From NCBI RefSeq assembly GCF_900188085.1, contig NZ_FZOU01000009.1, forward strand, positions 62,001-126,000: a DNA stretch of 64,000 nucleotides. Reading direction: 5' to 3'. Made by a program: the position numbers and the translations under genes. This stretch comes from Granulicella rosea. GTDB lineage: Bacteria > Acidobacteriota > Terriglobia > Terriglobales > Acidobacteriaceae. This document shows positions 1 to 64,000 of this stretch, in pieces (position 1 is the stretch's first letter; every line of letters begins with the position of its first letter). Below the pieces are notes generated by a model, which made no database searches, was not told where the DNA came from, and worked only from the letters and a program-made list of their open reading frames with translations.

Positions 1-10
1 TTGCGGCGCG

Positions 11-82
11 AGCGAGGACAAGCAAGAACAAAGACAAATACCGGGGTCCTTCGCTCCGCTCAGGATGACGAGCATTTTTGGG
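11..82 (-). repeat. Dispersed GTCATCCTGAGCG-type repeat, copy A
   Basis: Downstream of the alpha-glucuronidase stop. It reads as the reverse complement of the unit: GGTCCTTCGCTCCGCTCAGG (46-65) followed by ATGACGAGC, preceded by the A-rich arm AAGCAAGAACAAAGACAAAT. The first 123 bases of the window hold nothing else recognisable. Confidence 0.8.
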
Positions 83-123
83 CGGGTGTGTGAAGATGCT
101 CAGAGATACACCGCTCCAACCGA

Positions 124-2697
124 TCAGTCCTGCGGGGTGAGCGGACCGTCCGGACCGAGAACGATGTAGTCGATGGGTGCGAACTCGCGGTAGTCCCGGC
201 GCTGGTTTGGGGGCGACATCGCGCCGGGTTCAACGGTCTGCCTGCCGCGATCCTTCAGCGTCTCGCGCAGGTCGGGAACGCCGCGCAGGGTGAGGGTATC
301 GCCGGGCTTGATCGCGAGGTGATGCGCGGTGTAGCGCGTGGAGGTCTGGCCGTCGAGGTGAGGGTCGAACTGCACGGGCGCGAGCGTGTCGGCGGCGGAC
401 CAGCGGGCCTGGCTAACGCCGTTGACGAGCAGCTCGTAGTTCGAGACGCCGGCCCAGGTGTCGAAGTACTGCACGGCGATGTCGTAGGCGCCGGCGGGCT
501 GTTGTAGCACGGTACTGAGCGTGCAGCCGGCGTCGTTGCGGCAGACCATGGCCTTGCCGCCGGATGCGGTCTCGCTTGGCGTTACATCGATGGGCTCGTA
601 GCCTGTGGCGGTCATGCTCTCGGCCTCGATCCGCAGGGGGTGACGGTCGACGCGGCCCTTGTCGTCGGCGATGCCGGATATGCGTTCGAACCAGGTGTCG
701 ATGGCGTCGCGCCAGACGATCGCATGGCCGGCCTGAAAGTTGAAGAGTGCGGCGACCTGGCGATAGCGTTCGGGGTCGACGCGGCCTTCGAGTGTGCTCC
801 ATGCGACCGCGTACTCGCCGGCCTCGCGCGCGCTCTTGTAGTGCGTGTCGTAGATGGATTGGATCAGGGTCTGGCCGGTGTGCAGCTTGTGGTCGTACGG
901 CACGTGGTGGAAGAAGAGCAGCAGATCGTCGGGACAGGTCGCGAGCGACTCATACCGTGCGGCCACGAGCGGCGGATAGAGCTGCGCGTAGCCTGTGCCG
1001 GCGGCGGTGCGGTCCATGCCGATGCCGTTCTTCTCGCCGCGAATCCACTGGCCCCAGCCGTTGCGCTCGGCGGACTCAATGTCCGGACCGAAGTGGTAGC
1101 CGAGGATGTTGGTGAGGGTGCCGACGCCGTTCGGGCCGGTGTAGCCCTCGTAGACCTGCCAGCTCTTCAACTGCATCGCGTTCACGGTGCGCACGACAAG
1201 CGGATCGTTGCCCCAGGTGAGGCGCGTCCAGGTGTCCAGAATGCGGTCTAGCGGCTCGTCTGGGTTCCAGGCAAGTTTGCCGAAGCCATAGAGATTCGCC
1301 ATAGCCATCGGGTGATGCATCCAGTTCGCGTCCAGCCCGGCGTTGGTGACGGAGACGAAGCCGCCCGGCCGCGGCGCGCCGCTTGCGAGCGGAAAGGCAC
1401 GGCCCGTGACGATCTCTTTGACCGGTGTATGACGGCCTTCGGCGCGAAGGTCGGTGTCGAGCACCCAGCGCCACATGCTGGGCAGCCAGACCATGTGGCG
1501 CTGCTGGCCGGTGTACTCCTGCGAGGCCTGCACCTCGATGGCGACGTTGGTGTGAGGCAGCGCGGCGAAGAGTGGATTGACCGGCTCGCGCGCCTGGAAG
1601 TCGATGGGGCCTTCCTTGATTTGGATGATGACGTTCGGTTCGAAGCGTCCATCGTACTTCGCGAAGTTGTCGACGCCTGCGCGTGCGCGGTCGGCTTTCG
1701 GGTCGCGCCAGTCGAGATGGTTGTCATAGACGAAGCCGCGATAGAGCACGACGCCGTGGTGCGGCGCGAGGGCGCGAGCAAGCACGTTGGCTGCATCGGC
1801 GGGCGAGCGGCCATATTGTGCGGGCCCCTTGCGGCCTTCGGAGTCGGCCTTCACGGTGAAGCCCGCGAAGTCGGGGATGAGCGTATAGATCTCGTCGACC
1901 TTGCGCTGCCACCATGCGATCACCGTCGGGTCGAGCGGGTCGAAGGTGGGCAGGCCGCCGACTGCCTGCGGCGAGGTGAGGTCCACGCTGAGCGCGAGCC
2001 TCACACCCCATGGGCGAAAGGCGTCCGCGAGACGCGCGTACTCTTTCAGATGATCCGACGTCAGCAGGTCAAGATCCGCGTTCACGTTGTTCGCGTTGCA
2101 GCCGTTGATGCCGACCGAGGCCAGCAGACGCGCATAGGCCGAGGCCCGCGTAAGATCCTGGCGGACGTGGCCCTTCTCGAAGAAGAACGACTGCCCGGCG
2201 TATCCGCGCTCGATGCTGCCGTCGAGGTTGTCCCACTCGTTGGTCCAGCGGACCGGCGCGGCCGCGGTGCTGGCTTCGTGCGCGGGGATGGGGCGCGCGG
2301 CGGCGATCTCTTCGAGCAGGTGGAAGGCTCCGTAGAGCTCGGCCTGCGGGGTGTTGCCGGCGATGCGCAGATGGCGCCGCGTGGAGTCGATCGTATAACT
2401 TTCGAGTGTGGTGGATGCGCCGGACGCCAGCGTCAGTTCGATGCTGCCTTCGGATCGTTTTGTGACGACGTCGAAGGACCGGCCAAGCATCGCGGTGAGC
2501 CCGCGCGCAAGCTCCGCGCCTGCGCTGCGCTCCACGGGCGAGTCGCCGTGAACGAAGATGTGCGACGGGAGAGAGGCATACGGCGCGGCGGGTACGGGGG
2601 CGTAACGCAGCCATGCGGCGGAGCCATCCTCCGCAACGCATGGATACGACAACAGCAGGGCGGTCGCGAGGATGGCGTTACGTACGGCAAAGAACAT
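124..2697 (-). CDS. aguA: GH67 alpha-glucuronidase, secreted
   Basis: Removes (4-O-methyl)glucuronic acid from the ends of xylo-oligosaccharides, releasing uronic acid for the mannonate route encoded nearby. About 857 residues. I start at the ATG at 2697, which has GGAG 8 bases upstream and opens a signal peptide (MFFAVRNAILATALLLSYPC); the longer frame from 2757 has no such support. The N-terminal GH67 domain, the barrel and the C-terminal GH67 domain follow in order. The KADSEG segment fits the acid residue, and GPIDFQ and QASQEYTG fit the two further carboxylates that GH67 enzymes use. The C-terminal 150 residues (about 700-857) look like an extra beta-sandwich not found in minimal GH67 enzymes. 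Transcribed leftwards, with the GH35-like gene upstream and repeat copy B between them. Family call is secure; periplasmic or exported location is inferred. Confidence 0.93.
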   Translation of the reverse strand: MFFAVRNAILATALLLSYPCVAEDGSAAWLRYAPVPAAPYASLPSHIFVHGDSPVERSAGAELARGLTAMLGRSFDVVTKRSEGSIELTLASGASTTLESYTIDSTRRHLRIAGNTPQAELYGAFHLLEEIAAARPIPAHEASTAAAPVRWTNEWDNLDGSIERGYAGQSFFFEKGHVRQDLTRASAYARLLASVGINGCNANNVNADLDLLTSDHLKEYARLADAFRPWGVRLALSVDLTSPQAVGGLPTFDPLDPTVIAWWQRKVDEIYTLIPDFAGFTVKADSEGRKGPAQYGRSPADAANVLARALAPHHGVVLYRGFVYDNHLDWRDPKADRARAGVDNFAKYDGRFEPNVIIQIKEGPIDFQAREPVNPLFAALPHTNVAIEVQASQEYTGQQRHMVWLPSMWRWVLDTDLRAEGRHTPVKEIVTGRAFPLASGAPRPGGFVSVTNAGLDANWMHHPMAMANLYGFGKLAWNPDEPLDRILDTWTRLTWGNDPLVVRTVNAMQLKSWQVYEGYTGPNGVGTLTNILGYHFGPDIESAERNGWGQWIRGEKNGIGMDRTAAGTGYAQLYPPLVAARYESLATCPDDLLLFFHHVPYDHKLHTGQTLIQSIYDTHYKSAREAGEYAVAWSTLEGRVDPERYRQVAALFNFQAGHAIVWRDAIDTWFERISGIADDKGRVDRHPLRIEAESMTATGYEPIDVTPSETASGGKAMVCRNDAGCTLSTVLQQPAGAYDIAVQYFDTWAGVSNYELLVNGVSQARWSAADTLAPVQFDPHLDGQTSTRYTAHHLAIKPGDTLTLRGVPDLRETLKDRGRQTVEPGAMSPPNQRRDYREFAPIDYIVLGPDGPLTPQD

Positions 2698-2753
2698 CAA
2701 GGACTCCAATCGATCAGGCGGCGGGCGATTCCTACCGGGGATAAGTGCGCGGA

Positions 2754-2822
2754 GCAAACAAACAACGACAGGAACAGATACGGGGGTCCTTCGCTGCGCT
2801 CAGGATGACGAGCGTCTGTGGC
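2754..2822 (-). repeat. Dispersed repeat, copy B
   Basis: Between the GH35-like stop and the alpha-glucuronidase start. It contains GGTCCTTCGCTGCGCTCAGG then ATGACGAGCG, preceded by CAAACAACGACAGGAACAG, in the same orientation as copies A and C. Confidence 0.8.
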
Positions 2823-4514
2823 TTACTGTCCTCCATGCCTTGCGGAGTCCGTCGCGTAGAGTTTCACGCGATAGGTGTGAACGTCTTTCGGTGCGAGGCT
2901 GAGCGAGCGGCCCTGGTTGGTCTGGTCGCCGTTCAGCCTGCGTTGCGTGGTCCACTTGCCATCGGCGTGTGTGAGCTCTTCGATGCTGGCGATGCCGCCA
3001 GTCTTCTCGTCTACATCGGGATCACGGAAGAACGAGACGGTGAGGCCCCTGCCGGAGATGTAGAACTCGTTCGGCGCGGACTCGATGACGATCATGGCGC
3101 CGTCGTCGGCGATCAGCGTCTTCGCGGGCCAGGAGCGCGAGAGCGTGGCCTCGAAGAGATAGCCGCCAAGCGCGACGGTCTGCGTGGGTCGAGGGCTGTC
3201 GGCGTGCAGGACGAGGCCGCGTGTTTTGCCCGCTGCCTGCGCCGGAACGATCATGTCGGCGAGGTTGTCGAGCGCCTCGAAGGTCTGCTGCATCGCAGGC
3301 TGGGTCTTCGGATCTGTCGAGGGCTCGAGGCTGTCGATGCCGAAGGGCGAGAAGCCGAAGGCCTTCGCCTCGCCATAGGCGTAAAAGGCGTTGACGGGGC
3401 CGGCTTCGATGCGGGCTTCGGGGACGAAGATAGGGTTGCCGGGCGTCTTGTAACGCTGGACCCAGTACTCGAAGTTGGGCCAGTAGATATCGGGCGAGTA
3501 GAGGTCGAGCGCGGGCGCCAGAGCACGGTAGACGGCGAGGTAGTAGGGATGCGGCGCGCCGCTGGGATACTCGCCCGCACGCTCCGATGGCGCGGGCAGC
3601 TGGCAGTTGACGTACATGGGCAGCGCGTAGGCCTGCTTGCCGGCGGCGGCCACGGTCTGGATGAAGCGTGCGTAGTTCCAGGCCATAAAGACCTCGTCGG
3701 CGGCGTCGCCGAAGACCTCCTTCCACGTCGCGCCCCTCGGGTTGAAGTGCGCGGCGAGCTCGGGCGAGAAGGTGTCGCGATGCTCCTTCAGGTTCGTCAT
3801 CAGCGACGTGGGGACGGGCGCGGCGAAGAGCTTGTTGGCTGCGGCGGAACGGTCGCGTCCGCGTCCGAGATAGCCGACCTCGTTTTCGACCTGCACCATC
3901 AGCACGGTGTTCTGCCCGGCGTCCTTGTCTTGGATGTGCTGCATGAGTCTGGTGAAGGCGCGCGTATCGGACTTGAGGGTCTCGGGGCCAAGCGTGGAGA
4001 GGATCTCAAGCTCGGCGCCATCGGCGGAGATGGCGCGCGGAAAGCGGGTCGTATCCTGCTTGACCCATGCGGGCGTGTAGTTCGAAAAGGCGTTCTTCCA
4101 ACTGCCAAACCAGAGCGGCACGATGTGCAGGTGTTCGGCGCGCGCGACGTCGATCCAGTGGTCGAGGATGGTGAAGTCGAACTGTCCTTCGGTGGGCTCG
4201 ATCTGCTCCCACGCGACGGGCATCAGCACGGTGTTGACGTGCAGCTTTGCGAGCTTCGGCAGAATCGTATCGGCCTGCGCGGCGACGCCTGCGGAGGAGT
4301 TGCCGAGCTCTCCGCCGAGGATGAGATAGGGCTTGCCGTCGAGGATGAACTGGCCGCCGTCGGCGGTCTTGGCGATGTGCGGGATGTCCGCGGCGCGGGC
4401 TGGCGTCAGCGCTGCGGGGAGCAGAGAACAAACAACGGCAACGACAAGAGCGAAATACAGGGGTCCTTCGCCGCGCTCAGGATGACGAGGATTGTTGGTG
4501 ATCTTTGGATTCAA
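2823..4514 (-). CDS. GH35-like beta-galactosidase, secreted (repeat-derived signal peptide)
   Basis: Putative exo-acting galactosidase for hemicellulose side chains. About 563 residues. The fold is a GH35/GH42-type barrel: MPVAWEQIEP, the VQVENEVG segment carrying the likely acid/base Glu, and FVPEARIE carrying the likely nucleophile Glu, then a C-terminal domain like DUF5597. I choose the TTG start at 4514 because AGGAG lies 8 bases upstream (4523-4527); the frame continues to a GTG at 4589 without a ribosome site. Residues 11-32 (HPERGEGPLYFALVVAVVCS and on) are the translation of a dispersed repeat, so the hydrophobic core of the signal peptide comes from the repeat and the cleavage region (LTPARA) from the gene. 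The enzyme family is clear; galactosidase versus another exo-glycosidase is not. Confidence 0.82.
   Translation of the reverse strand: MNPKITNNPRHPERGEGPLYFALVVAVVCSLLPAALTPARAADIPHIAKTADGGQFILDGKPYLILGGELGNSSAGVAAQADTILPKLAKLHVNTVLMPVAWEQIEPTEGQFDFTILDHWIDVARAEHLHIVPLWFGSWKNAFSNYTPAWVKQDTTRFPRAISADGAELEILSTLGPETLKSDTRAFTRLMQHIQDKDAGQNTVLMVQVENEVGYLGRGRDRSAAANKLFAAPVPTSLMTNLKEHRDTFSPELAAHFNPRGATWKEVFGDAADEVFMAWNYARFIQTVAAAGKQAYALPMYVNCQLPAPSERAGEYPSGAPHPYYLAVYRALAPALDLYSPDIYWPNFEYWVQRYKTPGNPIFVPEARIEAGPVNAFYAYGEAKAFGFSPFGIDSLEPSTDPKTQPAMQQTFEALDNLADMIVPAQAAGKTRGLVLHADSPRPTQTVALGGYLFEATLSRSWPAKTLIADDGAMIVIESAPNEFYISGRGLTVSFFRDPDVDEKTGGIASIEELTHADGKWTTQRRLNGDQTNQGRSLSLAPKDVHTYRVKLYATDSARHGGQ
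4425..4500 (-). repeat. Dispersed repeat, copy C, inside the GH35-like coding region
   Basis: Contains GGGTCCTTCGCCGCGCTCAG then GATGACGAGG, with the A-rich arm GAACAAACAACGGCAACGAC. It is collinear with copies A and B but lies in frame within the 5' end of the GH35-like gene. Confidence 0.85.
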
Positions 4515-4615
4515 GGCGGCGTCTCCTGAAAGAAGTGAAGCAATGTGAAAAAGATGAGGGTGCGGCGCGGCTGTGAGGCCGCTCCGCACCTCTCATTGGA
4601 GAAGGTGAGGCAAGC

Positions 4616-7600
4616 TTAGAAGGAGATGCGTCCGCTGAAGCGCATGGTGCGGTTGACGTTCGACGAGGTGACGACGCCGAATGTGCTGGGCGACGAAGCA
4701 TCCACGGCGGGGTTGGCGAACTGCGGCGTGTTGGTGACGTCGAACGAATCGGCCACCAGATCGAGAGCGATGCTTTTGTAGATCGGGAAGCTCCGCTTCA
4801 GGCTGACGTCGAGATCGAAGATGCCGGGACCACGCACGCTGCCGCGGCTGGAGTTGCCGAAGCGCGCCGGACCCGTCGTGACGTTGACGTACGCCGCGGG
4901 GTTGATGTACTGGTAGCCGTTGCTCGCCGGATGACGTCCGCCAAGCACAGCCGTGACGCCCTGCACGCGATCGGCGACCTGCGTATTGCCGGGCGCATTC
5001 AGGAAGGTGGAGCTGCCGTTGATGGTGAGGGGCGTACCGCTGACGCGGCTCAGGGTCGTGCTCAGCTTCCATCCGCCGACGACGTAACCGACGACGCCAT
5101 GGCTGAGGAAGTACTGGTCCTTGCCGAAGGGGAGCGAGTAAATCGTCCACCACTGGAAGTTATGCTTGCGGTCGTAACCGGCGAGGCCCCAGTTGCGGTA
5201 ATAGTAAGCAGGAGAAGCGAAGACGAGTCCGCTGGCCTGGCTGTTGTCGGAGGCGTCCATCGCCTTCGAGTAGGTGTAGACGATGCCGGTCGAGAGATGC
5301 CTGGCGCTCGTCTTGGTCAACTGCGTTTGGAGACTGTTGTAGACCGAACCCTGGAAGGGCAGCAGCGAGTTGATATCGGTGTTGTTGGTGTTGGCGCCGT
5401 AGGTGGTGTTGAGCGCGCGGCCTGCCGTGCCGCCGCCTGGAGGCGCCGCGTTGATGTTCACGCTGGACTGCTGGCGAATGGCGTGCGTTCCGACATAGGC
5501 GATGTTCGTGGTGAGTCCGCGATACAGCTCGCGCTGCACGGAGAGGTTGAAGCTCTCGATGTAGCCGCGACGGAAGTTCTTCGGGATGGTGTTGGTGGAG
5601 AGCAGCGTGGGCAGGGGCAGCGAGCCGGAGCTGATATCCGGAATCGTCAGCGTGGGGATGCCGACCTGCGTGGCCGTGCTGAGCAGACCGGCGTTCAGCA
5701 CGTCCGCCGGCACGTAGCTGGTGGCGCCGCTGACGCTGGTGCCGACCGTCGAAGGATAGGCCTGCAGCAGGTTGCGCAGCGTGTCTGGGTCGGTGGTGAT
5801 GCCGAAGCCCGAGCGGATGACGGTCTTCGAGTTGAGGTTGTAGCTGACGCCGAAGCGCGGCACGATCATGCCCCAGCCGTTGGAGGTCTGTGCATGCTGA
5901 TTGTTGGCGCCCTTGCCGCCGATCAGCACGGTGCCGACGGTGTGCGTGCCGAAGGAGTCGGTGACGGTGGAGGCGATGCTGGGGTCATAGCGTACTGTGC
6001 CGAAGTGGTCGCCGACGGGGAGGGGATAGTACTCGTACCGCACGCCGTACGAGAGCGTGAGCTTGCTTGAGACCTGGTAGGTGTCCTGTCCGTAGAACGA
6101 GAAGGTGGAGTAGCGCAGCGGCTCGGGGTTGAAGGTCTGGACGTTTTTGTAATACGTGTCGCCCTGGCCTAGGAGGAAGTCCGCGAAGGCGGCTGCCGCC
6201 GTGTTGTTGTTGGATGTGCCGCCATTGAGCTGCGTGGCGCCGCCGGTGAACTGGAACGACCCGCGGCCGGTCGCGTACGAGCCCGTACCGGGCTGGAAGT
6301 GGTTGATGGCCGCGTGCAGATACTCGCCGCCGAAGCGGAGCGAATGCTTGCCGAGCACCCACGTCAGGTTGACGTTGCCGGTGTACTGGTTGTCGCGGAA
6401 GAGGAAGGGGCTGCCGGTGTTGGCGTTGCCCAGGCTGGCGTAGGTGGTGAAGTAGAAGCCGGGCAGGCCGGCGTAGGAGGACTGCCCGTTGTAGTTCGTG
6501 CCTGGGATGCCGAGCGCTCCGGTCCCGTAGTCGCCAAGCGAGATGTCGCCTGCCTGCGCGAGTAGACGCTGACGCGTATAACCGGCGTTGGCGTCCATGA
6601 AGAGGCGCGCGGTGAAGGCGTGCGTGGCGCCCAGGCCGATGTTCTGGATGCGGCCGGTCGCGGCGCCGGGCTGCCCGCCGTCGAAGGTGCCGCCGCCGGG
6701 GTTTGGCCCGAAGACCTGCGGGTCGGTGATGTTGTTGGGCGAGATGCTGTAGTGGCCGAAGAAGCTGGTCTTCTGGGTCGGCACGTAGGTGATCTTGGTG
6801 TCGTAGTTCTCGCGCAGGAACGCGTTGACGCCAGTGCCAAAGTAGTTGTTGGTCGCGGCTCCCGCCGCGCCGTAGTTCGGCTGGGGCAGCACTGCCAGCA
6901 GCTTCACGGCCGCCGGGGAGAAGCGGCTGGGGTCGATCTTGTTGCCGTTGAACGCCGTCTTGCCCGTTCCGGTGGCGGTTCCCGTCGCGGGGTCGTAGAT
7001 CACGGTGTTCGAGGTCGCCGTGGTTGAGAGAAAGGCACTGAAGTCGCCGCCGCGCATCGCCAAGGTGGGCACGGAGTAGATGCCGTTGATCGCCTTGTTC
7101 ACCGACACGCGGTTGTAGTCGAAGAAGAAGAAGAGCTTGTCCTTGATGATCGGGCCACCGATGGCGCCGCCCACTTCGTTGTAGATGTTCTTCTGGCGGA
7201 TGCCGGTGCGGTTCGACCAGGCCTGCGCGTTGTACTGCGCGATGGTGTTGAACTCCCACGCGCTACCGTGGAAGTGGTTGGTGCCGCTCTTCATCGTGAC
7301 GTTGATGGCCGAACCGCCGGCCGCGCCCTGCTCGGCGTTGAAGCTGCCGGTGACGACGTTGATGCTTTCGATGCCGTCGGTCGGCGGCAGGTAGGCGACG
7401 AGATAGGGCAGCCACGGGTAGGCGTCGACGGCGCCGTCGATGCGGGTGGTGTTGGTTGCGTTCGAGACGCCGTTGACGTTAACCGCCTGCGCGCGCTGCG
7501 GGTTGCCGCCGGCGGAGTTCTGTTCGGCGGGCGGCGTCGAGCCGGGCACGAGCCGATAGAGGCTCTGGAAGTTGCGACCGGTCGTCGAGGTGGTGGGCAG

Positions 7601-8134
7601 CTCGGCGATCTGCTGCTGCGAGATGTTGTAGGCCGTGTCGGCGGTCTCGGTCTGCAGCATGGGCGCCGCGTCGGTGACCGTGATCTCCTGGGTGCTGGCG
7701 CCGACCTTCAGCGTCAGGTTCACGCGGAGGGTTGTGTTCGCCAGCAGCGCGATGCCCTCCTGTCCGACGGGCGAGAAGCCCTGCGCGGTGACGGTGACGC
7801 GGTAGGTGCCGGGGTTGAGGTCGTTGATGCTGTAGGCGCCGGTCTCGCCGGTGGTCGCGGTGTGCTCGACGCCGGTGGCGATCTCGACGGCCCTGACGTT
7901 TGCGTTCGGCACGGCGGCGCCGGTGGGGTCGGTCACACTTCCGGTCAGCGTGCCGTAGAGCACCTGGGCGGAGAGGTTCGGCGCGAAACAGGCCAGACCG
8001 AGGGGCAGAATGAGGAGCCATCGGGCGAAGGCGCCGCTCGAAGTTGCACTGGCGTAGCGTTGTGTTGGCGAAAGCTCAACGGAACGGATCGGCGATTGGA
8101 ATCCGTATCCGCTTGAAGCATTTATTTTGGTCAT
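4616..8134 (-). CDS. TonB-dependent receptor, Oar-like, with carboxypeptidase-regulatory domain
   Basis: Outer-membrane transporter, probably for xylo-oligosaccharides given its neighbours. 1,172 residues. The ATG at 8134 follows GAGAGGACAGG. A signal peptide ends near residue 57 (FAPNLSAQ), then a carboxypeptidase-D-like regulatory domain (about 60-140: GSVTDPTGAAVPNANVRAVE), a plug domain (about 145-280), and a long beta-barrel ending in FSGRISF, with the aromatic last residue expected of a BAM substrate. This architecture is abundant in Acidobacteriota. No SusD partner is adjacent. Transcribed divergently from the sugar-binding lipoprotein gene, with a perfect 16-bp palindrome in the shared promoter region. 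The substrate is inferred only from context. Confidence 0.9.
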   Translation of the reverse strand: MTKINASSGYGFQSPIRSVELSPTQRYASATSSGAFARWLLILPLGLACFAPNLSAQVLYGTLTGSVTDPTGAAVPNANVRAVEIATGVEHTATTGETGAYSINDLNPGTYRVTVTAQGFSPVGQEGIALLANTTLRVNLTLKVGASTQEITVTDAAPMLQTETADTAYNISQQQIAELPTTSTTGRNFQSLYRLVPGSTPPAEQNSAGGNPQRAQAVNVNGVSNATNTTRIDGAVDAYPWLPYLVAYLPPTDGIESINVVTGSFNAEQGAAGGSAINVTMKSGTNHFHGSAWEFNTIAQYNAQAWSNRTGIRQKNIYNEVGGAIGGPIIKDKLFFFFDYNRVSVNKAINGIYSVPTLAMRGGDFSAFLSTTATSNTVIYDPATGTATGTGKTAFNGNKIDPSRFSPAAVKLLAVLPQPNYGAAGAATNNYFGTGVNAFLRENYDTKITYVPTQKTSFFGHYSISPNNITDPQVFGPNPGGGTFDGGQPGAATGRIQNIGLGATHAFTARLFMDANAGYTRQRLLAQAGDISLGDYGTGALGIPGTNYNGQSSYAGLPGFYFTTYASLGNANTGSPFLFRDNQYTGNVNLTWVLGKHSLRFGGEYLHAAINHFQPGTGSYATGRGSFQFTGGATQLNGGTSNNNTAAAAFADFLLGQGDTYYKNVQTFNPEPLRYSTFSFYGQDTYQVSSKLTLSYGVRYEYYPLPVGDHFGTVRYDPSIASTVTDSFGTHTVGTVLIGGKGANNQHAQTSNGWGMIVPRFGVSYNLNSKTVIRSGFGITTDPDTLRNLLQAYPSTVGTSVSGATSYVPADVLNAGLLSTATQVGIPTLTIPDISSGSLPLPTLLSTNTIPKNFRRGYIESFNLSVQRELYRGLTTNIAYVGTHAIRQQSSVNINAAPPGGGTAGRALNTTYGANTNNTDINSLLPFQGSVYNSLQTQLTKTSARHLSTGIVYTYSKAMDASDNSQASGLVFASPAYYYRNWGLAGYDRKHNFQWWTIYSLPFGKDQYFLSHGVVGYVVGGWKLSTTLSRVSGTPLTINGSSTFLNAPGNTQVADRVQGVTAVLGGRHPASNGYQYINPAAYVNVTTGPARFGNSSRGSVRGPGIFDLDVSLKRSFPIYKSIALDLVADSFDVTNTPQFANPAVDASSPSTFGVVTSSNVNRTMRFSGRISF

Positions 8135-8202
8135 CCTGTCCTCTCAGTACATCTGCCCCGAGGGGCCTTGCCGCATTGGCGGAATCTTTACTTTCGTGCC
8201 CT

Positions 8203-8215
8203 GAAATAAAGCGAC
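8203..8215. promoter_or_regulatory. Shared 13-mer GAAATAAAGCGAC (site 1)
   Basis: Lies about 70 bases upstream of the TonB-receptor start. The identical 13-mer, same orientation, lies about 65 bases upstream of the SDR gene (21311-21323). Candidate operator or promoter element; no protein can be assigned. Confidence 0.35.
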
Positions 8216-8281
8216 AGAGCGACGTTGAATCCGCTTTTTTTGTGCGACCAGAACAATAGAGAACTTCGCTCACGGGTGACA

Positions 8282-8297
8282 TGGTACATATGTACCA
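8282..8297. promoter_or_regulatory. 16-bp palindrome TGGTACATATGTACCA
   Basis: Perfect palindrome between the divergent TonB-receptor and binding-protein genes. A 13/16 match (TGGTACATACGACCCA) lies upstream of the second ROK gene at 24259-24274, and a half-site GTGTACCA lies upstream of the GH3 gene at 19142-19149. Best reading is an operator for one of the ROK repressors or the LuxR-type regulator. A TATACT (8355-8360) reading towards the binding-protein gene is a weak -10 candidate. Confidence 0.5.
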
Positions 8298-8405
8298 ATC
8301 TCGTCGTATCGCCGTTCCTGTACACGTCTCTGTGCAACGCATATACGGTCCCGGTATACTCGGCGTCCCGGCGCTTTATCGTCGCCGTCGGCAAGGAAGG
8401 GTGGC

Positions 8406-9386
8406 ATGAGAGCACGCGTGAGCGCCGGAATCGCACTCTTTTTGCTCTCCGCGATGCTGCCGGGCTGCCGCCAACAGGCGTCCTCCGTCGCCGTCATCCC
8501 GCGCACCACCTCCACGCTGCTGTGGGAGCCGATGCACATGGGCGTCGCCGAACAGGCGCGGGGCAGCGGCATCGACATACACTGGAACGCGCCGGCCGAC
8601 GAGGGCGACTCCGAAAAGCAGCTCAACCTCTTTGCGGCGGCGTTGCGCAACTCGAGCCGCGGCATCATTCTTGCGCCGTCCGAAACATTGAACTCGCGCA
8701 GCGCGGTCCTGCAGGCGGTGTCGAAGCAGGTGCCGGTCGTGATCGTCGACGACGAGCTGGGGCCGCCGGCCGGACCGTATCTTTCCTACGTCTCGAACGA
8801 CGAGACGGCGGGCACGCGATTGGCGGCGGAGCGCGTGAACCACCTGCTGAAGGGGCACGGAACGATCGCCCTGATGGGCATCAGCCCGAGAATCGAGAGC
8901 GGTCTGACGCGCGAGGAGAGCTTCGAGCGCGCGCTGGCCGCCATTGCGCCGGGCATCGAGATCAAGGTGCGCCACTTCGGCGACCTCGTCATCACGCATC
9001 AGCAGCAGATCGCGCAGGAGATTCTGGACGGCCACGAGCATGTCGACGCCATCGTCGCGCTGACCGCCGCCGCCACGCGCGGCGCGTACTATGCGCGTAT
9101 CGCTACGGAGCCTCGGCCCGCCATCGCCATCGTGGGCTTTGACCAGGATCTGCTGGCGCCCATCCAACTCGGCGAAGTCGATTCGGTCATCGTGCAGAAT
9201 ACGCGGCGGATCGGGCAGCTCGCCATGCAGAACATGCAGGCCCAGTTGCAAGGCGCCGCCGTCGCGCCGCAGACGCTGGTCGAGCCATTGCTGATGACGC
9301 GCGAGAACATGAACAGCGAGCCGATGCAGAGCCTGTGGCCCTTCGCCGACTACGACTGGAGCCACGCCGGCGGAGGTTCGAAGTGA
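8406..9386 (+). CDS. Sugar-binding lipoprotein (periplasmic-binding-protein type), sensory partner
   Basis: 326 residues. A lipoprotein signal ends in SAMLPGC (Cys21), then a ribose/LacI-type periplasmic binding fold: two lobes with VPVVIVDDE, YLSYVSNDETAGTRLA, IALMGISPR, and AIVGFDQD near the end. The ATG has AAGGAAGG upstream. No ABC permease or ATPase gene is nearby; instead a histidine kinase follows with a GTGA overlap and then a response regulator, so the protein most likely delivers a ligand signal to the kinase. It lacks an HTH, so it is not a LacI repressor. Ligand unknown; a xylan-derived sugar is inferred from the divergent receptor gene. Confidence 0.82.
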   Translation: MRARVSAGIALFLLSAMLPGCRQQASSVAVIPRTTSTLLWEPMHMGVAEQARGSGIDIHWNAPADEGDSEKQLNLFAAALRNSSRGIILAPSETLNSRSAVLQAVSKQVPVVIVDDELGPPAGPYLSYVSNDETAGTRLAAERVNHLLKGHGTIALMGISPRIESGLTREESFERALAAIAPGIEIKVRHFGDLVITHQQQIAQEILDGHEHVDAIVALTAAATRGAYYARIATEPRPAIAIVGFDQDLLAPIQLGEVDSVIVQNTRRIGQLAMQNMQAQLQGAAVAPQTLVEPLLMTRENMNSEPMQSLWPFADYDWSHAGGGSK

Positions 9387-11521
9387 GACGGGCGCAGGCC
9401 ATCGGGTGGCGACGGTTGCATGCCGGGTTGCTGGCGGCGCTTGCCCTGCTGGCGGCGGTGACGACGTTCGCCGCATGCGGACGGCTCGCGCGGGGGAACG
9501 CACCGCTGCCAAGCCCCAGCGTCTTCTCGCAGCCGGACGCATGGGCGGCCTACGGTGGCGACTGGGCGGCGACCGCGACCGAAATTCACAACAACTCGCA
9601 GGAGCGCGGCGCCAAGCTGATGACGCGCGCCGGCGCGTGGGGCGACTACCAGGTGCAGGCCGACCTGCAGATCGCCGAACCCTATGGCGAGGCGGGCCTG
9701 ATGATCCGGTCGAGCGGCGAGGAGGAGGGCGTCGACGCCTACCACGGCTACTTCGCGGGCATCCGCACGATGGATGCGTCGTTCGAGTTTGGCCGCGCGG
9801 ACTTCGGCTGGCATGCGCTGCTGCATCGCAGGCTGCCCGAAGGAGCGGACCTGCAGCGGCCGATCCACCTGCGGCTCGCGGCGGTGGGCTGCCGCTTCGC
9901 CATCGCGCTGGCGCTGGCCGACGGACGCGTCGCGGGCGGCGTGGCCGACGACCCGGACTGCCTGCGCACCGGCCGCTTCGGTCTGCGGTCGTACCTGACC
10001 AGCGTGACGTGGCGCAACCTCAGCGTCTCGCCCGCCGGACCGGCTGAGATCGCCGCTATCGAGCAGCAGCTTGCCGGTTCGCCCACGCCGGCCTCGCTGG
10101 CTTCGTCCGAGCCATACGATGCGCTTACCCTCGACCGCTATGCAACCGCCATGCGCGCCGAGGCGAAGAAGCACGCGGTGCAGCCCGGCGTGCAGCCGAT
10201 CGTCAGCTTCCTGATGCAGCCCGGCCGGCATCCGCATGTCACGATCCAGGGCGTCATTATCTCCACGCCGCCCCTGACGGCGATTCAGGACGACACCAAC
10301 GCGCTCATCATCCCGAACCTCGACCCGCACTCGACGGTCAAGCTGGGCGACGTCGTGGCCGCCGAAGGCACGGTCGTCTCCGAGCGTTTTCGCAGCCGCA
10401 TTGACGACGCAAAGATCCGCGTGCTGTGGTCCGATACGGAGATTCCGCCGCTTGCCGTGACCGCGTCGCAGTTGACCAGCGGAACCTATCGCGGACGCTC
10501 GATCGAGGTGGAGGGGATTCTGAAGTCGGTCGCGATCCGGCCCGGCGACTACGACCTGGTGCTGCAGGATGGAGGCCAGTCGTTTCGCGCGCTGGGCTCG
10601 AAGAACTTTCAGATCGATCCGGCGGGGCTGGTGGTGGGCAGCCGCGTGCGTCTGCGCGGCGCGGCTACTTCGCTTGAGCAGTTTACCGGCGGCATCTACC
10701 CGTTCACGGTGATTACGGATCGCGTTCAGGTCGTCGCGCCTCCGCCGTGGTGGTCGCCGCGCCACATCGTGCTGCTGGCCGCGCTGGGCATCGGCTTCTT
10801 CCTCGCGGCGCAGTTCCTGCTGCATCGGGTGCAGACGTGGCACATGCGGTCCGTGCTGCGGGAGCGCGAACAGCTTGCGCTCGAGATGCACGACACGCTG
10901 GCGCAGAGCTTCACCGGGATCGCGTTTCAACTGCAGGCTGCAAGTATCGAAAGGCGCGGCGAAGGGATGATTCAGACGCACATCCGCAACGCGCTGGAGA
11001 TGGTGCATGTGAGCCATCGCGAGGCCAGCCGCACGATCGCCGCGCTGCGCCCGCAGTATCGCGATGCAGCCGGCATTCTGGAGGCGCTTCGCGAGTCCGC
11101 CGCGCGGCTGAGCGATGGCGGTACGCTGCGCATCGAGACCGTGATGAATGGCAAGCCCGCGGAGCTGCCGCTCGAGATCACGGACGTCTTCGTGCGCATC
11201 GGGCAGGAGGCGATCAGCAACGCGATTCAGCACTCCGGCTGCGGCACGCTGACACTGAGCCTGACCCTCGCACGCCGGGAGGCGCAGCTTACGATCGAGG
11301 ACGACGGCAAGGGCTTCGACGAGCCCCTGACGCCGCAGGGGCTCGGCATCGCCGGCATGCGCAGGCGCGCGGCCAAGGTGAAGGCAAGGCTCGAGCTGCG
11401 CACCGCGCCCGGCGAAGGCACGCGGATCGCTGTGACGGCGCAGCTTCCCGTTGCGGCAGGTTTGCTGAACAGGCTGCGCATCAAACTGGTGACGGCATCA
11501 GAGACGGAAAGAGCGGTCTAA
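9383..11521 (+). CDS. Sensor histidine kinase (HisKA_3 type) with large extracytoplasmic sensor region
   Basis: 712 residues from the GTG at 9383, which overlaps the upstream stop (GTGA) and has GGAGG 7 bases before it. Order: hydrophobic anchor (about 15-31), a lectin-like beta-sandwich of LamG/DUF1080 type (about 45-215, WGDYQVQADLQIAEPYGEAG), two OB-like stretches (about 280-450, each with a GDVV or GTYRGRSIEVEG core), a membrane segment (about 460-483), then HisKA_3 with the phospho-His in LALEMHDTLAQSF (His503) and an ATPase domain (QEAISNAIQHS, DDGKGF, GLGIAGMRRRA). It would autophosphorylate and pass phosphate to the following LuxR-type regulator. The ectodomain may bind carbohydrate directly or dock the binding protein; this is inference. 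Confidence 0.88.
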   Translation: MRRAQAIGWRRLHAGLLAALALLAAVTTFAACGRLARGNAPLPSPSVFSQPDAWAAYGGDWAATATEIHNNSQERGAKLMTRAGAWGDYQVQADLQIAEPYGEAGLMIRSSGEEEGVDAYHGYFAGIRTMDASFEFGRADFGWHALLHRRLPEGADLQRPIHLRLAAVGCRFAIALALADGRVAGGVADDPDCLRTGRFGLRSYLTSVTWRNLSVSPAGPAEIAAIEQQLAGSPTPASLASSEPYDALTLDRYATAMRAEAKKHAVQPGVQPIVSFLMQPGRHPHVTIQGVIISTPPLTAIQDDTNALIIPNLDPHSTVKLGDVVAAEGTVVSERFRSRIDDAKIRVLWSDTEIPPLAVTASQLTSGTYRGRSIEVEGILKSVAIRPGDYDLVLQDGGQSFRALGSKNFQIDPAGLVVGSRVRLRGAATSLEQFTGGIYPFTVITDRVQVVAPPPWWSPRHIVLLAALGIGFFLAAQFLLHRVQTWHMRSVLREREQLALEMHDTLAQSFTGIAFQLQAASIERRGEGMIQTHIRNALEMVHVSHREASRTIAALRPQYRDAAGILEALRESAARLSDGGTLRIETVMNGKPAELPLEITDVFVRIGQEAISNAIQHSGCGTLTLSLTLARREAQLTIEDDGKGFDEPLTPQGLGIAGMRRRAAKVKARLELRTAPGEGTRIAVTAQLPVAAGLLNRLRIKLVTASETERAV

Positions 11522-11524
11522 GAC

Positions 11525-12223
11525 ATGGAACCGATGAACGAACGCAACGAACCTGCGGAGATGGAAGCTGGAGAGATGCCGGCGGCGGTCGAGAAGACGG
11601 TGTCGCCGATTCGTCTGCTCATCGTCGACGACCACCCGATCGTGCGATTTGGGTTGAACGCGCTGCTGGCGCTGCACGAGGATATCGACGTCGTCGGTAC
11701 GGCGGCCGGCGGGGACGAGGCGCTGGACTTCGTGCAGCGGCATGCCGTCGACGTGCTGCTGGTCGACCTGCGCATGCCGGGCTGCTCGGGCATCGAGACG
11801 CTGAAGCGGCTGCGCGAGGTCGCGCCACGCTCGCGCTCGATCGTGCTCTCGAGCTTCGAGTACGACGAGGAGATCTACGACGCGGTGAAGGCCGGCGCGC
11901 AGGGCTATCTGCACAAGGAGTCGCATGCGGAGGACATCCTGAACGCGATCCGGCTGGTGCATGGCGGCAAGCGGGCGTTTCCACGACGCATCGCGGAGCG
12001 GCTCTCGAATAACCGGATGACCGCCGGGCTGAGCCCGCGCGAGCGCGAGATTCTGGAGCTGGTGTCGAAGGGGCTGACCAACAAAGAGGTGGCCAATACG
12101 CTGCAGCTCAGCCAGTTCACCGTGCGCAATCATCTCAATCACATCACCGAAAAGCTGGAGGCCAGCGACCGCACCGAGGCGATCTTCATCGCGATGCAGA
12201 CGGGGATTATTACGGTTTCGTAG
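11525..12223 (+). CDS. LuxR/NarL-type response regulator
   Basis: 232 residues. Receiver domain with the acidic pair D35/D36, phospho-acceptor D81 (LLVDLRMPG) and conserved Lys in GYLHKES, then a LuxR HTH (about 168-225: LSPREREILELVSKGLTNKE). Starts 3 bases after the kinase stop, so cognate. Likely targets are the divergent TonB receptor and surrounding hydrolases. Confidence 0.93.
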   Translation: MEPMNERNEPAEMEAGEMPAAVEKTVSPIRLLIVDDHPIVRFGLNALLALHEDIDVVGTAAGGDEALDFVQRHAVDVLLVDLRMPGCSGIETLKRLREVAPRSRSIVLSSFEYDEEIYDAVKAGAQGYLHKESHAEDILNAIRLVHGGKRAFPRRIAERLSNNRMTAGLSPREREILELVSKGLTNKEVANTLQLSQFTVRNHLNHITEKLEASDRTEAIFIAMQTGIITVS

Positions 12224-12237
12224 CTGCTGTTGAAAGA

Positions 12238-12330
12238 CGGACAACGGCAAAAACCAAACGCAGGTCCTTTGCTTCGCTCAGGATGACAAGCCTTTTGGGG
12301 AGTGCTGGGCGCGTTTAGGTAATCGCTCTA
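12238..12330 (-). repeat. Dispersed repeat, copy D, with outer box
   Basis: Fills the gap between the convergent response-regulator and GH8 genes. Contains CAGGTCCTTTGCTTCGCTCA then GGATGACAAG, followed by the outer box TTAGGTAATCGCTCTAG, which resembles the box flanking copy G. Confidence 0.75.
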
Positions 12331-13644
12331 GTGTCCGCTCCGCACCGGGGGCGCATCCCAGATGCGAAACTGGCCGCTGGCATGCAGCAGGCTCATCATG
12401 TACAGCATGCCGTCGAAGTAACGCTGCTGGCCGCTGGGTATGGGCGTGGTCCAAAGCTCATGCACGAAGGCCTTTGCCTGCGGCGTGTCGCTTGCGGCCA
12501 GACTGGCGACGGCGGTGGTCGCGACCATGCCGGTGGAATGCCGCGTGGAGAGCGGCTTGCCGTCGAGGGTAAATTGGTCGGCGTAGGTATGAATGCCTTG
12601 CCTCGAGAGGAACGTCTGGATGCGATCGCTAAGCGCGCGGGCGTTGGGGTTGCGGCCCCACCACGATTGATCGACCGACCAGTTGCTGGCCGTGCGCCAG
12701 GAGTCGTAGGAGAAGTTCGCCGACATGCGGTTGAACTCGGCCGCATGCGGCGTGCCGTCGAAGTTGGCGTAGTCGGACGAGAGTCCGGTGGTGGGGTTGG
12801 TCGACTTCACGAAGTATTGGCGGCTGGTCTCGGCGGCCTTCGCCCAGAACTGGCGGTCTTCCTTTGGCCCCCAGAGCGCCCATAGATCGTAGAAGGCGGG
12901 CAGGTGATAGCTCGGATCGCTGTACTTGTCGCCGCCTGTGTCCGGCACGAAGACGATCATGTTGGCGGCCTCGTCGACCATGGGGCCGACGGTCGTCACC
13001 CAGCCCGAGTGCCCGTTCGGCGCGAACGGCGGATCGCCGGGATGTATGCGAAAGGGCGGACTGCCCTTCTGCATCGGATGATGCCGCATGAGCCGCAGGA
13101 GGCGGTCTGCCTGGGCCTTGTAGTCGTAAATGCCCTGGCCGTTGCCCCAGCGATTGGCCGCGAAGTAGAGGCTCATGACGAAGTATTCTTCCCCATCGGG
13201 CGCGGGCGAGACCGAGCGCGGCGTGCCGTCGACGTTCATCGACCACGCGTAGTAACCCACCGACGGATTCGCGGGATCGGTGATAAGCATGTAGGTATTC
13301 GCCCAGTTCCAGAGCGCGTCGAACTCGGCCTTGTGGTTGGTCTCGACCGCGATCATCATGCCGTAGCTCATGCCTTCGGTACGGGCGTCGTGGTTGGCGA
13401 CATCGGTCACGTAAGCGAGCGGCCCGCTGGCGTTGCGGCCGGTCTCGTAGAAGATGGCCTGCGTGTCCTTGTCGCCGTGGAAGAGCTGCGTAAAGGTCGC
13501 ATCGATGCGCGCGTCGATCTCGGCCTGCGTGTGGCCGTCTTCGGCGAGCAGGTTGCGATAGTGATGCGTCGCGTAGGCGCCTTGCTGTGCTGTCGCGTTC
13601 GCGGCCAACAGAAGAAGAGACGCGGCGAGTGTGCGGAGGTGCAT
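12328..13644 (-). CDS. GH8 reducing-end xylose-releasing exo-oligoxylanase, secreted
   Basis: 438 residues with a signal peptide (LLLLAANATAQQ). GH8 (alpha/alpha)6 barrel: the catalytic acid Glu90 in RTEGMSYGMM and the likely base Asp314 in NFSYDSWR match the Rex subgroup rather than endoglucanases or BcsZ. Rex enzymes clip xylose from the reducing end of short xylo-oligosaccharides, which fits the downstream xylose isomerase. The nearest cellulose synthase gene is 26 kb away, so a BcsZ role is unlikely. Export to the periplasm is inferred. Confidence 0.88.
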   Translation of the reverse strand: MHLRTLAASLLLLAANATAQQGAYATHHYRNLLAEDGHTQAEIDARIDATFTQLFHGDKDTQAIFYETGRNASGPLAYVTDVANHDARTEGMSYGMMIAVETNHKAEFDALWNWANTYMLITDPANPSVGYYAWSMNVDGTPRSVSPAPDGEEYFVMSLYFAANRWGNGQGIYDYKAQADRLLRLMRHHPMQKGSPPFRIHPGDPPFAPNGHSGWVTTVGPMVDEAANMIVFVPDTGGDKYSDPSYHLPAFYDLWALWGPKEDRQFWAKAAETSRQYFVKSTNPTTGLSSDYANFDGTPHAAEFNRMSANFSYDSWRTASNWSVDQSWWGRNPNARALSDRIQTFLSRQGIHTYADQFTLDGKPLSTRHSTGMVATTAVASLAASDTPQAKAFVHELWTTPIPSGQQRYFDGMLYMMSLLHASGQFRIWDAPPVRSGH

Positions 13645-13680
13645 GGCTGCCTCGCGGTTTTGCTGGGTTCAAGAGAACAA

Positions 13681-13721
13681 ACTCAGAGAGCTTAAAGCTG
13701 TCAGCTTTAAGCTCTCTGAGT
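13681..13721 (-). terminator. Terminator hairpin after xylA
   Basis: 19-bp perfect stem (left arm 13681-13699, right arm 13703-13721) with a 3-base loop; on the minus strand it is followed by TTGTTCT. Lies between the xylose isomerase stop and the GH8 start. Confidence 0.85.
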
Positions 13722-13736
13722 CGTTATGTTTTCGGG

Positions 13737-15068
13737 TTAGACATTGTCGGTGTAGATCGAACGCATGAGCAGGTTTTCGATCTGCTCCTGCTTGCCGGAG
13801 CGCGGCTGCGGATCGATTGCCTCTGCCTCTGCCCTGGCGGCAATCTGATCGAGTGAGGTGGAGCCGTCGAGTAACGACTTTGCCTCGGGAGTCTGCCAGC
13901 CGGCATAACGCTCCGTGAGCAGCGCGTCGTACTTACCGTCCTCGATCAGCTTGGCGGCGGTGAGGAAGGCGCGTGCGCAGAGGTCCGCGCCGCCGACGTG
14001 TGCGTGGATCATGTCCTCGGCGGTGAAGCTCTGGCGCCGCACCTTCGCGTCGAAGTTGCAACCGCCCTTGCCCAGGCCGCCGGCCTTGATGACGTGGTAC
14101 ATGCTCATGGTCATGGTCCACAGGTCGTTGGGGAACTGGTCCGTATCCCAGCCGAGGAGCGCGTCGCCGCGGTTGATGTCGAGCGAACCGAGAATGCCGA
14201 GCGCGCCGGCGGTCGCGATCTCATGCTCGAAGCTGTGACCGGCCAGCGTGGCGTGGTTGGCTTCCAGGTTCACCCGCACCTCCTTTTCTAGACCGTACTT
14301 CTTCAGGAAGCCAAAGACCGTCGCGGTGTCGAAGTCGTACTGGTGCGAGGTGGGCTCCTTCGGCTTGGGCTCGATCAGGATCTGGCCGTCGAAGCCGATC
14401 TTGTGCTTGTACTCGACGACGAGCGAGAGGAAGCGGCCCATCTGCTCAAGCTCGTGCTTCATGTCGGTGTTCAGCAGCGTCTCGTAGCCCTCGCGCCCGC
14501 CCCACAGCACGTAGTTCGAGCCGCCGAGCTGCTTGGTGACGTCCATGCAGTGCTTGACCGTCGCGGCCGACCAGCGGAAGACATCCGGGTCGGGATTGGT
14601 CGAGGCGCCGGCCATGAAGCGCGGATGCGAGAAGAGGTTCGCCGTGCCCCAGAGCAGTTTGGTCTTCGAGCCGGACATCTTCTCGCCGAGGTAGTCGGCC
14701 ATGATGTGGAAGTTCTTGAGCGTCTCGGCGAGGGTCGGGGCGGCGGGCGCCATGTCGGCGTCGTGGAAGCAGTAGAAGGGCAGGTCGAGCACACGGAAGA
14801 GCTCGAAGGCGGCATCGGCCTTGACCTTGGCCTGCGCGATGGGGTCGCCGGGCTCGTTCCAGGGACGGTGGATCGTCGGGCCGCCGAAGGGATCGGAGGC
14901 GGTCATCGCCAGCGAGTGCCAATAGGCCACGGCGAAGCGGAGATGTTCCTTGAGGGGCTTGCCGAGCACGACGCGATCGGCGTCGTAGTACCGGTAGGCA
15001 AGGGCGTTGTCGCTGGAGGGACCTTCAAACTTCACGGTTTCGAACGGGCTGAATACGGTATTGGACAT
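13737..15068 (-). CDS. xylA: Xylose isomerase
   Basis: Converts D-xylose to D-xylulose. 443 residues, the length of the longer (class II) isomerases. ATG at 15068 with GAGG 8 bases upstream; an upstream in-frame extension to 15554 runs antisense through the neighbouring dehydratase gene and is rejected. Active-site elements visible: [10 protein letters not shown] (His102, Asp105), [26 protein letters not shown] with the metal-binding acidic residues, [16 protein letters not shown] and DINRGD. No xylulokinase is in the window. Confidence 0.97.
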
Positions 15069-15145
15069 GTCGATCCTCGGTGGTTGTCTAAGAGTGTAGC
15101 GGCGGTTCGCAACGTTGCCAAGCCCGCCCGGTAAAGTGTTCGAAA

Positions 15146-16354
15146 CTACCAGTCGGTCAGCGTCCCATCCAGTTTGCGGGCAACCGGAAGATACGCTCGC
15201 TGGTAAGGATAGCGGGAGGCCAGCGCTTCGTCGATCTCGACGCCGAGACCGGGCCTGTCTCCCGGATGCATGTACCCCGCCTGGAAGCTGTAGGCATGGG
15301 GGAAGACCTCGTCGGTCAGCGCGGTGTGCGCCATGTGCTCCTGGATGCCGAAGTTGTGAATTGCAAGCCCGACGTGCAGCGCCGCGGCCATGGCGACGGG
15401 GCTGAGGTCGGTCGCGCCGTGGTATCCGGTGCGGACCTGATAGATCGCCGCGAAGTCCGCGACCTTGCGCGCATGGGTGATACCCCCGCCATGCACGACG
15501 GTCATGCGAATGTAGTCGATAAGCTGCTTCTCGATCAGCTCCTTGCAATCCCACAGCGAGTTGAAGACCTCGCCCGTGGCGATGGGCGTGGTCGTGTGCT
15601 GGCGGATGAGCGCAAAGCCATCCTGCAGCTCGGCGGGCGTCGGATCCTCCATCCAGAAGAGACGATAGGGTTCGAGCGACTTGCCCAGCCGCGCCGCCTC
15701 GATCGGCGTCAGCCGGTGGTGGACGTCGTGCAGCAGGTGGATGTCTTCGCCAGCCGCAAGCCGCACCTGCTCGAAGAGTTTGGGCGCGAAGTTCAGGTAA
15801 CGCTCGGTCGACCAGAGGCTCTCGCTGGGCAGGCCGCGCTCGGCCGGTTCGTAAGCCTTGCCGCCCTTGGGCACGCCGTAGCTCGACGCGACGCCCGGCA
15901 CCCCGGCCTGCGCGCGCACGGCAAGGTAGCCCTCCGCGATGTGCTTCTGGACGGAGTCGACCGCCTCGGCGATGTCCGCGCCGTTGGCGTGCGTGTAGAC
16001 CAGGCAGCCTTGACGACTCGCGCCGCCAAGCAGGTTATAGACCGGCGTGTTGAGAGCCTTGCCCTTGATGTCCCACAGCGCCATGTCGACCGCAGCGATG
16101 GCCGTCATGGTCACCGGCCCGCGCCGCCAGTACGCGCCACGATAGAGGTACTGCCAGATATCCTCGATCCGCGAGGGATCGCGACCGATGAGGCAGGGGA
16201 GCACGTGCTCTTCAAGGTATGCGGCCACGGCGAGTTCGCGCCCATTCAGGGTAGCGTCGCCCAGGCCGGTGAGGCCTTCGTCCGTCTCGACGAGGAGCGT
16301 GACGAAGTTGCGATCCGGCGAGCAGACGATCAGGCGTGCGGCGGTAATCTTCAT
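15146..16354 (-). CDS. manD: D-mannonate dehydratase, ManD-type (enolase superfamily)
   Basis: 402 residues, the usual ManD length. Dehydrates D-mannonate to 2-keto-3-deoxygluconate, the step after glucuronate isomerase and fructuronate reductase. Start ATG at 16354 with GGAAGG upstream; the TTG 18 bases before is less likely. Features: [13 protein letters not shown], the metal-ligand region [29 protein letters not shown], and [11 protein letters not shown] plus [11 protein letters not shown] typical of ManD. Some close homologues act weakly on gluconate or are regulatory (RspA), so true activity is inferred from the family and the xylan context. Confidence 0.87.
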
Positions 16355-16378
16355 TGCAAATCCTTCCTTCAAACTTTC

Positions 16379-19051
16379 TTATCGCGCAATCGCCGCCGTA
16401 CCCGCGATCGTGAACTGAGCCGACACGGAAGCCGCCGGCGCCTGCTTGTCCCCCGGCTGCGCGCCGCCCACCGCGACAGAGTAGCTGCCCGGCTGCACCG
16501 AGCGCACGCCCTGCGCATCGACCTCGGACAGGTCGCGCGGCGACAGGGTGAATGTCAGCTTGCGGCTCTCGCCCGGCTTCAGCGAGACGCGCTGATAGCC
16601 CTCAAGCTGCAGATGCGGCGACAACCCGCCATTGCCCGCGGCCGGGGGCACAAGATAAAGCTGCGCAACCTCTTCGCCCGCCACCGGACCCGTGTTCTTC
16701 ACCTCCACCGTTGCGGTCAGCGTATCGCCGGCGCTCAGGCTCGCATGGTCGATCTTCAGATTGGCGTAGGCGAAGCGCGTGTAGCTGAGGCCGTATCCGA
16801 AGCGGTAAAGCGGCGTGCCGGTGAAGTAGCGATAGGTACGGTTCTTCATCGCGTAGTCGTCGAACGCAGGGATGTCGTCGACCGAGGCATAGAAGGTGAC
16901 AGGCAGGCGGCCTGCGGGGTTGTTGCGGCCCAGCAGCGTATCGGCGATGGCCTTGCCGCCGAACTCGCCCGGATACCATGCCTCGAGGATCGCGTTCGCA
17001 TGCTCCTGCGCCCAGTTCACCGCGAGCGCCGAGCCATTGAGCAGTACGACGACCATGGGCTTGCCCGTCGCGGCGACATCCTGCAGCATCTTCACCTGGC
17101 TGGCCGGCAGTTGGATGTCGGTGCGGTCGCCGCCCGCGAAGCCCGGGACCTGGATCTTCATCTCCTCGCCTTCAAGCTCCGGCGAGAGCCCGACCATTGC
17201 AACGACCAGGTCAGACGCCTGGGCCGCGGCGACGGCCTCCTTCTGCAACACGCCCGCTGGAGGCACCCACTCCAGCGTGATGCCACCGCCAAAGAGCGGC
17301 GCGCTGTGCGTGTAGACGACCTCGATGCGGTGCGGCCTGGTGTCGGCAAAGTTGACGTGGAAGCGCGGCGTGGTGCTCTCGCGACCCTCCTCGGCTGACG
17401 TCCCGTAGGCGCTTACCTCCCTGCCATCGATCTTGACGGTGAAGTGCTCGCGATCGCCGCAGGGATAGCAATGCGCGAGGCGCATGTTGAACTCGAGGTC
17501 TCCAGCCATCGGCGGCAGAAGGTAACCGGTCCAGCGCACGGCGAAGTCGTCCTGCTTCAGCCCAGCGACGGGCGAGGCGGAGTTCCAGTCGAAGTCGATC
17601 TGGTCGTCCGTGCGAACAGCAGCGGGCTTGCCTTCGGGCGCGCCGGCAAAGTACTCCGCACGGAGCCCGGCGCCATTGCCCGTTGGCTGGCGCAGCATCG
17701 TCGAAGGCACGGGCAGCGGCACGCCATCCGCATAGGGCGCGCCCTCGGCGAAGATGACCTTCGCGCCGGTGAACGCAGCGCGCAGCGCCTCGACCGGCAT
17801 CTGCGGGTTCTTCGGGACGGCGTTGTAGTTGCCTTCGAGCGCCGAGAGCGACGCGGCGTTCGGCCCGATGACGGCGATGCGCTTGTATCGGCCCGGCGCC
17901 AGCGGAAGGATGCCGTCGTTCTTCAACAGCACCATCGATTCATGCGCGGTCTTAAGCGAGAGCGCGAGATGCTCGGGCGAACGATCCTCGCTGAACGGGA
18001 TCTTTCCGTAGCCATCCTTTGCCGGCGGATCGAAGAGACCGAGCCGGAAGCGCGCTACGAACAGGCGTTCGAGCGTGCGATCGAGGTCGGATTCCTTCAA
18101 CAGCCCTGCCTTCACGGCGTCGGGCAGCGCCTTGTAGGTCGAACCGCAGTTGGTGTCCGTGCCCAGCAGCACGCCGGTCGCGGCCGCGTGTTCCTTGTCC
18201 GGCGAGTACTGGTGCGCGTTCTTCTCGAAGAAGTCGTCCACGGCGCCGCAGTCGGACGTGATGAAGCCGGTGAACTTCCAGTCCTTGCGCAGGATGTCGT
18301 TCAGCAGCAGGTCGCTCGCGCAGGCGGGCTTGCCGTCTACCGCGTTGTAGGCGCACATGATGGAGTCGGCTTTCGCGTCGACGATGGCGCGGCGGAACTG
18401 CGGCAGATACGTGTCCCACAGATCGTGCGGCGAAGGGTCGACATTGAACTTATGCCGCACGTTCTCCGGGCCGCTGTGTACGGCGAAGTGCTTCGGCGTG
18501 GCGACCACGCGCGGATGCAGCGGGTCCGGCCCCTGCAGGCCTTCGATGAAGCGCTGGCCGAGCGTGCCGGTCAGGTAGGGGTCTTCGCCGTAGGTCTCCT
18601 GCCCGCGGCCCCAGCGCGGATCGCGGAAGATGTTGATATTCGGCGACCAGATCGTCAGTCCGAAATAAATACTGTGAACGTCGTTGCGCACAGCCTCGTT
18701 GTACTTCGCGCGGGCCTCGGTGGAGACGACCTCGCCGATACGCCCAAGCAGCGGCGCGTCCCACGTCGCGGCCATGCCGATCGCCTGCGGGAAGAGCGTC
18801 GAATAACCCGAGCGCGCGACGCCATGCAACCCCTCGCTCCAGAAGTCGTACGCCGGCACGCCGAGGCGCGGGATGGCGGGGGCGGTGTTGATGCTCTGCA
18901 TCGCCTTCTCTTCGAGCGTCATGCGCGAGACCAGGTCGTGCGCGCGCGCCTCCGGAGTAAGCGCTGGGTTCTTGTACGCGGGATCGGTCTGACCGAAAGC
19001 GGCCGGCGTCCATCCGGCGAGAACGAAGGTGGCGAGAAGAAGGGTGCGCAT
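16379..19051 (-). CDS. GH3 beta-xylosidase/beta-glucosidase with PA14 insert, secreted
   Basis: 890 residues from the ATG at 19051, which opens a signal peptide (LLLATFVLAGWTPAAFGQ). GH3 N-terminal barrel with KHFAVHSGPE and the nucleophile Asp267 in GFITSDCGAVDDF, then the second GH3 domain interrupted by a PA14 domain (about 450-590) and closed by a fibronectin-III-like C-terminus (SRKLTFTLSPRDLSEVD). The SDC rather than SDW nucleophile motif and ENVRHKFNVD resemble xylosidase/arabinofuranosidase members. It likely finishes xylo-oligosaccharide breakdown. A half-site GTGTACCA lies about 95 bases upstream. Confidence 0.92.
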   Translation of the reverse strand: MRTLLLATFVLAGWTPAAFGQTDPAYKNPALTPEARAHDLVSRMTLEEKAMQSINTAPAIPRLGVPAYDFWSEGLHGVARSGYSTLFPQAIGMAATWDAPLLGRIGEVVSTEARAKYNEAVRNDVHSIYFGLTIWSPNINIFRDPRWGRGQETYGEDPYLTGTLGQRFIEGLQGPDPLHPRVVATPKHFAVHSGPENVRHKFNVDPSPHDLWDTYLPQFRRAIVDAKADSIMCAYNAVDGKPACASDLLLNDILRKDWKFTGFITSDCGAVDDFFEKNAHQYSPDKEHAAATGVLLGTDTNCGSTYKALPDAVKAGLLKESDLDRTLERLFVARFRLGLFDPPAKDGYGKIPFSEDRSPEHLALSLKTAHESMVLLKNDGILPLAPGRYKRIAVIGPNAASLSALEGNYNAVPKNPQMPVEALRAAFTGAKVIFAEGAPYADGVPLPVPSTMLRQPTGNGAGLRAEYFAGAPEGKPAAVRTDDQIDFDWNSASPVAGLKQDDFAVRWTGYLLPPMAGDLEFNMRLAHCYPCGDREHFTVKIDGREVSAYGTSAEEGRESTTPRFHVNFADTRPHRIEVVYTHSAPLFGGGITLEWVPPAGVLQKEAVAAAQASDLVVAMVGLSPELEGEEMKIQVPGFAGGDRTDIQLPASQVKMLQDVAATGKPMVVVLLNGSALAVNWAQEHANAILEAWYPGEFGGKAIADTLLGRNNPAGRLPVTFYASVDDIPAFDDYAMKNRTYRYFTGTPLYRFGYGLSYTRFAYANLKIDHASLSAGDTLTATVEVKNTGPVAGEEVAQLYLVPPAAGNGGLSPHLQLEGYQRVSLKPGESRKLTFTLSPRDLSEVDAQGVRSVQPGSYSVAVGGAQPGDKQAPAASVSAQFTIAGTAAIAR

Positions 19052-19141
19052 CGACAGGGGACTCCGTAGTGCAGAATCTTGGTGCTGTAGCCTCCCGGCG
19101 CGGTAGCCGTCGGGATAAATTCCAGCCATCAAAGTAATTAT

Positions 19142-19149
19142 GTGTACCA
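19142..19149. promoter_or_regulatory. GTGTACCA half-site before the GH3 gene
   Basis: Matches the right half of the TGGTACATATGTACCA palindrome with one change; the left half is degraded. Weak candidate operator. Confidence 0.25.
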
Positions 19150-19199
19150 TGTTCGATACACGATGCGCCAGCGCATTGCGTGGGAAATTGAAAGTTGGC

Positions 19200-20477
19200 T
19201 TATTTCCTTGAGCGCTTCGCGGGAACGAGCTTCGCCGGTCCATGCCTGGCGATTCCATGCCCGGACCGGTAGTAACCGGAGTGGCGCTGCAGCACCACCG
19301 CCACGGCGCCGCGCAGACGCGCCAGCTCGCCGTCGCCGATCGAGAGCAGCTCCGGCTCGAAGTCGACGGGAATGCCGCCGCGACTCTCCGACGTGATGAG
19401 GCTCTGCGACATAGGCCAGAAGTTGCTGATGTCGCCAGCGAAGAGAATGACGTCGGGCGCAAGCGTCGCCTTCAGCATCCGGACGCCGCGCCCAATGGCG
19501 ATGGCCTGCCGGTCGATCGCCTTCTTTGCCGGCGCGTCGCCGTCCATGGCGAGCGCCACCAGCTCGCCGATCGAGAGCTTTGCGGCTGCGGGCGCCAGTT
19601 CGGCGTAGTAGCGCAGGGCCGCGCGCGAAGAGGCGAACTGCTCCCAGCATCCGCGCTGGCCGCAGCCGCAGAGTGGGCCGGCGGGATCAACGACCACATG
19701 ACCGAACTCGCCCGCAAGACCGCCACGACCGGAGATCAGCCGCCCCTCGGCGAGCACCGCGGCGCCGACGCCCTCGGAGATCGTCAGCAGCACGGCGTTG
19801 CGGATCTTGTTCAGATGGCCGAACCATAACTCCGAGAGCATGCAGGCGTTGGCCGCGTTCTCGAGCTCGACTCGCAGGCCGAGCTTCGCACTCAGATCGC
19901 CGGCGATATCGTAGCTCTCCCACTGGAGATTCGGCGCCAGCAGCAGACGGTTGCTCCCAGGGTCGACGCGGCCGGGCAGGCTCAGGCCGACCCCTTGAAA
20001 GGTCTTGCCGGGGAACTGTCCGCGCAGATCCTTCATCGCACGCGCGATGGCCGCGACGCTCTGCTGCGCGTTCGACGCCAGCGGAACGACGACGCGCGAG
20101 AGGAAGCGTCCGTTCAGATCCACGACCGCGAGCACGGCCTGCGCGGGGCGCACATCCGCGGCCAGGATCGCCATCTCATCGTTGAGCGAAAGCATCGTGG
20201 GACGGCGGCCGCGCGCGGTCTTGACGATCGCGCCCTCGCGGATCCAGCGCTCCTCGAGAAGCTGCTCGACGATGGACGAGACGGTGCTGGGTTGAAGGCC
20301 CGAGGCGCGCGCCAGATCGACCCGCGAGATAGGCTGCAGCGCGCGGATGCGTTCGAGCGCGAGGTCGCGATTGACGTCGCGCGTCTGCTCGTTCGAGGCC
20401 GCCTCCAGATAGGCCAGCTCGCGAAGCGAAGGCGCGGGGCGTACGGTCGTCGTCACGGTCTTCTTCGCGGGTTTCAT
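19200..20477 (-). CDS. ROK-family transcriptional repressor (XylR/NagC-like), first copy
   Basis: 425 residues. N-terminal winged HTH (about 35-80: PISRVDLARASGLQPSTVSS) and a ROK sugar-binding domain with LAGEFGH (His260) and the zinc motif CGCGQRGCWE (Cys270, 272, 277). At residue 208 it reads ENAANA where ROK proteins usually have ENDANA, so the catalytic-type Asp is lost; the paralogue at 22931 keeps it. ATG begins 2 bases after the upstream SDR stop, so the two are co-transcribed. Likely xylose- or xylo-oligosaccharide-responsive. Confidence 0.9.
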   Translation of the reverse strand: MKPAKKTVTTTVRPAPSLRELAYLEAASNEQTRDVNRDLALERIRALQPISRVDLARASGLQPSTVSSIVEQLLEERWIREGAIVKTARGRRPTMLSLNDEMAILAADVRPAQAVLAVVDLNGRFLSRVVVPLASNAQQSVAAIARAMKDLRGQFPGKTFQGVGLSLPGRVDPGSNRLLLAPNLQWESYDIAGDLSAKLGLRVELENAANACMLSELWFGHLNKIRNAVLLTISEGVGAAVLAEGRLISGRGGLAGEFGHVVVDPAGPLCGCGQRGCWEQFASSRAALRYYAELAPAAAKLSIGELVALAMDGDAPAKKAIDRQAIAIGRGVRMLKATLAPDVILFAGDISNFWPMSQSLITSESRGGIPVDFEPELLSIGDGELARLRGAVAVVLQRHSGYYRSGHGIARHGPAKLVPAKRSRK

Positions 20478-20479
20478 CG

Positions 20480-21247
20480 TTACTGGTTCACTCCGCTGGC
20501 GAGGAATCCGCCGTCGACGACGACGATCTGCCCCGTGGTGAAGCTGCTCCGCTCAGACGCTAGATAGAGCGCGGTGGAGATGAGTTCGTCCGCGTCGCCG
20601 AAGCGCCCCATCGGCGTGCGCAGCTTGAGCTCGCGGCCACGCTCCGAGGCCAGGATGCTGCTGTTGAGCGCGGTGGGGAAGATGCCTGGCGCGATGGCGT
20701 TCACGGCGACTCCATACGGCGCCCACTCGACCGCCAGCGAGCGCGTCAAAGCCCCGACCGCAGCCTTGCTCGCGCCATAGGCGGCAACCTCGTGAAAGGC
20801 GACAAAGGTGGAGAGCGAAGCGATGTTGATGATGCGTCCGCGGCCGCGCTCGATCATGGCGCCGCCGAAGACCTGGCAGGCGCGCAGCGTGCCCTTCAGG
20901 TTGATGTCGAAGATCTGCTCCCACAGCTCTTCGGGGCAGTCGAGCGTCGGAATGCGCTTGGTCATGCCCGCGCAGTTGATCAGCACGTCGACCACGCCGA
21001 ACTCTTCGACGACCTTATCATGCAGGGCCGCGATGGAGTCGCGGCTCGACACATCGACCGACGCCGCGAGCGTGCGACGACCCAGCCTGGCGATCTCTCC
21101 CGCCATCCGCGCCGTTGCGCTCTCCGAACGCGAGGACGCGACGACATCCGCGCCAGCCTGCGCCATCCCCAGAGCCAACGCCCTGCCAATACCCGAGGTT
21201 CCTCCGATGACGACGACGACTTTTTTGTCCATTTCGAAGGAGATCAT
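20480..21247 (-). CDS. SDR-family dehydrogenase, candidate fructuronate reductase or KduD-like
   Basis: 255 residues. Rossmann fold with GGTSGIGR at the NAD(P) site, NCAGMTKR, catalytic Tyr/Lys in AAYGASKAA, and the C-terminal GQIVVVDGGF. Start ATG at 21247; a Met 5 codons later is possible. Because ManD and GH67 lie in the same locus, a fructuronate reductase role (the Bacillus UxuB is an SDR) is attractive; KduD-like 2-keto-3-deoxygluconate dehydrogenase is the alternative. Only the SDR assignment is secure. In operon with the first ROK gene. Confidence 0.8.
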   Translation of the reverse strand: MISFEMDKKVVVVIGGTSGIGRALALGMAQAGADVVASSRSESATARMAGEIARLGRRTLAASVDVSSRDSIAALHDKVVEEFGVVDVLINCAGMTKRIPTLDCPEELWEQIFDINLKGTLRACQVFGGAMIERGRGRIINIASLSTFVAFHEVAAYGASKAAVGALTRSLAVEWAPYGVAVNAIAPGIFPTALNSSILASERGRELKLRTPMGRFGDADELISTALYLASERSSFTTGQIVVVDGGFLASGVNQ

Positions 21248-21310
21248 ATCGCATACCCTTATCTTCGTTTTGGGCCCGATTGAGGGCATGGCTGTTTTAT
21301 TGCACAGATG

Positions 21311-21323
21311 GAAATAAAGCGAC
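21311..21323. promoter_or_regulatory. Shared 13-mer GAAATAAAGCGAC (site 2)
   Basis: Identical to 8203-8215, about 65 bases upstream of the SDR start on the minus strand. Confidence 0.35.
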
Positions 21324-21334
21324 GTGCGCGAGCC

Positions 21335-22600
21335 TTACCGGTTGAAGAGCTTGAGCGGAACCTCTTCGCCCATGCGCTTGTATCCGGCGGGCGAGGGATG
21401 CAGGTGATCGCCGGAGTCGAAGGCGGGAAGAAGATGATCCGGACGTGCGGGATCGCGCAGAGCCTGGTCGAAGTCGACCACCGCGTCGAAGACGCCGGAG
21501 GTGCGGATCCAGAGGTTCAACGCCTGCCGGTCGGCCTCGGAGCGCGGGCTGGGATGGTAGTAGTCCGAACCCGTGTAAGGTGTCACGGTCGCGCCGTAGA
21601 CCTTGATGCCGTGGCTGTGCGCGCGCGCCGCCATCTGGGCGTACGCGCCTTCGAGCTGCTCGACCAGCGACTGGTGCACGGCTGCCGGATGCTCCTGCGT
21701 ACGGTCGAGGCCGCCGAGGTCGTTGACGCCTTCGAGCACCAGCAGATAGCTGGCTCCGGGCAGCGAGAGCACGTCGCGGTCGAAGCGTGCAAGCGCGTTG
21801 GTCGCAATGCCGTCGGCCAACACGCGGTTGCCGCCGATGCCCTCGTTCAGCACGCCGGTGGAGGCCGTCGCGGCATTGCCTGCAAGGCGCCTCGCCAGCA
21901 CGTCCGGCCAGCGATCGTTCGCGTCCGTCGTGGCGCCGTGCCCATCGGTGATGGAGTCGCCCAGCGTGACGACGGAGGCCGCGCCCGGCGCAGCGTTCAC
22001 GTCGACGCCCGCAAGAAAGTACCAGCGGGCAAAGGTCTGCGGGGAGGGCAACGTAGCCTGCGCGACATGGTCTCCCGGCAGCAGAAACGAGGTCGCGCGA
22101 GCGCCGGCGTGGAGCGTCGGGGTCTCCGGCGCATTCAGGATCGTCATCGTGACGACGAGGTCCGAGAGCGGGTCGACGTGGAAGGCGATGGGGTCCGAGA
22201 GATAGTCCGCGCCCATGGGGATGTAGACGCGGGCCTGTCCGTGGAAGGACAGCGCGCGGTCGGTCGCGGGATCGATCGTTCCCGCTGCGCCGTCCTTGCC
22301 GCGCAGGGCGATATGCACGGAGCCCAGTTCAAGCCCGCGATTGCCGAAGGTATTCGCCAGCCGCAGCCGCAGGCGTTCGCCGCCCGCCGAGAGATGCACA
22401 ACCTGCCGCAAGGTCGCGCCGTTGAGCGTGCCGGCAGGAAGCGTCTCCGTGCCATAGGGCTGCATCTGAGAGGAAGCCCACGTGCCGATCCAATGGTCTG
22501 TCGGCGCGGAGGTCTGCGCCAGCGCAGAGGCGCGGGTCAGCAAGACGGAGAACAGTCCGAGAAACAGCATCTGGCGGGCACGAACGGAAGCGGCCTTCAT
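21335..22600 (-). CDS. SGNH/GDSL-family esterase, secreted
   Basis: 421 residues with a signal peptide (LFLGLFSVLLTRASALAQ). An N-terminal beta-sandwich (about 35-185) precedes the SGNH hydrolase domain: block I VVTLGDSITDG with the nucleophile Ser, GIGGNRV (Gly), EGVNDLGG (Asn) and DHLHPSPAGYKRMG (Asp/His). Such proteins deacylate plant polysaccharides or act as lipases; in this locus an acetyl-xylan esterase role is plausible but not shown. Confidence 0.85.
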   Translation of the reverse strand: MKAASVRARQMLFLGLFSVLLTRASALAQTSAPTDHWIGTWASSQMQPYGTETLPAGTLNGATLRQVVHLSAGGERLRLRLANTFGNRGLELGSVHIALRGKDGAAGTIDPATDRALSFHGQARVYIPMGADYLSDPIAFHVDPLSDLVVTMTILNAPETPTLHAGARATSFLLPGDHVAQATLPSPQTFARWYFLAGVDVNAAPGAASVVTLGDSITDGHGATTDANDRWPDVLARRLAGNAATASTGVLNEGIGGNRVLADGIATNALARFDRDVLSLPGASYLLVLEGVNDLGGLDRTQEHPAAVHQSLVEQLEGAYAQMAARAHSHGIKVYGATVTPYTGSDYYHPSPRSEADRQALNLWIRTSGVFDAVVDFDQALRDPARPDHLLPAFDSGDHLHPSPAGYKRMGEEVPLKLFNR

Positions 22601-22930
22601 CGTGGTTCATCTCTCCGATTTGATTCGTTCGTCGAAAATAATCCGCCTGTCCGAAGGCGTTGAACGATAGGGCAACGATACGCAAGGATTTGAGGGGACG
22701 TCAAATGGATTCGGAATAAAGCATCCCCGAACTCCACGGCGTACGTTCATCTTGCTGATTGCGCGATGCCTCTTATAATTTTCTTGCCTGAAAGAAGTGC
22801 GTCTCACAGAGCGCGTGGTGTGGTTTCACACAAGAACGAGCAACGGCAAAGGCGAAACGCAGGTTCTTCGCTTCGCTCAGAATGACAGTCGTTTCACGTT
22901 GCGGGAACTGGGGCTGCGGCAGAGGACAGG
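22601..22930. other. Intergenic region with dispersed repeat copy E
   Basis: Promoter side of the esterase gene and 3' side of the second ROK gene. It holds repeat copy E (22832-22894: CAGGTTCTTCGCTTCGCTCA then GAATGACAG, preceded by GAGCAACGGCAAAGGCGAAA). I see no gene in it. Confidence 0.7.
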
Positions 22931-24193
22931 CTAGTCGCGCGGCTTTCTTCCATGCGCGGACCGGTAATACCCCGAGTGCCGCTGCAGCACCACGGCGGCG
23001 GCGCCCCGCAGCAGCGCCAACTCGCCATCGCCGATCGAGAGGAGCCGGGGGCCGTCGCCTGCCAGCAGACCGGCCCGGCACTCGCGCTCGATGATCGCGT
23101 GCGAGAACTCCCAGAAGGTCGTGATATCGCCCGCGAACAGGATGACCTCGGGCGAGAGCGCCGCCGTAATCATACGCAGCCCCTTGCCGATCTGCTCGCT
23201 CTGCCGCTCGAGCGCCGCGAGCGCCGACTTATCCTTGTTCACGGCCAGGCCGATGAGCTCCTGCATGGTCAGCTTGCCGGCCCGTGGCTCCAGCTCCGCG
23301 TAGTAGCGCAGCGCCGCGCGGGAGGAGGCAAACATCTCCCAGCAGCCGTTCTTGCCGCACTCGCAGCGCGGGCCGGAGGTATCGACGCAGATGTGTCCGA
23401 ACTCCCCCGCCAGGCCGTCGCGTCCACCGACCAGGCGGCCCTCCGCCAGCACCGCCGCGCCGACGCCCTCGGAGATGGCGATCAGCACCACGTTGCGCAG
23501 GCCGTCCACGTGGCCGAACCAAAGCTCCGAGAGCAGGCAGGCGTTGGCGTCGTTTTCAAGCTCGACGCCCAGGCCCAGCGCCTCGGCCAGCTTGCCGCCG
23601 ATGTCGTAGTCCTTCCACTTCAGGTTTGGCACCAGCACGAGCCGGTTGGTCTTCGGGTCGACGCGGCCGGGCACGCTCAGGCCAACGCCCTCGAAGACCT
23701 TGCCGGGATGCTCGGCGCGCAGCCGGTTCATGCCCTCGGCGAGGATCTTCACGCTGGAGGCGGGGTCGGTCGGCAGCGGCGTCACCAGGCGGGAGAGAAA
23801 ATGCCCATTCAGATCCACTACCGCCAGCACGGCCTGCGTTGGACGCACGTCCGCGACGAGGATCAGCAGGTCGTCGTTCAGCGAGATCTGCGTGGGCCGC
23901 CGACCGCGCGCCGTCTTGACCGTTGCACCCTCCTTGACCCAGCGCTCCTCCTTCAACTGCTCGACGATGGAGGAGACGGTGCTGGGCTGCAGGCCCGACT
24001 TACGCGCCAGGTCGACGCGCGAGATGGGCTGCGCCGAGCGGATGTATTCGAGCACCAGATCGCGGTTGATGTCGCGCGTCAGCTCGCTCGACGCCACCTC
24101 CACATACGCCAGTTCGCGCACCGCGCGCTGCGGAGAGGGCGCGGCCTGCGCCTTCGCGGCGGAGGCGTTCGGTCTGGTGGAGTTGCGCGGCAT
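22931..24193 (-). CDS. ROK-family transcriptional repressor, second copy
   Basis: 420 residues, clearly paralogous to the protein at 19200-20477 (same HTH SGLQPSTVSSIVEQL, same GEFGH and CECGKNGCWE zinc motif, same RHSGYYRS end). It keeps Asp215 in ENDANA, unlike the first copy. ATG at 24193. A near-match to the TonB-promoter palindrome lies 66 bases upstream, suggesting autoregulation. Likely controls part of the polysaccharide locus. Confidence 0.9.
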   Translation of the reverse strand: MPRNSTRPNASAAKAQAAPSPQRAVRELAYVEVASSELTRDINRDLVLEYIRSAQPISRVDLARKSGLQPSTVSSIVEQLKEERWVKEGATVKTARGRRPTQISLNDDLLILVADVRPTQAVLAVVDLNGHFLSRLVTPLPTDPASSVKILAEGMNRLRAEHPGKVFEGVGLSVPGRVDPKTNRLVLVPNLKWKDYDIGGKLAEALGLGVELENDANACLLSELWFGHVDGLRNVVLIAISEGVGAAVLAEGRLVGGRDGLAGEFGHICVDTSGPRCECGKNGCWEMFASSRAALRYYAELEPRAGKLTMQELIGLAVNKDKSALAALERQSEQIGKGLRMITAALSPEVILFAGDITTFWEFSHAIIERECRAGLLAGDGPRLLSIGDGELALLRGAAAVVLQRHSGYYRSAHGRKPRD

Positions 24194-24258
24194 CGAAGTC
24201 TATTTGAACCCATTTATCGCATGCCTGCCAGTGGCAGCATCGAAAACGGTCGCGCGGA

Positions 24259-24274
24259 TGGTACATACGACCCA
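24259..24274. promoter_or_regulatory. TGGTACATACGACCCA, match to the TonB-promoter palindrome
   Basis: 13 of 16 positions match TGGTACATATGTACCA. Located between the second ROK gene and the end of the response-regulator gene. Confidence 0.4.
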
Positions 24275-24289
24275 TGCCTGAGCGATGTC

Positions 24290-25009
24290 TCAGGCCTTCG
24301 GCTCTACGAGGCAGTACCCCTCGCCTCGCCGGGTCAGCAGACGGCTGGGCCTCGTGGGATCGTCTTCGATCTTCTCGCGCAGACGCCAGATGTAAACGTC
24401 GACGACCCGCCGGTCTTCGATCTCTCCGACGGGATACCAGAGGTTTTCGAGCAGCTCGTCGCGGCTAAGCACATGGCCGGGCCGATCCATGAAGTAAGCG
24501 AGCAGGCTGAACTCGCGTGGGCTTAGCTTCGAGCGCTGCTCCGCGCCCCGATGCTGAATCTCGACCTCCATGCCCTCGCGGTGGAGCTGTAGCGTTCCGC
24601 ATCGGACGGGGTCGTCCTCGTGAGACAGAGCGTCCTGCGAGCGCAACAGCGCCTTTATGCGCGCATGCAGCTCACGGGCTGAGACCGGGTTCAGGATGAA
24701 GTCGTCCGCGCCGGCCTCCAACGCCAGAACACAGTCGTCCAGCGTGGCGCCGGTGGCGAGGATCAGCTTGCGACTGGATCGTATGTTCTGTAACCGGTTT
24801 ATCTGCCAGAGAGAGTCCTGCAGGGCGGTGGTCCAGGGCTGCTGGTCGAAGCAGATGAGAGTTGGGCGAAGCTCGAAGGCCATCCGCGCAGCCTGCGGGA
24901 GATCCAAAGCGAGATGAGGCTCAAGCCCAGCCATGGCGCAGGCCTCGGCGAGGACAGGCGAGACCCTGGGGGACGCGGCGTTCAACAGGATGAGGATCTT
25001 GCGCGGCAT
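24290..25009 (-). CDS. OmpR-like regulator with degenerate receiver domain
   Basis: 239 residues from the ATG at 25009. The N-terminal half has receiver length and keeps one Asp at the acceptor position (Asp55, LICFDQQP), but the acidic pair is replaced (KILILLNAASP) and the usual KP is NP (FILNPVSAREL). The C-terminal winged helix (about 145-235: LSPREFSLLAYFMDRPGHVL, RRVVDVYIWRLREKIE) is intact. It starts about 20 bases after the histidine kinase stop, so it is the third gene of that operon. It probably binds DNA without normal aspartyl phosphorylation. Confidence 0.85.
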   Translation of the reverse strand: MPRKILILLNAASPRVSPVLAEACAMAGLEPHLALDLPQAARMAFELRPTLICFDQQPWTTALQDSLWQINRLQNIRSSRKLILATGATLDDCVLALEAGADDFILNPVSARELHARIKALLRSQDALSHEDDPVRCGTLQLHREGMEVEIQHRGAEQRSKLSPREFSLLAYFMDRPGHVLSRDELLENLWYPVGEIEDRRVVDVYIWRLREKIEDDPTRPSRLLTRRGEGYCLVEPKA

Positions 25010-25029
25010 CGGCTTGCTGTCCTTTCCGG

Positions 25030-26472
25030 TCAGGCCACGGCTGGCGCTGGAATCTCGATGTAACACAGAGAACCTTCGCCCTCGCGCGCGTCGAAGTAGA
25101 TTTTGCCGTGGTTGGCTTCGATGGCGAGCATCGCGATGGCGAGGCCGAGACCTGCGCCGTCGGCGCCGGAGGCCCGCACCGCGCGTACGCGGAAGAATCG
25201 TTCGAAGACGCGCTGGCGGTCGGACTCCGCGATGCCGGGGCCTTCGTCGAGGATCGACAGGCGCAGCATGTTCTCCTCCCGCGACTCGTACGCCACCGTG
25301 ATGACGCCGCCTTCGGGCGAGAACTTGACCGCGTTGTGCAGGACGTTGAGCACGCAGGTGCGCACCAGCGTGCGGTCCGCGGAGACCGGCGTTTGTGCGG
25401 CCTCCGCGCCTATCTGCCGGATCGTGACCCGCCGCTCGTCGATCAGCACATCGAGCAGCGCGACGATCTCGTCCACCAGCTCGCGGAGGTCGAAGCGTGT
25501 GGGCTGCACGACGATCTGGCCAGCCTCCGCCTTCGAGAGCAGCAGCAGACCTTCGACCGTCTGGTTCAGCCGCGAGGTCTCCTCAAGCATGCTGCTGACG
25601 GCCTCGCGATAGGCGGCCGGGCTCTGCTCGCCTTCGAGCACGCCTTCGCCCACGGCGCGAATCGAGGTGAGGGGCGTCTTCAGCTCGTGCGCCGCGTCGG
25701 CGGTGAAGCGGTGAAGCTGCGCGAAGGATCGCTCCAGCCGCGAGAGCAGCGAGTTCAATACGGTCGCCATGCGGCCAAGCTCGTCGTGCTCGTCTTCGAT
25801 CTCGAGACGGCCGTGCAGGTTGGTCGCCGTGATCTGCTCCGCGCGCGAAGTCATGGAGTCGAGCGGCGCGAGCGCCCGCTGCGCGAACCGATAACCCACC
25901 AGCCCGGCGGCCGCCAGCGCGATCGGCAGCGCCAGCAGGAGCGCGAAGAGGAAATGCAGCATGCGGTCGGCCAGCGGAGCAAGACTGTAGCCGATGCGGA
26001 TGAGCAGCATGCGCCCCTGCACGGGATGGCGATGGCTGATCATGAGCACGAAGGTTCCGTTCTGCAGGCGCGTCATGTGCTCGTTGAAGTTGAAGGCGCC
26101 ATCGCCTTCGTCCCGCTTAGGGTCTTCGTCGCCGAGCGGCTTGCCCTGCAGCGTGGCGCTGCGATAAATCACCGTGCCGTCGTCGGCGCGCACCTCCATC
26201 AGGCGGTCGATGAGCAGGTGCGACTGGGGGTGCGAAAGATAGTCCTGCTGCAACTGCAGCGTACCGTCTTCCGCGAAGTGCAGCAGGCCTTCGACGGTCT
26301 CCATATCCTGCATCTCGTCGTGGTAGATCTGAGAGGTCAGCAGGCCGTATTGAAAGATGAAGACGACGACGAGATAGACCGCGAGCACCAGCGCAAGCAC
26401 GCCAAGATGCCACAGCGTGATGCGTGCGCGAATGCTTCTGGGCCGCAGGCTTTGGGGCGTGAAGCTCATCAT
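25030..26472 (-). CDS. Sensor histidine kinase (EnvZ/QseC type)
   Basis: 480 residues. Two membrane segments (about 18-40 and 172-194) flank a periplasmic sensor of about 130 residues, then HAMP (about 195-250), HisKA with His262 in DAAHELKTPLTS, and an ATPase domain with Asn380 (LHNAVKFSPEGG), DEGPGIAE, and GAGLGLAIA. The ATG at 26472 overlaps the stop of the upstream response regulator (ATGA). A longer open frame to 27759 runs antisense over other genes and is rejected. Signal unknown. Confidence 0.93.
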   Translation of the reverse strand: MMSFTPQSLRPRSIRARITLWHLGVLALVLAVYLVVVFIFQYGLLTSQIYHDEMQDMETVEGLLHFAEDGTLQLQQDYLSHPQSHLLIDRLMEVRADDGTVIYRSATLQGKPLGDEDPKRDEGDGAFNFNEHMTRLQNGTFVLMISHRHPVQGRMLLIRIGYSLAPLADRMLHFLFALLLALPIALAAAGLVGYRFAQRALAPLDSMTSRAEQITATNLHGRLEIEDEHDELGRMATVLNSLLSRLERSFAQLHRFTADAAHELKTPLTSIRAVGEGVLEGEQSPAAYREAVSSMLEETSRLNQTVEGLLLLSKAEAGQIVVQPTRFDLRELVDEIVALLDVLIDERRVTIRQIGAEAAQTPVSADRTLVRTCVLNVLHNAVKFSPEGGVITVAYESREENMLRLSILDEGPGIAESDRQRVFERFFRVRAVRASGADGAGLGLAIAMLAIEANHGKIYFDAREGEGSLCYIEIPAPAVA

Positions 26473-27185
26473 AGCCGCGGCTCCTCCGCACTGCCGAGGA
26501 TGAAGCCGACGCCACGCACGGTGCGCAACAGCTTCACCGGGAAGGGATCGTCGAGCTTGCGGCGCAGCCGCGTCATCTGCACATCGATGACGTTGTCGAT
26601 GGGGGTGAAGCGCGCGGTCTCGTGCCAAACGTCGCGTGCAAGCATCTCGCGCGAGACCGTCTTGCCGCGGCTCTGCAACAGGTAGACGAGCAGGTCGAAC
26701 TCGCGCAGCGTCAGCTCGAGCTTCGTGCCGGAGCGCCACGCTGTGCGCGTATCGAGGTTGATCTCCAGGTCGTCGAGATGGACCACGGCGGCGGGCTGCG
26801 ACTTCACGCCGCGGCGCGAAATGGCGCGGACGCGGGCGCAGAGCTCCTGCACCGAGAAGGGCTTGAGCAGGAAGTCGTCCGCGCCTGCGTCGAGCGCGGC
26901 GACTCGGTCCTCGACCGAGGTGTTCGAGGTCAGGATCAGGATCGGAAGCTGAAGGTTGAGCGCGCGGATCTGCTGCAGCAGCTCCATGCCGCTGCGCCGG
27001 GGCAAGCCGAGGTCGAGCACCATGAGCGCGGGACGATGACTGTGCAGCATGAAGAAACCGTCTTCCCCCGTGGCGGCGGTGATGACGTCGTATCCGGCCG
27101 CGCGCAGACCGGCGGAGATCCCGTCGGAGATCTTGGGTTCGTCCTCGACGACGAGGACGCGCTCGGGAGTGACGGCGGTGGTCAA
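26469..27185 (-). CDS. OmpR/PhoB-type response regulator
   Basis: 238 residues, TTG start (27185), with AGGG 7 bases upstream; no ATG is available. Complete receiver: Glu14/Asp15, acceptor Asp58 (LMVLDLGLPR), Lys in DDFLLKPF; winged helix from about 135 (LTLREFDLLVYLLQSRGKTV, VIDVQMTRLRRKLD). First gene of the operon with the kinase and the degenerate regulator. Confidence 0.92.
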   Translation of the reverse strand: MTTAVTPERVLVVEDEPKISDGISAGLRAAGYDVITAATGEDGFFMLHSHRPALMVLDLGLPRRSGMELLQQIRALNLQLPILILTSNTSVEDRVAALDAGADDFLLKPFSVQELCARVRAISRRGVKSQPAAVVHLDDLEINLDTRTAWRSGTKLELTLREFDLLVYLLQSRGKTVSREMLARDVWHETARFTPIDNVIDVQMTRLRRKLDDPFPVKLLRTVRGVGFILGSAEEPRL

Positions 27186-27233
27186 GAGATAGCCCTATCT
27201 CATCATTGTGCAGCGCGGCGCTCGATGCAATAC

Positions 27234-27283
27234 CTGACAGCCGCCGGACGGCGAACGTAAGGGAGTTGTCAGATGAGCGTAAG
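27234..27283. promoter_or_regulatory. Candidate regulator sites in divergent promoter
   Basis: Between the two-component operon and the secreted-protein gene. An inverted pair CTGACA (27234-27239) / TGTCAG (27267-27272), and two direct CGTAAG words about 22 bases apart, the spacing expected of a tandem OmpR-type site. Confidence 0.3.
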
Positions 27284-27331
27284 CGCCTCCGGTGGTGAAA
27301 TCGCAGGTATCGAAGCGCCGGAGGTTTTGCC

Positions 27332-28081
27332 ATGTTGATCGCACCGTTGATGACTGCCGCAGCTCTCGCCCTGAACCTCGCGTCCGCTCCCGCCGACGCC
27401 GCCCTGGCCCCGCAGACCACCCTGCCCATCGTCTTCACCCGCAGTGTGGATGCAGGCCGCGCGCACATCGGCGACGCCATCGCGGCGAAGACGACACAGG
27501 CAGTCCGGCTGGCCAACGGCCATGTGCTGCCCGCAGGCTCGCAGGTCCTTGGACACGTCACCGCCGGCGCCGCCTTCAGATACGACAGCACGCCGTACGC
27601 GAAGCAGCCCCAGGCCGAGCTTGCGTTTACCTTCGACGCCGTGGTCGACCATGGACAGCAGATCCCGTTGAAGGTCGTGGTGCGCGCGATGGCCGATCCG
27701 CTGACGGCTTCGGCGGCGTCCGAATCCTTCTCCTCCGACGACACCCTGGCGACGACCACACAGGTCGGCGGCGACCAGGTGCAGGGCTCGCAGGAGGAGG
27801 TGCTCTCACGCGATGGCGACGTGGTGGCCTATCGGCGCGGCAGCGGCGTATACGCCCACCTGATCGCAGCACAGGGCAACGCTCCACGCGGCTGCGACGC
27901 CTCGAACACCGAGCAGTCGGTGAGCCTCTTCTCCGCCTCGGCCTGCGGCCTGTATGGCTTCACGGATGTCTCGATGACCGACGCCGGCGATGGCGGCGCG
28001 GTGGTGCTCGCATCGCGGCGCCGGTCGCCAAAGATCTGGGCGCATAGCCATGCGCTGCTCGAGGTCGTCGCGGCACAGTAA
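27332..28081 (+). CDS. Secreted protein of unknown function
   Basis: 249 residues with a signal peptide (TAAALALNLASAPADA) and GGAGG before the ATG. I do not recognise a named family. The first half is beta-rich with GHVLPAGSQVLGHVTA, reminiscent of stretches in VirB10/TrbI-like proteins; the middle is Ser/Asp/Gln-rich low complexity (SESFSSDDTLATTTQVGGDQ); two cysteines (GCDAS, SACGLYG) could pair. Divergent from the OmpR/kinase operon, so possibly its target. Confidence 0.7.
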   Translation: MLIAPLMTAAALALNLASAPADAALAPQTTLPIVFTRSVDAGRAHIGDAIAAKTTQAVRLANGHVLPAGSQVLGHVTAGAAFRYDSTPYAKQPQAELAFTFDAVVDHGQQIPLKVVVRAMADPLTASAASESFSSDDTLATTTQVGGDQVQGSQEEVLSRDGDVVAYRRGSGVYAHLIAAQGNAPRGCDASNTEQSVSLFSASACGLYGFTDVSMTDAGDGGAVVLASRRRSPKIWAHSHALLEVVAAQ

Positions 28082-28098
28082 AACCCTCCCCAGCGCGA

Positions 28099-28127
28099 AG
28101 AGGCCCGCACACGTTGCGGGCCTCTTT
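28099..28127. terminator. Bidirectional terminator
   Basis: 11-bp stem AGAGGCCCGCA / TGCGGGCCTCT, 5-base loop, followed by TTT. Serves the convergent secreted-protein and dehydrogenase genes. Confidence 0.85.
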
Positions 28128-28137
28128 GCGTTTCACG

Positions 28138-29001
28138 CTATTTCGCTTCAGCGCGAGTCTGGGCGAAGTAGCCTGCGGCCCAGTCGGCATCGCCTCGTCC
28201 CGCTTCGATGGCTGCGTCGAAGCGATCTCGATAGAGATCGGCAAGCGGCGTCGGAACGGACGCGGCCGCCTCGCGAAAGAGTCTCGTATCCTTTGCGCCG
28301 AGCTTGACCGTCGCGCCCACCTCTGCCGGTGGATCGATCATCAGCTTGCCGTAGTTGGCGTAGAAGGGCGACTGGAAGAGTGCGCTGTTGACGGTCTCGA
28401 GAAAGATGGACGGGTCGATGCCCTTCGACTCCGCGACGGTGAAGGCCTCGGACAGTGAAGCGATCATCGACGAGATGAGAAAGTTGCCCGCGACCTTGGC
28501 CGCGTTGGCCTGGCTGGGCCTCTCTCCGACGAGGGTGATGCCGCGCGAGAAGACCTCCAGCAAAGGCCTGGCCTCGTCAATGGCGCCGGCAGGCCCGGCT
28601 ACGGCAAGCCAGAGCTTGCCTTCGCTCGCGACCGAGGGGCGCCCGAAGACAGGCGAGCTGATGAGCCGCTGGCGATGCGTGGCGTGAGCCTGCTCCAGAC
28701 GCTCGGCGAGCGCGACGGAGATCGTCGAAAGCGAGACGTGGATGCTATGGGCGGGCATTGCCGCCAGCACGCCCTGTGCGAAGAGAATGTCTTCGAGCGC
28801 CACGTCGTCGAGCAGCATGGTGAAGACGATATCCGCATGCTGCACGGCCTCGACGGGCGTGGCCGCGGACTTTGCACCAAGCTGCACCAGAGGCTCGCAC
28901 GCAGCGGCGGTGCGGTTCCAGACGGTCAGTGAATGTTGCTTCACGAGGAGGTGGGCGATGCTGCCGCCCATCTTCCCCAGGCCCAAGAATGCGATCTGCA
29001 T
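28138..29001 (-). CDS. Beta-hydroxyacid dehydrogenase-family NAD(P)-dependent oxidoreductase
   Basis: 287 residues; ATG at 29001 after GAGGGA. N-terminal Rossmann fold (IAFLGLGKMGGSIA), substrate site ISSPVFGRPSVASEGKL, and catalytic Lys in NAAKVAGNFLISSM. Family members include 3-hydroxyisobutyrate dehydrogenase, tartronate semialdehyde reductase and imine reductases; the substrate here cannot be named. It follows the RND pump gene by 52 bases and may be the last gene of that operon. Confidence 0.87.
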   Translation of the reverse strand: MQIAFLGLGKMGGSIAHLLVKQHSLTVWNRTAAACEPLVQLGAKSAATPVEAVQHADIVFTMLLDDVALEDILFAQGVLAAMPAHSIHVSLSTISVALAERLEQAHATHRQRLISSPVFGRPSVASEGKLWLAVAGPAGAIDEARPLLEVFSRGITLVGERPSQANAAKVAGNFLISSMIASLSEAFTVAESKGIDPSIFLETVNSALFQSPFYANYGKLMIDPPAEVGATVKLGAKDTRLFREAAASVPTPLADLYRDRFDAAIEAGRGDADWAAGYFAQTRAEAK

Positions 29002-29053
29002 GTGGCTATCCCTCTTGGGGATAGGATGCAGCCTGCCGCCGCCGGCTTCAGGT

Positions 29054-32000
29054 TTATGCCGCGGCCAGCGGACGATTGCGATACGCCACATAGAATCCCG
29101 CAGGCACGATAAACACCGTGAGCATCAGCGAGCAGGCGAGTCCGCCGATCAGCGCCTGTGCGAGCGGCGCGTAAGACTCGCTGCCTTCGCCCAGCTTCAA
29201 CGCCATCGGCAGCAGGCCGATCAGCGTTGCAAGGGTGGTCATCAGGATGGGACGCAGACGCACGCGGCACGAGGTCATGACCGCCTCGCGCACGCCCATG
29301 CCTTCGCTCAGCAGGTGGTGCGCGAACTCGACGATCAGGATGGAGTCCGAGCACGTGATGCCGGTCAGCATGACGACGCCCATCAGCGACATGACATTCA
29401 ACGTCGTGCCCCACGCCAGCAGCGCGAGGATGACGCCGGTGATGCCAGGCGGCAGCGCCAGCAGGATGAGGAACGGATCGAGGAACGACCGGAACTGCGC
29501 CGTGAGAATGAGGTACAGCAGCACGATCGACAACGTGAGACCGATGCCGAAGCTCTTGAACGATGCGTTCATCGATTCGACTGAACCCGCAAGCATCACG
29601 TCGATACCCTCTGGCGGCGGATTGCGAGCGAGGATCTTATCGATCTCCGCCGTGATGGCGCCAAGGTCTTCGGTCGAGGTGCGGACATAGATGTCGACCT
29701 TGCGGCGAATCTGGTTGTGGTCGAGCTCCGTGGGCGATTCGAAGCGTTGAATGTCGGCGACCATATCGAGCCGCGTGGGCCGCGTGATGTGCTCGCCATG
29801 CAGCGGAATGGCCTTCAGATCGTCGATGGACTTGATCTGGCCTTCCTTGTACATGACGGTGAGGAAGTAGTTGTTGCCGCTGTTCGGATCGATCCATACG
29901 CTCGGCGCGATCATCTGGTTCGAGGTCAGCGCGGTGATGACGTTCGAGACCACCTCCTTCTCGCTGAGACCCAATTCGCTGGCGCGCACGCGATCAACCG
30001 TGAGACGCAACGAGGGATAGTCCACATCCTGCGGGATGTAGACGTCGGCGACGCCCTTGACGCCATGCACCTCGGCCGCGATCTTCTGCGCAAGGGCGAA
30101 GTCGCCTTTCATATCCTTGCCGCTGATGCGGATGTCGATCGGCGCGGGTGCGCCCATGTTGAGCACGCCATCGACAAGCGAACCCGAAGAGAAGAAGAGC
30201 TGCAGCTCGGGCATCTCGCGCGCGGCCCTGGCCTTCACCTCGTCGATGTAGTGGAAGCTGCTCTTCTCGTGCTCGGGCTGCAGACCCACCTGCATGAAAC
30301 CGGTATGCATGGCGGAGTTCGACGAGAACAAGGATGAGAAGCCAGGGTCGATGCCGAGGTTCGAGACGATGATGCCGAGGTCATGTTTTGTAACCACACT
30401 GCGCACAATCGCTTCGAGTTTCGCGGTCTCCTCTTCGGTCGCCGTCAGTTTCGTGCCCGAGGGCGCCTTGAAGTTGATGACGAACTGGCCGGCGTCGGTG
30501 CGCGGAAAGAACGAACGCCCCAGCAGCGGAAAGAGCAGCAGACTGAGCACGAAGAGCGCGCCGCTGCCGGCGAGCGTCAGGCGCGGCCATTCGAGCACCT
30601 TCGTAATCAGCCTGTCGTAGCGAGTCAACAACTTCTCAAAAGCGCGATTGAAGCCGGCGTTGAAGCGCTCGAAGAAGCCCGGCTCATGCGTGTGCTCGCC
30701 GTGCGGACTCTTGATGAAGTTCGCGCAGAAGAGCGGCACCACCGTCATCGCAACGAAGTACGACGCGGCGAGCGAGATGACCACGGCAAGGGCAAGCGCC
30801 GAGAAGAGAAATCTGCTGACGCCAAACAGCAGGGTGACCGGAAAGAAGACGACCATGGTGGTCAGCGTGCCGGCAAGCACAGGCAGCGCAACCTCGCGGC
30901 CGCCCTTCTCCGCCGCGACCGCCGGCGCCTCGCCGCCTTCGAGGTGACGGAAGATGTTTTCAAGCACAACGACCGAGTTATCGATGAGGCGCGAGAGCGC
31001 AAGCGCCAGGCCGCCGAGCACCATCGAGTTCACCGAGCTGCCCGCGATCTGCAGAATGAAGAAGGTCGCGAGGATCGACAGCGGAATGGAGAAGAAGACG
31101 GCCAGCGTCGCACGGAAGCTGCCGAGGAAGATCAGGATCATCAGGCACGTAAGGAAGAGGCCGATGCCGCCTTCGTGCAGCAGCGTCTCGATGGCCGTGC
31201 GTACGAAGCGCGACTGATCGAACACCACTTTACTCTTGAGCGTCGGAGGTACGTCGAAGAGATGACCCAGCGTGGTGCGTACGCCGTCGACGATCGCAAT
31301 CGTGTTCGAGTCGCCGCCCTGCTTGAAGATCGGCAGGTAGACCGCTCGCTTGCCGTCGACGCGCACGGTGTTGTACTGCAGGCCGAAGGAGTCTTTGGGT
31401 ACTGCAACGTCGCCGACGCGAACAGGCGACTGCCCCAACATCTTGATCGGCACGGACGCGATATCCGGCGGGCCTTTGAGCAGGGAGTTGGTGTAGATGT
31501 TGTAGTCGTAGCGGCCGATCTGCACATCGCCCGCGGGCAGGATCACATTGGCGTCGTTGACCGAACGCACGACGTCCATCGGGCTGAGCTGATTGGCTTC
31601 GAGCTTGGTCGGATCGGTATAGAGCATGATCTGGCGCCAGCGTCCGCCGAAGGGCTGTGGGATGGTGGCGCCCTGCACGCTGGCAAGCTGATTGCGCACG
31701 TAGTTCTGCGCGGTGTCTTTGAGCGCGCTCTCGCTCAGACCTTCGCCCGTAAGCGTGACCAGCGCGACGGGGATGCTCGACGCATCCTGCTTGAGCACGA
31801 TGGGTGGATAGGTGCCCGGCGGAAGGTCGCGGATGTCGCTCATGGCAAGCGATGCGATCGACGATGCGGCTGCATCGGGATCTGTGCCTGCGCGAAAGAA
31901 GATGCGGATGAGCGAGACGCCCGGCAGCGAGCGCGATTCCATGTGATCGATGCCGCCCGCGAAGGTGAACATGCGTTCAAGGTGATAGGTGAGATTGGTC

Positions 32001-32173
32001 TCGATCTGCTCCGGCGGCATGCCCGAGTAGAATGTCGCCACGGCGACGATGGGCAGGTTCACCGGCGGGAACATATCCACCGGCATGCGCGCCGTGCTGA
32101 CCGTGCCGAGGATGCTGATGAGCAGGCAGAGGACAACGATGAGATACGGATTACGGATGGCGAAGCCAGACAT
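29054..32173 (-). CDS. RND efflux pump, inner-membrane subunit (HAE1/AcrB-like)
   Basis: 1,039 residues, full length for the family. A first membrane helix (about 10-30) precedes the large periplasmic loop with the porter domain, then helices from about 335, a second large loop and a C-terminal helix set. In the fourth-helix motif it reads ALALSRLIDNSVVVLENI rather than the usual GLVVDDAIVVVEN, so one acidic residue of the proton relay is altered. Driven by proton motive force with the adaptor and TolC-like protein upstream. Drug or metal substrate cannot be told. Confidence 0.93.
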   Translation of the reverse strand: MSGFAIRNPYLIVVLCLLISILGTVSTARMPVDMFPPVNLPIVAVATFYSGMPPEQIETNLTYHLERMFTFAGGIDHMESRSLPGVSLIRIFFRAGTDPDAAASSIASLAMSDIRDLPPGTYPPIVLKQDASSIPVALVTLTGEGLSESALKDTAQNYVRNQLASVQGATIPQPFGGRWRQIMLYTDPTKLEANQLSPMDVVRSVNDANVILPAGDVQIGRYDYNIYTNSLLKGPPDIASVPIKMLGQSPVRVGDVAVPKDSFGLQYNTVRVDGKRAVYLPIFKQGGDSNTIAIVDGVRTTLGHLFDVPPTLKSKVVFDQSRFVRTAIETLLHEGGIGLFLTCLMILIFLGSFRATLAVFFSIPLSILATFFILQIAGSSVNSMVLGGLALALSRLIDNSVVVLENIFRHLEGGEAPAVAAEKGGREVALPVLAGTLTTMVVFFPVTLLFGVSRFLFSALALAVVISLAASYFVAMTVVPLFCANFIKSPHGEHTHEPGFFERFNAGFNRAFEKLLTRYDRLITKVLEWPRLTLAGSGALFVLSLLLFPLLGRSFFPRTDAGQFVINFKAPSGTKLTATEEETAKLEAIVRSVVTKHDLGIIVSNLGIDPGFSSLFSSNSAMHTGFMQVGLQPEHEKSSFHYIDEVKARAAREMPELQLFFSSGSLVDGVLNMGAPAPIDIRISGKDMKGDFALAQKIAAEVHGVKGVADVYIPQDVDYPSLRLTVDRVRASELGLSEKEVVSNVITALTSNQMIAPSVWIDPNSGNNYFLTVMYKEGQIKSIDDLKAIPLHGEHITRPTRLDMVADIQRFESPTELDHNQIRRKVDIYVRTSTEDLGAITAEIDKILARNPPPEGIDVMLAGSVESMNASFKSFGIGLTLSIVLLYLILTAQFRSFLDPFLILLALPPGITGVILALLAWGTTLNVMSLMGVVMLTGITCSDSILIVEFAHHLLSEGMGVREAVMTSCRVRLRPILMTTLATLIGLLPMALKLGEGSESYAPLAQALIGGLACSLMLTVFIVPAGFYVAYRNRPLAAA

Positions 32174-32210
32174 GTGTCCCTGCCTTTTCAGTCGGGTGTT
32201 GTGGCGTTAC

Positions 32211-32265
32211 AAGCAAGCAAATACAGGGGTACTTCGCTGCACTCAGGAGGACATGCATTGTCGGT
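32211..32265 (-). repeat. Dispersed repeat, copy F (degenerate)
   Basis: Between the adaptor and pump genes: AAGCAAGCAAATACAGGGGT then ACTTCGCTGCACTCAGGAGG ACATG. It carries several changes from the other copies. Confidence 0.65.
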
Positions 32266-32285
32266 TGCTCACGCTCGGTTGCTGC

Positions 32286-33506
32286 TTACTTCTTTGCGGG
32301 CGCGTCGTAGGCGGCGATGCGTGGGTCGACCGCCTGATCTTCGGCCAGGCCAGTACGACGGCCTACGACGAGCTGGTCTCCCTCGCGAAGGCCCGAGAGG
32401 ATCTCGACGCGATCGGGCGTCTGCAGGCCTGTGGTCACGGCGACGATGTGGACGTGGCCATCGCGCACGATGTCCACATGCTGCGACGCGCTGCCCAGTC
32501 CGTCCACGGCATCGAGCGGCGCGCTGAGTGCGTTGGGTCTGTCGGCGAGATGCAGATGCACCTCCGCATACATACCGGGCAGCAGCTTGCCGTCCTTGTT
32601 CGGCACGTCGACCTCGGTGGTCATGGTGCGCGTCGCCATCTGCACGTCTTCGGCGAAGCGCGTGACCGTGCCCTTCAACGTCGTGCCCAGGGAGTTGACC
32701 ACGATGTCCACCGGCTGGCCGGCGTGGATGCCCGCGACGGCCGTCACCGGCACCGGCAGCAGCAGGCGAAGCGTGCGATCCTCCGCTAGCTGCACCAGCG
32801 GCATGGCCTGCGTCTGCGATGCCGTGCCTGCTTGAATCATCGAACCCGTGTTCGCATAACGATGTGTGACGACACCGGCAAACGGCGCGCGGATGGTGGC
32901 GTATCGCAGCATGGCGCTGGCGCGGTCGCGTTCGGCGATGGCCTGCGCATCGCCTTGCTCCGCGGCCTGCAGACCGGACTGCGCACTGGCCAACGCCGCG
33001 GCAGCCTCGAGATCGCGCGCCTGCGCAAGGTCGATCTCCTGCCTTGGCACGAGACCGGGCTCGGACTTCGCAACGCCCGCGATGCGCGTGTACGAAAGAT
33101 GGGCCATGTTGGCGCCGGCCTGTGCATGCGCGATATTGCTCTTCGCCGTGGCGATGTTCGCGGCGGCGGCGAGCAGCGCGGCGCGCGTCTTTGCGGTCTC
33201 GTCCTGCAGCTCCGGCACATCAAGCGTTGCGAGCACCTGGCCAGCCTGCACGTGATCGCCGATGTCGACGTTGATCGCCTTCACGAAGCCCGCAACCTTT
33301 GCCATGACATCGACGCTCTGGTAGGGCGTGAACTCCGCCGTCACCGTCAGGTCGTTGGCGAGATCCGCGCGTCCCACAACCGCGACCGGAACCGTAATAG
33401 CCGTTACAGGCGCGGGCGGCGCGGACTTGCAGGCGACAACACCGAGGCATACGAGCGCCAGGGTAATAGGTCCGCTTCGCCGTTGGCGTGGATGCATCAA
33501 GATCAA
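32286..33506 (-). CDS. RND periplasmic adaptor (membrane fusion protein), lipoprotein
   Basis: 406 residues. Lipoprotein signal ending GVVAC (Cys26), biotinyl-lipoyl-like halves (AKVAGFVKAINVDIGDHVQ and RYATIRAPFAGVVTHRY) flanking a coiled-coil hairpin (about 100-200), then beta-barrel domains. The TTG at 33506 has GGAGG 5 bases upstream; an ATG 3 codons later (33497) is the alternative. Links the pump to the TolC-like channel. Confidence 0.92.
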   Translation of the reverse strand: MILMHPRQRRSGPITLALVCLGVVACKSAPPAPVTAITVPVAVVGRADLANDLTVTAEFTPYQSVDVMAKVAGFVKAINVDIGDHVQAGQVLATLDVPELQDETAKTRAALLAAAANIATAKSNIAHAQAGANMAHLSYTRIAGVAKSEPGLVPRQEIDLAQARDLEAAAALASAQSGLQAAEQGDAQAIAERDRASAMLRYATIRAPFAGVVTHRYANTGSMIQAGTASQTQAMPLVQLAEDRTLRLLLPVPVTAVAGIHAGQPVDIVVNSLGTTLKGTVTRFAEDVQMATRTMTTEVDVPNKDGKLLPGMYAEVHLHLADRPNALSAPLDAVDGLGSASQHVDIVRDGHVHIVAVTTGLQTPDRVEILSGLREGDQLVVGRRTGLAEDQAVDPRIAAYDAPAKK

Positions 33507-33520
33507 GGTGGCCTCCGAGG

Positions 33521-34813
33521 TTAGTTCAACGTTCCAGTCACGTAGTCGAGGTCGGCGCGGCGCGAGAGATAGGTATAGCGAGCATCGGCGGCATCGATCT
33601 CCGCCGAGGTCTCGTTCACCTGCGCCTCGTTCAGCTCCACGATGCTGCCCAGCCCGTTGTCGTAGCGAGCCTGCGCGAGATGCAGAGCCTGCGTCGTCTG
33701 CGCCACCAGCCGCTGCGTCACCTCGCAGGCATGCAGCGCCTCGTCGGCCATGCTGCGCGCATCGCGCACCTGCTGATTGACCCGCAGGGAAAGCTCCGCC
33801 ACGTCCTGCGTACGGGCTTTTGCTTCAAACGCGGCCTCGGCCTCGCGTGCGCGGAAGAGTCCGCCGTTGAAGATGGGGATGTTCAGGTTGAAGCCCGCAG
33901 CGGCGTAGTTGTCCTGCAGCGTGCGGTCGTGAAAGGGTGTCTGCCCGGCGGCGCCCATCACCTGCAGGGTGGGCAGGCGCAGACGCTGCTCGGCCTTCGC
34001 GGTCTCTGCGGCGGAGCGCTGATCGAGACGCGCGGCATCGAGGTCCGCGCGTGTCTTCTGAGCCTGTGCTTCCAGCGCCGCCGCATCGGTCGGCGCATCG
34101 GTCGGCAACGCGATGTCGGCCAGCGGAGCCGCCACGCTCTGCGGCTCGCCCATGGCGACGGCCAGGCGCGAGCGCTGCTGCTCGACGAGGCTCTGCGCGC
34201 GTACGACGGCAAGCTCCGCCTGCGATTCGAGCGTTTGGGCAAAGCTCACATCGAGCGTCGAGCGCAGTTCGTTATTCGCAAGCTCGGTCAACTGATGCGT
34301 GACGAGATGACGGTTCGCCAGCGCGTCCTTCGCCGTGTGCAACACGGCCTCCGCGCCCAGCACGCTGTAGTAAGCCTGCCGCACGGCGAGCCGCACCTGC
34401 GCGCCGGTCAGCGTGGCCATGTCCCGCTGCGAATCCAGCCGGTAGCGTGCGCTCTGCGTCAGCGCGGCGGTGCGACCGAAGTCCGTGATGAGCTGCGCGA
34501 TGCTGCCGCCATAGGCGAAGCGGTCGGAGATGGACGAGGTCGTCAACGCGCCGGCGGCGGTCGCCGTGCCTGGGTCCGCGACACGCACGCCCGTGGCGTT
34601 GAAGCTGGCCGTGGGGAAGTATCCGGCGCGGCTCTCCGCGATGCGCTGTTGCGCGGCGCGGCTGCGAAGCTCCGCGGCAAGGATGCGCGGCTGGTTGTGC
34701 AGCGCCGCTGTCTCGGCGGCTTCGAGCGTCAGCGTCTGGCCCGTCTGCTGTGCATGCGCAGACGGTGCGAAGACCAGCGCCAGCGCGAGGAGGCCGCAAC
34801 GGCGCGCCGCCAC
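33521..34813 (-). CDS. TolC-family outer-membrane efflux channel
   Basis: 430 residues with a signal peptide (LLALALVFAPSAHAQQ). Two repeats of the outer-membrane-factor fold with long alpha-helical stretches (for example ALRQAYY-like VRLAVRQAYYSVLGAEAVL and QARYDNGLGSIVELNEAQVN). GTG start at 34813 shares one base with the upstream DUF190 stop (TAGTG), so translation is coupled. Confidence 0.92.
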   Translation of the reverse strand: MAARRCGLLALALVFAPSAHAQQTGQTLTLEAAETAALHNQPRILAAELRSRAAQQRIAESRAGYFPTASFNATGVRVADPGTATAAGALTTSSISDRFAYGGSIAQLITDFGRTAALTQSARYRLDSQRDMATLTGAQVRLAVRQAYYSVLGAEAVLHTAKDALANRHLVTHQLTELANNELRSTLDVSFAQTLESQAELAVVRAQSLVEQQRSRLAVAMGEPQSVAAPLADIALPTDAPTDAAALEAQAQKTRADLDAARLDQRSAAETAKAEQRLRLPTLQVMGAAGQTPFHDRTLQDNYAAAGFNLNIPIFNGGLFRAREAEAAFEAKARTQDVAELSLRVNQQVRDARSMADEALHACEVTQRLVAQTTQALHLAQARYDNGLGSIVELNEAQVNETSAEIDAADARYTYLSRRADLDYVTGTLN

Positions 34814-35166
34814 TAAACGATCACCCGTGACACACCCAGCGCCGACTTGAGAATCTGCGTGGGATGCGCTTCGACGAGGCCATCCGTCACGCGCTCCAGC
34901 AGCTCCGGCAACAGCGCTTCCACCTTATCGACGTCGTCGATGAAACTGAGGATGATGGGCAGATGTTCGCCGCGCACATCGCCCCCGCCGGCGACATGCA
35001 ACCTGTGATGCGAACCGAAGCCGGCATACGGACGCACCGCCGACGCGCCCGCGATACCGCGATGCTCGAGGAACGCGAGCAGCTCCATATGCAGAAAACC
35101 ATGCTCGGAGCCGGTGTCGTCGTTGAGATAGAGGGTGACTTTAAGCGCGGGTCCAGCCTTCAGCAT
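34813..35166 (-). CDS. DUF190-family protein
   Basis: 117 residues from the ATG at 35166 (GGAG 6 bases upstream). DUF190 is a small PII-like fold: KVTLYLNDDTGSEHGFLHME, GIAGASAVRPYAGFG, LPIILSFIDDVDKVEALLPE. Members are often next to CrcB fluoride channels or metal/drug exporters; function is unproven. First gene of the efflux operon here, suggesting a sensing or modulating role for the pump. Confidence 0.85.
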   Translation of the reverse strand: MLKAGPALKVTLYLNDDTGSEHGFLHMELLAFLEHRGIAGASAVRPYAGFGSHHRLHVAGGGDVRGEHLPIILSFIDDVDKVEALLPELLERVTDGLVEAHPTQILKSALGVSRVIV

Positions 35167-35261
35167 CGTCGTCTCCGTGAAGGATCGCAAGGTTCTGATC
35201 TTCACGATAGCGGCGATTGGCGCGGCTGAATCTTACGTGTGCCTGACATATTCCAACGGCT

Positions 35262-36158
35262 TCATTCCGGCGGGGCCGGCCTCGCGCTCGCCTGGTCCTG
35301 CCGAAACTTTCCGGGAGGCAGACCGGTAAAGCGACGGAAGAGCGTCGTGAACTGGCTCTGACTGGTAAATCCGCATGCCGCGGCGATCTCCACCAGCGGC
35401 TGTGCCGTCTCGATCAGCAGGTTCTGCGCGTGCTTCACTCGCCGGTGGCACACGTACTGATGCGCCGTGAAACCGGTCGACTGGCGGAAGAGCGTGGCGA
35501 AGTGCGAAGGGCTCAGATCGACCGTCTTCGCGAGAACTTCGAGCGAAAGCTCCTGGTCGAGATGCGTCTCCACATACTCGCGCACGCGACGTTCCCGCGC
35601 CGGCGCAAGCCCTCCCTGGAACGATCCGCGATCGCCCGGCTGCGCGCTGTAGGTCCGCAGCAGATGGGTCGCGAGCACCGTCAGCAGCGCCTTGGCGAAG
35701 GCATCCGACAGGGCGCCGGTCCTGCATTCGCGATAGAGCGCGCGGCCCAGCTCTTCGACAAACGGATCGCGCACAAGATACGTGGGGCGCAGGGCGAAGG
35801 TGTCCAGGTGAAGCACGCTTCGCGCGGTCGCGGCGAGCAGCTCCATATCGAGATAGACGTGAATGAGCGTGGCGCGCCGCTGCCACAGCGTGCGATGCGG
35901 CTCTCCGGCCGGGATGATGGTGACGCTGTTGCCGCTCAGCTCGCGTCGCGCGGCGACTTTGCCGCCGCTTCGCCACTCGGCGTGCATGTGCGCCGGTTCA
36001 AGCCCGATGGTCACCTGCACATGCTCGTGCGTGTGCTCGCGCCATGTGCTGCGCGGCTGGTCGGCGGTGTAGATGGCGAAGCCTTCGCCCTCATGCCAGA
36101 AGTGGTCCGACGGCAGGGGATCGTCGGCGCCAACCAGGATGATGCGCGTTTCGGACAT
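35262..36158 (-). CDS. AraC-family transcriptional regulator
   Basis: 298 residues: N-terminal cupin-like sensor (HTHEHVQVTIGLEPAHMHAEW, IIPAGEPHRTLW) and C-terminal double HTH (about 190-290: LSLEVLAKTVDLSPSHFATL, AAACGFTSQSQFTTLFRRFT). Divergent from the bicupin gene, which it probably controls. Confidence 0.92.
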   Translation of the reverse strand: MSETRIILVGADDPLPSDHFWHEGEGFAIYTADQPRSTWREHTHEHVQVTIGLEPAHMHAEWRSGGKVAARRELSGNSVTIIPAGEPHRTLWQRRATLIHVYLDMELLAATARSVLHLDTFALRPTYLVRDPFVEELGRALYRECRTGALSDAFAKALLTVLATHLLRTYSAQPGDRGSFQGGLAPARERRVREYVETHLDQELSLEVLAKTVDLSPSHFATLFRQSTGFTAHQYVCHRRVKHAQNLLIETAQPLVEIAAACGFTSQSQFTTLFRRFTGLPPGKFRQDQASARPAPPE

Positions 36159-36300
36159 TCACGGCCTTTCGCGGAGGTCTTCGCTTTGCCCGAAGATTCC
36201 GCAAGAATTGGCGGAATCGCGAAGACCCCGGCAGTCAGTTTTCAGGATACTCATATTCGTAGAGCAGCACGAATTCCGAGCATTCCAGGAGGAGAAACAC

Positions 36301-37257
36301 ATGACGACGGAAACACTTTCGCCCGCGATTTCGGCTGCCGAGCTGACGCAGGACATCCAGATCTTCGAGTACAGCAAGGCCGCGAATCCGATCGATTCCG
36401 GTGCCACGCCGCGCATCCCCATCAAGACCTTCTCCGCCGACAGCTACGCCACGGGCAGGAGCCGCGTCATCGAGCTCGACCTCAGCGCCGACCTGAAGGT
36501 GCCGTATCCCGCGACCGGCCCCAGCCTGCTCGCCTCCTTCGTCCGTATCGTGAAGGGCGACAGCCTGACGACCACCTGCGTCGCGAGCAGCGAGTTCTTC
36601 TACGTCATTCGCGGCAGCGGCTTCTCCGAGGTGACCGTCGACGGCGAGCTCAAATCCATCGCCTGGAGCGAGGGCGACTTCGTCGCGCTGCCCGGCCTTG
36701 AAGCCCGCCATACCGCCGAACAGGACACCGCGTTCTACATGGTCAACGACTCGCCGCTCTTCGCCTACCTCGGCGCGGAGAAGGGCAGGTCCCGCTTCGC
36801 GCCCACGCTGTACAAGCGCGATGTGGTGCTTGCGGAGCTGATCGAGGCGCAGAACGATCCCGAGGCCGCGACGCGCAGCCGCATCAGCGTCCTCTTGGCA
36901 AACAAGAACTTTGAGCAGACGATGACCATCACGCATGTGCTCTGGACGATGTTCGGCGTCGCGCTGCCGAACAGCCGCCAGTTGCCGCACCGTCATCAAT
37001 CGGTCGCGCTGGACTTTGTGGTCGACGCGCAACCGGGCGCCTACACGTTGCTGGGCGAGGAGCTGGACAACACGGGCAACATCAAGAATCCGCTGCGCGT
37101 GGACTGGGTGAAGGGCTCGGCGTTCGTCACGCCTCCGGGCTGGTGGCACGAGCATGTGAACGCGTCGGCGCACAACGCGTACGTCATGCCGATCCAGGAT
37201 GCCGGCCTGCACACCTATCTGCGCACGCTCGATATTCAGTTCTACGAAGAAGACTAA
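36301..37257 (+). CDS. Bicupin protein, gentisate 1,2-dioxygenase-like
   Basis: 318 residues; ATG at 36301 preceded by AGGAGGAGAAACAC. Two cupin domains: the first (about 80-150, SSEFFYVIRGSGFSEVTVDG) and the second with metal ligands in LPHRHQSVALDFVV and PPGWWHEHVN. It resembles ring-cleaving gentisate dioxygenases, but the first cupin lacks a clear His pair, so it may act on another hydroxylated acid. Regulated by the adjacent AraC protein. Confidence 0.75.
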   Translation: MTTETLSPAISAAELTQDIQIFEYSKAANPIDSGATPRIPIKTFSADSYATGRSRVIELDLSADLKVPYPATGPSLLASFVRIVKGDSLTTTCVASSEFFYVIRGSGFSEVTVDGELKSIAWSEGDFVALPGLEARHTAEQDTAFYMVNDSPLFAYLGAEKGRSRFAPTLYKRDVVLAELIEAQNDPEAATRSRISVLLANKNFEQTMTITHVLWTMFGVALPNSRQLPHRHQSVALDFVVDAQPGAYTLLGEELDNTGNIKNPLRVDWVKGSAFVTPPGWWHEHVNASAHNAYVMPIQDAGLHTYLRTLDIQFYEED

Positions 37258-37275
37258 CTCGCCGCTGTTCACGAG

Positions 37276-37304
37276 AAACGGGCTGCCCTGAGGCAGCCCG
37301 TTTT
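37276..37304. terminator. Bidirectional terminator
   Basis: 12-bp stem AAACGGGCTGCC / GGCAGCCCGTTT with a 4-base loop, between the convergent bicupin and lactate permease genes. Confidence 0.9.
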
Positions 37305-37331
37305 CGCGTCATGCAAACGAATTGCCCGTCG

Positions 37332-39020
37332 CTAATACGCATGCAGAACATGCGCATAAAGAATCGCAAGGCCGCCCGCGACAAACGCCAGCACCACGCT
37401 GTGCTTCAGCGTGAAGCGGAAGAGCCTGGACTGCTCCGCCACGCTCAACCCGGTCGCGGCTGCTGCGATCGCGATCGTCTGGATGCTGATCATCTTGCCC
37501 ATCACGCCGCCGGCGGAGTTCGCCGCGGCCAGCAGCACCGGGTCGAAGCCCAGGCGGTTCGCCGTCACCACCTGCAGGTTGCCGAAGAGCGCATTGGCCG
37601 ACGTGTCCGACCCCGTGAGGAAGACGCCGAGCCAGCCCAGCAGCGCGCTGAAGAACGGGAACAGCGCGCCCGTCGCGGCGAACGCCAGGCCGAGCGTCAC
37701 GGTCGCGCCCGAGTAGTTCATCAGGAACGCCATCCCCAACACCGACGCAATCGTCGCCGTCGGCTTGCGAAGCTGGCGCACCACGCCCGCCAGAATGCTG
37801 AAGAACTGCGCCGGCTTCATCCGCAGCAGCCACACCGAGCACAACGTCGCGCAGAGGCACGAGGTTCCCGACGCCGAAAGGAAGTTGAAGGTAAACAGCG
37901 CGCCATAGGGTGTCGGTTTATGCACGATCGGCGTCATCTTCTGCACGACGTTATGCAACTGAGGCCACGGGATCACGACCGTCACCTTATCCAGCAGATG
38001 CGTCAGCGGCGGCCATCCCCAGAGCAGCACGAAGGCCACCAGGATGCCGTACGGCGCCCACGCATGGAAGACCTCGCCCGCCGTATACGTCGGGATCGTC
38101 TTCTCTTCGATGACCAGCTCCGCGTCATGCGCGCCATCGGAGCCGCGCCGCGCAAAACGCAGCAGCATCGCCGTCTTGCCCTCGTTCGCAACCGGCGCCG
38201 AAGCGCGCGCCCGGCGGAAGCGCAGCAGCAGAACCAGCGCCGCCATGGTGCAGAGACCCGCCAGAATATCCGTGAGCTGTGGTCCCAGGTAGTTCGAAAC
38301 GCAAAACTGCACCACGCCGCAGACACCGCCCGTGAGCAGCAGCGGCACGATGATCCCGTCGGTCGAAGCGAAGCCGCCCACGGCCAGAATGATGTACGTC
38401 GGCACGATAAACGTGATCGGCGCACACAGCGCACCGACGGCCGCGCTGAGCTTCGTGACCGAAAGCCCCGTCGTACCCGCCAGCGTAATGACTGGAATGC
38501 CGATCGAACCGAACGCCACCGGCGCCGTATTCGCCAGCAGGCAGAGCGCGGCGGCGCTGAACGGCGAGAAGCCAAGCCCGATGAGCATCGTAGCGGCGAT
38601 CGCGACCGGCGTACCAAAGCCGGCGGCGCCTTCGAGGAATCCGCTGAACGCGAACGCGATCAGCAGCGCCTGCAGCCTGGGGTCGGGCGTCAGCCGGCCG
38701 ATGGAGTTTTTGATGACCTCGAACTGCCCCGTCTCGACCGTAATCCGAAACAGCACGATGGCCCAGAAGATAATCCAGAGGATAGGAAAGAGGCCGAACG
38801 CCGCGCCGTTCAAAGCGCTGCTGACGGCGGTGACCAACGGCATCTTGTACCCGAAGACCGCGAGCGCCAGCGAGACGATCAGGCCGCAAAGACCAGCCTG
38901 CCACGCAGGCCGGCGCAGCACGCCCAGCATCAGCAGAACGATAAAGATCGGAAGCGCGGCGAGAAAAAACGAGAACGCAAGACCATGACCGAAGAGAAGG
39001 TAGCTTTGCTGCCAGATCAA
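37332..39020 (-). CDS. lldP: L-lactate permease
   Basis: 562 residues, TTG start with GAGG 8 bases upstream. About 13 membrane segments and the LctP-family signatures SGFLEGAAGFGTPVAI, GSIGIPVITLAGTTGL and TGSDTSANALFGNLQ. Imports lactate (or glycolate) with protons. The lactate dehydrogenase genes usually paired with it are absent. Confidence 0.95.
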   Translation of the reverse strand: MIWQQSYLLFGHGLAFSFFLAALPIFIVLLMLGVLRRPAWQAGLCGLIVSLALAVFGYKMPLVTAVSSALNGAAFGLFPILWIIFWAIVLFRITVETGQFEVIKNSIGRLTPDPRLQALLIAFAFSGFLEGAAGFGTPVAIAATMLIGLGFSPFSAAALCLLANTAPVAFGSIGIPVITLAGTTGLSVTKLSAAVGALCAPITFIVPTYIILAVGGFASTDGIIVPLLLTGGVCGVVQFCVSNYLGPQLTDILAGLCTMAALVLLLRFRRARASAPVANEGKTAMLLRFARRGSDGAHDAELVIEEKTIPTYTAGEVFHAWAPYGILVAFVLLWGWPPLTHLLDKVTVVIPWPQLHNVVQKMTPIVHKPTPYGALFTFNFLSASGTSCLCATLCSVWLLRMKPAQFFSILAGVVRQLRKPTATIASVLGMAFLMNYSGATVTLGLAFAATGALFPFFSALLGWLGVFLTGSDTSANALFGNLQVVTANRLGFDPVLLAAANSAGGVMGKMISIQTIAIAAAATGLSVAEQSRLFRFTLKHSVVLAFVAGGLAILYAHVLHAY

Positions 39021-39500
39021 GATGAATACCTCGAATGCCGCATTCTATTTGTCGTGTCGTATCTTATCCGGCTTGCGCATTAAAAATAGAGCCGGCGCAA
39101 CGCCGGAGCCGCCGGAGAGGCATGTCCACGTTGACCGCCAACCAATCTAGATATCTTCGATTCCTCCTAGTCTGCCACAACGTCCGCAGGCAGTCTTTGT
39201 GTTTCCATCGCTTCTTATGGATTCATTGGATCGATCGTCCACTCGATGGAGATTCCCCTGCTAGAGCGGATTACCTTTTGCTGGCGAGCAGCCCCAACTG
39301 TGTGTCATCCTGAGCGTAGCCGAAGGACCTGCGTTTGTTCTTGCTGTTGCTTGTTTTCGCCTTTGACGGGAGCATGAACAAGCAACGACAAAAGCCCAAA
39401 GCAGGTCCTTCACTACGCTCAGGATGACAGGCATTTGTGGGCTGCTGATTGAGGCCTAAAGGTAATCCGCTATAACGCGGGGTTGCCGGCTCGCCAGCCG
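39021..39500. other. Gene-free 480-base region with an inverted repeat pair (copy G)
   Basis: No convincing gene. Copy G is a facing pair: GTGTCATCCTGAGCGTAGC to TGTTGCTTGTTTTCGC (39303-39360), and the reverse unit at 39376-39440. The pair is bracketed by a second inverted pair, AGCGGATTACCTTT (39275-39288) and AAAGGTAATCCGCT (39460-39473). The left part is the lactate permease promoter side; the right part is 3' of the cellulose synthase gene. Confidence 0.7.
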
Positions 39501-42500
39501 CTATCGCACGGATACGACCCGCAGCCGTTCTTCCGCCAGCAGTGCGAGATAGTCGCGGATGTAGGTAGCCAGCACGAGACTGAAAGCCCCGACGACAAAG
39601 AGCAGCAGCCAGACGTGTTCCGCGAGCCAGATGCGCAGCAGAGGATAGGCCGCGATATCTCCGACGTGGTAGACAGGCGTGTCCATCGTGTAAGAGGAGA
39701 AGCGTCCATCGCGGAGCAGGCTGACGGACTGCGAGATGTCGCTCGATTGCGAGCGTTCCAGAAACACATCCGCGAAACGGTCCGCGGCTTCGTCGTTGCG
39801 CATGGCGACCACCACGATGGAGTTGCCTGCGGAGAAGGGCGACTGGATCCCTTCGAGGACCAGGTCGGGGATGCCGCCGATATTCGACGGCCGATGGTTC
39901 GCGGAGTCGTTGCCGATCAGCCGCTGCCAGTATGCGCGAAGTGTCTGGAGCGTGCCGGTGGTCTGCTGGACGTGGACTCCGTTGGCGTCGTAGGTGACGG
40001 GCAGTACGTTTTCGATCGCGTTGAAGGCTGGCTGATCGGATGTGCCGCCCAGGATGAGATAGTCGCGGCCGGAGCGCATCACGGCGTCCGGGCCGGCGAC
40101 CTCGACGCGCAGCGCCGGATAGCCGGTCTGGGCGCCGCAGTGGCTCATGAGGTAAAGAAACAGCGCGATCTCACCGGCCGTGGGCGTGGTGGGGACGACG
40201 ATCGTGGTGTCGGCCAGATCCGCTCTCCGGGTAAACGGAAAGCCCGCGTTGGCGAGGAGTTCCAGATTCGGCATGGCGGCCCAGTGGGCGAGGCCGCGCA
40301 GATCGACGTAGGAGTTGCGCAGAATCGCGCCCGAGAGCGCACTCGAAGCGTCCTTGTTTCCGGCGCCCGGATTGGCGGGGACAAAGTCGAAGTTGAAGAG
40401 AAAGGTATTGCCGAAGGGCCGCATGGCGGCCACGGGCAGGATCACGGACCGCTGCCGGTCGGAGAAGTCGGCGCCCGGCTGCAGCGGCGCCTCGTTGATC
40501 AGCGTCCCATTGGCGAAGACGCGCAGGAACGACCCCGCCGCCAGCGGCAACGCGTTATACCGGTAGGTGAGCTTCAGGTCGAGATTCTGCTTCTCGCCAT
40601 AGTGCAGATCGGGCGGGACACGAAGATAGACCGGCAGCGGATGGCTGCCATCCGACGTCAGCGCCTGCTGGGAGCTGAGCTCCCAGAGCGAGGTGAGATG
40701 GCTGGTCGTGAGCCAGCGCGGCGCATCGTCGGGCTGGCGCTCCGCAGGCAGGGGAAAGGCGCCGATGGCGACCGACTCGCCGAGACGCGGCGTGGTCTCG
40801 CCCGGCTGCAGGTGGGCGACGGCCATCAAAGAGAGCGCGCGCGCGACGTTCAACAACTGCTCATCGTCCTGTCCGGCAAGGATCAGAGCGCTTCCCTCCG
40901 GATCGGATGGATTGGCCTTGATGTTGAGCGAACCGCCGGCCTGGGGGATATGCAGATCCGGCGGCAGGGTCGCGCCATCGCCGGCGAAGACGATGACGTT
41001 TCCCGACGGGATGTGGCCGACGCTCACCGAAAAACGAATCGGCTTGCTGCTGGCCTGGATGCCCAGCCACGAGGCGACGACGCCGGCGGCCTGCAACATC
41101 CGTGGCGAGGGTGGCGCCAGGAAGACGAACGGAATGGTGGTCGTCGTCTGCAGATCCGCATCGAAAATCGGCTGCGGCAGCAGGCTCAGGTCGTTCTTGA
41201 AGGGAATGCGGTCCGCCGCGATCAGCAGGGTGGAGCTGGCGCCGATGTTGGCGAGGACGTTCGCGCGTGCGCTGGCCTCGGACTGCAGCAGCGTGCCGCC
41301 GGTGAACTCGAAGGTGATCTCGTTGGAGCGGATGAGCAGGGCCGCCGGGATGGGCAGGGCGACAAAGCCGTACTCGCCCGGCTTCTGACGCTCCTCCGGC
41401 GCATCGATCTCGGCGATGGGGGTGTTGTTGAGCGAAATCTTGATCGTGCCGCTTCCGGGCAGCAGGTCGGGGCTGAAGTGATAGGTCAGGTTCAGCGTCG
41501 CCTGGCGTGGGACCAGCGAGTGGGGCAGGACCAGGCCGACCGACTGATACGAGTGAGGCCCGTGCATCTCGACCGCATTGTGGACGCCGGTATCCTTGAA
41601 CGTGATCGCATAATTGGCTGCCTCCGCGGCGACGGGCGCGGTCGCGGGCGTAAAGAGAGTGATGCGCTGACGCACTGTCTTCTGCGGCGTCGCGGCGGAC
41701 GCGGCCGCAACCGGCTGTGCGGGTAGCGGCGCCGCATCGATGGCTGGCGCCGGCGCCGTCTGCGCGCCGGGAATCTGGGCGCCCGGAATCTGGCTGGCTG
41801 GCGACTGCCCCAACAGGTTGACCGTCGCCAGAAGCGCAAGCAGGAGCGACGCGGTCGCCAACGCGGCTGCGGTCTTCTTCTTTCTTCTTGGCAGCAGGCC
41901 GCGCAGCACCTGGTTGAATCCGGTGAACGAGAGCCGGATGACGCGGGCCAGACTGACCAGCGGCCGGTCGACCTCGATCTGCGCACGGTTGCCGATCCAT
42001 GAATCGGCGCGAGAATAGATGGCGCGCGTGAGAGTCTCCTGCTGCGCGATGCTGTGCGCCTCGAACTGCAGCCGGATGGAATCGTCGCGCAGGCCGACGA
42101 CCTTTGCGTTGACACGGCAGTCGGTATCGTCGTCGCCGGTCTGTTCGGGGAAGGCGATCTGGATCATCTCGCCGAGGGTGAAGCGGGCTGGATTGTCCAT
42201 GCGCAGGGCAGTTCCGCCGACGGAGATGTCCTGTGTCGTGCCGGAGACCGTCTCGCCGTCCGCGCCGTGCAAATTCACCTTGATATGCGCGGGAATACGG
42301 ACGGAGCTGCGCCGCTGCATCTGCTCGTTCGCCACCGCCGCCGCCACGCCGAGGATGACCATGTTGAAGCAGATCCAGAGCAGATTGCTGAGCACCGTTC
42401 CGGGATGCGTGGGGTCCGTGACCAGCAGGCGGTAAGGCGCCGCGCAAAGACCGAGGAAGTTGAGAAAGAGCAGCCAGGTGGTCGGCGCGGCGATGTGCCG

Positions 42501-44081
42501 GTCGAAGGTCGTCTCGCTCAGCGTGCTGCCTTTGTCCGTGACATTGAACTTGCCCAGCTTGGGATTGATGAGCGCGAGCAGGGTCGGCATGAGGATGTAA
42601 GGCGCCAGCACCGTCTCGTAGATCTCGTTCCAAAAGGAGTGCCGATGCTTGCCCTGCACGCGCGAGTTCGTGATGCTCGAGATGACCAGGTGCGGCATCG
42701 CATAGGCGAGAATGGCGACCCAGTAACCGGGGATGATCGTGCGTCCGCCAAGCATGTAAACCAGCGGTGCGAGCAGGAAGATAAGCCTTGGCACGGCGTA
42801 CATGAAGTGCAGCATCGCGTTGAAGTAGCAGAGACGCTGCGTGAACTTCATGCCGGAGGCCAGCATCGGGTTATCCGTGCGCAGGATCTGGATCATGCCG
42901 CGGGCCCAGCGAATGCGCTGGCCGACATGCGCCGCAAGGGTCTCGGTGGCGAGGCCCGCGGCCTGCGGAAGATTGATGTAGGCCGTATTCCAACCCTTCT
43001 TCTGCATGCGCAACGAGGTATGCGCGTCCTCCGTCACGGTCTCGGTGGCAATTCCGCCGACCTCGTTCAGCGCGGCGCGCCGGATCACCGCGCAGGACCC
43101 GCAGAAGAAGGTTGCGTTCCACAGGTCGTTGCCGTCCTGGATAACGCCGTAGAAGAGCTCCCCTTCGTTGGGGATGGACTTGTATTGCAGCAGGTTGCGC
43201 TCGAAGGGATCGGGCGAGTAGAAGAAGTGAGGCGTCTGCAGCATCGCCAGCTTCTGTTCGGCGAGGAACCAGCCGACGGTGACCTGCAGAAAGCTGCGCG
43301 TGGGCACGTGGTCGCAATCGAAGATCGTCACCAGCGGCGAGTTCATCTTCGTAAGCGCGTGGTTGATATTGCCGGCCTTGGCGTGATCGTGCTTCGAGCG
43401 TACGACGTAACCCACGCCGGCCTCTTCGGCGAAGCTGCGGAAGCTCTCGCGCGTGCCGTCGTCGAGGATGTAGACATGGAGCTTCTCCGGCGGATAGTCG
43501 ATGTTGATGGCTGCAAGCGCCGTATAACGCACCAGCGAGAGCGGCTCATTATAAGTCGGGATCAGCACATCGACGTGCGGCCAAAGGTCTTCATCGGCGG
43601 GCAGAGGAATAGGCTTGCGACGAAGCGGAGAGCTGGTCTGCATGAAGCCCAGCACCATGATCAGGATCGTATACGCCTCGGCGGAGAGCAGCAGCAGCAT
43701 GAGGAACGAGTCGATCGTCCAATGGTCGTTGGATTCGTCCCCGAAGAACTGCACGATCGTGTGGATACGCCACCACCCATAACGGAGCGTGGCGGCTAGC
43801 GAGAACAGCATTAACGAGATTGTGATCGCATGAGACTTCGAACCGCGGTTCAACACCAGCGCCAGCGCAATGCTGATGCCGCCCAGCACAATCTGCTTCG
43901 GCCAACTGAGATACAGACTGATGAACTGGACAAGAAAGAACGTGCCAAGCAACGCAACAGCGATGCGGAGGATGCGTGTCGTAGAACTTTGGGTACCCAG
44001 AAAGATGCTCACACTGGTTACTTTCGTGCGGAAACCCACCGCTGACAATACAACATTAGTCAAACCCGGCAACCCGGTCAT
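39501..44081 (-). CDS. bcsAB: Cellulose synthase, BcsA-BcsB fusion
   Basis: 1,526 residues. The catalytic half has membrane helices at the N-terminus, a GT2 domain with DDG (207-209), DCD (255-257), FFCGS (326), TED (350-352) and QRIRW (388-392), further helices, then a PilZ domain with RRSSVR (590-595) and DISVGG (618-623) for cyclic-di-GMP. A membrane segment near 715-735 and an Ala/Pro linker lead into a BcsB-like periplasmic half ending in a helix (LLLFVVGAFSLVLATYI). BcsA and BcsB are usually separate; single chains are known in acetic acid bacteria. No bcsC, bcsZ or bcsD lies nearby. The first ATG (44081) has no good ribosome site, so the start is uncertain. Confidence 0.93.
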   Translation of the reverse strand: MTGLPGLTNVVLSAVGFRTKVTSVSIFLGTQSSTTRILRIAVALLGTFFLVQFISLYLSWPKQIVLGGISIALALVLNRGSKSHAITISLMLFSLAATLRYGWWRIHTIVQFFGDESNDHWTIDSFLMLLLLSAEAYTILIMVLGFMQTSSPLRRKPIPLPADEDLWPHVDVLIPTYNEPLSLVRYTALAAINIDYPPEKLHVYILDDGTRESFRSFAEEAGVGYVVRSKHDHAKAGNINHALTKMNSPLVTIFDCDHVPTRSFLQVTVGWFLAEQKLAMLQTPHFFYSPDPFERNLLQYKSIPNEGELFYGVIQDGNDLWNATFFCGSCAVIRRAALNEVGGIATETVTEDAHTSLRMQKKGWNTAYINLPQAAGLATETLAAHVGQRIRWARGMIQILRTDNPMLASGMKFTQRLCYFNAMLHFMYAVPRLIFLLAPLVYMLGGRTIIPGYWVAILAYAMPHLVISSITNSRVQGKHRHSFWNEIYETVLAPYILMPTLLALINPKLGKFNVTDKGSTLSETTFDRHIAAPTTWLLFLNFLGLCAAPYRLLVTDPTHPGTVLSNLLWICFNMVILGVAAAVANEQMQRRSSVRIPAHIKVNLHGADGETVSGTTQDISVGGTALRMDNPARFTLGEMIQIAFPEQTGDDDTDCRVNAKVVGLRDDSIRLQFEAHSIAQQETLTRAIYSRADSWIGNRAQIEVDRPLVSLARVIRLSFTGFNQVLRGLLPRRKKKTAAALATASLLLALLATVNLLGQSPASQIPGAQIPGAQTAPAPAIDAAPLPAQPVAAASAATPQKTVRQRITLFTPATAPVAAEAANYAITFKDTGVHNAVEMHGPHSYQSVGLVLPHSLVPRQATLNLTYHFSPDLLPGSGTIKISLNNTPIAEIDAPEERQKPGEYGFVALPIPAALLIRSNEITFEFTGGTLLQSEASARANVLANIGASSTLLIAADRIPFKNDLSLLPQPIFDADLQTTTTIPFVFLAPPSPRMLQAAGVVASWLGIQASSKPIRFSVSVGHIPSGNVIVFAGDGATLPPDLHIPQAGGSLNIKANPSDPEGSALILAGQDDEQLLNVARALSLMAVAHLQPGETTPRLGESVAIGAFPLPAERQPDDAPRWLTTSHLTSLWELSSQQALTSDGSHPLPVYLRVPPDLHYGEKQNLDLKLTYRYNALPLAAGSFLRVFANGTLINEAPLQPGADFSDRQRSVILPVAAMRPFGNTFLFNFDFVPANPGAGNKDASSALSGAILRNSYVDLRGLAHWAAMPNLELLANAGFPFTRRADLADTTIVVPTTPTAGEIALFLYLMSHCGAQTGYPALRVEVAGPDAVMRSGRDYLILGGTSDQPAFNAIENVLPVTYDANGVHVQQTTGTLQTLRAYWQRLIGNDSANHRPSNIGGIPDLVLEGIQSPFSAGNSIVVVAMRNDEAADRFADVFLERSQSSDISQSVSLLRDGRFSSYTMDTPVYHVGDIAAYPLLRIWLAEHVWLLLFVVGAFSLVLATYIRDYLALLAEERLRVVSVR

Positions 44082-44160
44082 GTTAGAGATGTCTGCCGTA
44101 TCGCTTGAAACCTTTTGTCCGATAAGAATCGTTCCGTCTCATCGGCGCGCTGGAGCGTCG

Positions 44161-45231
44161 TCAGTCGATCGCCCCATTGGCCTTGAGGAACTTCAAGCTC
44201 AGGAGCATGGCCTTCTCCGACTCCTCCGTCGAAAAGCCGCCATGCCCACCCCCGGCAATGACATCCTGCCCATTCGGAATGTGAGCGGCATCGAGAGCCT
44301 TCTTCAACTCCGCAGATTGTGTGGGATCTACGGTGCGGTCACTGTCTCCGTTGACGATAAAGGTGGGCGGAAGGCCTGGGCGAATGTACGTGAGGGGCGA
44401 CATCTCCCTGGCGCGGGCAAGCACCGCCGGACTGGGTTCGGGCCAGCGCTGGCCCGCCGGACGACCGGCAGCAGGCGAGGCCGCCGGCAGAGGCAGGTCG
44501 AGGCCAAGCCACTGATGGGTAAAGTCCGTACTGCCATGCTGCTTGAGACCCGCGACCAGGTCGGTAGGCCCATAATCGTCGAGCACGGCGGCGACCGGCG
44601 GCTGATCGGTGCATCCCGCCGGGTTGAACGACGCGGGAGCATAGCCCGCCATCAGCGCCAGATGTCCGCCAGCCGAGCCTCCCCACACGATCACGCGGTT
44701 CAGGTCGAAGTTGTACTTGCCGGCATTGGCCTTTACCCAGGCCAGCGCGCAGCGAACGTCCTGGATCGCCGCCGGGGCTGGCGCGTCGATCGCATTGCGA
44801 TACTGCACGGTTACGACGCTTGCGCCCGCGGCAAAGAACCCACCGAAGCTGCTCGATGAGCTGGGGCGATCGCCTCGCAGCCAGCCTCCGCCGTGGATCT
44901 GAACGACGACCGGCGTCGGTCTGGGCGAGGGCGTCCGATACACGTCAAGGTGAAGGTCGATCGTTCCAGACGGCCCCGTGTTCGGCACAGGCTCGCGGAT
45001 CCCCTTCGGCACGCCGGGATCGGGAGAGGCGGCAGCGCTGGGATTGTGGATGAGCGGGACCGTCGCGAAGACGATGTTGTCCGTCTCCGTCACCTTCACG
45101 GACCTCCAGCTCGCGGGGTTCGCCCAGGCCTCAGCCTCTGTTGTCGACTGAGAGCAGGCCGCGACGCACGAGGCTCCCAGCATGAACGCTGCAAGCGATC
45201 TTCCTACAATAACAACTGCGCTTACCCGCAT
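44161..45231 (-). CDS. Alpha/beta-hydrolase esterase, exported
   Basis: 356 residues with an N-terminal export signal that contains a lipobox-like VAAC. Oxyanion motif QIHGGGWLRG, nucleophile elbow VWGGSAGGHLA, acid in NGDSDRTVD and His in GGGHGGFSTE: the BD-FAE/hormone-sensitive-lipase type. Likely a carboxylesterase; substrate unknown. Divergent from the MarR gene. Confidence 0.88.
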   Translation of the reverse strand: MRVSAVVIVGRSLAAFMLGASCVAACSQSTTEAEAWANPASWRSVKVTETDNIVFATVPLIHNPSAAASPDPGVPKGIREPVPNTGPSGTIDLHLDVYRTPSPRPTPVVVQIHGGGWLRGDRPSSSSSFGGFFAAGASVVTVQYRNAIDAPAPAAIQDVRCALAWVKANAGKYNFDLNRVIVWGGSAGGHLALMAGYAPASFNPAGCTDQPPVAAVLDDYGPTDLVAGLKQHGSTDFTHQWLGLDLPLPAASPAAGRPAGQRWPEPSPAVLARAREMSPLTYIRPGLPPTFIVNGDSDRTVDPTQSAELKKALDAAHIPNGQDVIAGGGHGGFSTEESEKAMLLSLKFLKANGAID

Positions 45232-45326
45232 ACGTCTTCACCGTCCTGGTTGGGACCACCATCCTATCTTGGGGCAACGGGAAGTTTCAAACCCCAGGGG
45301 TAAACCGGATAGAACTCGTCAAAAGA

Positions 45327-45342
45327 ATCTTTATGTAAAGAT
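45327..45342. promoter_or_regulatory. Palindrome ATCTTTATGTAAAGAT, candidate MarR operator
   Basis: Perfect 7-bp arms around TG, 58 bases upstream of the MarR start and between divergent genes; size and symmetry fit a MarR-family operator with autoregulation. Confidence 0.55.
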
Positions 45343-45399
45343 ACTTCATCTACTGAATGTGACCGGATAAGCACAGCCGGACGGATGGAGGCTTCGCAT

Positions 45400-45846
45400 A
45401 TGACCGATGTACCGACCGCAGGCCAGCTTTGGATCGTTCTGGTTCGCTGCACCAAGGCGCTCACCGAGCACGTGGAGCAGAGCGTCGCCGAGGCGGGGTT
45501 GGTCCTGACCGACTTCATGATCCTCGAGGCTCTGCTGCACAAGGGGCCGCTGACGATCACGGAGATTCAAAGCAAAATCCTGCTCGCCAGCGGATCGATG
45601 ACCGCTGCCGTGGACCGGCTGGAGCGCAAGGGATGCATCGTGCGCCGCTCCATCCAGCAGGATCGCCGCGCCCGCCAACTGGAGCTGACGCCAGACGGCC
45701 GCGCGCTGATCGAGCGAATCTACGCCAGCCACAAGGCCGAGTTCGAGGCTCTGATGAGCGTGCTCGGCGACGACGAAAGGCGCCAGACCTACGCCAGCCT
45801 GAAGAAACTTGGGCTGCACGCAGCGGCGGCGCACGCGAGAAGGTAA
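45400..45846 (+). CDS. MarR-family transcriptional regulator (MhqR-like)
   Basis: 148 residues from the ATG at 45400, which has GGAGG 8 bases upstream. Winged HTH: GPLTITEIQSKILLASGSM then MTAAVDRLERKGCIVRR. With the VOC dioxygenase and hydrolase downstream it matches the layout of Bacillus MhqR/MhqO/MhqD, which respond to quinones and catechols; that role is inferred from context. Confidence 0.88.
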   Translation: MTDVPTAGQLWIVLVRCTKALTEHVEQSVAEAGLVLTDFMILEALLHKGPLTITEIQSKILLASGSMTAAVDRLERKGCIVRRSIQQDRRARQLELTPDGRALIERIYASHKAEFEALMSVLGDDERRQTYASLKKLGLHAAAAHARR

Positions 45847-45857
45847 TTCTCTCCTGC

Positions 45858-45877
45858 ATATCGCAAGCGATATCGCA
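45858..45877. promoter_or_regulatory. Two ATATCGCA sites 12 bp apart
   Basis: ATATCGCA at 45858-45865 and 45870-45877 (TGCGATAT on the minus strand), exactly 12 bp apart; 45858-45873 is also a palindrome. The same 8-mer at the same 12-bp phase occurs before parA (53584, 53596, 53608). Lies between the MarR stop and the dioxygenase start. Confidence 0.5.
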
Positions 45878-45902
45878 AACCGTTTTGTACGAAAGGAACA
45901 CC

Positions 45903-46889
45903 ATGAAGACGCCCATCGCAGGTCTGCACCACGTTACCGCCATCGCCTCCAACCCGCAGCGCAACCTCGACTTCTACACCGAGGTCCTCGGCCTCCGCTT
46001 CGTCAAGAAGACCGTCAACTTCGACGATCCGGGCACATATCACTTCTACTTCGGCGACGATACCGGCAAGCCGGGCACGATCCTCACCTTCTTCCCGTGG
46101 CCGCACGCGAAACGCGGCCGTCTGGGCGCTGGCGAAGTCGCCGCGACTGCCTTTTCCATCCCGGCCGGCTCGCTTCCCTACTGGACCGACAGGTTGGGCA
46201 AGCACTCGGTCGATTTCGCGCAGAGCGTGCGCTTCGGCTCGCCAGTGATCGCCTTCGCCGATCCCGACGGCATGGGTCTGGAGCTGGTCGAAAACACCGA
46301 GGCGCAACCGGGCGTCGCGCCGCGCTACTCCGACGTTCCGGCCGCGTACGCCGTGCAGGGTTTCTACGGCGTTACGCTGCTGGAGCGCCGCGTGGAGCCG
46401 ACCGCCAGCGTCCTTGAAGTGATGCAATATAAGGAGATCGCACGCGAGGGCGACCGGGTTCGCTTCTCCCCGGCGGGCGATGCGCTCGGCCGGGTCGTCG
46501 ATCTCTTGATCGACCGCGACGCCGAGCCCAGCCGCATGGGTGCGGGCACCGTGCATCACATCGCCTTCCGCAACACAGGCGACGAGGACCAGCTCGCCTG
46601 GCGCGAGACCCTCGCGCCCATGGTCGGCGTGACGCCGGTGCAGGAGCGCACCTACTTCCGCTCGATCTACTTCCGCGAGCCGGGCGGCGTGCTCTTCGAG
46701 ATGGCGACCGACACCCCGGGCTTCCTGATCGACGAGCCGGTGGAGGCCCTTGGCGAGGCGCTCCACATCCCGGAGTGGTACGAGCCGCAGCGCCCGGCCA
46801 TCGAGGCGCGGCTCACCCCGCTGACGCTGCACAAGTTCAACCGCACTTCGGAATCGGAATCGGAATCGGAATCGGAGGCAGCCCAGTGA
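45903..46889 (+). CDS. VOC-superfamily ring-cleaving dioxygenase (MhqO/MhqA-like)
   Basis: 328 residues; ATG at 45903 with AAGGAA upstream. Two VOC (glyoxalase/extradiol dioxygenase) domains; likely metal ligands are His in GLHHVTAI, His in GTVHHIAF and Glu in GGVLFEMA. Likely opens aromatic diols or detoxifies quinones. The C-terminus is a run of five Ser-Glu pairs coded by a hexanucleotide repeat. The stop overlaps the next GTG start. Confidence 0.88.
   Translation: MKTPIAGLHHVTAIASNPQRNLDFYTEVLGLRFVKKTVNFDDPGTYHFYFGDDTGKPGTILTFFPWPHAKRGRLGAGEVAATAFSIPAGSLPYWTDRLGKHSVDFAQSVRFGSPVIAFADPDGMGLELVENTEAQPGVAPRYSDVPAAYAVQGFYGVTLLERRVEPTASVLEVMQYKEIAREGDRVRFSPAGDALGRVVDLLIDRDAEPSRMGAGTVHHIAFRNTGDEDQLAWRETLAPMVGVTPVQERTYFRSIYFREPGGVLFEMATDTPGFLIDEPVEALGEALHIPEWYEPQRPAIEARLTPLTLHKFNRTSESESESESEAAQ
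46848..46877 (+). repeat. Hexanucleotide tandem repeat (TCGGAA)4 TCGGAG
   Basis: Five 6-bp units coding (Ser-Glu)5 at the end of the dioxygenase. The last unit with the next G forms the GGAGG ribosome site of the following hydrolase. Slippage would keep frame. Confidence 0.9.
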
Positions 46890-47536
46890 ACCGGAACCCA
46901 CACGCAGCACAGCCCATCCTGCAGGCAGGAGCTCCGCTGGCGAAGGCCGCCGGAGCCCTGATCCTGCTGCACGGACGCGGCGCCTCGGCCGAGGATATCC
47001 TCGGTCTGGGCGCGGCCATCTCCCCCGGCAATCTCGCCCTGATCGCCCCGCAGGCGGCGGGACACACCTGGTATCCGTACTCCTTCCTCGCGCCGCGCGA
47101 GCAGAACGAGCCGTTCCTTTCGTCGGCGCTGGCGCAGGTGGAGGCGGCGCTCGAACTGGCGCTGGCGGCAGGCATTCCCGCCGAGCGGGTCGCACTCTGC
47201 GGCTTCTCGCAGGGCGCCTGCCTGTCGACGGAGTTCGTGGGTCGCAATCCCCGGCGATACGCTGCCCTGCTGGCGTACACAGGAGGCCTGATCGGCCCGC
47301 TCGACGAGCCGCTCGCCCTCAGCGGCGATCTCGCCGGTACGCCGGTCCTGCTCAGCTCCGGCGACCCGGACCCGCATGTGCCCTGGCAGCGCGTGGTGCA
47401 GTCGGCCGAGCTGCTGACCGGCATCGGCGGCATCGTGACGACGCGCCGCTACGCCGGACGCCCGCACACGGTGCTCCAGCAGGAGGTTCGCGAGGGTCAG
47501 GAGCTGCTGAACCTCGCCTTTCAAACGGCGTTATAA
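46886..47536 (+). CDS. Alpha/beta-hydrolase, phospholipase/carboxylesterase family (MhqD-like)
   Basis: 216 residues; GTG start overlapping the upstream stop (GTGA), with GGAGG 7 bases before. ILLHGRGASAED, nucleophile in LCGFSQGACLS, acid in SSGDPDPHVP and His in AGRPHTVLQ form the triad. Translationally coupled to the dioxygenase, so likely handles its product or a related quinone adduct. Confidence 0.9.
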   Translation: MNRNPHAAQPILQAGAPLAKAAGALILLHGRGASAEDILGLGAAISPGNLALIAPQAAGHTWYPYSFLAPREQNEPFLSSALAQVEAALELALAAGIPAERVALCGFSQGACLSTEFVGRNPRRYAALLAYTGGLIGPLDEPLALSGDLAGTPVLLSSGDPDPHVPWQRVVQSAELLTGIGGIVTTRRYAGRPHTVLQQEVREGQELLNLAFQTAL

Positions 47537-47540
47537 GAAA

Positions 47541-47574
47541 GGCCGGCCGTTCAGGGATTCTGAACCGGCCGGCT
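47541..47574. terminator. Bidirectional terminator
   Basis: Stem GCCGGCCGTTCAG / CTGAACCGGCCGGC with one bulged base and a short loop, between the convergent hydrolase and EF-P genes. Confidence 0.8.
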
Positions 47575-47593
47575 GTCTTGTAGCGAATCTGAA

Positions 47594-48169
47594 CTAGACC
47601 CGTCCCGCAAACTCTCGCAGTTCGGTATTGATCTTCAGCTTCTCGCCTTCCTTGATGAAGAGCGGAACCTTGATCTCGAGGCCGGTCTCCATCTTCGCCG
47701 GCTTGGTGCCGCTGCCGCTCGAAGAGTCGCCCTTGCCGCCCGGCTCCGTCTGCTCAACCACCAGCTCGACGAAGATCGGAAGCTGCACGCCGATCGGATT
47801 GCCGTTGTACTTGTTGATCTGCACCATCGTGCCTTCGACCAGGTAGTCCATCGCGTCGGCGAGCTGCTCTTCGGTCAGGGTCAGGGTCTCGAAGCTCTCC
47901 TGGTCCAGGAAGTACGCGCCGTCATTATCGCTATACAGGTAGCTTGCCGGAACCAGCACAAGGTCAGGTTCCTTGAACTTGTCGTCCGCCTTGTAGGTCT
48001 TTTCGAAGACCGCGTTGGTCAGCAGGTTGCGCATCTTCAGGCGAACGAGCGTCTGTCCGCCGCGCGCGGTCGGAGTGCTGATGTCGGAGCCCATGCAGAC
48101 GTAGGGCGTGTTCTCAAGCTCAAAGACCATCTTGCGCTTGATGTTGATTGCGTCGAGTAGTACGGCCAT
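47594..48169 (-). CDS. efp: Elongation factor P-like protein with Arg at the loop tip
   Basis: 191 residues. Three-domain EF-P: KOW-like N-terminus, OB domain (TYKADDKFKEPDL, YLYSDNDGAYFLDQESFETL) and the C-terminal domain (GTKPAKMETGLEIKVPLFI). EF-P relieves ribosome stalling at polyproline. The loop that usually reads PGKG is STPTARGGQ here, with Arg36 at the modified position, so beta-lysylation is not possible; Arg-type EF-P is rhamnosylated in some bacteria. ATG at 48169. Confidence 0.92.
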   Translation of the reverse strand: MAVLLDAINIKRKMVFELENTPYVCMGSDISTPTARGGQTLVRLKMRNLLTNAVFEKTYKADDKFKEPDLVLVPASYLYSDNDGAYFLDQESFETLTLTEEQLADAMDYLVEGTMVQINKYNGNPIGVQLPIFVELVVEQTEPGGKGDSSSGSGTKPAKMETGLEIKVPLFIKEGEKLKINTELREFAGRV

Positions 48170-48196
48170 CCCTTGAGTATAAAACGAACTTCGACC

Positions 48197-48308
48197 CCAA
48201 AGAGGTGTCATCCTGAACGGAGTGAAGGACCTGCTTCTCGCCCGGAGCGGCTTTGCAGCCACAGGGAAAAAGCAGATCCTTCACTCCGTTCGGATGACAC
48301 CTCTTTGG
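48197..48308. repeat. Dispersed repeat, inverted pair (copy H), probable terminator
   Basis: Near-perfect inverted repeat: a 40-base arm starting CCAAAGAGGTGTCATCCTGA and the facing arm ending GGATGACACCTCTTTGG. Sits directly after the rhamnulokinase stop and before the EF-P promoter. Confidence 0.85.
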
Positions 48309-48315
48309 CGGGATG

Positions 48316-49809
48316 CTAACCCTTCGCCCCGGCCTCGAGCGCGCCTTCCATCAGCGCGGCCCAGCGCGCCACCGGCTCCGCATACACCCCGGTGATCGCA
48401 TCCCGGCTGCCTTCGAGCGCCGCAAGCTGCACGGCGAAGTTCCCCACCGTCGAGCTCTCCGGCGCGCCGCGAAAGACCTCCAATCCGGTCGCCTCAGCCG
48501 TCAGCCGGTTCAAAAACAGATTCTGGCTTGCCCCGCCGACGATGAACAGACGCTTGAACTGCTTGCCGCTATGCAGCGAGATGCGGTCCAGCACCTTCGC
48601 ATACCGCGCCGCGAGACTATAGAAGATCAGACTGGCAAACGCCGGAGCATTGCTTGCGCTCTCATCCAACGGATCATGTCCGCGCTTCACCCGCTGCGCG
48701 TTGATCCGCTGCGGCATCCGCTCCGGCAGCAGCAGCTCGGGGTCGTCGACATCGAGCAGATCGTGCGGCCTGGGCAGCTTCTCCGCCGCCGCGACCAGAT
48801 CGACGATGTTCCAGTCCGTGCCCTCGCTCGCCCACTGCTCCATGCACTGCTTGATCAGCCACATGCCGTTGACGTTCTTGTGAAAGCAGACCCGGTCGCC
48901 CACCGCGCCCAGATTCGTGAAGTTCTCTGCGCTCGGCGCATGGCCGTTGCGCGGCTGCTCCAGCAGCGTACCCACCAGCGACCACGTACCCGAGCTGATG
49001 TACGCCCAGTCGTTGCCCTGCGCGGGGATGCCTGCAATCGCCGACGCCGTATCGTGACACGCCGGCGCGACCAGCACCGTATCCGCGAACGCCGGCAGCT
49101 CCGCCAGCGGTCCCGATAGCCTGCCGACCTCGGTTCCCGGCGGAACCAGCTTCGGCGCGCAAGCCATATCCAACTGCGCGGCCGAGAAGATCTCGCGGCA
49201 CCACTGCCGCTTATGCAGCTCTACCAACTGTGTATGCGTGGCGTTCGTAAACTCCGCCACGCGCGCGCCGCCCCATCGCGACAGGATGTACTCCGGCAGG
49301 TTCAGCCACTGCTGGCCTTCCGGAAGTTCCGCGAGCGCATCGGCATGAAGCTGATAGAGCGTATTGATGCGCATCAACTGGATGCCTGTCAGCTCGCGCA
49401 TCCGCTCCGGCCTGGCCTTGCGGTGCAGCGAGCGTTCGGCCTTGATCGTGCGTTCGTCGCGGTAGCAGAAGGGGTCGGCCAGCGCCGCCCCATCTGCATC
49501 CACGCGAACGTAGTCCACCGCCCAGCCGTCGACCGCGATGGAGCGCACTCCCTCGGTCGCCAGCCCGGCGCAGAGCCGCAGGCCGTGCTCCAGACCGTGC
49601 ACGATCATCGACAGATCCCAGCGCAGACCGCCGCCCTGCTCCTCCGGGAGCTCCCGCGGCGCGTTGGGAAAACGATGCACCAGTGTGATCACCGGCCTCG
49701 TTCCCTCCCAACGCAGCAGCGAGACACGACAGCTCTCCGCCCCGAGATCGACCGCGATCGACGCCCGCACGTCCTTCGGCGCAAGCGCCTTTTCGAGCGC
49801 CTTCTTCAT
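48316..49809 (-). CDS. rhaB: Rhamnulokinase
   Basis: 497 residues, FGGY kinase family. Phosphorylates L-rhamnulose. SIAVDLGAESCRVSLLRW (first phosphate-binding loop), IAVDGWAVDYV, AYISSGTWSLVG and FIVGGASQNLFLN are visible. ATG at 49809 overlaps the stop of the aldolase fusion gene (ATGA). The frame continues upstream to 50256 only as antisense-like noise. No rhamnose isomerase in the window. Confidence 0.95.
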   Translation of the reverse strand: MKKALEKALAPKDVRASIAVDLGAESCRVSLLRWEGTRPVITLVHRFPNAPRELPEEQGGGLRWDLSMIVHGLEHGLRLCAGLATEGVRSIAVDGWAVDYVRVDADGAALADPFCYRDERTIKAERSLHRKARPERMRELTGIQLMRINTLYQLHADALAELPEGQQWLNLPEYILSRWGGARVAEFTNATHTQLVELHKRQWCREIFSAAQLDMACAPKLVPPGTEVGRLSGPLAELPAFADTVLVAPACHDTASAIAGIPAQGNDWAYISSGTWSLVGTLLEQPRNGHAPSAENFTNLGAVGDRVCFHKNVNGMWLIKQCMEQWASEGTDWNIVDLVAAAEKLPRPHDLLDVDDPELLLPERMPQRINAQRVKRGHDPLDESASNAPAFASLIFYSLAARYAKVLDRISLHSGKQFKRLFIVGGASQNLFLNRLTAEATGLEVFRGAPESSTVGNFAVQLAALEGSRDAITGVYAEPVARWAALMEGALEAGAKG

Positions 49810-52010
49810 CGCAGGAACGCCTCGACCAGTCCTCCGTCGACCGGAATGATGTGGCCGGTGGTGACGCGCGCCGCCGGACCCGCCAGGAACAGGATCGCCT
49901 GCGCGTTGTCCTTCGGGTCGATCGGCACATGCGTCAGCGTGCGCTTGGCGTAGAAGTGCGCCAGCACATCGCGCAGCTCCTCGTCGTTCATCGTCTCGGT
50001 GAAGGGCAGGTTGTACTTCTTCAACGAAGCAAGCACGCGGTCGCGCGGGAACATCGTCGAACCCTTGACCACCGTCGCCGGGCTGATGCCGTTGACGCGC
50101 GTCTTCGGCGCCATCGACACCGCAAGTTCGCGAACGAGGTGGCTCAGCGCCGCCTTGCTCACGTCGTACGCCTCGCTGCCGCGCTTGGCCACAACCGCAT
50201 TCGCCGAGCTGGTCAGCACGATGCTGCCATCCAGACCCTGTTCGTCGAAGTACCACTTCGCCTCGTCCGCCAGCAGGAAGTTCGAGGTCACGTTGACTTC
50301 AAGCGTCAGCGCCCACAGAGCTTCGTTGATGATGCCGTCCGGAGGCGCCGGGAAGATCGCCGCCGTGTTGATGAGGATGTCCAGACCGCCGAAGGCCTTG
50401 ATCGTCGCCTCGAGAGCCGCCTTGATCGCCTTGCGGTCGCGGATATCGATGGCGGTGAACGTAACCGCTTCCTTGCCCGCGATCGCCTTGGCCTCTTCAG
50501 CCACGGCCTCGGCGCCCTTCGTGTCGCGGTCCGCGACGACGATGTGCGCGCCACGCTCGGCCGCCAGCAGCGCAACCTCGCGTCCGATGCCCGAACCGCC
50601 GCCGACCACCAGCACCACACGGCGGCTCAGCTCTTTTTCAGCCGGCATACGGCGAATCTTCGCCTCTTCCAACGCCCAGTACTCGATCCGGAAGGCCTCG
50701 CTGGCCGGCAGAGCGACGTAGTTCTGGTGCATCTTGAACGCCGACGCAGGAGCCGCCGGACCAGCCTGCGGAATGTCCGGGCAGACCGTGTTGCCGCCCA
50801 GCGCGCCCGCGCCCTGCATCACGCCGATCGCGTTGATGTAGAACTCGCCGGTGATGCGGGCCTCGGTCTTGTTCTTGCCGAAGCTGAACATGCCGACGCC
50901 AGGGATCAGCACGACCGTCGGGCTGGCGTCACGCAGCGCCGGAGAGTCCGGCAGCGCGTGCGCCTTGTAGTACTCGGCATACTCCGCGCGGTAGGTCTCG
51001 AGACCAACCTCGATCAGCTCCTTGATCTCCTTCGGGTCGCCGGCCGGATTCCAGTCGATGAACATCGGACGAATCTTCGTGCGGATGAAGTGGTCCGGGC
51101 AGCTCGTACCCAGATGCGCCAGCGCCTTCGCGGCGTCCGAATTCACAAAGTCCAGCACCTTCGGCAGGTCAGAGAAGCTGCCGATCCAGCGCTGCTTGCG
51201 GCTCACAATGCCGCGCAGATACGGGAACACCTTGGCGGCGATCTCAGCCCGATCCTCGCGCGTCTCCGTCTTCTTGCCGCCGAACATCTTGTAGTCGTCC
51301 ACCTTCGCATGACGCTCGATGAACTGGCCGATCTGGTCGACGATGGTCACGGTGTTCAGATAGCACTCGCGCTGCGTCTCGCCCCACGTAAACAGGCCGT
51401 GCCCGCCGAGAACGACGCCATCGCAACCCGGTGTGTCGGCGACGATCTTGCGCAGCATCATGCCCAGCTCGAAGCCGGGACGCTGCCAAGGCAGCCACGC
51501 CAGCTTGTGACCGAACTCCGCGTTGAACTCCTCCATCTTGATCTTGCCGTTGGCCGAGGCCGCCAGCGCGATGCCCCAGTCCGGGTGCAGGTGGTCGACG
51601 TGCGGGAACGGCAGATACGCATGCAGCGGCGTGTCGATCGAGGCCGCGACGGGGTTGTTGCCAAACGTACACAGCGGATACATCCCGACCATGTTGTCTT
51701 CGGTCTCGACGCCCTGGTAGGCGTTCTCGAGCGCCAGCACCTTATCGAGATAAAGCGTCGCAAAACCCGCGCGCTTGATGCTGCCGAGGTCGCCGCCGCT
51801 TCCCTTCACCCACAGTACGGTCTTGTCCTTGCCGTCCAGCGGGTCCTTCGTCTCCAGCTTCGAGCTTGTGTTGCCGCCGCCGAAGTTGGTCAGGCGAAGG
51901 TCGGATCCCAGCAGGTTCGAACGGTAGCGCAGAAGCTCCGGTCCATCCAGCTTCGCCGCGGTTGATTCGTCCCAAAGATCCTTGAGGAAGTGCAGTTCAC
52001 TCTGTGCCAT
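49806..52010 (-). CDS. Bifunctional rhamnulose-1-phosphate aldolase / short-chain dehydrogenase
   Basis: 734 residues; ATG at 52010 with AGGAG upstream, preferred over the ATG 10 codons earlier. The N-terminal class II aldolase (about 1-430: NFGGGNTSSK, HVDHLHPDWGIALA, GVVLGGHGLFTWG) is fused to an SDR (about 455-734: LVVGGGSGIGREVALLAAER, catalytic Tyr/Lys in SEAYDVSKAALS). The fusion, as in Bacillus YuxG, joins splitting of rhamnulose-1-phosphate with oxidation of lactaldehyde. Confidence 0.95.
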   Translation of the reverse strand: MAQSELHFLKDLWDESTAAKLDGPELLRYRSNLLGSDLRLTNFGGGNTSSKLETKDPLDGKDKTVLWVKGSGGDLGSIKRAGFATLYLDKVLALENAYQGVETEDNMVGMYPLCTFGNNPVAASIDTPLHAYLPFPHVDHLHPDWGIALAASANGKIKMEEFNAEFGHKLAWLPWQRPGFELGMMLRKIVADTPGCDGVVLGGHGLFTWGETQRECYLNTVTIVDQIGQFIERHAKVDDYKMFGGKKTETREDRAEIAAKVFPYLRGIVSRKQRWIGSFSDLPKVLDFVNSDAAKALAHLGTSCPDHFIRTKIRPMFIDWNPAGDPKEIKELIEVGLETYRAEYAEYYKAHALPDSPALRDASPTVVLIPGVGMFSFGKNKTEARITGEFYINAIGVMQGAGALGGNTVCPDIPQAGPAAPASAFKMHQNYVALPASEAFRIEYWALEEAKIRRMPAEKELSRRVVLVVGGGSGIGREVALLAAERGAHIVVADRDTKGAEAVAEEAKAIAGKEAVTFTAIDIRDRKAIKAALEATIKAFGGLDILINTAAIFPAPPDGIINEALWALTLEVNVTSNFLLADEAKWYFDEQGLDGSIVLTSSANAVVAKRGSEAYDVSKAALSHLVRELAVSMAPKTRVNGISPATVVKGSTMFPRDRVLASLKKYNLPFTETMNDEELRDVLAHFYAKRTLTHVPIDPKDNAQAILFLAGPAARVTTGHIIPVDGGLVEAFLR

Positions 52011-52295
52011 TTTGCGAAGCTCTCCTGTAACTTGCGTCATTCCAATGCACGAACATCATTCCACACCGAAGACCAATAGAGCAATTCTTTCCGATGTGAA
52101 TTATTTCCCCGCCGATTGATGGGCCATCTATAAAGAGGCTCTCCATGCCTCACCCAAACCGCGCTTCCTCCTGAGCGAAGCCAGCGACCCCGGCATTTGT
52201 GGTCGATTGTTCCTGCTCGTCGCCGACGCGGCGCCCGGAGAACGCTCCAGCCGCCATATCTTAGGCCTCGACATTAACTCTTGTATAGTTTGCGC

Positions 52296-53321
52296 ATGGC
52301 CGTGCGCATGAAGGACATCGCGGAGGATCTCGGCGTCTCCATCGTCACCGTATCCAAAGCGTTGCGGAATCACCCCGACATCGCCGCCGCCACGCGCGAG
52401 CGCGTCCTGCAGCGCGTCAAGGAGCTCAACTACCGGCCCAACCTGATGGCGCGCAGTCTGGTCACCGGCCGCAGTTCGCTCGTCGGCCTGATCGTGCCGG
52501 ATCTAGTACATCCCTTCTTTGCCGAGATCGCTCGTTCCCTCTCGCTTGCCCTGCGCCGGCAGAACTATTTCCTGATCGTCTGCGCGTCGGATGGCGATCC
52601 GGAGATCGAACGGCAGGTGATCGAGCAACTGCTGGCGCACCGGCTCGACGCGCTCGTCGTCGCCTCCTCGCAGGACCGGCCGGACGCGCTGCGCGAGGTC
52701 GCCGCCCAGGGGCCGCCGCTCATCCTGCTCGACCGCTACTTCCCCGGCTTCGCCAACAGCTTTGTCGGCGCGGACGACCTGAAGATCGGTCAGCTCGCCG
52801 CCGAACACCTGCTCGCCACCGGCCGGCGCCGGATCGCGCACATCCGCGGCCCGCGCAACAGCGTGGGCGATAGCCGCGCACAGGGTTTCCGCGAGACGCT
52901 CGCGGCCAACGGCGCCGGACTGCCCGACATGTACGTCGTCGCGCCCGAGATGGTCGACACCGACGGCCGCGCCACCGGCCACGCCGCCATGAGACGCCTG
53001 CTCGCCCTCCAACCCCCGCCCGACGCGCTCTTCTGCTTCAACGACAACATCGCCCTCGGCGCCATGTCTGCCGCGCTCGAGTCGGGTCTGCGCATCCCCG
53101 ACGACATCGCAGTCGTTGGCTGCGGCAACTACCACTTCGATGACAGCCTCCACGTCACCCTGACCAGCATCGACCAGAGCAGCCAGGAGATTGGACGACG
53201 GATTGCAAAGCTGATCCTCGGCGCGCTGTCCGCCGGCGCGCCCGCCAAACCAAAGCGAATCATCCTTCAGCCAAGGCTGGTCGAGCGCGCCTCCTCCAGG
53301 TTGTCGGGGCCGCGTCCATAA
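52296..53321 (+). CDS. LacI-family transcriptional regulator
   Basis: 341 residues. HTH of LacI type (MKDIAEDLGVSIVTVSKALR) and a periplasmic-binding-like effector domain (LVGLIVPDLVHPFFAEIA, ALFCFNDNIALGAMSAALES). Divergent from the rhamnose genes it likely represses. A TATAGT at 52284-52289 lies just 6 bases before the ATG, with no ribosome site, so the message may be leaderless. Confidence 0.9.
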   Translation: MAVRMKDIAEDLGVSIVTVSKALRNHPDIAAATRERVLQRVKELNYRPNLMARSLVTGRSSLVGLIVPDLVHPFFAEIARSLSLALRRQNYFLIVCASDGDPEIERQVIEQLLAHRLDALVVASSQDRPDALREVAAQGPPLILLDRYFPGFANSFVGADDLKIGQLAAEHLLATGRRRIAHIRGPRNSVGDSRAQGFRETLAANGAGLPDMYVVAPEMVDTDGRATGHAAMRRLLALQPPPDALFCFNDNIALGAMSAALESGLRIPDDIAVVGCGNYHFDDSLHVTLTSIDQSSQEIGRRIAKLILGALSAGAPAKPKRIILQPRLVERASSRLSGPRP

Positions 53322-53583
53322 ATGCGCAAGAGCGCAGCTATCCCCATGGAACAAAACGCCGCAGTCGAAGCACGCCCAGCGCATGCGCCCGCGCCCATGC
53401 CCCAGTTCGGATGTAGCGCTATCTAGATGTAGCCGATTACGATGTAGCCGATTACCTTTTGATGGACGGCGCGCCCCAGGCGCCTGTCATCCTGAACGTA
53501 GTGAAGGATCTGCTCTCGTTTTTGTCGTTGCTTGTTCCTGGTTGCTCCCAGAACGCAATCCGGTTTCGCACTCCCCTGTTTTC

Positions 53584-53626
53584 TGCGATATAGCGTGCGA
53601 TATCTTGTGCGATATATTAGAGATAT
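53584..53626 (+). repeat. 12-bp-phased TGCGATAT repeats before parA
   Basis: TGCGATAT at 53584, 53596 and 53608, and AGAGATAT near 53619: tandem sites at about one helical turn. Probable binding sites (centromere/operator) for the small partner protein. Further single copies: ATATCGCA at 53709, TTATCGCA at 53740, AGCGATAT at 53760. Confidence 0.65.
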
Positions 53627-53696
53627 ATCAAAACTGGCATCTCGTCTGGAAAGACCATGTAGATCGGCCGGTAGAGTGCGCCAAAGCCCTTATATA

Positions 53697-53736
53697 GATA
53701 CATGAGATATATCGCAAGCTATATATCTCATGTATC
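53697..53736. promoter_or_regulatory. 16-bp-arm inverted repeat upstream of parA
   Basis: Left arm GATACATGAGATATAT (53697-53712), 8-base spacer CGCAAGCT, right arm ATATATCTCATGTATC (53721-53736), perfect. About 50 bases before the parA start. No T-run and no upstream gene end nearby, so an operator or centromere is more likely than a terminator. Confidence 0.6.
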
Positions 53737-53788
53737 GCTTTATCGCATGATATAAATAGAGCGATATAGAAACACCGAGGCGCCCACC

Positions 53789-54493
53789 ATGCCAGTCATC
53801 GCAGTCGCCAATCCAAAGGGTGGAGCAGGCAAGAGCACCACCACCCTCCTGCTCGCAACGCACCTCGCCAGCCGGGGCGCGACCACCTGCATCATCGATG
53901 CGGACCCCAACCAGCCCATCGCCGACTGGCGCGCGCACGGCGAATCGAAGTCCGCCGTCAAGGTCGTCGGCGAGGCCCGCGAAGACACCATCATGGACGC
54001 CATCGAGGAGCAGGCCCGCACCCACGCCTTCGTCTTCGTCGACCTCGAAGGCACGGCCAGCCTGCTCGTGTCGCGTTCCATCGCCTTCGCCGACTTCGTC
54101 ATCATCCCCATTCAGGCCTCGGCGGTCGACGTCCGCCAGGCCCAGAAGGCGATCACCGCCGTCCGCAGCGAGGAGCGCCTTGCCCGCCGCTCGAACCCGA
54201 ACCGGTCGATCCCGCATAAGGTGCTGATGACCCGCACGCCCGCGCCGGGCGCGCCGGTTTCGACCATGCAGCGGCAGTTGGAGGAGGAGATTCGCGCCGC
54301 CGGCATCGGACGCTTCCAGAACACGCTTGCTGAGCGCCAGGCCTATAAGGCAGTCTTCAGCGAACGCCTGACACTCGAGGAGATGGGCGCGATGCGCGTC
54401 GGCAACCTCGCAGCCGCCGAGGAGAACGTCCGCCTGCTGGCGAATGAACTGCTCGAAACCCTCACCGCGATCCAGAAGGGAGCCAAGGCATGA
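53789..54493 (+). CDS. parA: ParA-type partition ATPase (type Ib, VirC1-like)
   Basis: 234 residues. Deviant Walker A at the N-terminus ([11 protein letters not shown], Lys10 and Lys15), [13 protein letters not shown] and [11 protein letters not shown] for the Walker B regions; no N-terminal HTH, so the short type Ib kind. Drives plasmid segregation with a small DNA-binding partner. The partner gene overlaps by ATGA. ATG follows ACACCGAGGCGCCCACC. Confidence 0.92.
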
Positions 54494-54846
54494 GCGCAGG
54501 AAAGTTTGGCTTTACCCCCGACGACCCCATCGACCTTGAAGCAGCCGAGGAGCCGCTCGATCTCGCGCGCGCCTTCCAACCCACGCCCATCACGCGGGTC
54601 AGCCCGCCGCGGCTGGCCGAGATGGACCGCGTCGCCCAGGCCGCCGGCTTCACCAGCCGCGAAAACACTCCCGCCGCGCCCCCGCCGCGCCGTCGCCGGG
54701 TGGTCACCGCGCAGCCCACGCGCTTCCTCGCCGTGCGTGCGCCGGAGTCGCTCTACCAGCGCTTCGTCCGCTACGCCGACAAGCATCAGCTCACGTATCA
54801 CGATGCGATTGCCCAGCTCCTGGACACCGCCGGCGAACCGGAATGA
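54490..54846 (+). CDS. Small DNA-binding partition partner (ribbon-helix-helix-like)
   Basis: 118 residues. The first 70 are disordered and acidic, then Pro/Arg-rich (PPPRRRRVV); residues about 77-115 ([34 protein letters not shown]) have the strand-helix-helix pattern of ribbon-helix-helix proteins. Overlap with parA (ATGA) and size fit the ParG/ParB-like partner of type Ib systems. Likely binds the repeats before parA. Not a named family I can confirm. Confidence 0.7.
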
Positions 54847-54857
54847 AACCGTACCCC

Positions 54858-54992
54858 AGCGGCTGAAGACTGAAGCACGGAAACGGCATGGCTGAAGCCT
54901 TGCTCTCACCAAAACCGCAGATAACAAACACTCAAAGTGATGTTGTCGTCTGTTTTCTTCTTTGTCATTCCCGAAGGGAACCTGCTGTTACA
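54858..54992. repeat. Two short intergenic repeat types after the partition genes
   Basis: GCATGGCTGAAGCCTTGCTC (near 54886) resembles a hairpin near 59623; TGTCATTCCCGAAGGGAACC TGCTGTT (54963-54989) is a variant of the dispersed repeat family (copy K). Confidence 0.5.
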
Positions 54993-55012
54993 CGTCGGCT
55001 TGCCGGGTAAAG

Positions 55013-56578
55013 CTAAAACAGCCCCATCTGCGTGTTCGTCACCAGCCACTCTTCGAACGACGGCAGCGTCAGCTCCGCGCGTATCTCCTTCGAGACGATC
55101 TGCATGGCGACCGCGCGCCGCTGCTTCGCCGGCACGCGCCGAAAGGCCTCGTCCGTCCGGCCACGCGTCGCGACGATCTCATCGAGCTTCGCCGCGAGCT
55201 TTGCGCCGGGATATCGCCCGTCCACCGCTGCCTGCCGCTGCCGTTCGGCCCACTCCTCATAGACCGATTCGGCGTTCACCAACTCCTCGCGCTGCGCACG
55301 GCCACGCGTGGCCTTGTCGGCCAGCTCGCGCCGGCGCCGGCTGGTGACGAAGTCCGCCGGAATCGGCAGCCCGTTCTCAATCGAATAGATCGCGAGTCCA
55401 GCCGGATTGTCCACGCGATTCCGCGTCGCACCCGTCATCTGCGACTCGAGATACTCGATCGTATCCAGAATCTGGCCTGCATCATGAGCCGCTGCAAGCT
55501 GGCTCGCGCGCGCCGGCAGAACGCCCAGCCGCAGCAGGGCGTCAACCGCCTCTTGCCTGTCCAGCGCAAGCGGCGTCTCTTTCGCCTCGATCGCAACCGC
55601 CGCAGACAGCTCACGCCGATCCTGACGCGTATCCGACCGCGTGCTCGCGAGCAGGTCCAACAGCTCCTGCCCTGGCGTCAGCACGATCTTGTAGCCGGTC
55701 TTGGTCGACATCGGCTGGATGTCCCACTTGGCGATGTACTTGATGTTCACCAGCTCGTTCAGCGCCAGTCCCATCGTGCTCTTGATCTTCGAAAGATGCG
55801 GATACGCCTGCACATTCAGCAGGTTGCAGAGCTCGGCGTAGTCCTTCTCGACCGCCCGGCCCTGGCTGGCGTGAAACCACATATGCAGGTAGCCGAAGAT
55901 GCCCTTCGCGGTCGGCCGCGTGAGTTGCTTGTAGGCGTTGAAGTCCTCGGGAATGACGTAGCGCTGGTTGAGGTTCTCGATCAGCCAGTCCTCAAGCACG
56001 ACCTCGTAGTGCTCCTGCTTTTCGCCGCCCGTCAGGTTGCTCGAACCGGTGCGCCGAAAGGTGCGGAAGACGTGCAGCACCTCGTCCGAATAGACCTTCT
56101 TGGCCGCGAAGTATACCACCTGCTCGGAGGTGATGGTCGTGTCGGTCATGCGCTTGCCCCAGCGCACGATCTCCTCGTAGATCTCGCCGTTGCGCGAAAG
56201 GCCCAGCTCCTGAATCATGCGGTAGCCGCTGAAGCGGATCGGGTTCTGAATCTGTCCCGTGCGAGCGCTCTCCTCGCGGACGATCTTCAACAGCGCGATG
56301 AACTTGTCGCGGTCGGTCGTCGACGGCAGGCCTAGCTGCTCGGAGCCGCGAAACTCCGCCGCCACCTTGACCTTGTGCCCGTTGCGAAAGACGATCTGCT
56401 CCACGCGCCGCGAGGTCTTGTGCTTGTCGCGCGCATCATTTGCGCCGAAGAAGCCGATCTGCAACAGATTCTTTTCAAACCGCACCAGATCAACATCAAC
56501 AGCGATCGGCATCAGCGTAGAGACCGCGTCTTTACGGGCTTTGGCGCTGTTGCGAGATGTAGTGCGCAAGGTCGGCAT
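55013..56578 (-). CDS. Plasmid replication initiator, RPA family
   Basis: 521 residues. I recognise it as the replication initiator protein A type found on plasmids of Alphaproteobacteria and Acidobacteria. The core (about 30-320) has winged-helix-like stretches: LLQIGFFGANDARDKHKTSR, GLPSTTDRDKFIALLKIVR, VYSDEVLHVFRTFRRTG, LTRPTAKGIFGYLHMWFHAS. A charged C-terminal extension (about 340-521) follows. ATG at 56578, with an AT-rich promoter region upstream and then the iteron array, the usual order of an iteron replicon. Convergent with the partition operon. Appears intact. Confidence 0.85.
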   Translation of the reverse strand: MPTLRTTSRNSAKARKDAVSTLMPIAVDVDLVRFEKNLLQIGFFGANDARDKHKTSRRVEQIVFRNGHKVKVAAEFRGSEQLGLPSTTDRDKFIALLKIVREESARTGQIQNPIRFSGYRMIQELGLSRNGEIYEEIVRWGKRMTDTTITSEQVVYFAAKKVYSDEVLHVFRTFRRTGSSNLTGGEKQEHYEVVLEDWLIENLNQRYVIPEDFNAYKQLTRPTAKGIFGYLHMWFHASQGRAVEKDYAELCNLLNVQAYPHLSKIKSTMGLALNELVNIKYIAKWDIQPMSTKTGYKIVLTPGQELLDLLASTRSDTRQDRRELSAAVAIEAKETPLALDRQEAVDALLRLGVLPARASQLAAAHDAGQILDTIEYLESQMTGATRNRVDNPAGLAIYSIENGLPIPADFVTSRRRRELADKATRGRAQREELVNAESVYEEWAERQRQAAVDGRYPGAKLAAKLDEIVATRGRTDEAFRRVPAKQRRAVAMQIVSKEIRAELTLPSFEEWLVTNTQMGLF

Positions 56579-56705
56579 AGGATGCTGGTGCAGCGGGCGG
56601 ATCTATGTTGGTTGAATCCTATAAGAAAAACATCTTCTGTAAAGACAGGTAAAAACTATGGGGAATAGTAACTAATTCAGCAATAAGAAGTTAGCCATCG
56701 ATCTT

Positions 56706-57380
56706 TGCCAGCGCACCTCTCTAACTCTGCCAGCGCACCTCTCGGATCGTGGATGCGGGCCTCTCGCCGGGGCGCCAGCCAACGTCTCGCGGGCTGCCAG
56801 CGCGCCTCTCGGGTGTGCCAGCCGACCTCTCTGTGCTGTGCCACGGAACCTCTCTATGGTTCGACCCAGTGAGAAATGCACCGGAGACGATGCACAATCG
56901 CGCCGCGACAAGCGTTTCTGCCAGCGCACCTCTCTAGCCTTCGTCTGAAATGCACGATGAATGGTGCATTCGACCGCATGCCGTGCCAACCAACCTCTCG
57001 CTGCAGGACGCGTTTCGCGGGGAGCCTGCGGAGAACGCAGGCAGGCGAGAGGTCTGCTGGCAGAAATTGTCCAATCCGTACGGAAAGATTTGTTCGTAAG
57101 TAGCTCATTCGCATTGGTTTTGCTCGCTTTGTGCCAGCCATCCTCTCTATTCGATGGGGAATGCGATGGGGAGCGGATGGACGAGAGGTCGGCTGGCGGA
57201 AGGGAGGCGGCTAAGACCAACGGCCGATCGCGAGCATCCGCAAGGATGCGAGAGGTTGGCTGGCAAAGACGCGAAGGAGCGCGATCCCATCCGCCAGAGG
57301 GTATGCTTCCGGGGGCTCTCCGGCCTGCAAGCGGCTTTGCTTTCTGTGGGTTCGTCCGCGTCGGTGCCAGCCGACCTCTC
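56706..57380. repeat. Iteron array, 13 copies of TGCCAGCSNACCTCTC
   Basis: Plus-strand copies at 56706, 56728, 56773, 56795, 56816, 56839, 56919, 56984, 57132 and 57365; minus-strand copies at 57047-57062, 57183-57198 and 57250-57265. Spacing of the first cluster is near 21-23 bp (two helical turns), then wider. The last T or G varies; 56839 and 56773 are the least conserved, and a further half copy ends in GGGCCTCTC near 56764. Expected binding sites of the RPA initiator. Confidence 0.9.
56949..56970. promoter_or_regulatory. AATGCAC-GTGCATT inverted repeat inside the iteron array
   Basis: 7-bp arms around an 8-base spacer; a related ATGCACC/GATGCAC pair lies at 56876-56895. Different from the iterons, so possibly a second protein's site. 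Confidence 0.45.
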
Positions 57381-57594
57381 GCATCTTTTCGCGGCATCAA
57401 TCTTTTGCACGATTTGTTGACATTCTGCGCTAAACTGGCACCCTCAGCGGAAGCAGATTGACTGCACCTGGGTAGGTGAGTCGCGGGTCCATCGCGCGTG
57501 CTCCCTAGGGCCCCGCAAAACTCCAGACCCTGGCTCTTTCCATGGGCATTTCCAGATCAACGTAGATCATTCCGCGCACCTCAGGGAGAACGAC

Positions 57595-58353
57595 ATGAAT
57601 CTTCAGAAGCGTCTTGCAGCCGAGTTTGTCGGCACTTTTTGGCTGGTCTTCGGCGGCTGCGGCAGCGCCGTGCTGGCCGCGGCCTTTCCCGCTCTTGGCA
57701 TTGGTTTCGTGGGCGTCTCGCTTGCCTTCGGGCTTACGGTTTTGACGATGGCGTTTGCCATCGGCCATATCTCGGGCTGCCACCTGAACCCGGCCGTGTC
57801 GGTTGGCCTGGTGGTCGGCAAGCGCTTTCCGGCGGCGGAGCTGCTGCCGTATACGGTGGCTCAGGTGCTGGGCGGCATCGCCGGCAGCGCGGTGCTGTAT
57901 GTGATCGCCAGCGGCAAGCCGGGCTTCGCGCTGGGCGGCTTTGCGACGAACGGCTATGGCGCGAACTCGCCTGGCGGCTACTCGCTGCTCGCCTGCTTCG
58001 TGGCGGAGCTGGTGCTGACCTGCCTGTTCCTGCTCATCATCCTCGGCTCGACCGATGTGCGCGCGCCAAAGGGCTTCGCGCCGATCGCCATCGGCCTCGG
58101 CCTGACGCTGATCCACCTGATCAGTATCCCCGTGACGAACACGTCGGTGAACCCCGCGCGCAGCACGGCGCCGGCGCTCTTCGTCCACGGCGCCGCGCTC
58201 AGCCAGCTCTGGTTGTTCTGGGTCGCGCCGATCCTGGGCGCGGCGATCGCCGGCCTCATCTACAACTTCATCTTCGCCGAGGAGGTGGATGCGACCAAGC
58301 ACGCGGTGGTCGCGAAGCCGGAGTACGAGGCTTTGCCGAATACCTCGGCGTAA
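57595..58353 (+). CDS. aqpZ: Aquaporin Z
   Basis: 252 residues, six membrane helices and two half-helices with NPA motifs (GCHLNPAVS and SVNPARS). His and Arg around the selectivity filter fit a water channel, not a glycerol facilitator. ATG preceded by AGGGAGAACGAC. Lies just beyond the origin. Confidence 0.96.
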
Positions 58354-58422
58354 TTGGGAGGTGGCAGGGCGATCCTCGGCTGTCTGCCTCGGCGCGCCTT
58401 GCCATGCCGCACCTCAAAGGCT

Positions 58423-58564
58423 CGTCATTCTGAACGCAGTGAAGAACCCCGTATTGGCTTTTTTTGTTGCTTGTCTTTGTTGGAACTCCGACGCAGGTCG
58501 CGTGAATCGAACAAAGGCAAAGCAAAGGCCAATACGGGGTTTCTTCACTGCGTTCAGAATGACG
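58423..58564. repeat. Dispersed repeat, inverted pair (copy J)
   Basis: Left arm CGTCATTCTGAACGCAGTGA to GTATTGGC (58423-58458); right arm GCCAATACGGGG to GTTCAGAATGACG (58528-58564). Nearly perfect 36-bp stem with about a 70-base loop, between convergent aquaporin and kinase genes; could end both transcripts. Confidence 0.85.
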
Positions 58565-58633
58565 AATTCGGTTGCGAGTCCAGTGAAAGTCCTCGCTGCC
58601 TAAACTCTCAACGAGCAACAACAGGCAGCCTCG

Positions 58634-59548
58634 CTAGCGCGCGGTCCTGGCCCGCCAGACTGCCCCGGCGATGGGGTCGACCACGCCGTCCAGCGTTCGG
58701 ACGTCGGGGAACTCTTCGCGCACCGCGGCGATCAGCGACTGACGAACGGGTTCGACCATCTCCATGATCGACCCGGCGAAGGCCACGGGCGGCGCCCATC
58801 CGGGATCGTCCGAGGCGAGCTTCAGCCGGCGGATGATCAGCCGCACGAGGTACGCAAGCTCGCGGCCCTGGCGGTCGAGCACCTGCCCGGCGACGGCGTC
58901 GCCCTGCCGCGCGCAGGCCAGTACGACCGACGTGAGCTTCGAGAAATCCGGCGCGGGCTGGCGGTTGCCATAGGCGACCAGCTCGTCGATCGAGCGCAGC
59001 TCCCACAGGTCGAGGATGGCGGCCATCAGCAGCGTGGCGCGGCCTTCGTCATGCGCCAGAAACGCCGCGCGCAGGCCCTCGAAGCCGATCCGGTAGCCCG
59101 AGCCCTGATCGGACAGCGCCGGGCCCCAGCCGCCGGCGCTGGTCAGCACGCCGGCCGGGGTGCGGCCCGCGACGTTCGAGCCCGTGCCCGCGAGGACCAG
59201 CACACCGGGCTGTCCGGGAAAGGCCGCGTCGAGCGCGATCTCCACGTCGCCGAGCAACAAGAGCTTGCCCCCCACGCGCTCGCCGATGGTCTTGCGCAGC
59301 CAGTCCGCGACCATGGGAACGCTCTCGCCCGCGGCGCCCACGCAGGTCCGCTTGATCGACCGCATGGAGACGCCTGTGGCGGCGGAAAGCTGCGCCAGCG
59401 CCGCGTCCAGATTGTGCGTGGCGGACTCGGCATCGGTCCGCATCCGTTTGATGGTGCCGGTTCGTACGCGGGCAAGTTCGCGTTTGTCGTCGGCCAGCAC
59501 ATAGTCTGTCTTCGTGCCGCCTGCATCCAGCGCCAGATAAAAGCTCAT
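58634..59548 (-). CDS. BadF/BadG-family kinase, probable N-acetylglucosamine kinase
   Basis: 304 residues; ATG at 59548. Actin-like ATPase fold: DAGGTKTDYVLAD (phosphate 1), LVLAGTGSNVAGR, and GWGPALSDQGSGYRIG, typical of GlcNAc kinases. With the sugar transporter upstream it suggests amino-sugar uptake and phosphorylation, though glucose-type specificity is possible. Confidence 0.82.
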   Translation of the reverse strand: MSFYLALDAGGTKTDYVLADDKRELARVRTGTIKRMRTDAESATHNLDAALAQLSAATGVSMRSIKRTCVGAAGESVPMVADWLRKTIGERVGGKLLLLGDVEIALDAAFPGQPGVLVLAGTGSNVAGRTPAGVLTSAGGWGPALSDQGSGYRIGFEGLRAAFLAHDEGRATLLMAAILDLWELRSIDELVAYGNRQPAPDFSKLTSVVLACARQGDAVAGQVLDRQGRELAYLVRLIIRRLKLASDDPGWAPPVAFAGSIMEMVEPVRQSLIAAVREEFPDVRTLDGVVDPIAGAVWRARTAR

Positions 59549-59585
59549 GCGTTCGTGTACTCCGCTTACGACAGCTTGGTCAAGT

Positions 59586-59643
59586 CCCCGGGGCGAAAGC
59601 CCTGTTCGCTCCGGGGAATGCTTCATGAGGCTGAAGCCTCATG
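59586..59643. repeat. Double hairpin between transporter and kinase genes
   Basis: First hairpin CCCCGGGGCGAA / TTCGCTCCGGGG with one mismatch (59586-59616), then CATGAGGCT / AGCCTCATG (59624-59643). The second motif resembles the repeat near 54886. Possibly a transcript-stabilising or terminating element. Confidence 0.55.
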
Positions 59644-59659
59644 CTCCATACGAAGACGT

Positions 59660-60940
59660 TTAAACTACCTCGGGCGGCGGCAACGTAGCGATCGAGGCCA
59701 CGGTCTGCTTATGTCCGTCGAGCGCGAAATAGAGCAGGTAGACATAGCAGAGCAGCACGATGGCGAAGCTGCGCTGATAGCCGAAGGCGTCGGCCAGCAC
59801 GCCCTGCAGCGGCGGGATCAGCGCGCCGCCGACGATCATGGTGACGAGGATGCCCGAGCCCTGACTGGTGTGTCTGCCAAGCCCTTCGAGCGACATGGGG
59901 AAGATGCAGGGCCACATGACGGAGTTGAAGAGGCCGCACGAGACCACCGCCCACATCGCCACCGGGCCGTGGCCGAAGATCGCCGCGGCCATGCACAGGA
60001 TGGCGAGCACGCAGACGAAGGCCAGCGCACGCGGCGCGCGGACGCGTTGCAGGGCAAAGAAGCCGATCAGCCGCCCGACCATCGCGCCGCCCCAGTAGAG
60101 CGAGACATAGTGCGTGGCCTCGGCGTGGCTCAGGCCGCCCATCGAAGGCTGCCCGAGGAAGTTGATGATGATGCTGCCGAGCGCGACCTCCGCGCCGACG
60201 TAGGTGAAGATGCCCACGGCGCCGAAGCGCAGATTGCGGAAGTCCCACGCGCTGCCGGTCTTCACCGCGGCCTTATCTTCGGTGGCGATCAGCACCGGCA
60301 GGTGGACGAAGCGCGTGAGGATCGCCATCAGGAACGCGGCCGCGGCCAGCACCATGTACGGCGCCTGCACAGAGTGCGCAAGCTGCGCGGCGGTGGCGCC
60401 GGCGGCGATGAAGATGAACATCGCGCCCACCTTTGGCGCCAGCGTGCCGGCGAGCGAGTTCAGGAACCCGCACAGGTTCAGGCGCGAGGCGGCGGTCTCC
60501 GGCGGGCCAAGCGCGCCGACGTAGGGGTTGATGGCGACCTGCAGCAGCGCGAGTCCGCTGCCGATGACGAAGAGCGCGAAGAGGAAGAGCGGATACAGAA
60601 TCAACCGCGAGGCCGGAAGAAAGAGCAGCAGGCCGAAGGCGATGGTCGCGAGCGAGACGACGATGCCGCTCTGGTAGCCGATCCGGCTGACCACCCTGCC
60701 CGCAGGCGCCGACATGACGAAGTACGCGCCGAAGAACGCCGACTGCACCAGCAGGGCGAGGAAGTTGGTCAGGTGGAAGAGGTCTTTGAAGTGCGCGACC
60801 AGCACGTCGTTCATCGTGGTGATGAAGCCGATGCCGAAGAAGAGCGAGACCATCAGCGTCAGCGGAACGGCGTAGCTGCCCTGCGGCGCCTCTGTGTTCG
60901 CCAACGTGGTCGATGTGCTGCTGGATGTCCCACCCGCCAT
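59660..60940 (-). CDS. Sugar MFS transporter (FGHS/NagP-like)
   Basis: 426 residues, 12 membrane segments. Fucose/glucose/galactose:H+ symporter type: FFGIGFITTMNDVLV, FFGAYFVMSAPAGRVV, LLQVAINPYVGALG. The ATG at 60940 with GGAGAG upstream is chosen over the longer frame. Paired with the kinase it suggests N-acetylglucosamine uptake. Confidence 0.88.
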   Translation of the reverse strand: MAGGTSSSTSTTLANTEAPQGSYAVPLTLMVSLFFGIGFITTMNDVLVAHFKDLFHLTNFLALLVQSAFFGAYFVMSAPAGRVVSRIGYQSGIVVSLATIAFGLLLFLPASRLILYPLFLFALFVIGSGLALLQVAINPYVGALGPPETAASRLNLCGFLNSLAGTLAPKVGAMFIFIAAGATAAQLAHSVQAPYMVLAAAAFLMAILTRFVHLPVLIATEDKAAVKTGSAWDFRNLRFGAVGIFTYVGAEVALGSIIINFLGQPSMGGLSHAEATHYVSLYWGGAMVGRLIGFFALQRVRAPRALAFVCVLAILCMAAAIFGHGPVAMWAVVSCGLFNSVMWPCIFPMSLEGLGRHTSQGSGILVTMIVGGALIPPLQGVLADAFGYQRSFAIVLLCYVYLLYFALDGHKQTVASIATLPPPEVV

Positions 60941-61028
60941 TGCGCTCTCCGTTCGGTGCAGTGTATCCAACCAACGTACCGCGTGTTGGCGAGATAGGGA
61001 ACTGGAAAGCGCGGAGAGGATGTTCCGT

Positions 61029-61439
61029 TCAGGATACGAACAGTCGGGAATGGACGACGCGAAGGCCAAGCTCCGTTTCAAACGCGTTGAAATCGCGGTC
61101 GCGATGAAGCAGCGCGTATCCTTCCATCAAGCAGAAGGTCGCAATGACGCAATCGATGGTCTTACGGATTGTATAGCCTCTGGCGCGTAAAGCACGATAG
61201 TTCTCCGCCGCCGCTACAGCGAGCGATTCGCCGCCGGTATTGAAGACGGTGAAACGTTCGAGCTCATGTTGTGTCAGGCGGGCGTTGGCTTCGGTGGAAA
61301 TCCCTTGCAATATCTCGCACAGGATCAAGTCGGTCAACCCAATCGGCTCCCGATCCACTTCGATCTCCAGCCACATCGTCTCCGGAGTGACGACGCCGCG
61401 CAGATAGTCCACCCATACGCTCGTATCGACAATCACCAT
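61029..61439 (-). CDS. vapC: PIN-domain toxin VapC
   Basis: 136 residues. PIN fold with acidic residues Asp5 (VDTSVWVD), Glu42 (LCEILQG), Asp96 (KTIDCVIA) and Asp114/116 (HRDRDF), expected to cleave RNA. Starts 3 bases after the antitoxin stop. Confidence 0.93.
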   Translation of the reverse strand: MVIVDTSVWVDYLRGVVTPETMWLEIEVDREPIGLTDLILCEILQGISTEANARLTQHELERFTVFNTGGESLAVAAAENYRALRARGYTIRKTIDCVIATFCLMEGYALLHRDRDFNAFETELGLRVVHSRLFVS

Positions 61440-61442
61440 GGG

Positions 61443-61649
61443 CTACTGGTCGAACTCTCGATTGAGACGAGAGGATTCAAGATCCCCGACCCACTCGATC
61501 TTTCCTCGCAGCTTTCGTATGCCGCCTTGTGCACGCGTCTTCACGAGCAGCCGCAATCCAGCTTCCACGGCTGCTCGCTTTGTCGGGGCGCCACAGCTCT
61601 CCATCGCTTCACGAAGCAAATCGTCGTCGATTTCGATGTTGGTGCGCAT
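61443..61649 (-). CDS. vapB: VapB-type antitoxin
   Basis: 68 residues, MRTNIEIDDDLLREAMESCG: a ribbon-helix-helix DNA-binding start, then a tail (RGKIEWVGDLESSRLNREFD) that would plug the toxin. ATG at 61649; an in-frame upstream extension lacks support. Autoregulated operon with vapC expected. Confidence 0.88.
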   Translation of the reverse strand: MRTNIEIDDDLLREAMESCGAPTKRAAVEAGLRLLVKTRAQGGIRKLRGKIEWVGDLESSRLNREFDQ

Positions 61650-61761
61650 GACGAGCGGATCCTCTATGTGTAAGGATTGCACGTTTATGTGTAGGAAACA
61701 AGTTGCCAGTGAAGCCACGCTGCAGATCACCGCCAGTGGATAGGCGGGAGGCAAGTCAAAG

Positions 61762-62313
61762 CTAATACGGATGGTCCTGGGCTGGCTCGGAGAGCGGAAC
61801 CGGGGTAGCGTTCTCCTGGGGTTCGGTCTTCGCCTGGCGCCAGTTGTTCTTCAATACTTCGAGTCTGACCTTCGCGATGCCCGCGCGCAGAATGCCAAGC
61901 TCGCGCGCCGCGCCCGAGGAGAGGTCGATGACCCGGTCGGGCGAGAGCACGCCGCGATCGTTGATCTTAACCACAACCGACTTGCCGCTGGTTACATCCA
62001 CCACGCGCACCATGGTGCCGAAGGGAAGCGTACGATGGCAGGCCGTCAGTTGGTCCTTGTCGAAGATCTCGCCGCTTGCGGTCGGGTGTCCGTCGAGCAC
62101 GGAGCCATACCAGGAGGCGAGCCCGAGGTTGCTGCTGAACTTCTGAATGGCCCGCAGCGGATGATGCTGCGTGGCAAACTCCGTCTGCACCGAAGCCGCG
62201 AAGGCCGACGGCGAACTGGACGGGGGAGGCGGCAGCGGCGGCAGCGCCACGACCCACAGGCTGGCCACGGCCAGACACGCGACGATCAGGTCGATCTTTA
62301 GAAATCGAAGCAA
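61762..62313 (-). CDS. RlpA-like septal/cell-wall protein
   Basis: 183 residues; TTG start with GGAG 5 bases upstream. N-terminal membrane segment (about 8-25), Pro/Ser-rich linker, then a double-psi beta-barrel with GLASWYGSVLDGHPTASGEI and INDRGVLSPDRVIDLSSGAA. RlpA proteins are lytic transglycosylases acting on denuded glycan; no SPOR domain is present here. Confidence 0.88.
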   Translation of the reverse strand: MLRFLKIDLIVACLAVASLWVVALPPLPPPPSSSPSAFAASVQTEFATQHHPLRAIQKFSSNLGLASWYGSVLDGHPTASGEIFDKDQLTACHRTLPFGTMVRVVDVTSGKSVVVKINDRGVLSPDRVIDLSSGAARELGILRAGIAKVRLEVLKNNWRQAKTEPQENATPVPLSEPAQDHPY

Positions 62314-62665
62314 GCAATCTCCAGACCGGTGATGTTCCGGCCATCCCCAAGTTTACCGCGTTTGCCCGGTTAAACCTACCCCGGAGAACATGTTAGACAG
62401 GCTCGGCGGCGCGCTTGAGATGCTGTTTTGGGAAAGAGTGGTTGCCCGTTCGCGCCACATTTTCCAGTATTCAAGCCTGTTTCGTTCATCGACGCTATCG
62501 TTCGGAAGGTTTTGCGATGTCTCAAATTGTGACGCATATCTTTCTTGCGAACTTCGCGCTTTTCGTCCCACGAGTGAACCAAGGGCATTAACTCCTCAAG
62601 CGAGCCGTTGCCGCATACGCTAGAGTGGCGAGCGATGGAAACTCCGCCGCACGAGCCACTGCATC
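62314..62665. other. Gene-free region between divergent genes
   Basis: About 350 bases upstream of both the RlpA-like and MBOAT genes; presumably both promoters. I see no repeat or RNA gene in it. Confidence 0.5.
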
Positions 62666-64000
62666 ATGCTTCTGAGCACGCCTGCTTTTTTCGTGTTCTA
62701 CCTCCTCGTATGGCTTCTTTACTGGGCTCTCGCGGGCCAGCGTAGCGCGAGACCGATCCTCCTGGTCGTAGCCAACCTCTTCTTTCTCGCCAAGTTCGGC
62801 GCGCTCTACCTGCTGCTGCCCGCCGCCGCCACGGTCGATTACCTGGCCGGCCTTGCGCTGGCGCGCGAAGGCGCAACCACGCAACGCCGCGCACTCGTTG
62901 GCCTTTCGCTTGCGGTCAACGTTGGGTTGCTGGCTGGCATGAAGCTGTTGCCGCTTGCCGTTGGCGACCGTTTTGCATGGCTGCTTACGTTGTCGTTATC
63001 GTTCTACTGCTTCCAGTCGCTGACCTATACGATTGACCTCTATCGTCGCGATGAAGATGCGCGGGCGGAGCCGAACTATCTTGCGTATCTCTCCGCCGCG
63101 CTCTTCTTTCCGGTCATGGTTGCCGGGCCTATCCTGCGCATGCATGCGTTCCTGAAGCAGCTTGCGCAGCGGCCGGAGCTGACGCCCGAGCTTGCGGGAC
63201 GCGCGCTGCTGCTGATCGGCATCGGTCTGGTGAAGAAGCTCTTGATCGCGGACTATCTCTCGGAGAATCTCGTCACGCGCGTCTTCGATACGCCCACGTT
63301 GTATAGCGGGCTCGAGGTGCTGGCCGCGGTCTATGGCTATGCGATGCAGCTCTTCTTCGACTTCTCCGGCTACACCGATATCGCGCTCGGCGTGGGCTTG
63401 CTGCTGGGTTTGACGCTGCCCGAGAACTTCAACCGGCCCTACCTCGCCGCGAACCTCGCCGACTTCTGGCGGCGCTGGCACATGAGCTTTTCGTTCTGGC
63501 TGCGCGACTACATTCAGGAGCCGCTCTCGCAACGCACGCGGCGCAAGCATCCGCTGAAGACGTATTGCTTCAGCGTGATTGCGACGATGCTGCTCGGCGG
63601 CCTGTGGCATGGCATCGGCTGGACCTTCCTCGTCTGGGGCGCGCTGCATGGCGTGGCGCTGGCGACGGTGCAGCTATGGAAGAGCTGGCGCAAGAAGGCA
63701 AAGAAAAAAGCAACCATCGCAGGCACAATCTTCGCAACGCTGCTGACCTTCCACTTCGTCTGCTTTACGTGGATCTTCTTCCACGCGGCTTCGATGGCGA
63801 ATGCGTGGGAGATACTCGGCCGCATCGGTTCGATGAGCTTTACGCATGACAACCTTACGTTGCCGATCCTTGGCGTCCTGGCGCTTGCGGCGGTGTTGCA
63901 TTGCCTGCCGCTGCGCCTGCTCGATGGCGGCGCCACATTGCTGGGACGAATGCCGTTCTGGGTGCAGGGACTCGCGCTGGCGGGCCTGGTGCTCGCTATC
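62666..64000 (+). CDS. MBOAT O-acyltransferase (AlgI/DltB-like), 5' part
   Basis: Starts at the ATG at 62666 and stays open for 445 codons to the window edge, so the C-terminus is missing. Many membrane helices; MBOAT signatures LFFDFSGYTDIALGVG, FNRPYLAANLADFWRRWHMS and the catalytic His in GGLWHGIGWTF. Transfers acyl groups (usually acetyl) to an exported polysaccharide or lipid; with an SGNH/AlgJ partner expected downstream, outside the window. No clear ribosome site. Confidence 0.92.
   Translation, partial: MLLSTPAFFVFYLLVWLLYWALAGQRSARPILLVVANLFFLAKFGALYLLLPAAATVDYLAGLALAREGATTQRRALVGLSLAVNVGLLAGMKLLPLAVGDRFAWLLTLSLSFYCFQSLTYTIDLYRRDEDARAEPNYLAYLSAALFFPVMVAGPILRMHAFLKQLAQRPELTPELAGRALLLIGIGLVKKLLIADYLSENLVTRVFDTPTLYSGLEVLAAVYGYAMQLFFDFSGYTDIALGVGLLLGLTLPENFNRPYLAANLADFWRRWHMSFSFWLRDYIQEPLSQRTRRKHPLKTYCFSVIATMLLGGLWHGIGWTFLVWGALHGVALATVQLWKSWRKKAKKKATIAGTIFATLLTFHFVCFTWIFFHAASMANAWEILGRIGSMSFTHDNLTLPILGVLALAAVLHCLPLRLLDGGATLLGRMPFWVQGLALAGLVLAI

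Follow-up and report, generated by a model that had tools for sequence, protein, structure and literature searches.

Gene content and features of the locus

The sequence analysed here (the window, 64,000 bp in full) comes from contig C14 of the Granulicella rosea genome, and its distal part carries a pair of partition genes, a replication initiator gene and an array of iterons. The features are as follows, with positions counted within the window except in the first line.

C14, 62001-126000: the window, part of a 135,545-bp circular plasmid
53585-53769, both strands: candidate parS centromere/operator, eight copies of GCGATATAT with one mismatch allowed
53789-54493, plus strand: parA, open frame for a small ParA/VirC1-type partition ATPase of 234 aa
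54490-54846, plus strand: open frame for the partition partner, 118 aa, C-terminally ribbon-helix-helix-like
55013-56578, minus strand: open frame for the RPA replication initiator (PF10134), 521 aa
55016-55030, minus strand: codons of the C-terminal QMGLF, a putative sliding-clamp-binding motif
56585-56705: A+T-rich spacer, candidate unwinding element and initiator promoter
56706-56854, plus strand: seven-iteron ladder, with starts at 56706, 56728, 56750 (degenerate), 56773, 56795, 56816 and 56839
56919-56999, plus strand: two more direct iterons, at 56919 and 56984
57047-57062, minus strand: inverted iteron, 63 bp from the preceding direct iteron
57132-57147, plus strand: direct iteron, 85 bp from the inverted iteron
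57183-57265, minus strand: two inverted iterons, at 57183 and 57250
57365-57380, plus strand: last direct iteron

The original prediction had listed parA, a partner gene, an RPA initiator without visible decay and 13 iterons in a 675-bp array. All of these lie where it placed them, and a degenerate 14th iteron can be added.

The parA product is recognized by the VirC1 model (64.3 bits, cut-off 24); it is small and lacks an N-terminal DNA-binding domain, as do type Ib-like ParA proteins. Its partner scores 21.7 bits against RHH_10, below the Pfam cut-off of 27, and homologues of this partner adjoin parA in several relatives. The eight GCGATATAT copies upstream of parA were matched in number by 0 of 100 shuffles, and the count is the highest among 93 upstream regions of C14, that of parA included, the next being five. 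GCGATA-type repeats are also found upstream of similar parA genes in L007, L037, L038, L107 and L118; other relatives have different repeats at this position. We read the GCGATAT repeats before parA as a candidate centromere.

The replicon

The genome comprises 5.29 Mb in 24 contigs, of which C14 accounts for 135,640 bases. Comparison of the contig ends revealed that the first and last 95 bases of C14 are identical. This 95-mer occurs in the genome at the two ends of C14 only, and a 200-bp probe taken from the contig end has two matches only, that end itself and, along 95 bp, the start of C14. A gene encoding a 517-aa HAD-UbiA protein forms an intact frame across the join. Given the unique overlap and the intact gene spanning it, we take C14 to be a plasmid closed into a circle of 135,545 bp.

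Two readings had been proposed, either a megaplasmid or chromid that includes the whole window or a plasmid integrated intact, and contig circularity and a search for dnaA on the same molecule had been named as checks. Both checks point to the megaplasmid: C14 closes on itself, and dnaA is located on another contig, C11. In addition, the three best plasmid-record matches of the initiator are acidobacterial plasmids. A precedent for chromosomal integration, in which the origin would be silent or act as a second chromosomal origin, could be seen in the relative G378 (contamination 10), where an intact RPA gene, parA and ladder lie 3.77 Mb into one contig of 5.23 Mb. For G. rosea such integration is very improbable, being contradicted by the self-closure of C14 and by the position of dnaA.

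The closure is based on an assembly overlap, and C14 could in principle be a piece of a larger replicon, with a short repeat instead of a closure behind the 95 bp shared by its ends. We give this reading hardly any credence, as the 95-mer is confined to the two ends of C14 and the joined reading frame is intact. The length of the overlap also argues against it. End overlaps were compared for 21 of the 24 contigs (C1-C21), of which C1 and C2 start as N only and are uninformative; an exact 95-bp self-overlap was found in eight (C9, C10, C12, C13, C14, C16, C17 and C20), and, the N contigs C1 and C2 aside, there was no overlap between different contigs. From the same length recurring in eight contigs we infer that 95 bp is the overlap length of the assembler.

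A second RPA gene, whose product is 49% identical, is found on C4 (90,184 bp), the ends of which gave no closure in the end-overlap test. ParA-type matches, some of them weak (E up to 7.7e-4), are present on seven of the eight closed contigs, C17 being the one without, as well as on C4, C5, C7, C11 and C19.

A GC-skew shift at the iterons, likewise suggested as a check, gave a divided result. Within the window the skew steps from about -0.13 to +0.07 at the iterons, but around the C14 circle there is no minimum there, the detrended minimum falling at 397 and the maximum at 77,434. GC skew was consequently dropped as an origin marker.

Cargo and the chromid question

A Pfam scan of 67 of the 95 called C14 genes, plus the gene across the join, revealed RND efflux systems, carbohydrate kinases, a GH8 glycosidase, a pectinesterase fragment, dTDP-rhamnose-type genes, an aldolase-dehydrogenase fusion, an L-lactate permease and elongation factor EF-P. 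For the predicted cargo of the window, the label xylan, rhamnose and cellulose is plausible. The one relaxase family scanned, PF03432, had no match in the whole genome; TraG-type coupling proteins are encoded on C16, C3, C7 and C8, and not on C14.

The combination of a plasmid-type origin with metabolic cargo and an EF-P gene raises the question of a chromid, that is, a plasmid-type replicon that has become indispensable. Chromid-carrying genomes have been reported from eight phyla, with Acidobacteriota named among them in the available text of PMC12456017. EF-P is the only core-type gene noticed on C14; however, a second copy resides on C6, and EF-P was dropped as a chromid marker. Among the 67 of 95 genes scanned no single-copy core gene was noticed (a second copy was checked for EF-P only), the window contains no tRNA or tmRNA gene, and 48 of 62 genomes of the genus, some of them incomplete, lack an RPA match at E 1e-20. 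A chromid is unlikely, though less so than integration or a larger replicon.

The RPA initiator

The initiator belongs to the RPA family (PF10134, 30.2 bits, cut-off 27), and membership in the TrfA family was rejected (PF07042, 13.2 bits against a cut-off of 22). The 521-aa frame has an uncertain start; with the alternative start at 56512 the protein would have 499 aa. The frame has no internal stop, and its C-terminus resembles those of relatives. At E 1e-20 or better, the family is found in 14 of 62 genomes of the genus, 18 of 398 in a family sample and 22 of 397 in an order sample; these samples overlap and include the G. rosea genome. At least 525 homologous proteins are present in the protein collection, for which 8,000 candidates were scored.

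Sequence searches of solved structures with RPA gave chance-level matches only (best E 0.038). The predicted RPA model matches RctB, RepE and pi in a two-winged-helix fold over residues 34-309. On the strength of this model the protein would contain two winged-helix domains, as expected of an iteron-plasmid initiator.

Nearly all close RPA homologues end in a C-terminal QxxLF, which resembles a sliding-clamp-binding motif in form. Plasmid initiators with clamp motifs have been reported (Dalrymple 2007; Kongsuwan 2006; both as cited in the available text of the review PMC4980987). The motif is absent from five of seven distant RPA proteins from other phyla and from L016, and is therefore not essential to the RPA family as a whole.

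Iterons and the A+T-rich spacer

Allowing up to two mismatches, TGCCANSNNACCTCTC occurs 16 times in the window, and 13 of these matches fall within the 675 bp of 56706-57380. In 100 shuffles of the window the mean was 3.4 matches and the maximum 8, so that none reached 16. Ten of the 13 iterons are on the plus strand and three on the minus strand. The degenerate 14th iteron (56750-56765, 7.5 bits) retains its right half and is in register with its neighbours. The array thereby consists of a seven-iteron ladder, with steps of 22, 22, 23, 22, 21 and 23 bp, and seven scattered iterons. Directly repeated iterons adjoin the initiator gene, as is characteristic of iteron (theta) plasmids.

The spacer between the ladder and the initiator gene has an A+T fraction of 0.60-0.70 in the 50-bp windows starting at 56610, 56635 and 56660. 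This composition fits an unwinding region, and the initiator promoter is expected in the same stretch. Many iteron plasmids, though not all, have a DnaA box in the origin. No exact DnaA box (TTWTNCACA) is found in the window origin, and none is common to the relatives; shared DnaA boxes were dropped as an origin feature. The 3.5 kb around the host dnaA gene contain no such box either, and the consensus may not be that of the host.

A conserved origin geometry

The window origin was compared with that of C4 and with relatives from genomes and plasmids, giving 27 origins of different sequence that are not independent (L007, L038, L039 and L107 are closely related to one another, and so are L020 and L021). 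Each locus was counted once, and L109 and L114 (upstream sequence identical to L040 and L043), the broken or fragmentary RPA genes in G016:C11, G027, G030, G049:C6 and G385, and the 20%-identical G099 were left out.

All 27 origins contain a seven-iteron ladder, which starts 87-128 bp upstream of the initiator start. The first step is 22 bp in 25 origins and 21 in two, the second 22 in 24 and 21 in three, the third 24 in 14, 23 in 10 and 22 in three, and the fourth 22 in 25 and 21 in two; the fifth step ranges over 20-23 bp, mostly 21-22, and the sixth over 21-24. The third step exceeds both of its neighbours in 24 of 27 origins, the exceptions being L016, L120 and L121. These spacings were not imposed by the search, which allowed steps of 18-27 bp. 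Ladder scores lie between 106 and 165 bits, and shuffled sequences (20 per origin) gave no more than 17; the bit scores are not independent because the weight matrices were built from the scored sequences themselves. Four origins (L020, L021, L044 and L090) have one weak rung among the seven. In every one of the 27, A+T content is higher in the 95 bp immediately upstream of the initiator gene than in the remainder. Over 142 bp, the sequence adjoining the RPA gene of the window shares 77% identity with plasmid pACPOL4. The spacing plan is conserved between relatives, as read from these sequences, and the repeat sequence varies by plasmid group.

Beyond the ladder, the iterons of the 13 loci sharing the window motif (class I, see below) alternate in orientation. 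Their 31 direct-to-inverted gaps measure 27-29 bp (two), 40-41 bp (eight), 51-55 bp (14) and 62-63 bp (seven), and 17 of 19 inverted-to-direct gaps measure 83-85 bp, the other two being 63 bp and, in the window, 115 bp. Such regularity was not reached by any of 5,000 random sets, nor by any for a reduced set of eight loci (15 gaps), in a test that counts related loci as independent. With gap steps of about 11 bp, the sites would stay on the same side of the helix. In pACPOL4, the alternating inverted iterons have grown into a long array.

Iteron classes

Arrays of the window motif are found in relatives that are at least 62% identical in the initiator and retain the 5' part of its gene. Relatives of 28-56% identity have repeats of their own and at most one two-mismatch match to the motif where scanned; an exception to the rule is the L017 (G030) fragment, which is 86% identical over 49 residues and has no class I iterons. 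Five classes share the left part of the iteron, T[GT]CCA, and differ in the right half, which reads ACCTCTC in class I, CTGCGG in II, CTTCGG in III, AAGTCCGC in IV and GGTTCGG in V. Any diversification into classes would have affected the right half above all. Iterons of three distant loci belong to none of the five.

The classes are also reflected in the initiator tree, in which class I (13 rows, 99/99), class II (six rows, 97/94), class IV (two rows, 100/100) and class V (two rows, 100/99) each form one clade and class III is a single row. The three distant rows are long-branched and of unsure place. In the 24 loci of classes I-V, residue 129 of the initiator covaries with iteron position 2, Arg occurring with G and Asp with T. 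This pairing fails in the three distant loci (VI Arg/T, VII Lys/T, VIII of uncertain register). If the relevant tree forks hold (85-89%, not starred), the pairing has changed at least twice.

Two intact RPA genes coexist in five genomes, and in this small sample the two differ in iteron class in 5/5: G000 (I+II), G037 (I+II), G034 (I+IV), G055 (III+IV) and G170 (I+II). The G034 and G055 assemblies carry 7-8% contamination. For G170, the classes were taken from pACPOL4 and pACPOL2, the named plasmids that it matches in position, and its second RPA is counted with one TGA inside the match, where the pACPOL2 annotation gives a full gene. Such two-class genomes are in keeping with incompatibility within a class, though no proof of it.

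A model for the replicon and its implications

Very probably the locus is the active, RPA-driven module for replication and partition of a circular low-copy plasmid of 135.5 kb; the replicon is intact and presumably active. In the proposed mechanism, monomers of RPA, an initiator of the RepE/pi/RctB fold, would occupy the seven-iteron ladder along the same face of the DNA, the 22-bp steps corresponding to about two helical turns. RPA would then open the A+T-rich spacer adjoining its own gene and recruit the host replisome, probably with the sliding clamp tethered through the C-terminal QMGLF. The seven scattered iterons, mostly helically phased inverted pairs, are probably control sites acting by titration or by pairing of two origins, and ParA and its ribbon-helix-helix-like partner may segregate the plasmid via the GCGATAT repeats. 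Several observations count against this picture: the lack of a mismatch-free DnaA box and of a skew minimum at the iterons, the degenerate third ladder iteron, the 115-bp gap of the window, which is off the rule, and the lack of the C-terminal motif in L016 and in five of the seven distant RPA proteins.

A broader scheme is conceivable for the Acidobacteriaceae, although we regard it as somewhat less than an even prospect. RPA plasmids of this family could have a fixed seven-iteron geometry, displaced by one or two bases at the third step; their iteron classes could be incompatibility groups, allowing several RPA plasmids per cell, with the first winged helix reading the class-specific bases; and a C-terminal clamp tether could be combined with helically phased inverted iterons. 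Soils are rich in Acidobacteria, which are difficult to manipulate, and an origin with defined parts, together with iteron classes that coexist in one genome, could provide a base for compatible vectors. The natural variants also make it testable how an initiator family shifts its binding site yet keeps its geometry.

Comparison with known systems

RPA iteron plasmids are of a known kind; the origin plan and the iteron classes were not found in the open-licence papers searched, nor was the ladder or the C-terminal motif of RPA. A search for Acidobacteria, plasmid and iteron returned a PromA plasmid paper as its sole match, and one for RPA initiators on acidobacterial plasmids a planctomycete paper. 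The Granulicella tundricola genome paper lists five plasmids, and the sole mention of replication in its available text is a COG label (PMC4148992).

RK2 oriV/TrfA resembles the present system in its iteron origin and in the clamp-binding motif of the initiator, according to the available text of the review cited above (PMC4980987), which places residues 137-138 in the TrfA motif, whereas the putative motif of RPA lies at the very end of the protein. Mini-F RepE, R6K pi and Vibrio RctB have the two-winged-helix fold predicted for RPA residues 34-309, but are 9-14% identical to RPA, which adds a C-terminal helical region ending in QMGLF. Plasmids of Isosphaeraceae, Rubrobacter and Manganitrophus encode initiators annotated as RPA or 'TrfA' that are 22-26% identical. 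Among the seven distant RPA plasmids examined, out of 11 non-acidobacterial records found, upstream repeats spaced by about 22 bp were read from positions in four, and QxxLF is present in two.

The nearest systems are acidobacterial. In pACIX901 (G. tundricola, NC_015057.1) and pACPOL2 (Acidisarcina, NZ_CP030842.1), RPA is 45-46% identical, the ladder geometry is shared and ParA is nearby, but the iterons differ in sequence, being TTCCAGCCGGGTTCGG-like and TTCCAACCGACTGCGG-like, respectively. pACPOL4 (Acidisarcina polymorpha, NZ_CP030843.1) differs from the window in carrying 24 iterons, among them repeated inverted pairs, upstream of RPA, in the weak seventh rung of its ladder, and in lacking a ParA match in the 14 kb examined, yet its RPA is 63% identical and it shares the iteron class, the ladder and the alternating inverted pairs.

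Other possibly circular contigs and a further partition locus in G. rosea

Like C14, the contig that holds the window, seven more contigs of the G. rosea genome (C9, C10, C12, C13, C16, C17 and C20; 13.7–175.8 kb) close on themselves by a 95-bp overlap, and the genome may therefore, judging from these assembled ends, harbor at least eight circular plasmids. One of the seven, C16, encodes a TraG-type coupling protein. Another ParA/RHH pair is found near position 288,004 of C7 (locus L094), where the ParA is 50% identical to that of the window and the pair is preceded upstream by AAGCTTTT-type repeats at a spacing of about 30 bp. C7 is a 534-kb contig that does not close on itself, and the L094 locus could perhaps belong to a further large plasmid or represent a chromosomal cassette.

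The window also carries a plasmid-borne gene for elongation factor P, a second copy of which is found on C6 of the same genome:

Window 47594-48169, elongation factor P

RPA loci in other genomes

Near position 3,771,445 of contig C1 (L118), genome G378 harbors an RPA-parA-RHH module whose seven-iteron ladder is intact. This module lies within a single 5.23-Mb contig, and could represent an integrated plasmid, a second origin or an assembly join. In G049, the RPA gene at C6:122550-124030 (L024, L027-L030) is broken into pieces; this genome also has an intact class II RPA gene, on C5.

The iteron array of pACPOL4 from Acidisarcina polymorpha (L090) is expanded:

L090 4923-6446, expanded iteron array, 24 copies

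It consists largely of inverted pairs, with a repeat period of about 136 bp.
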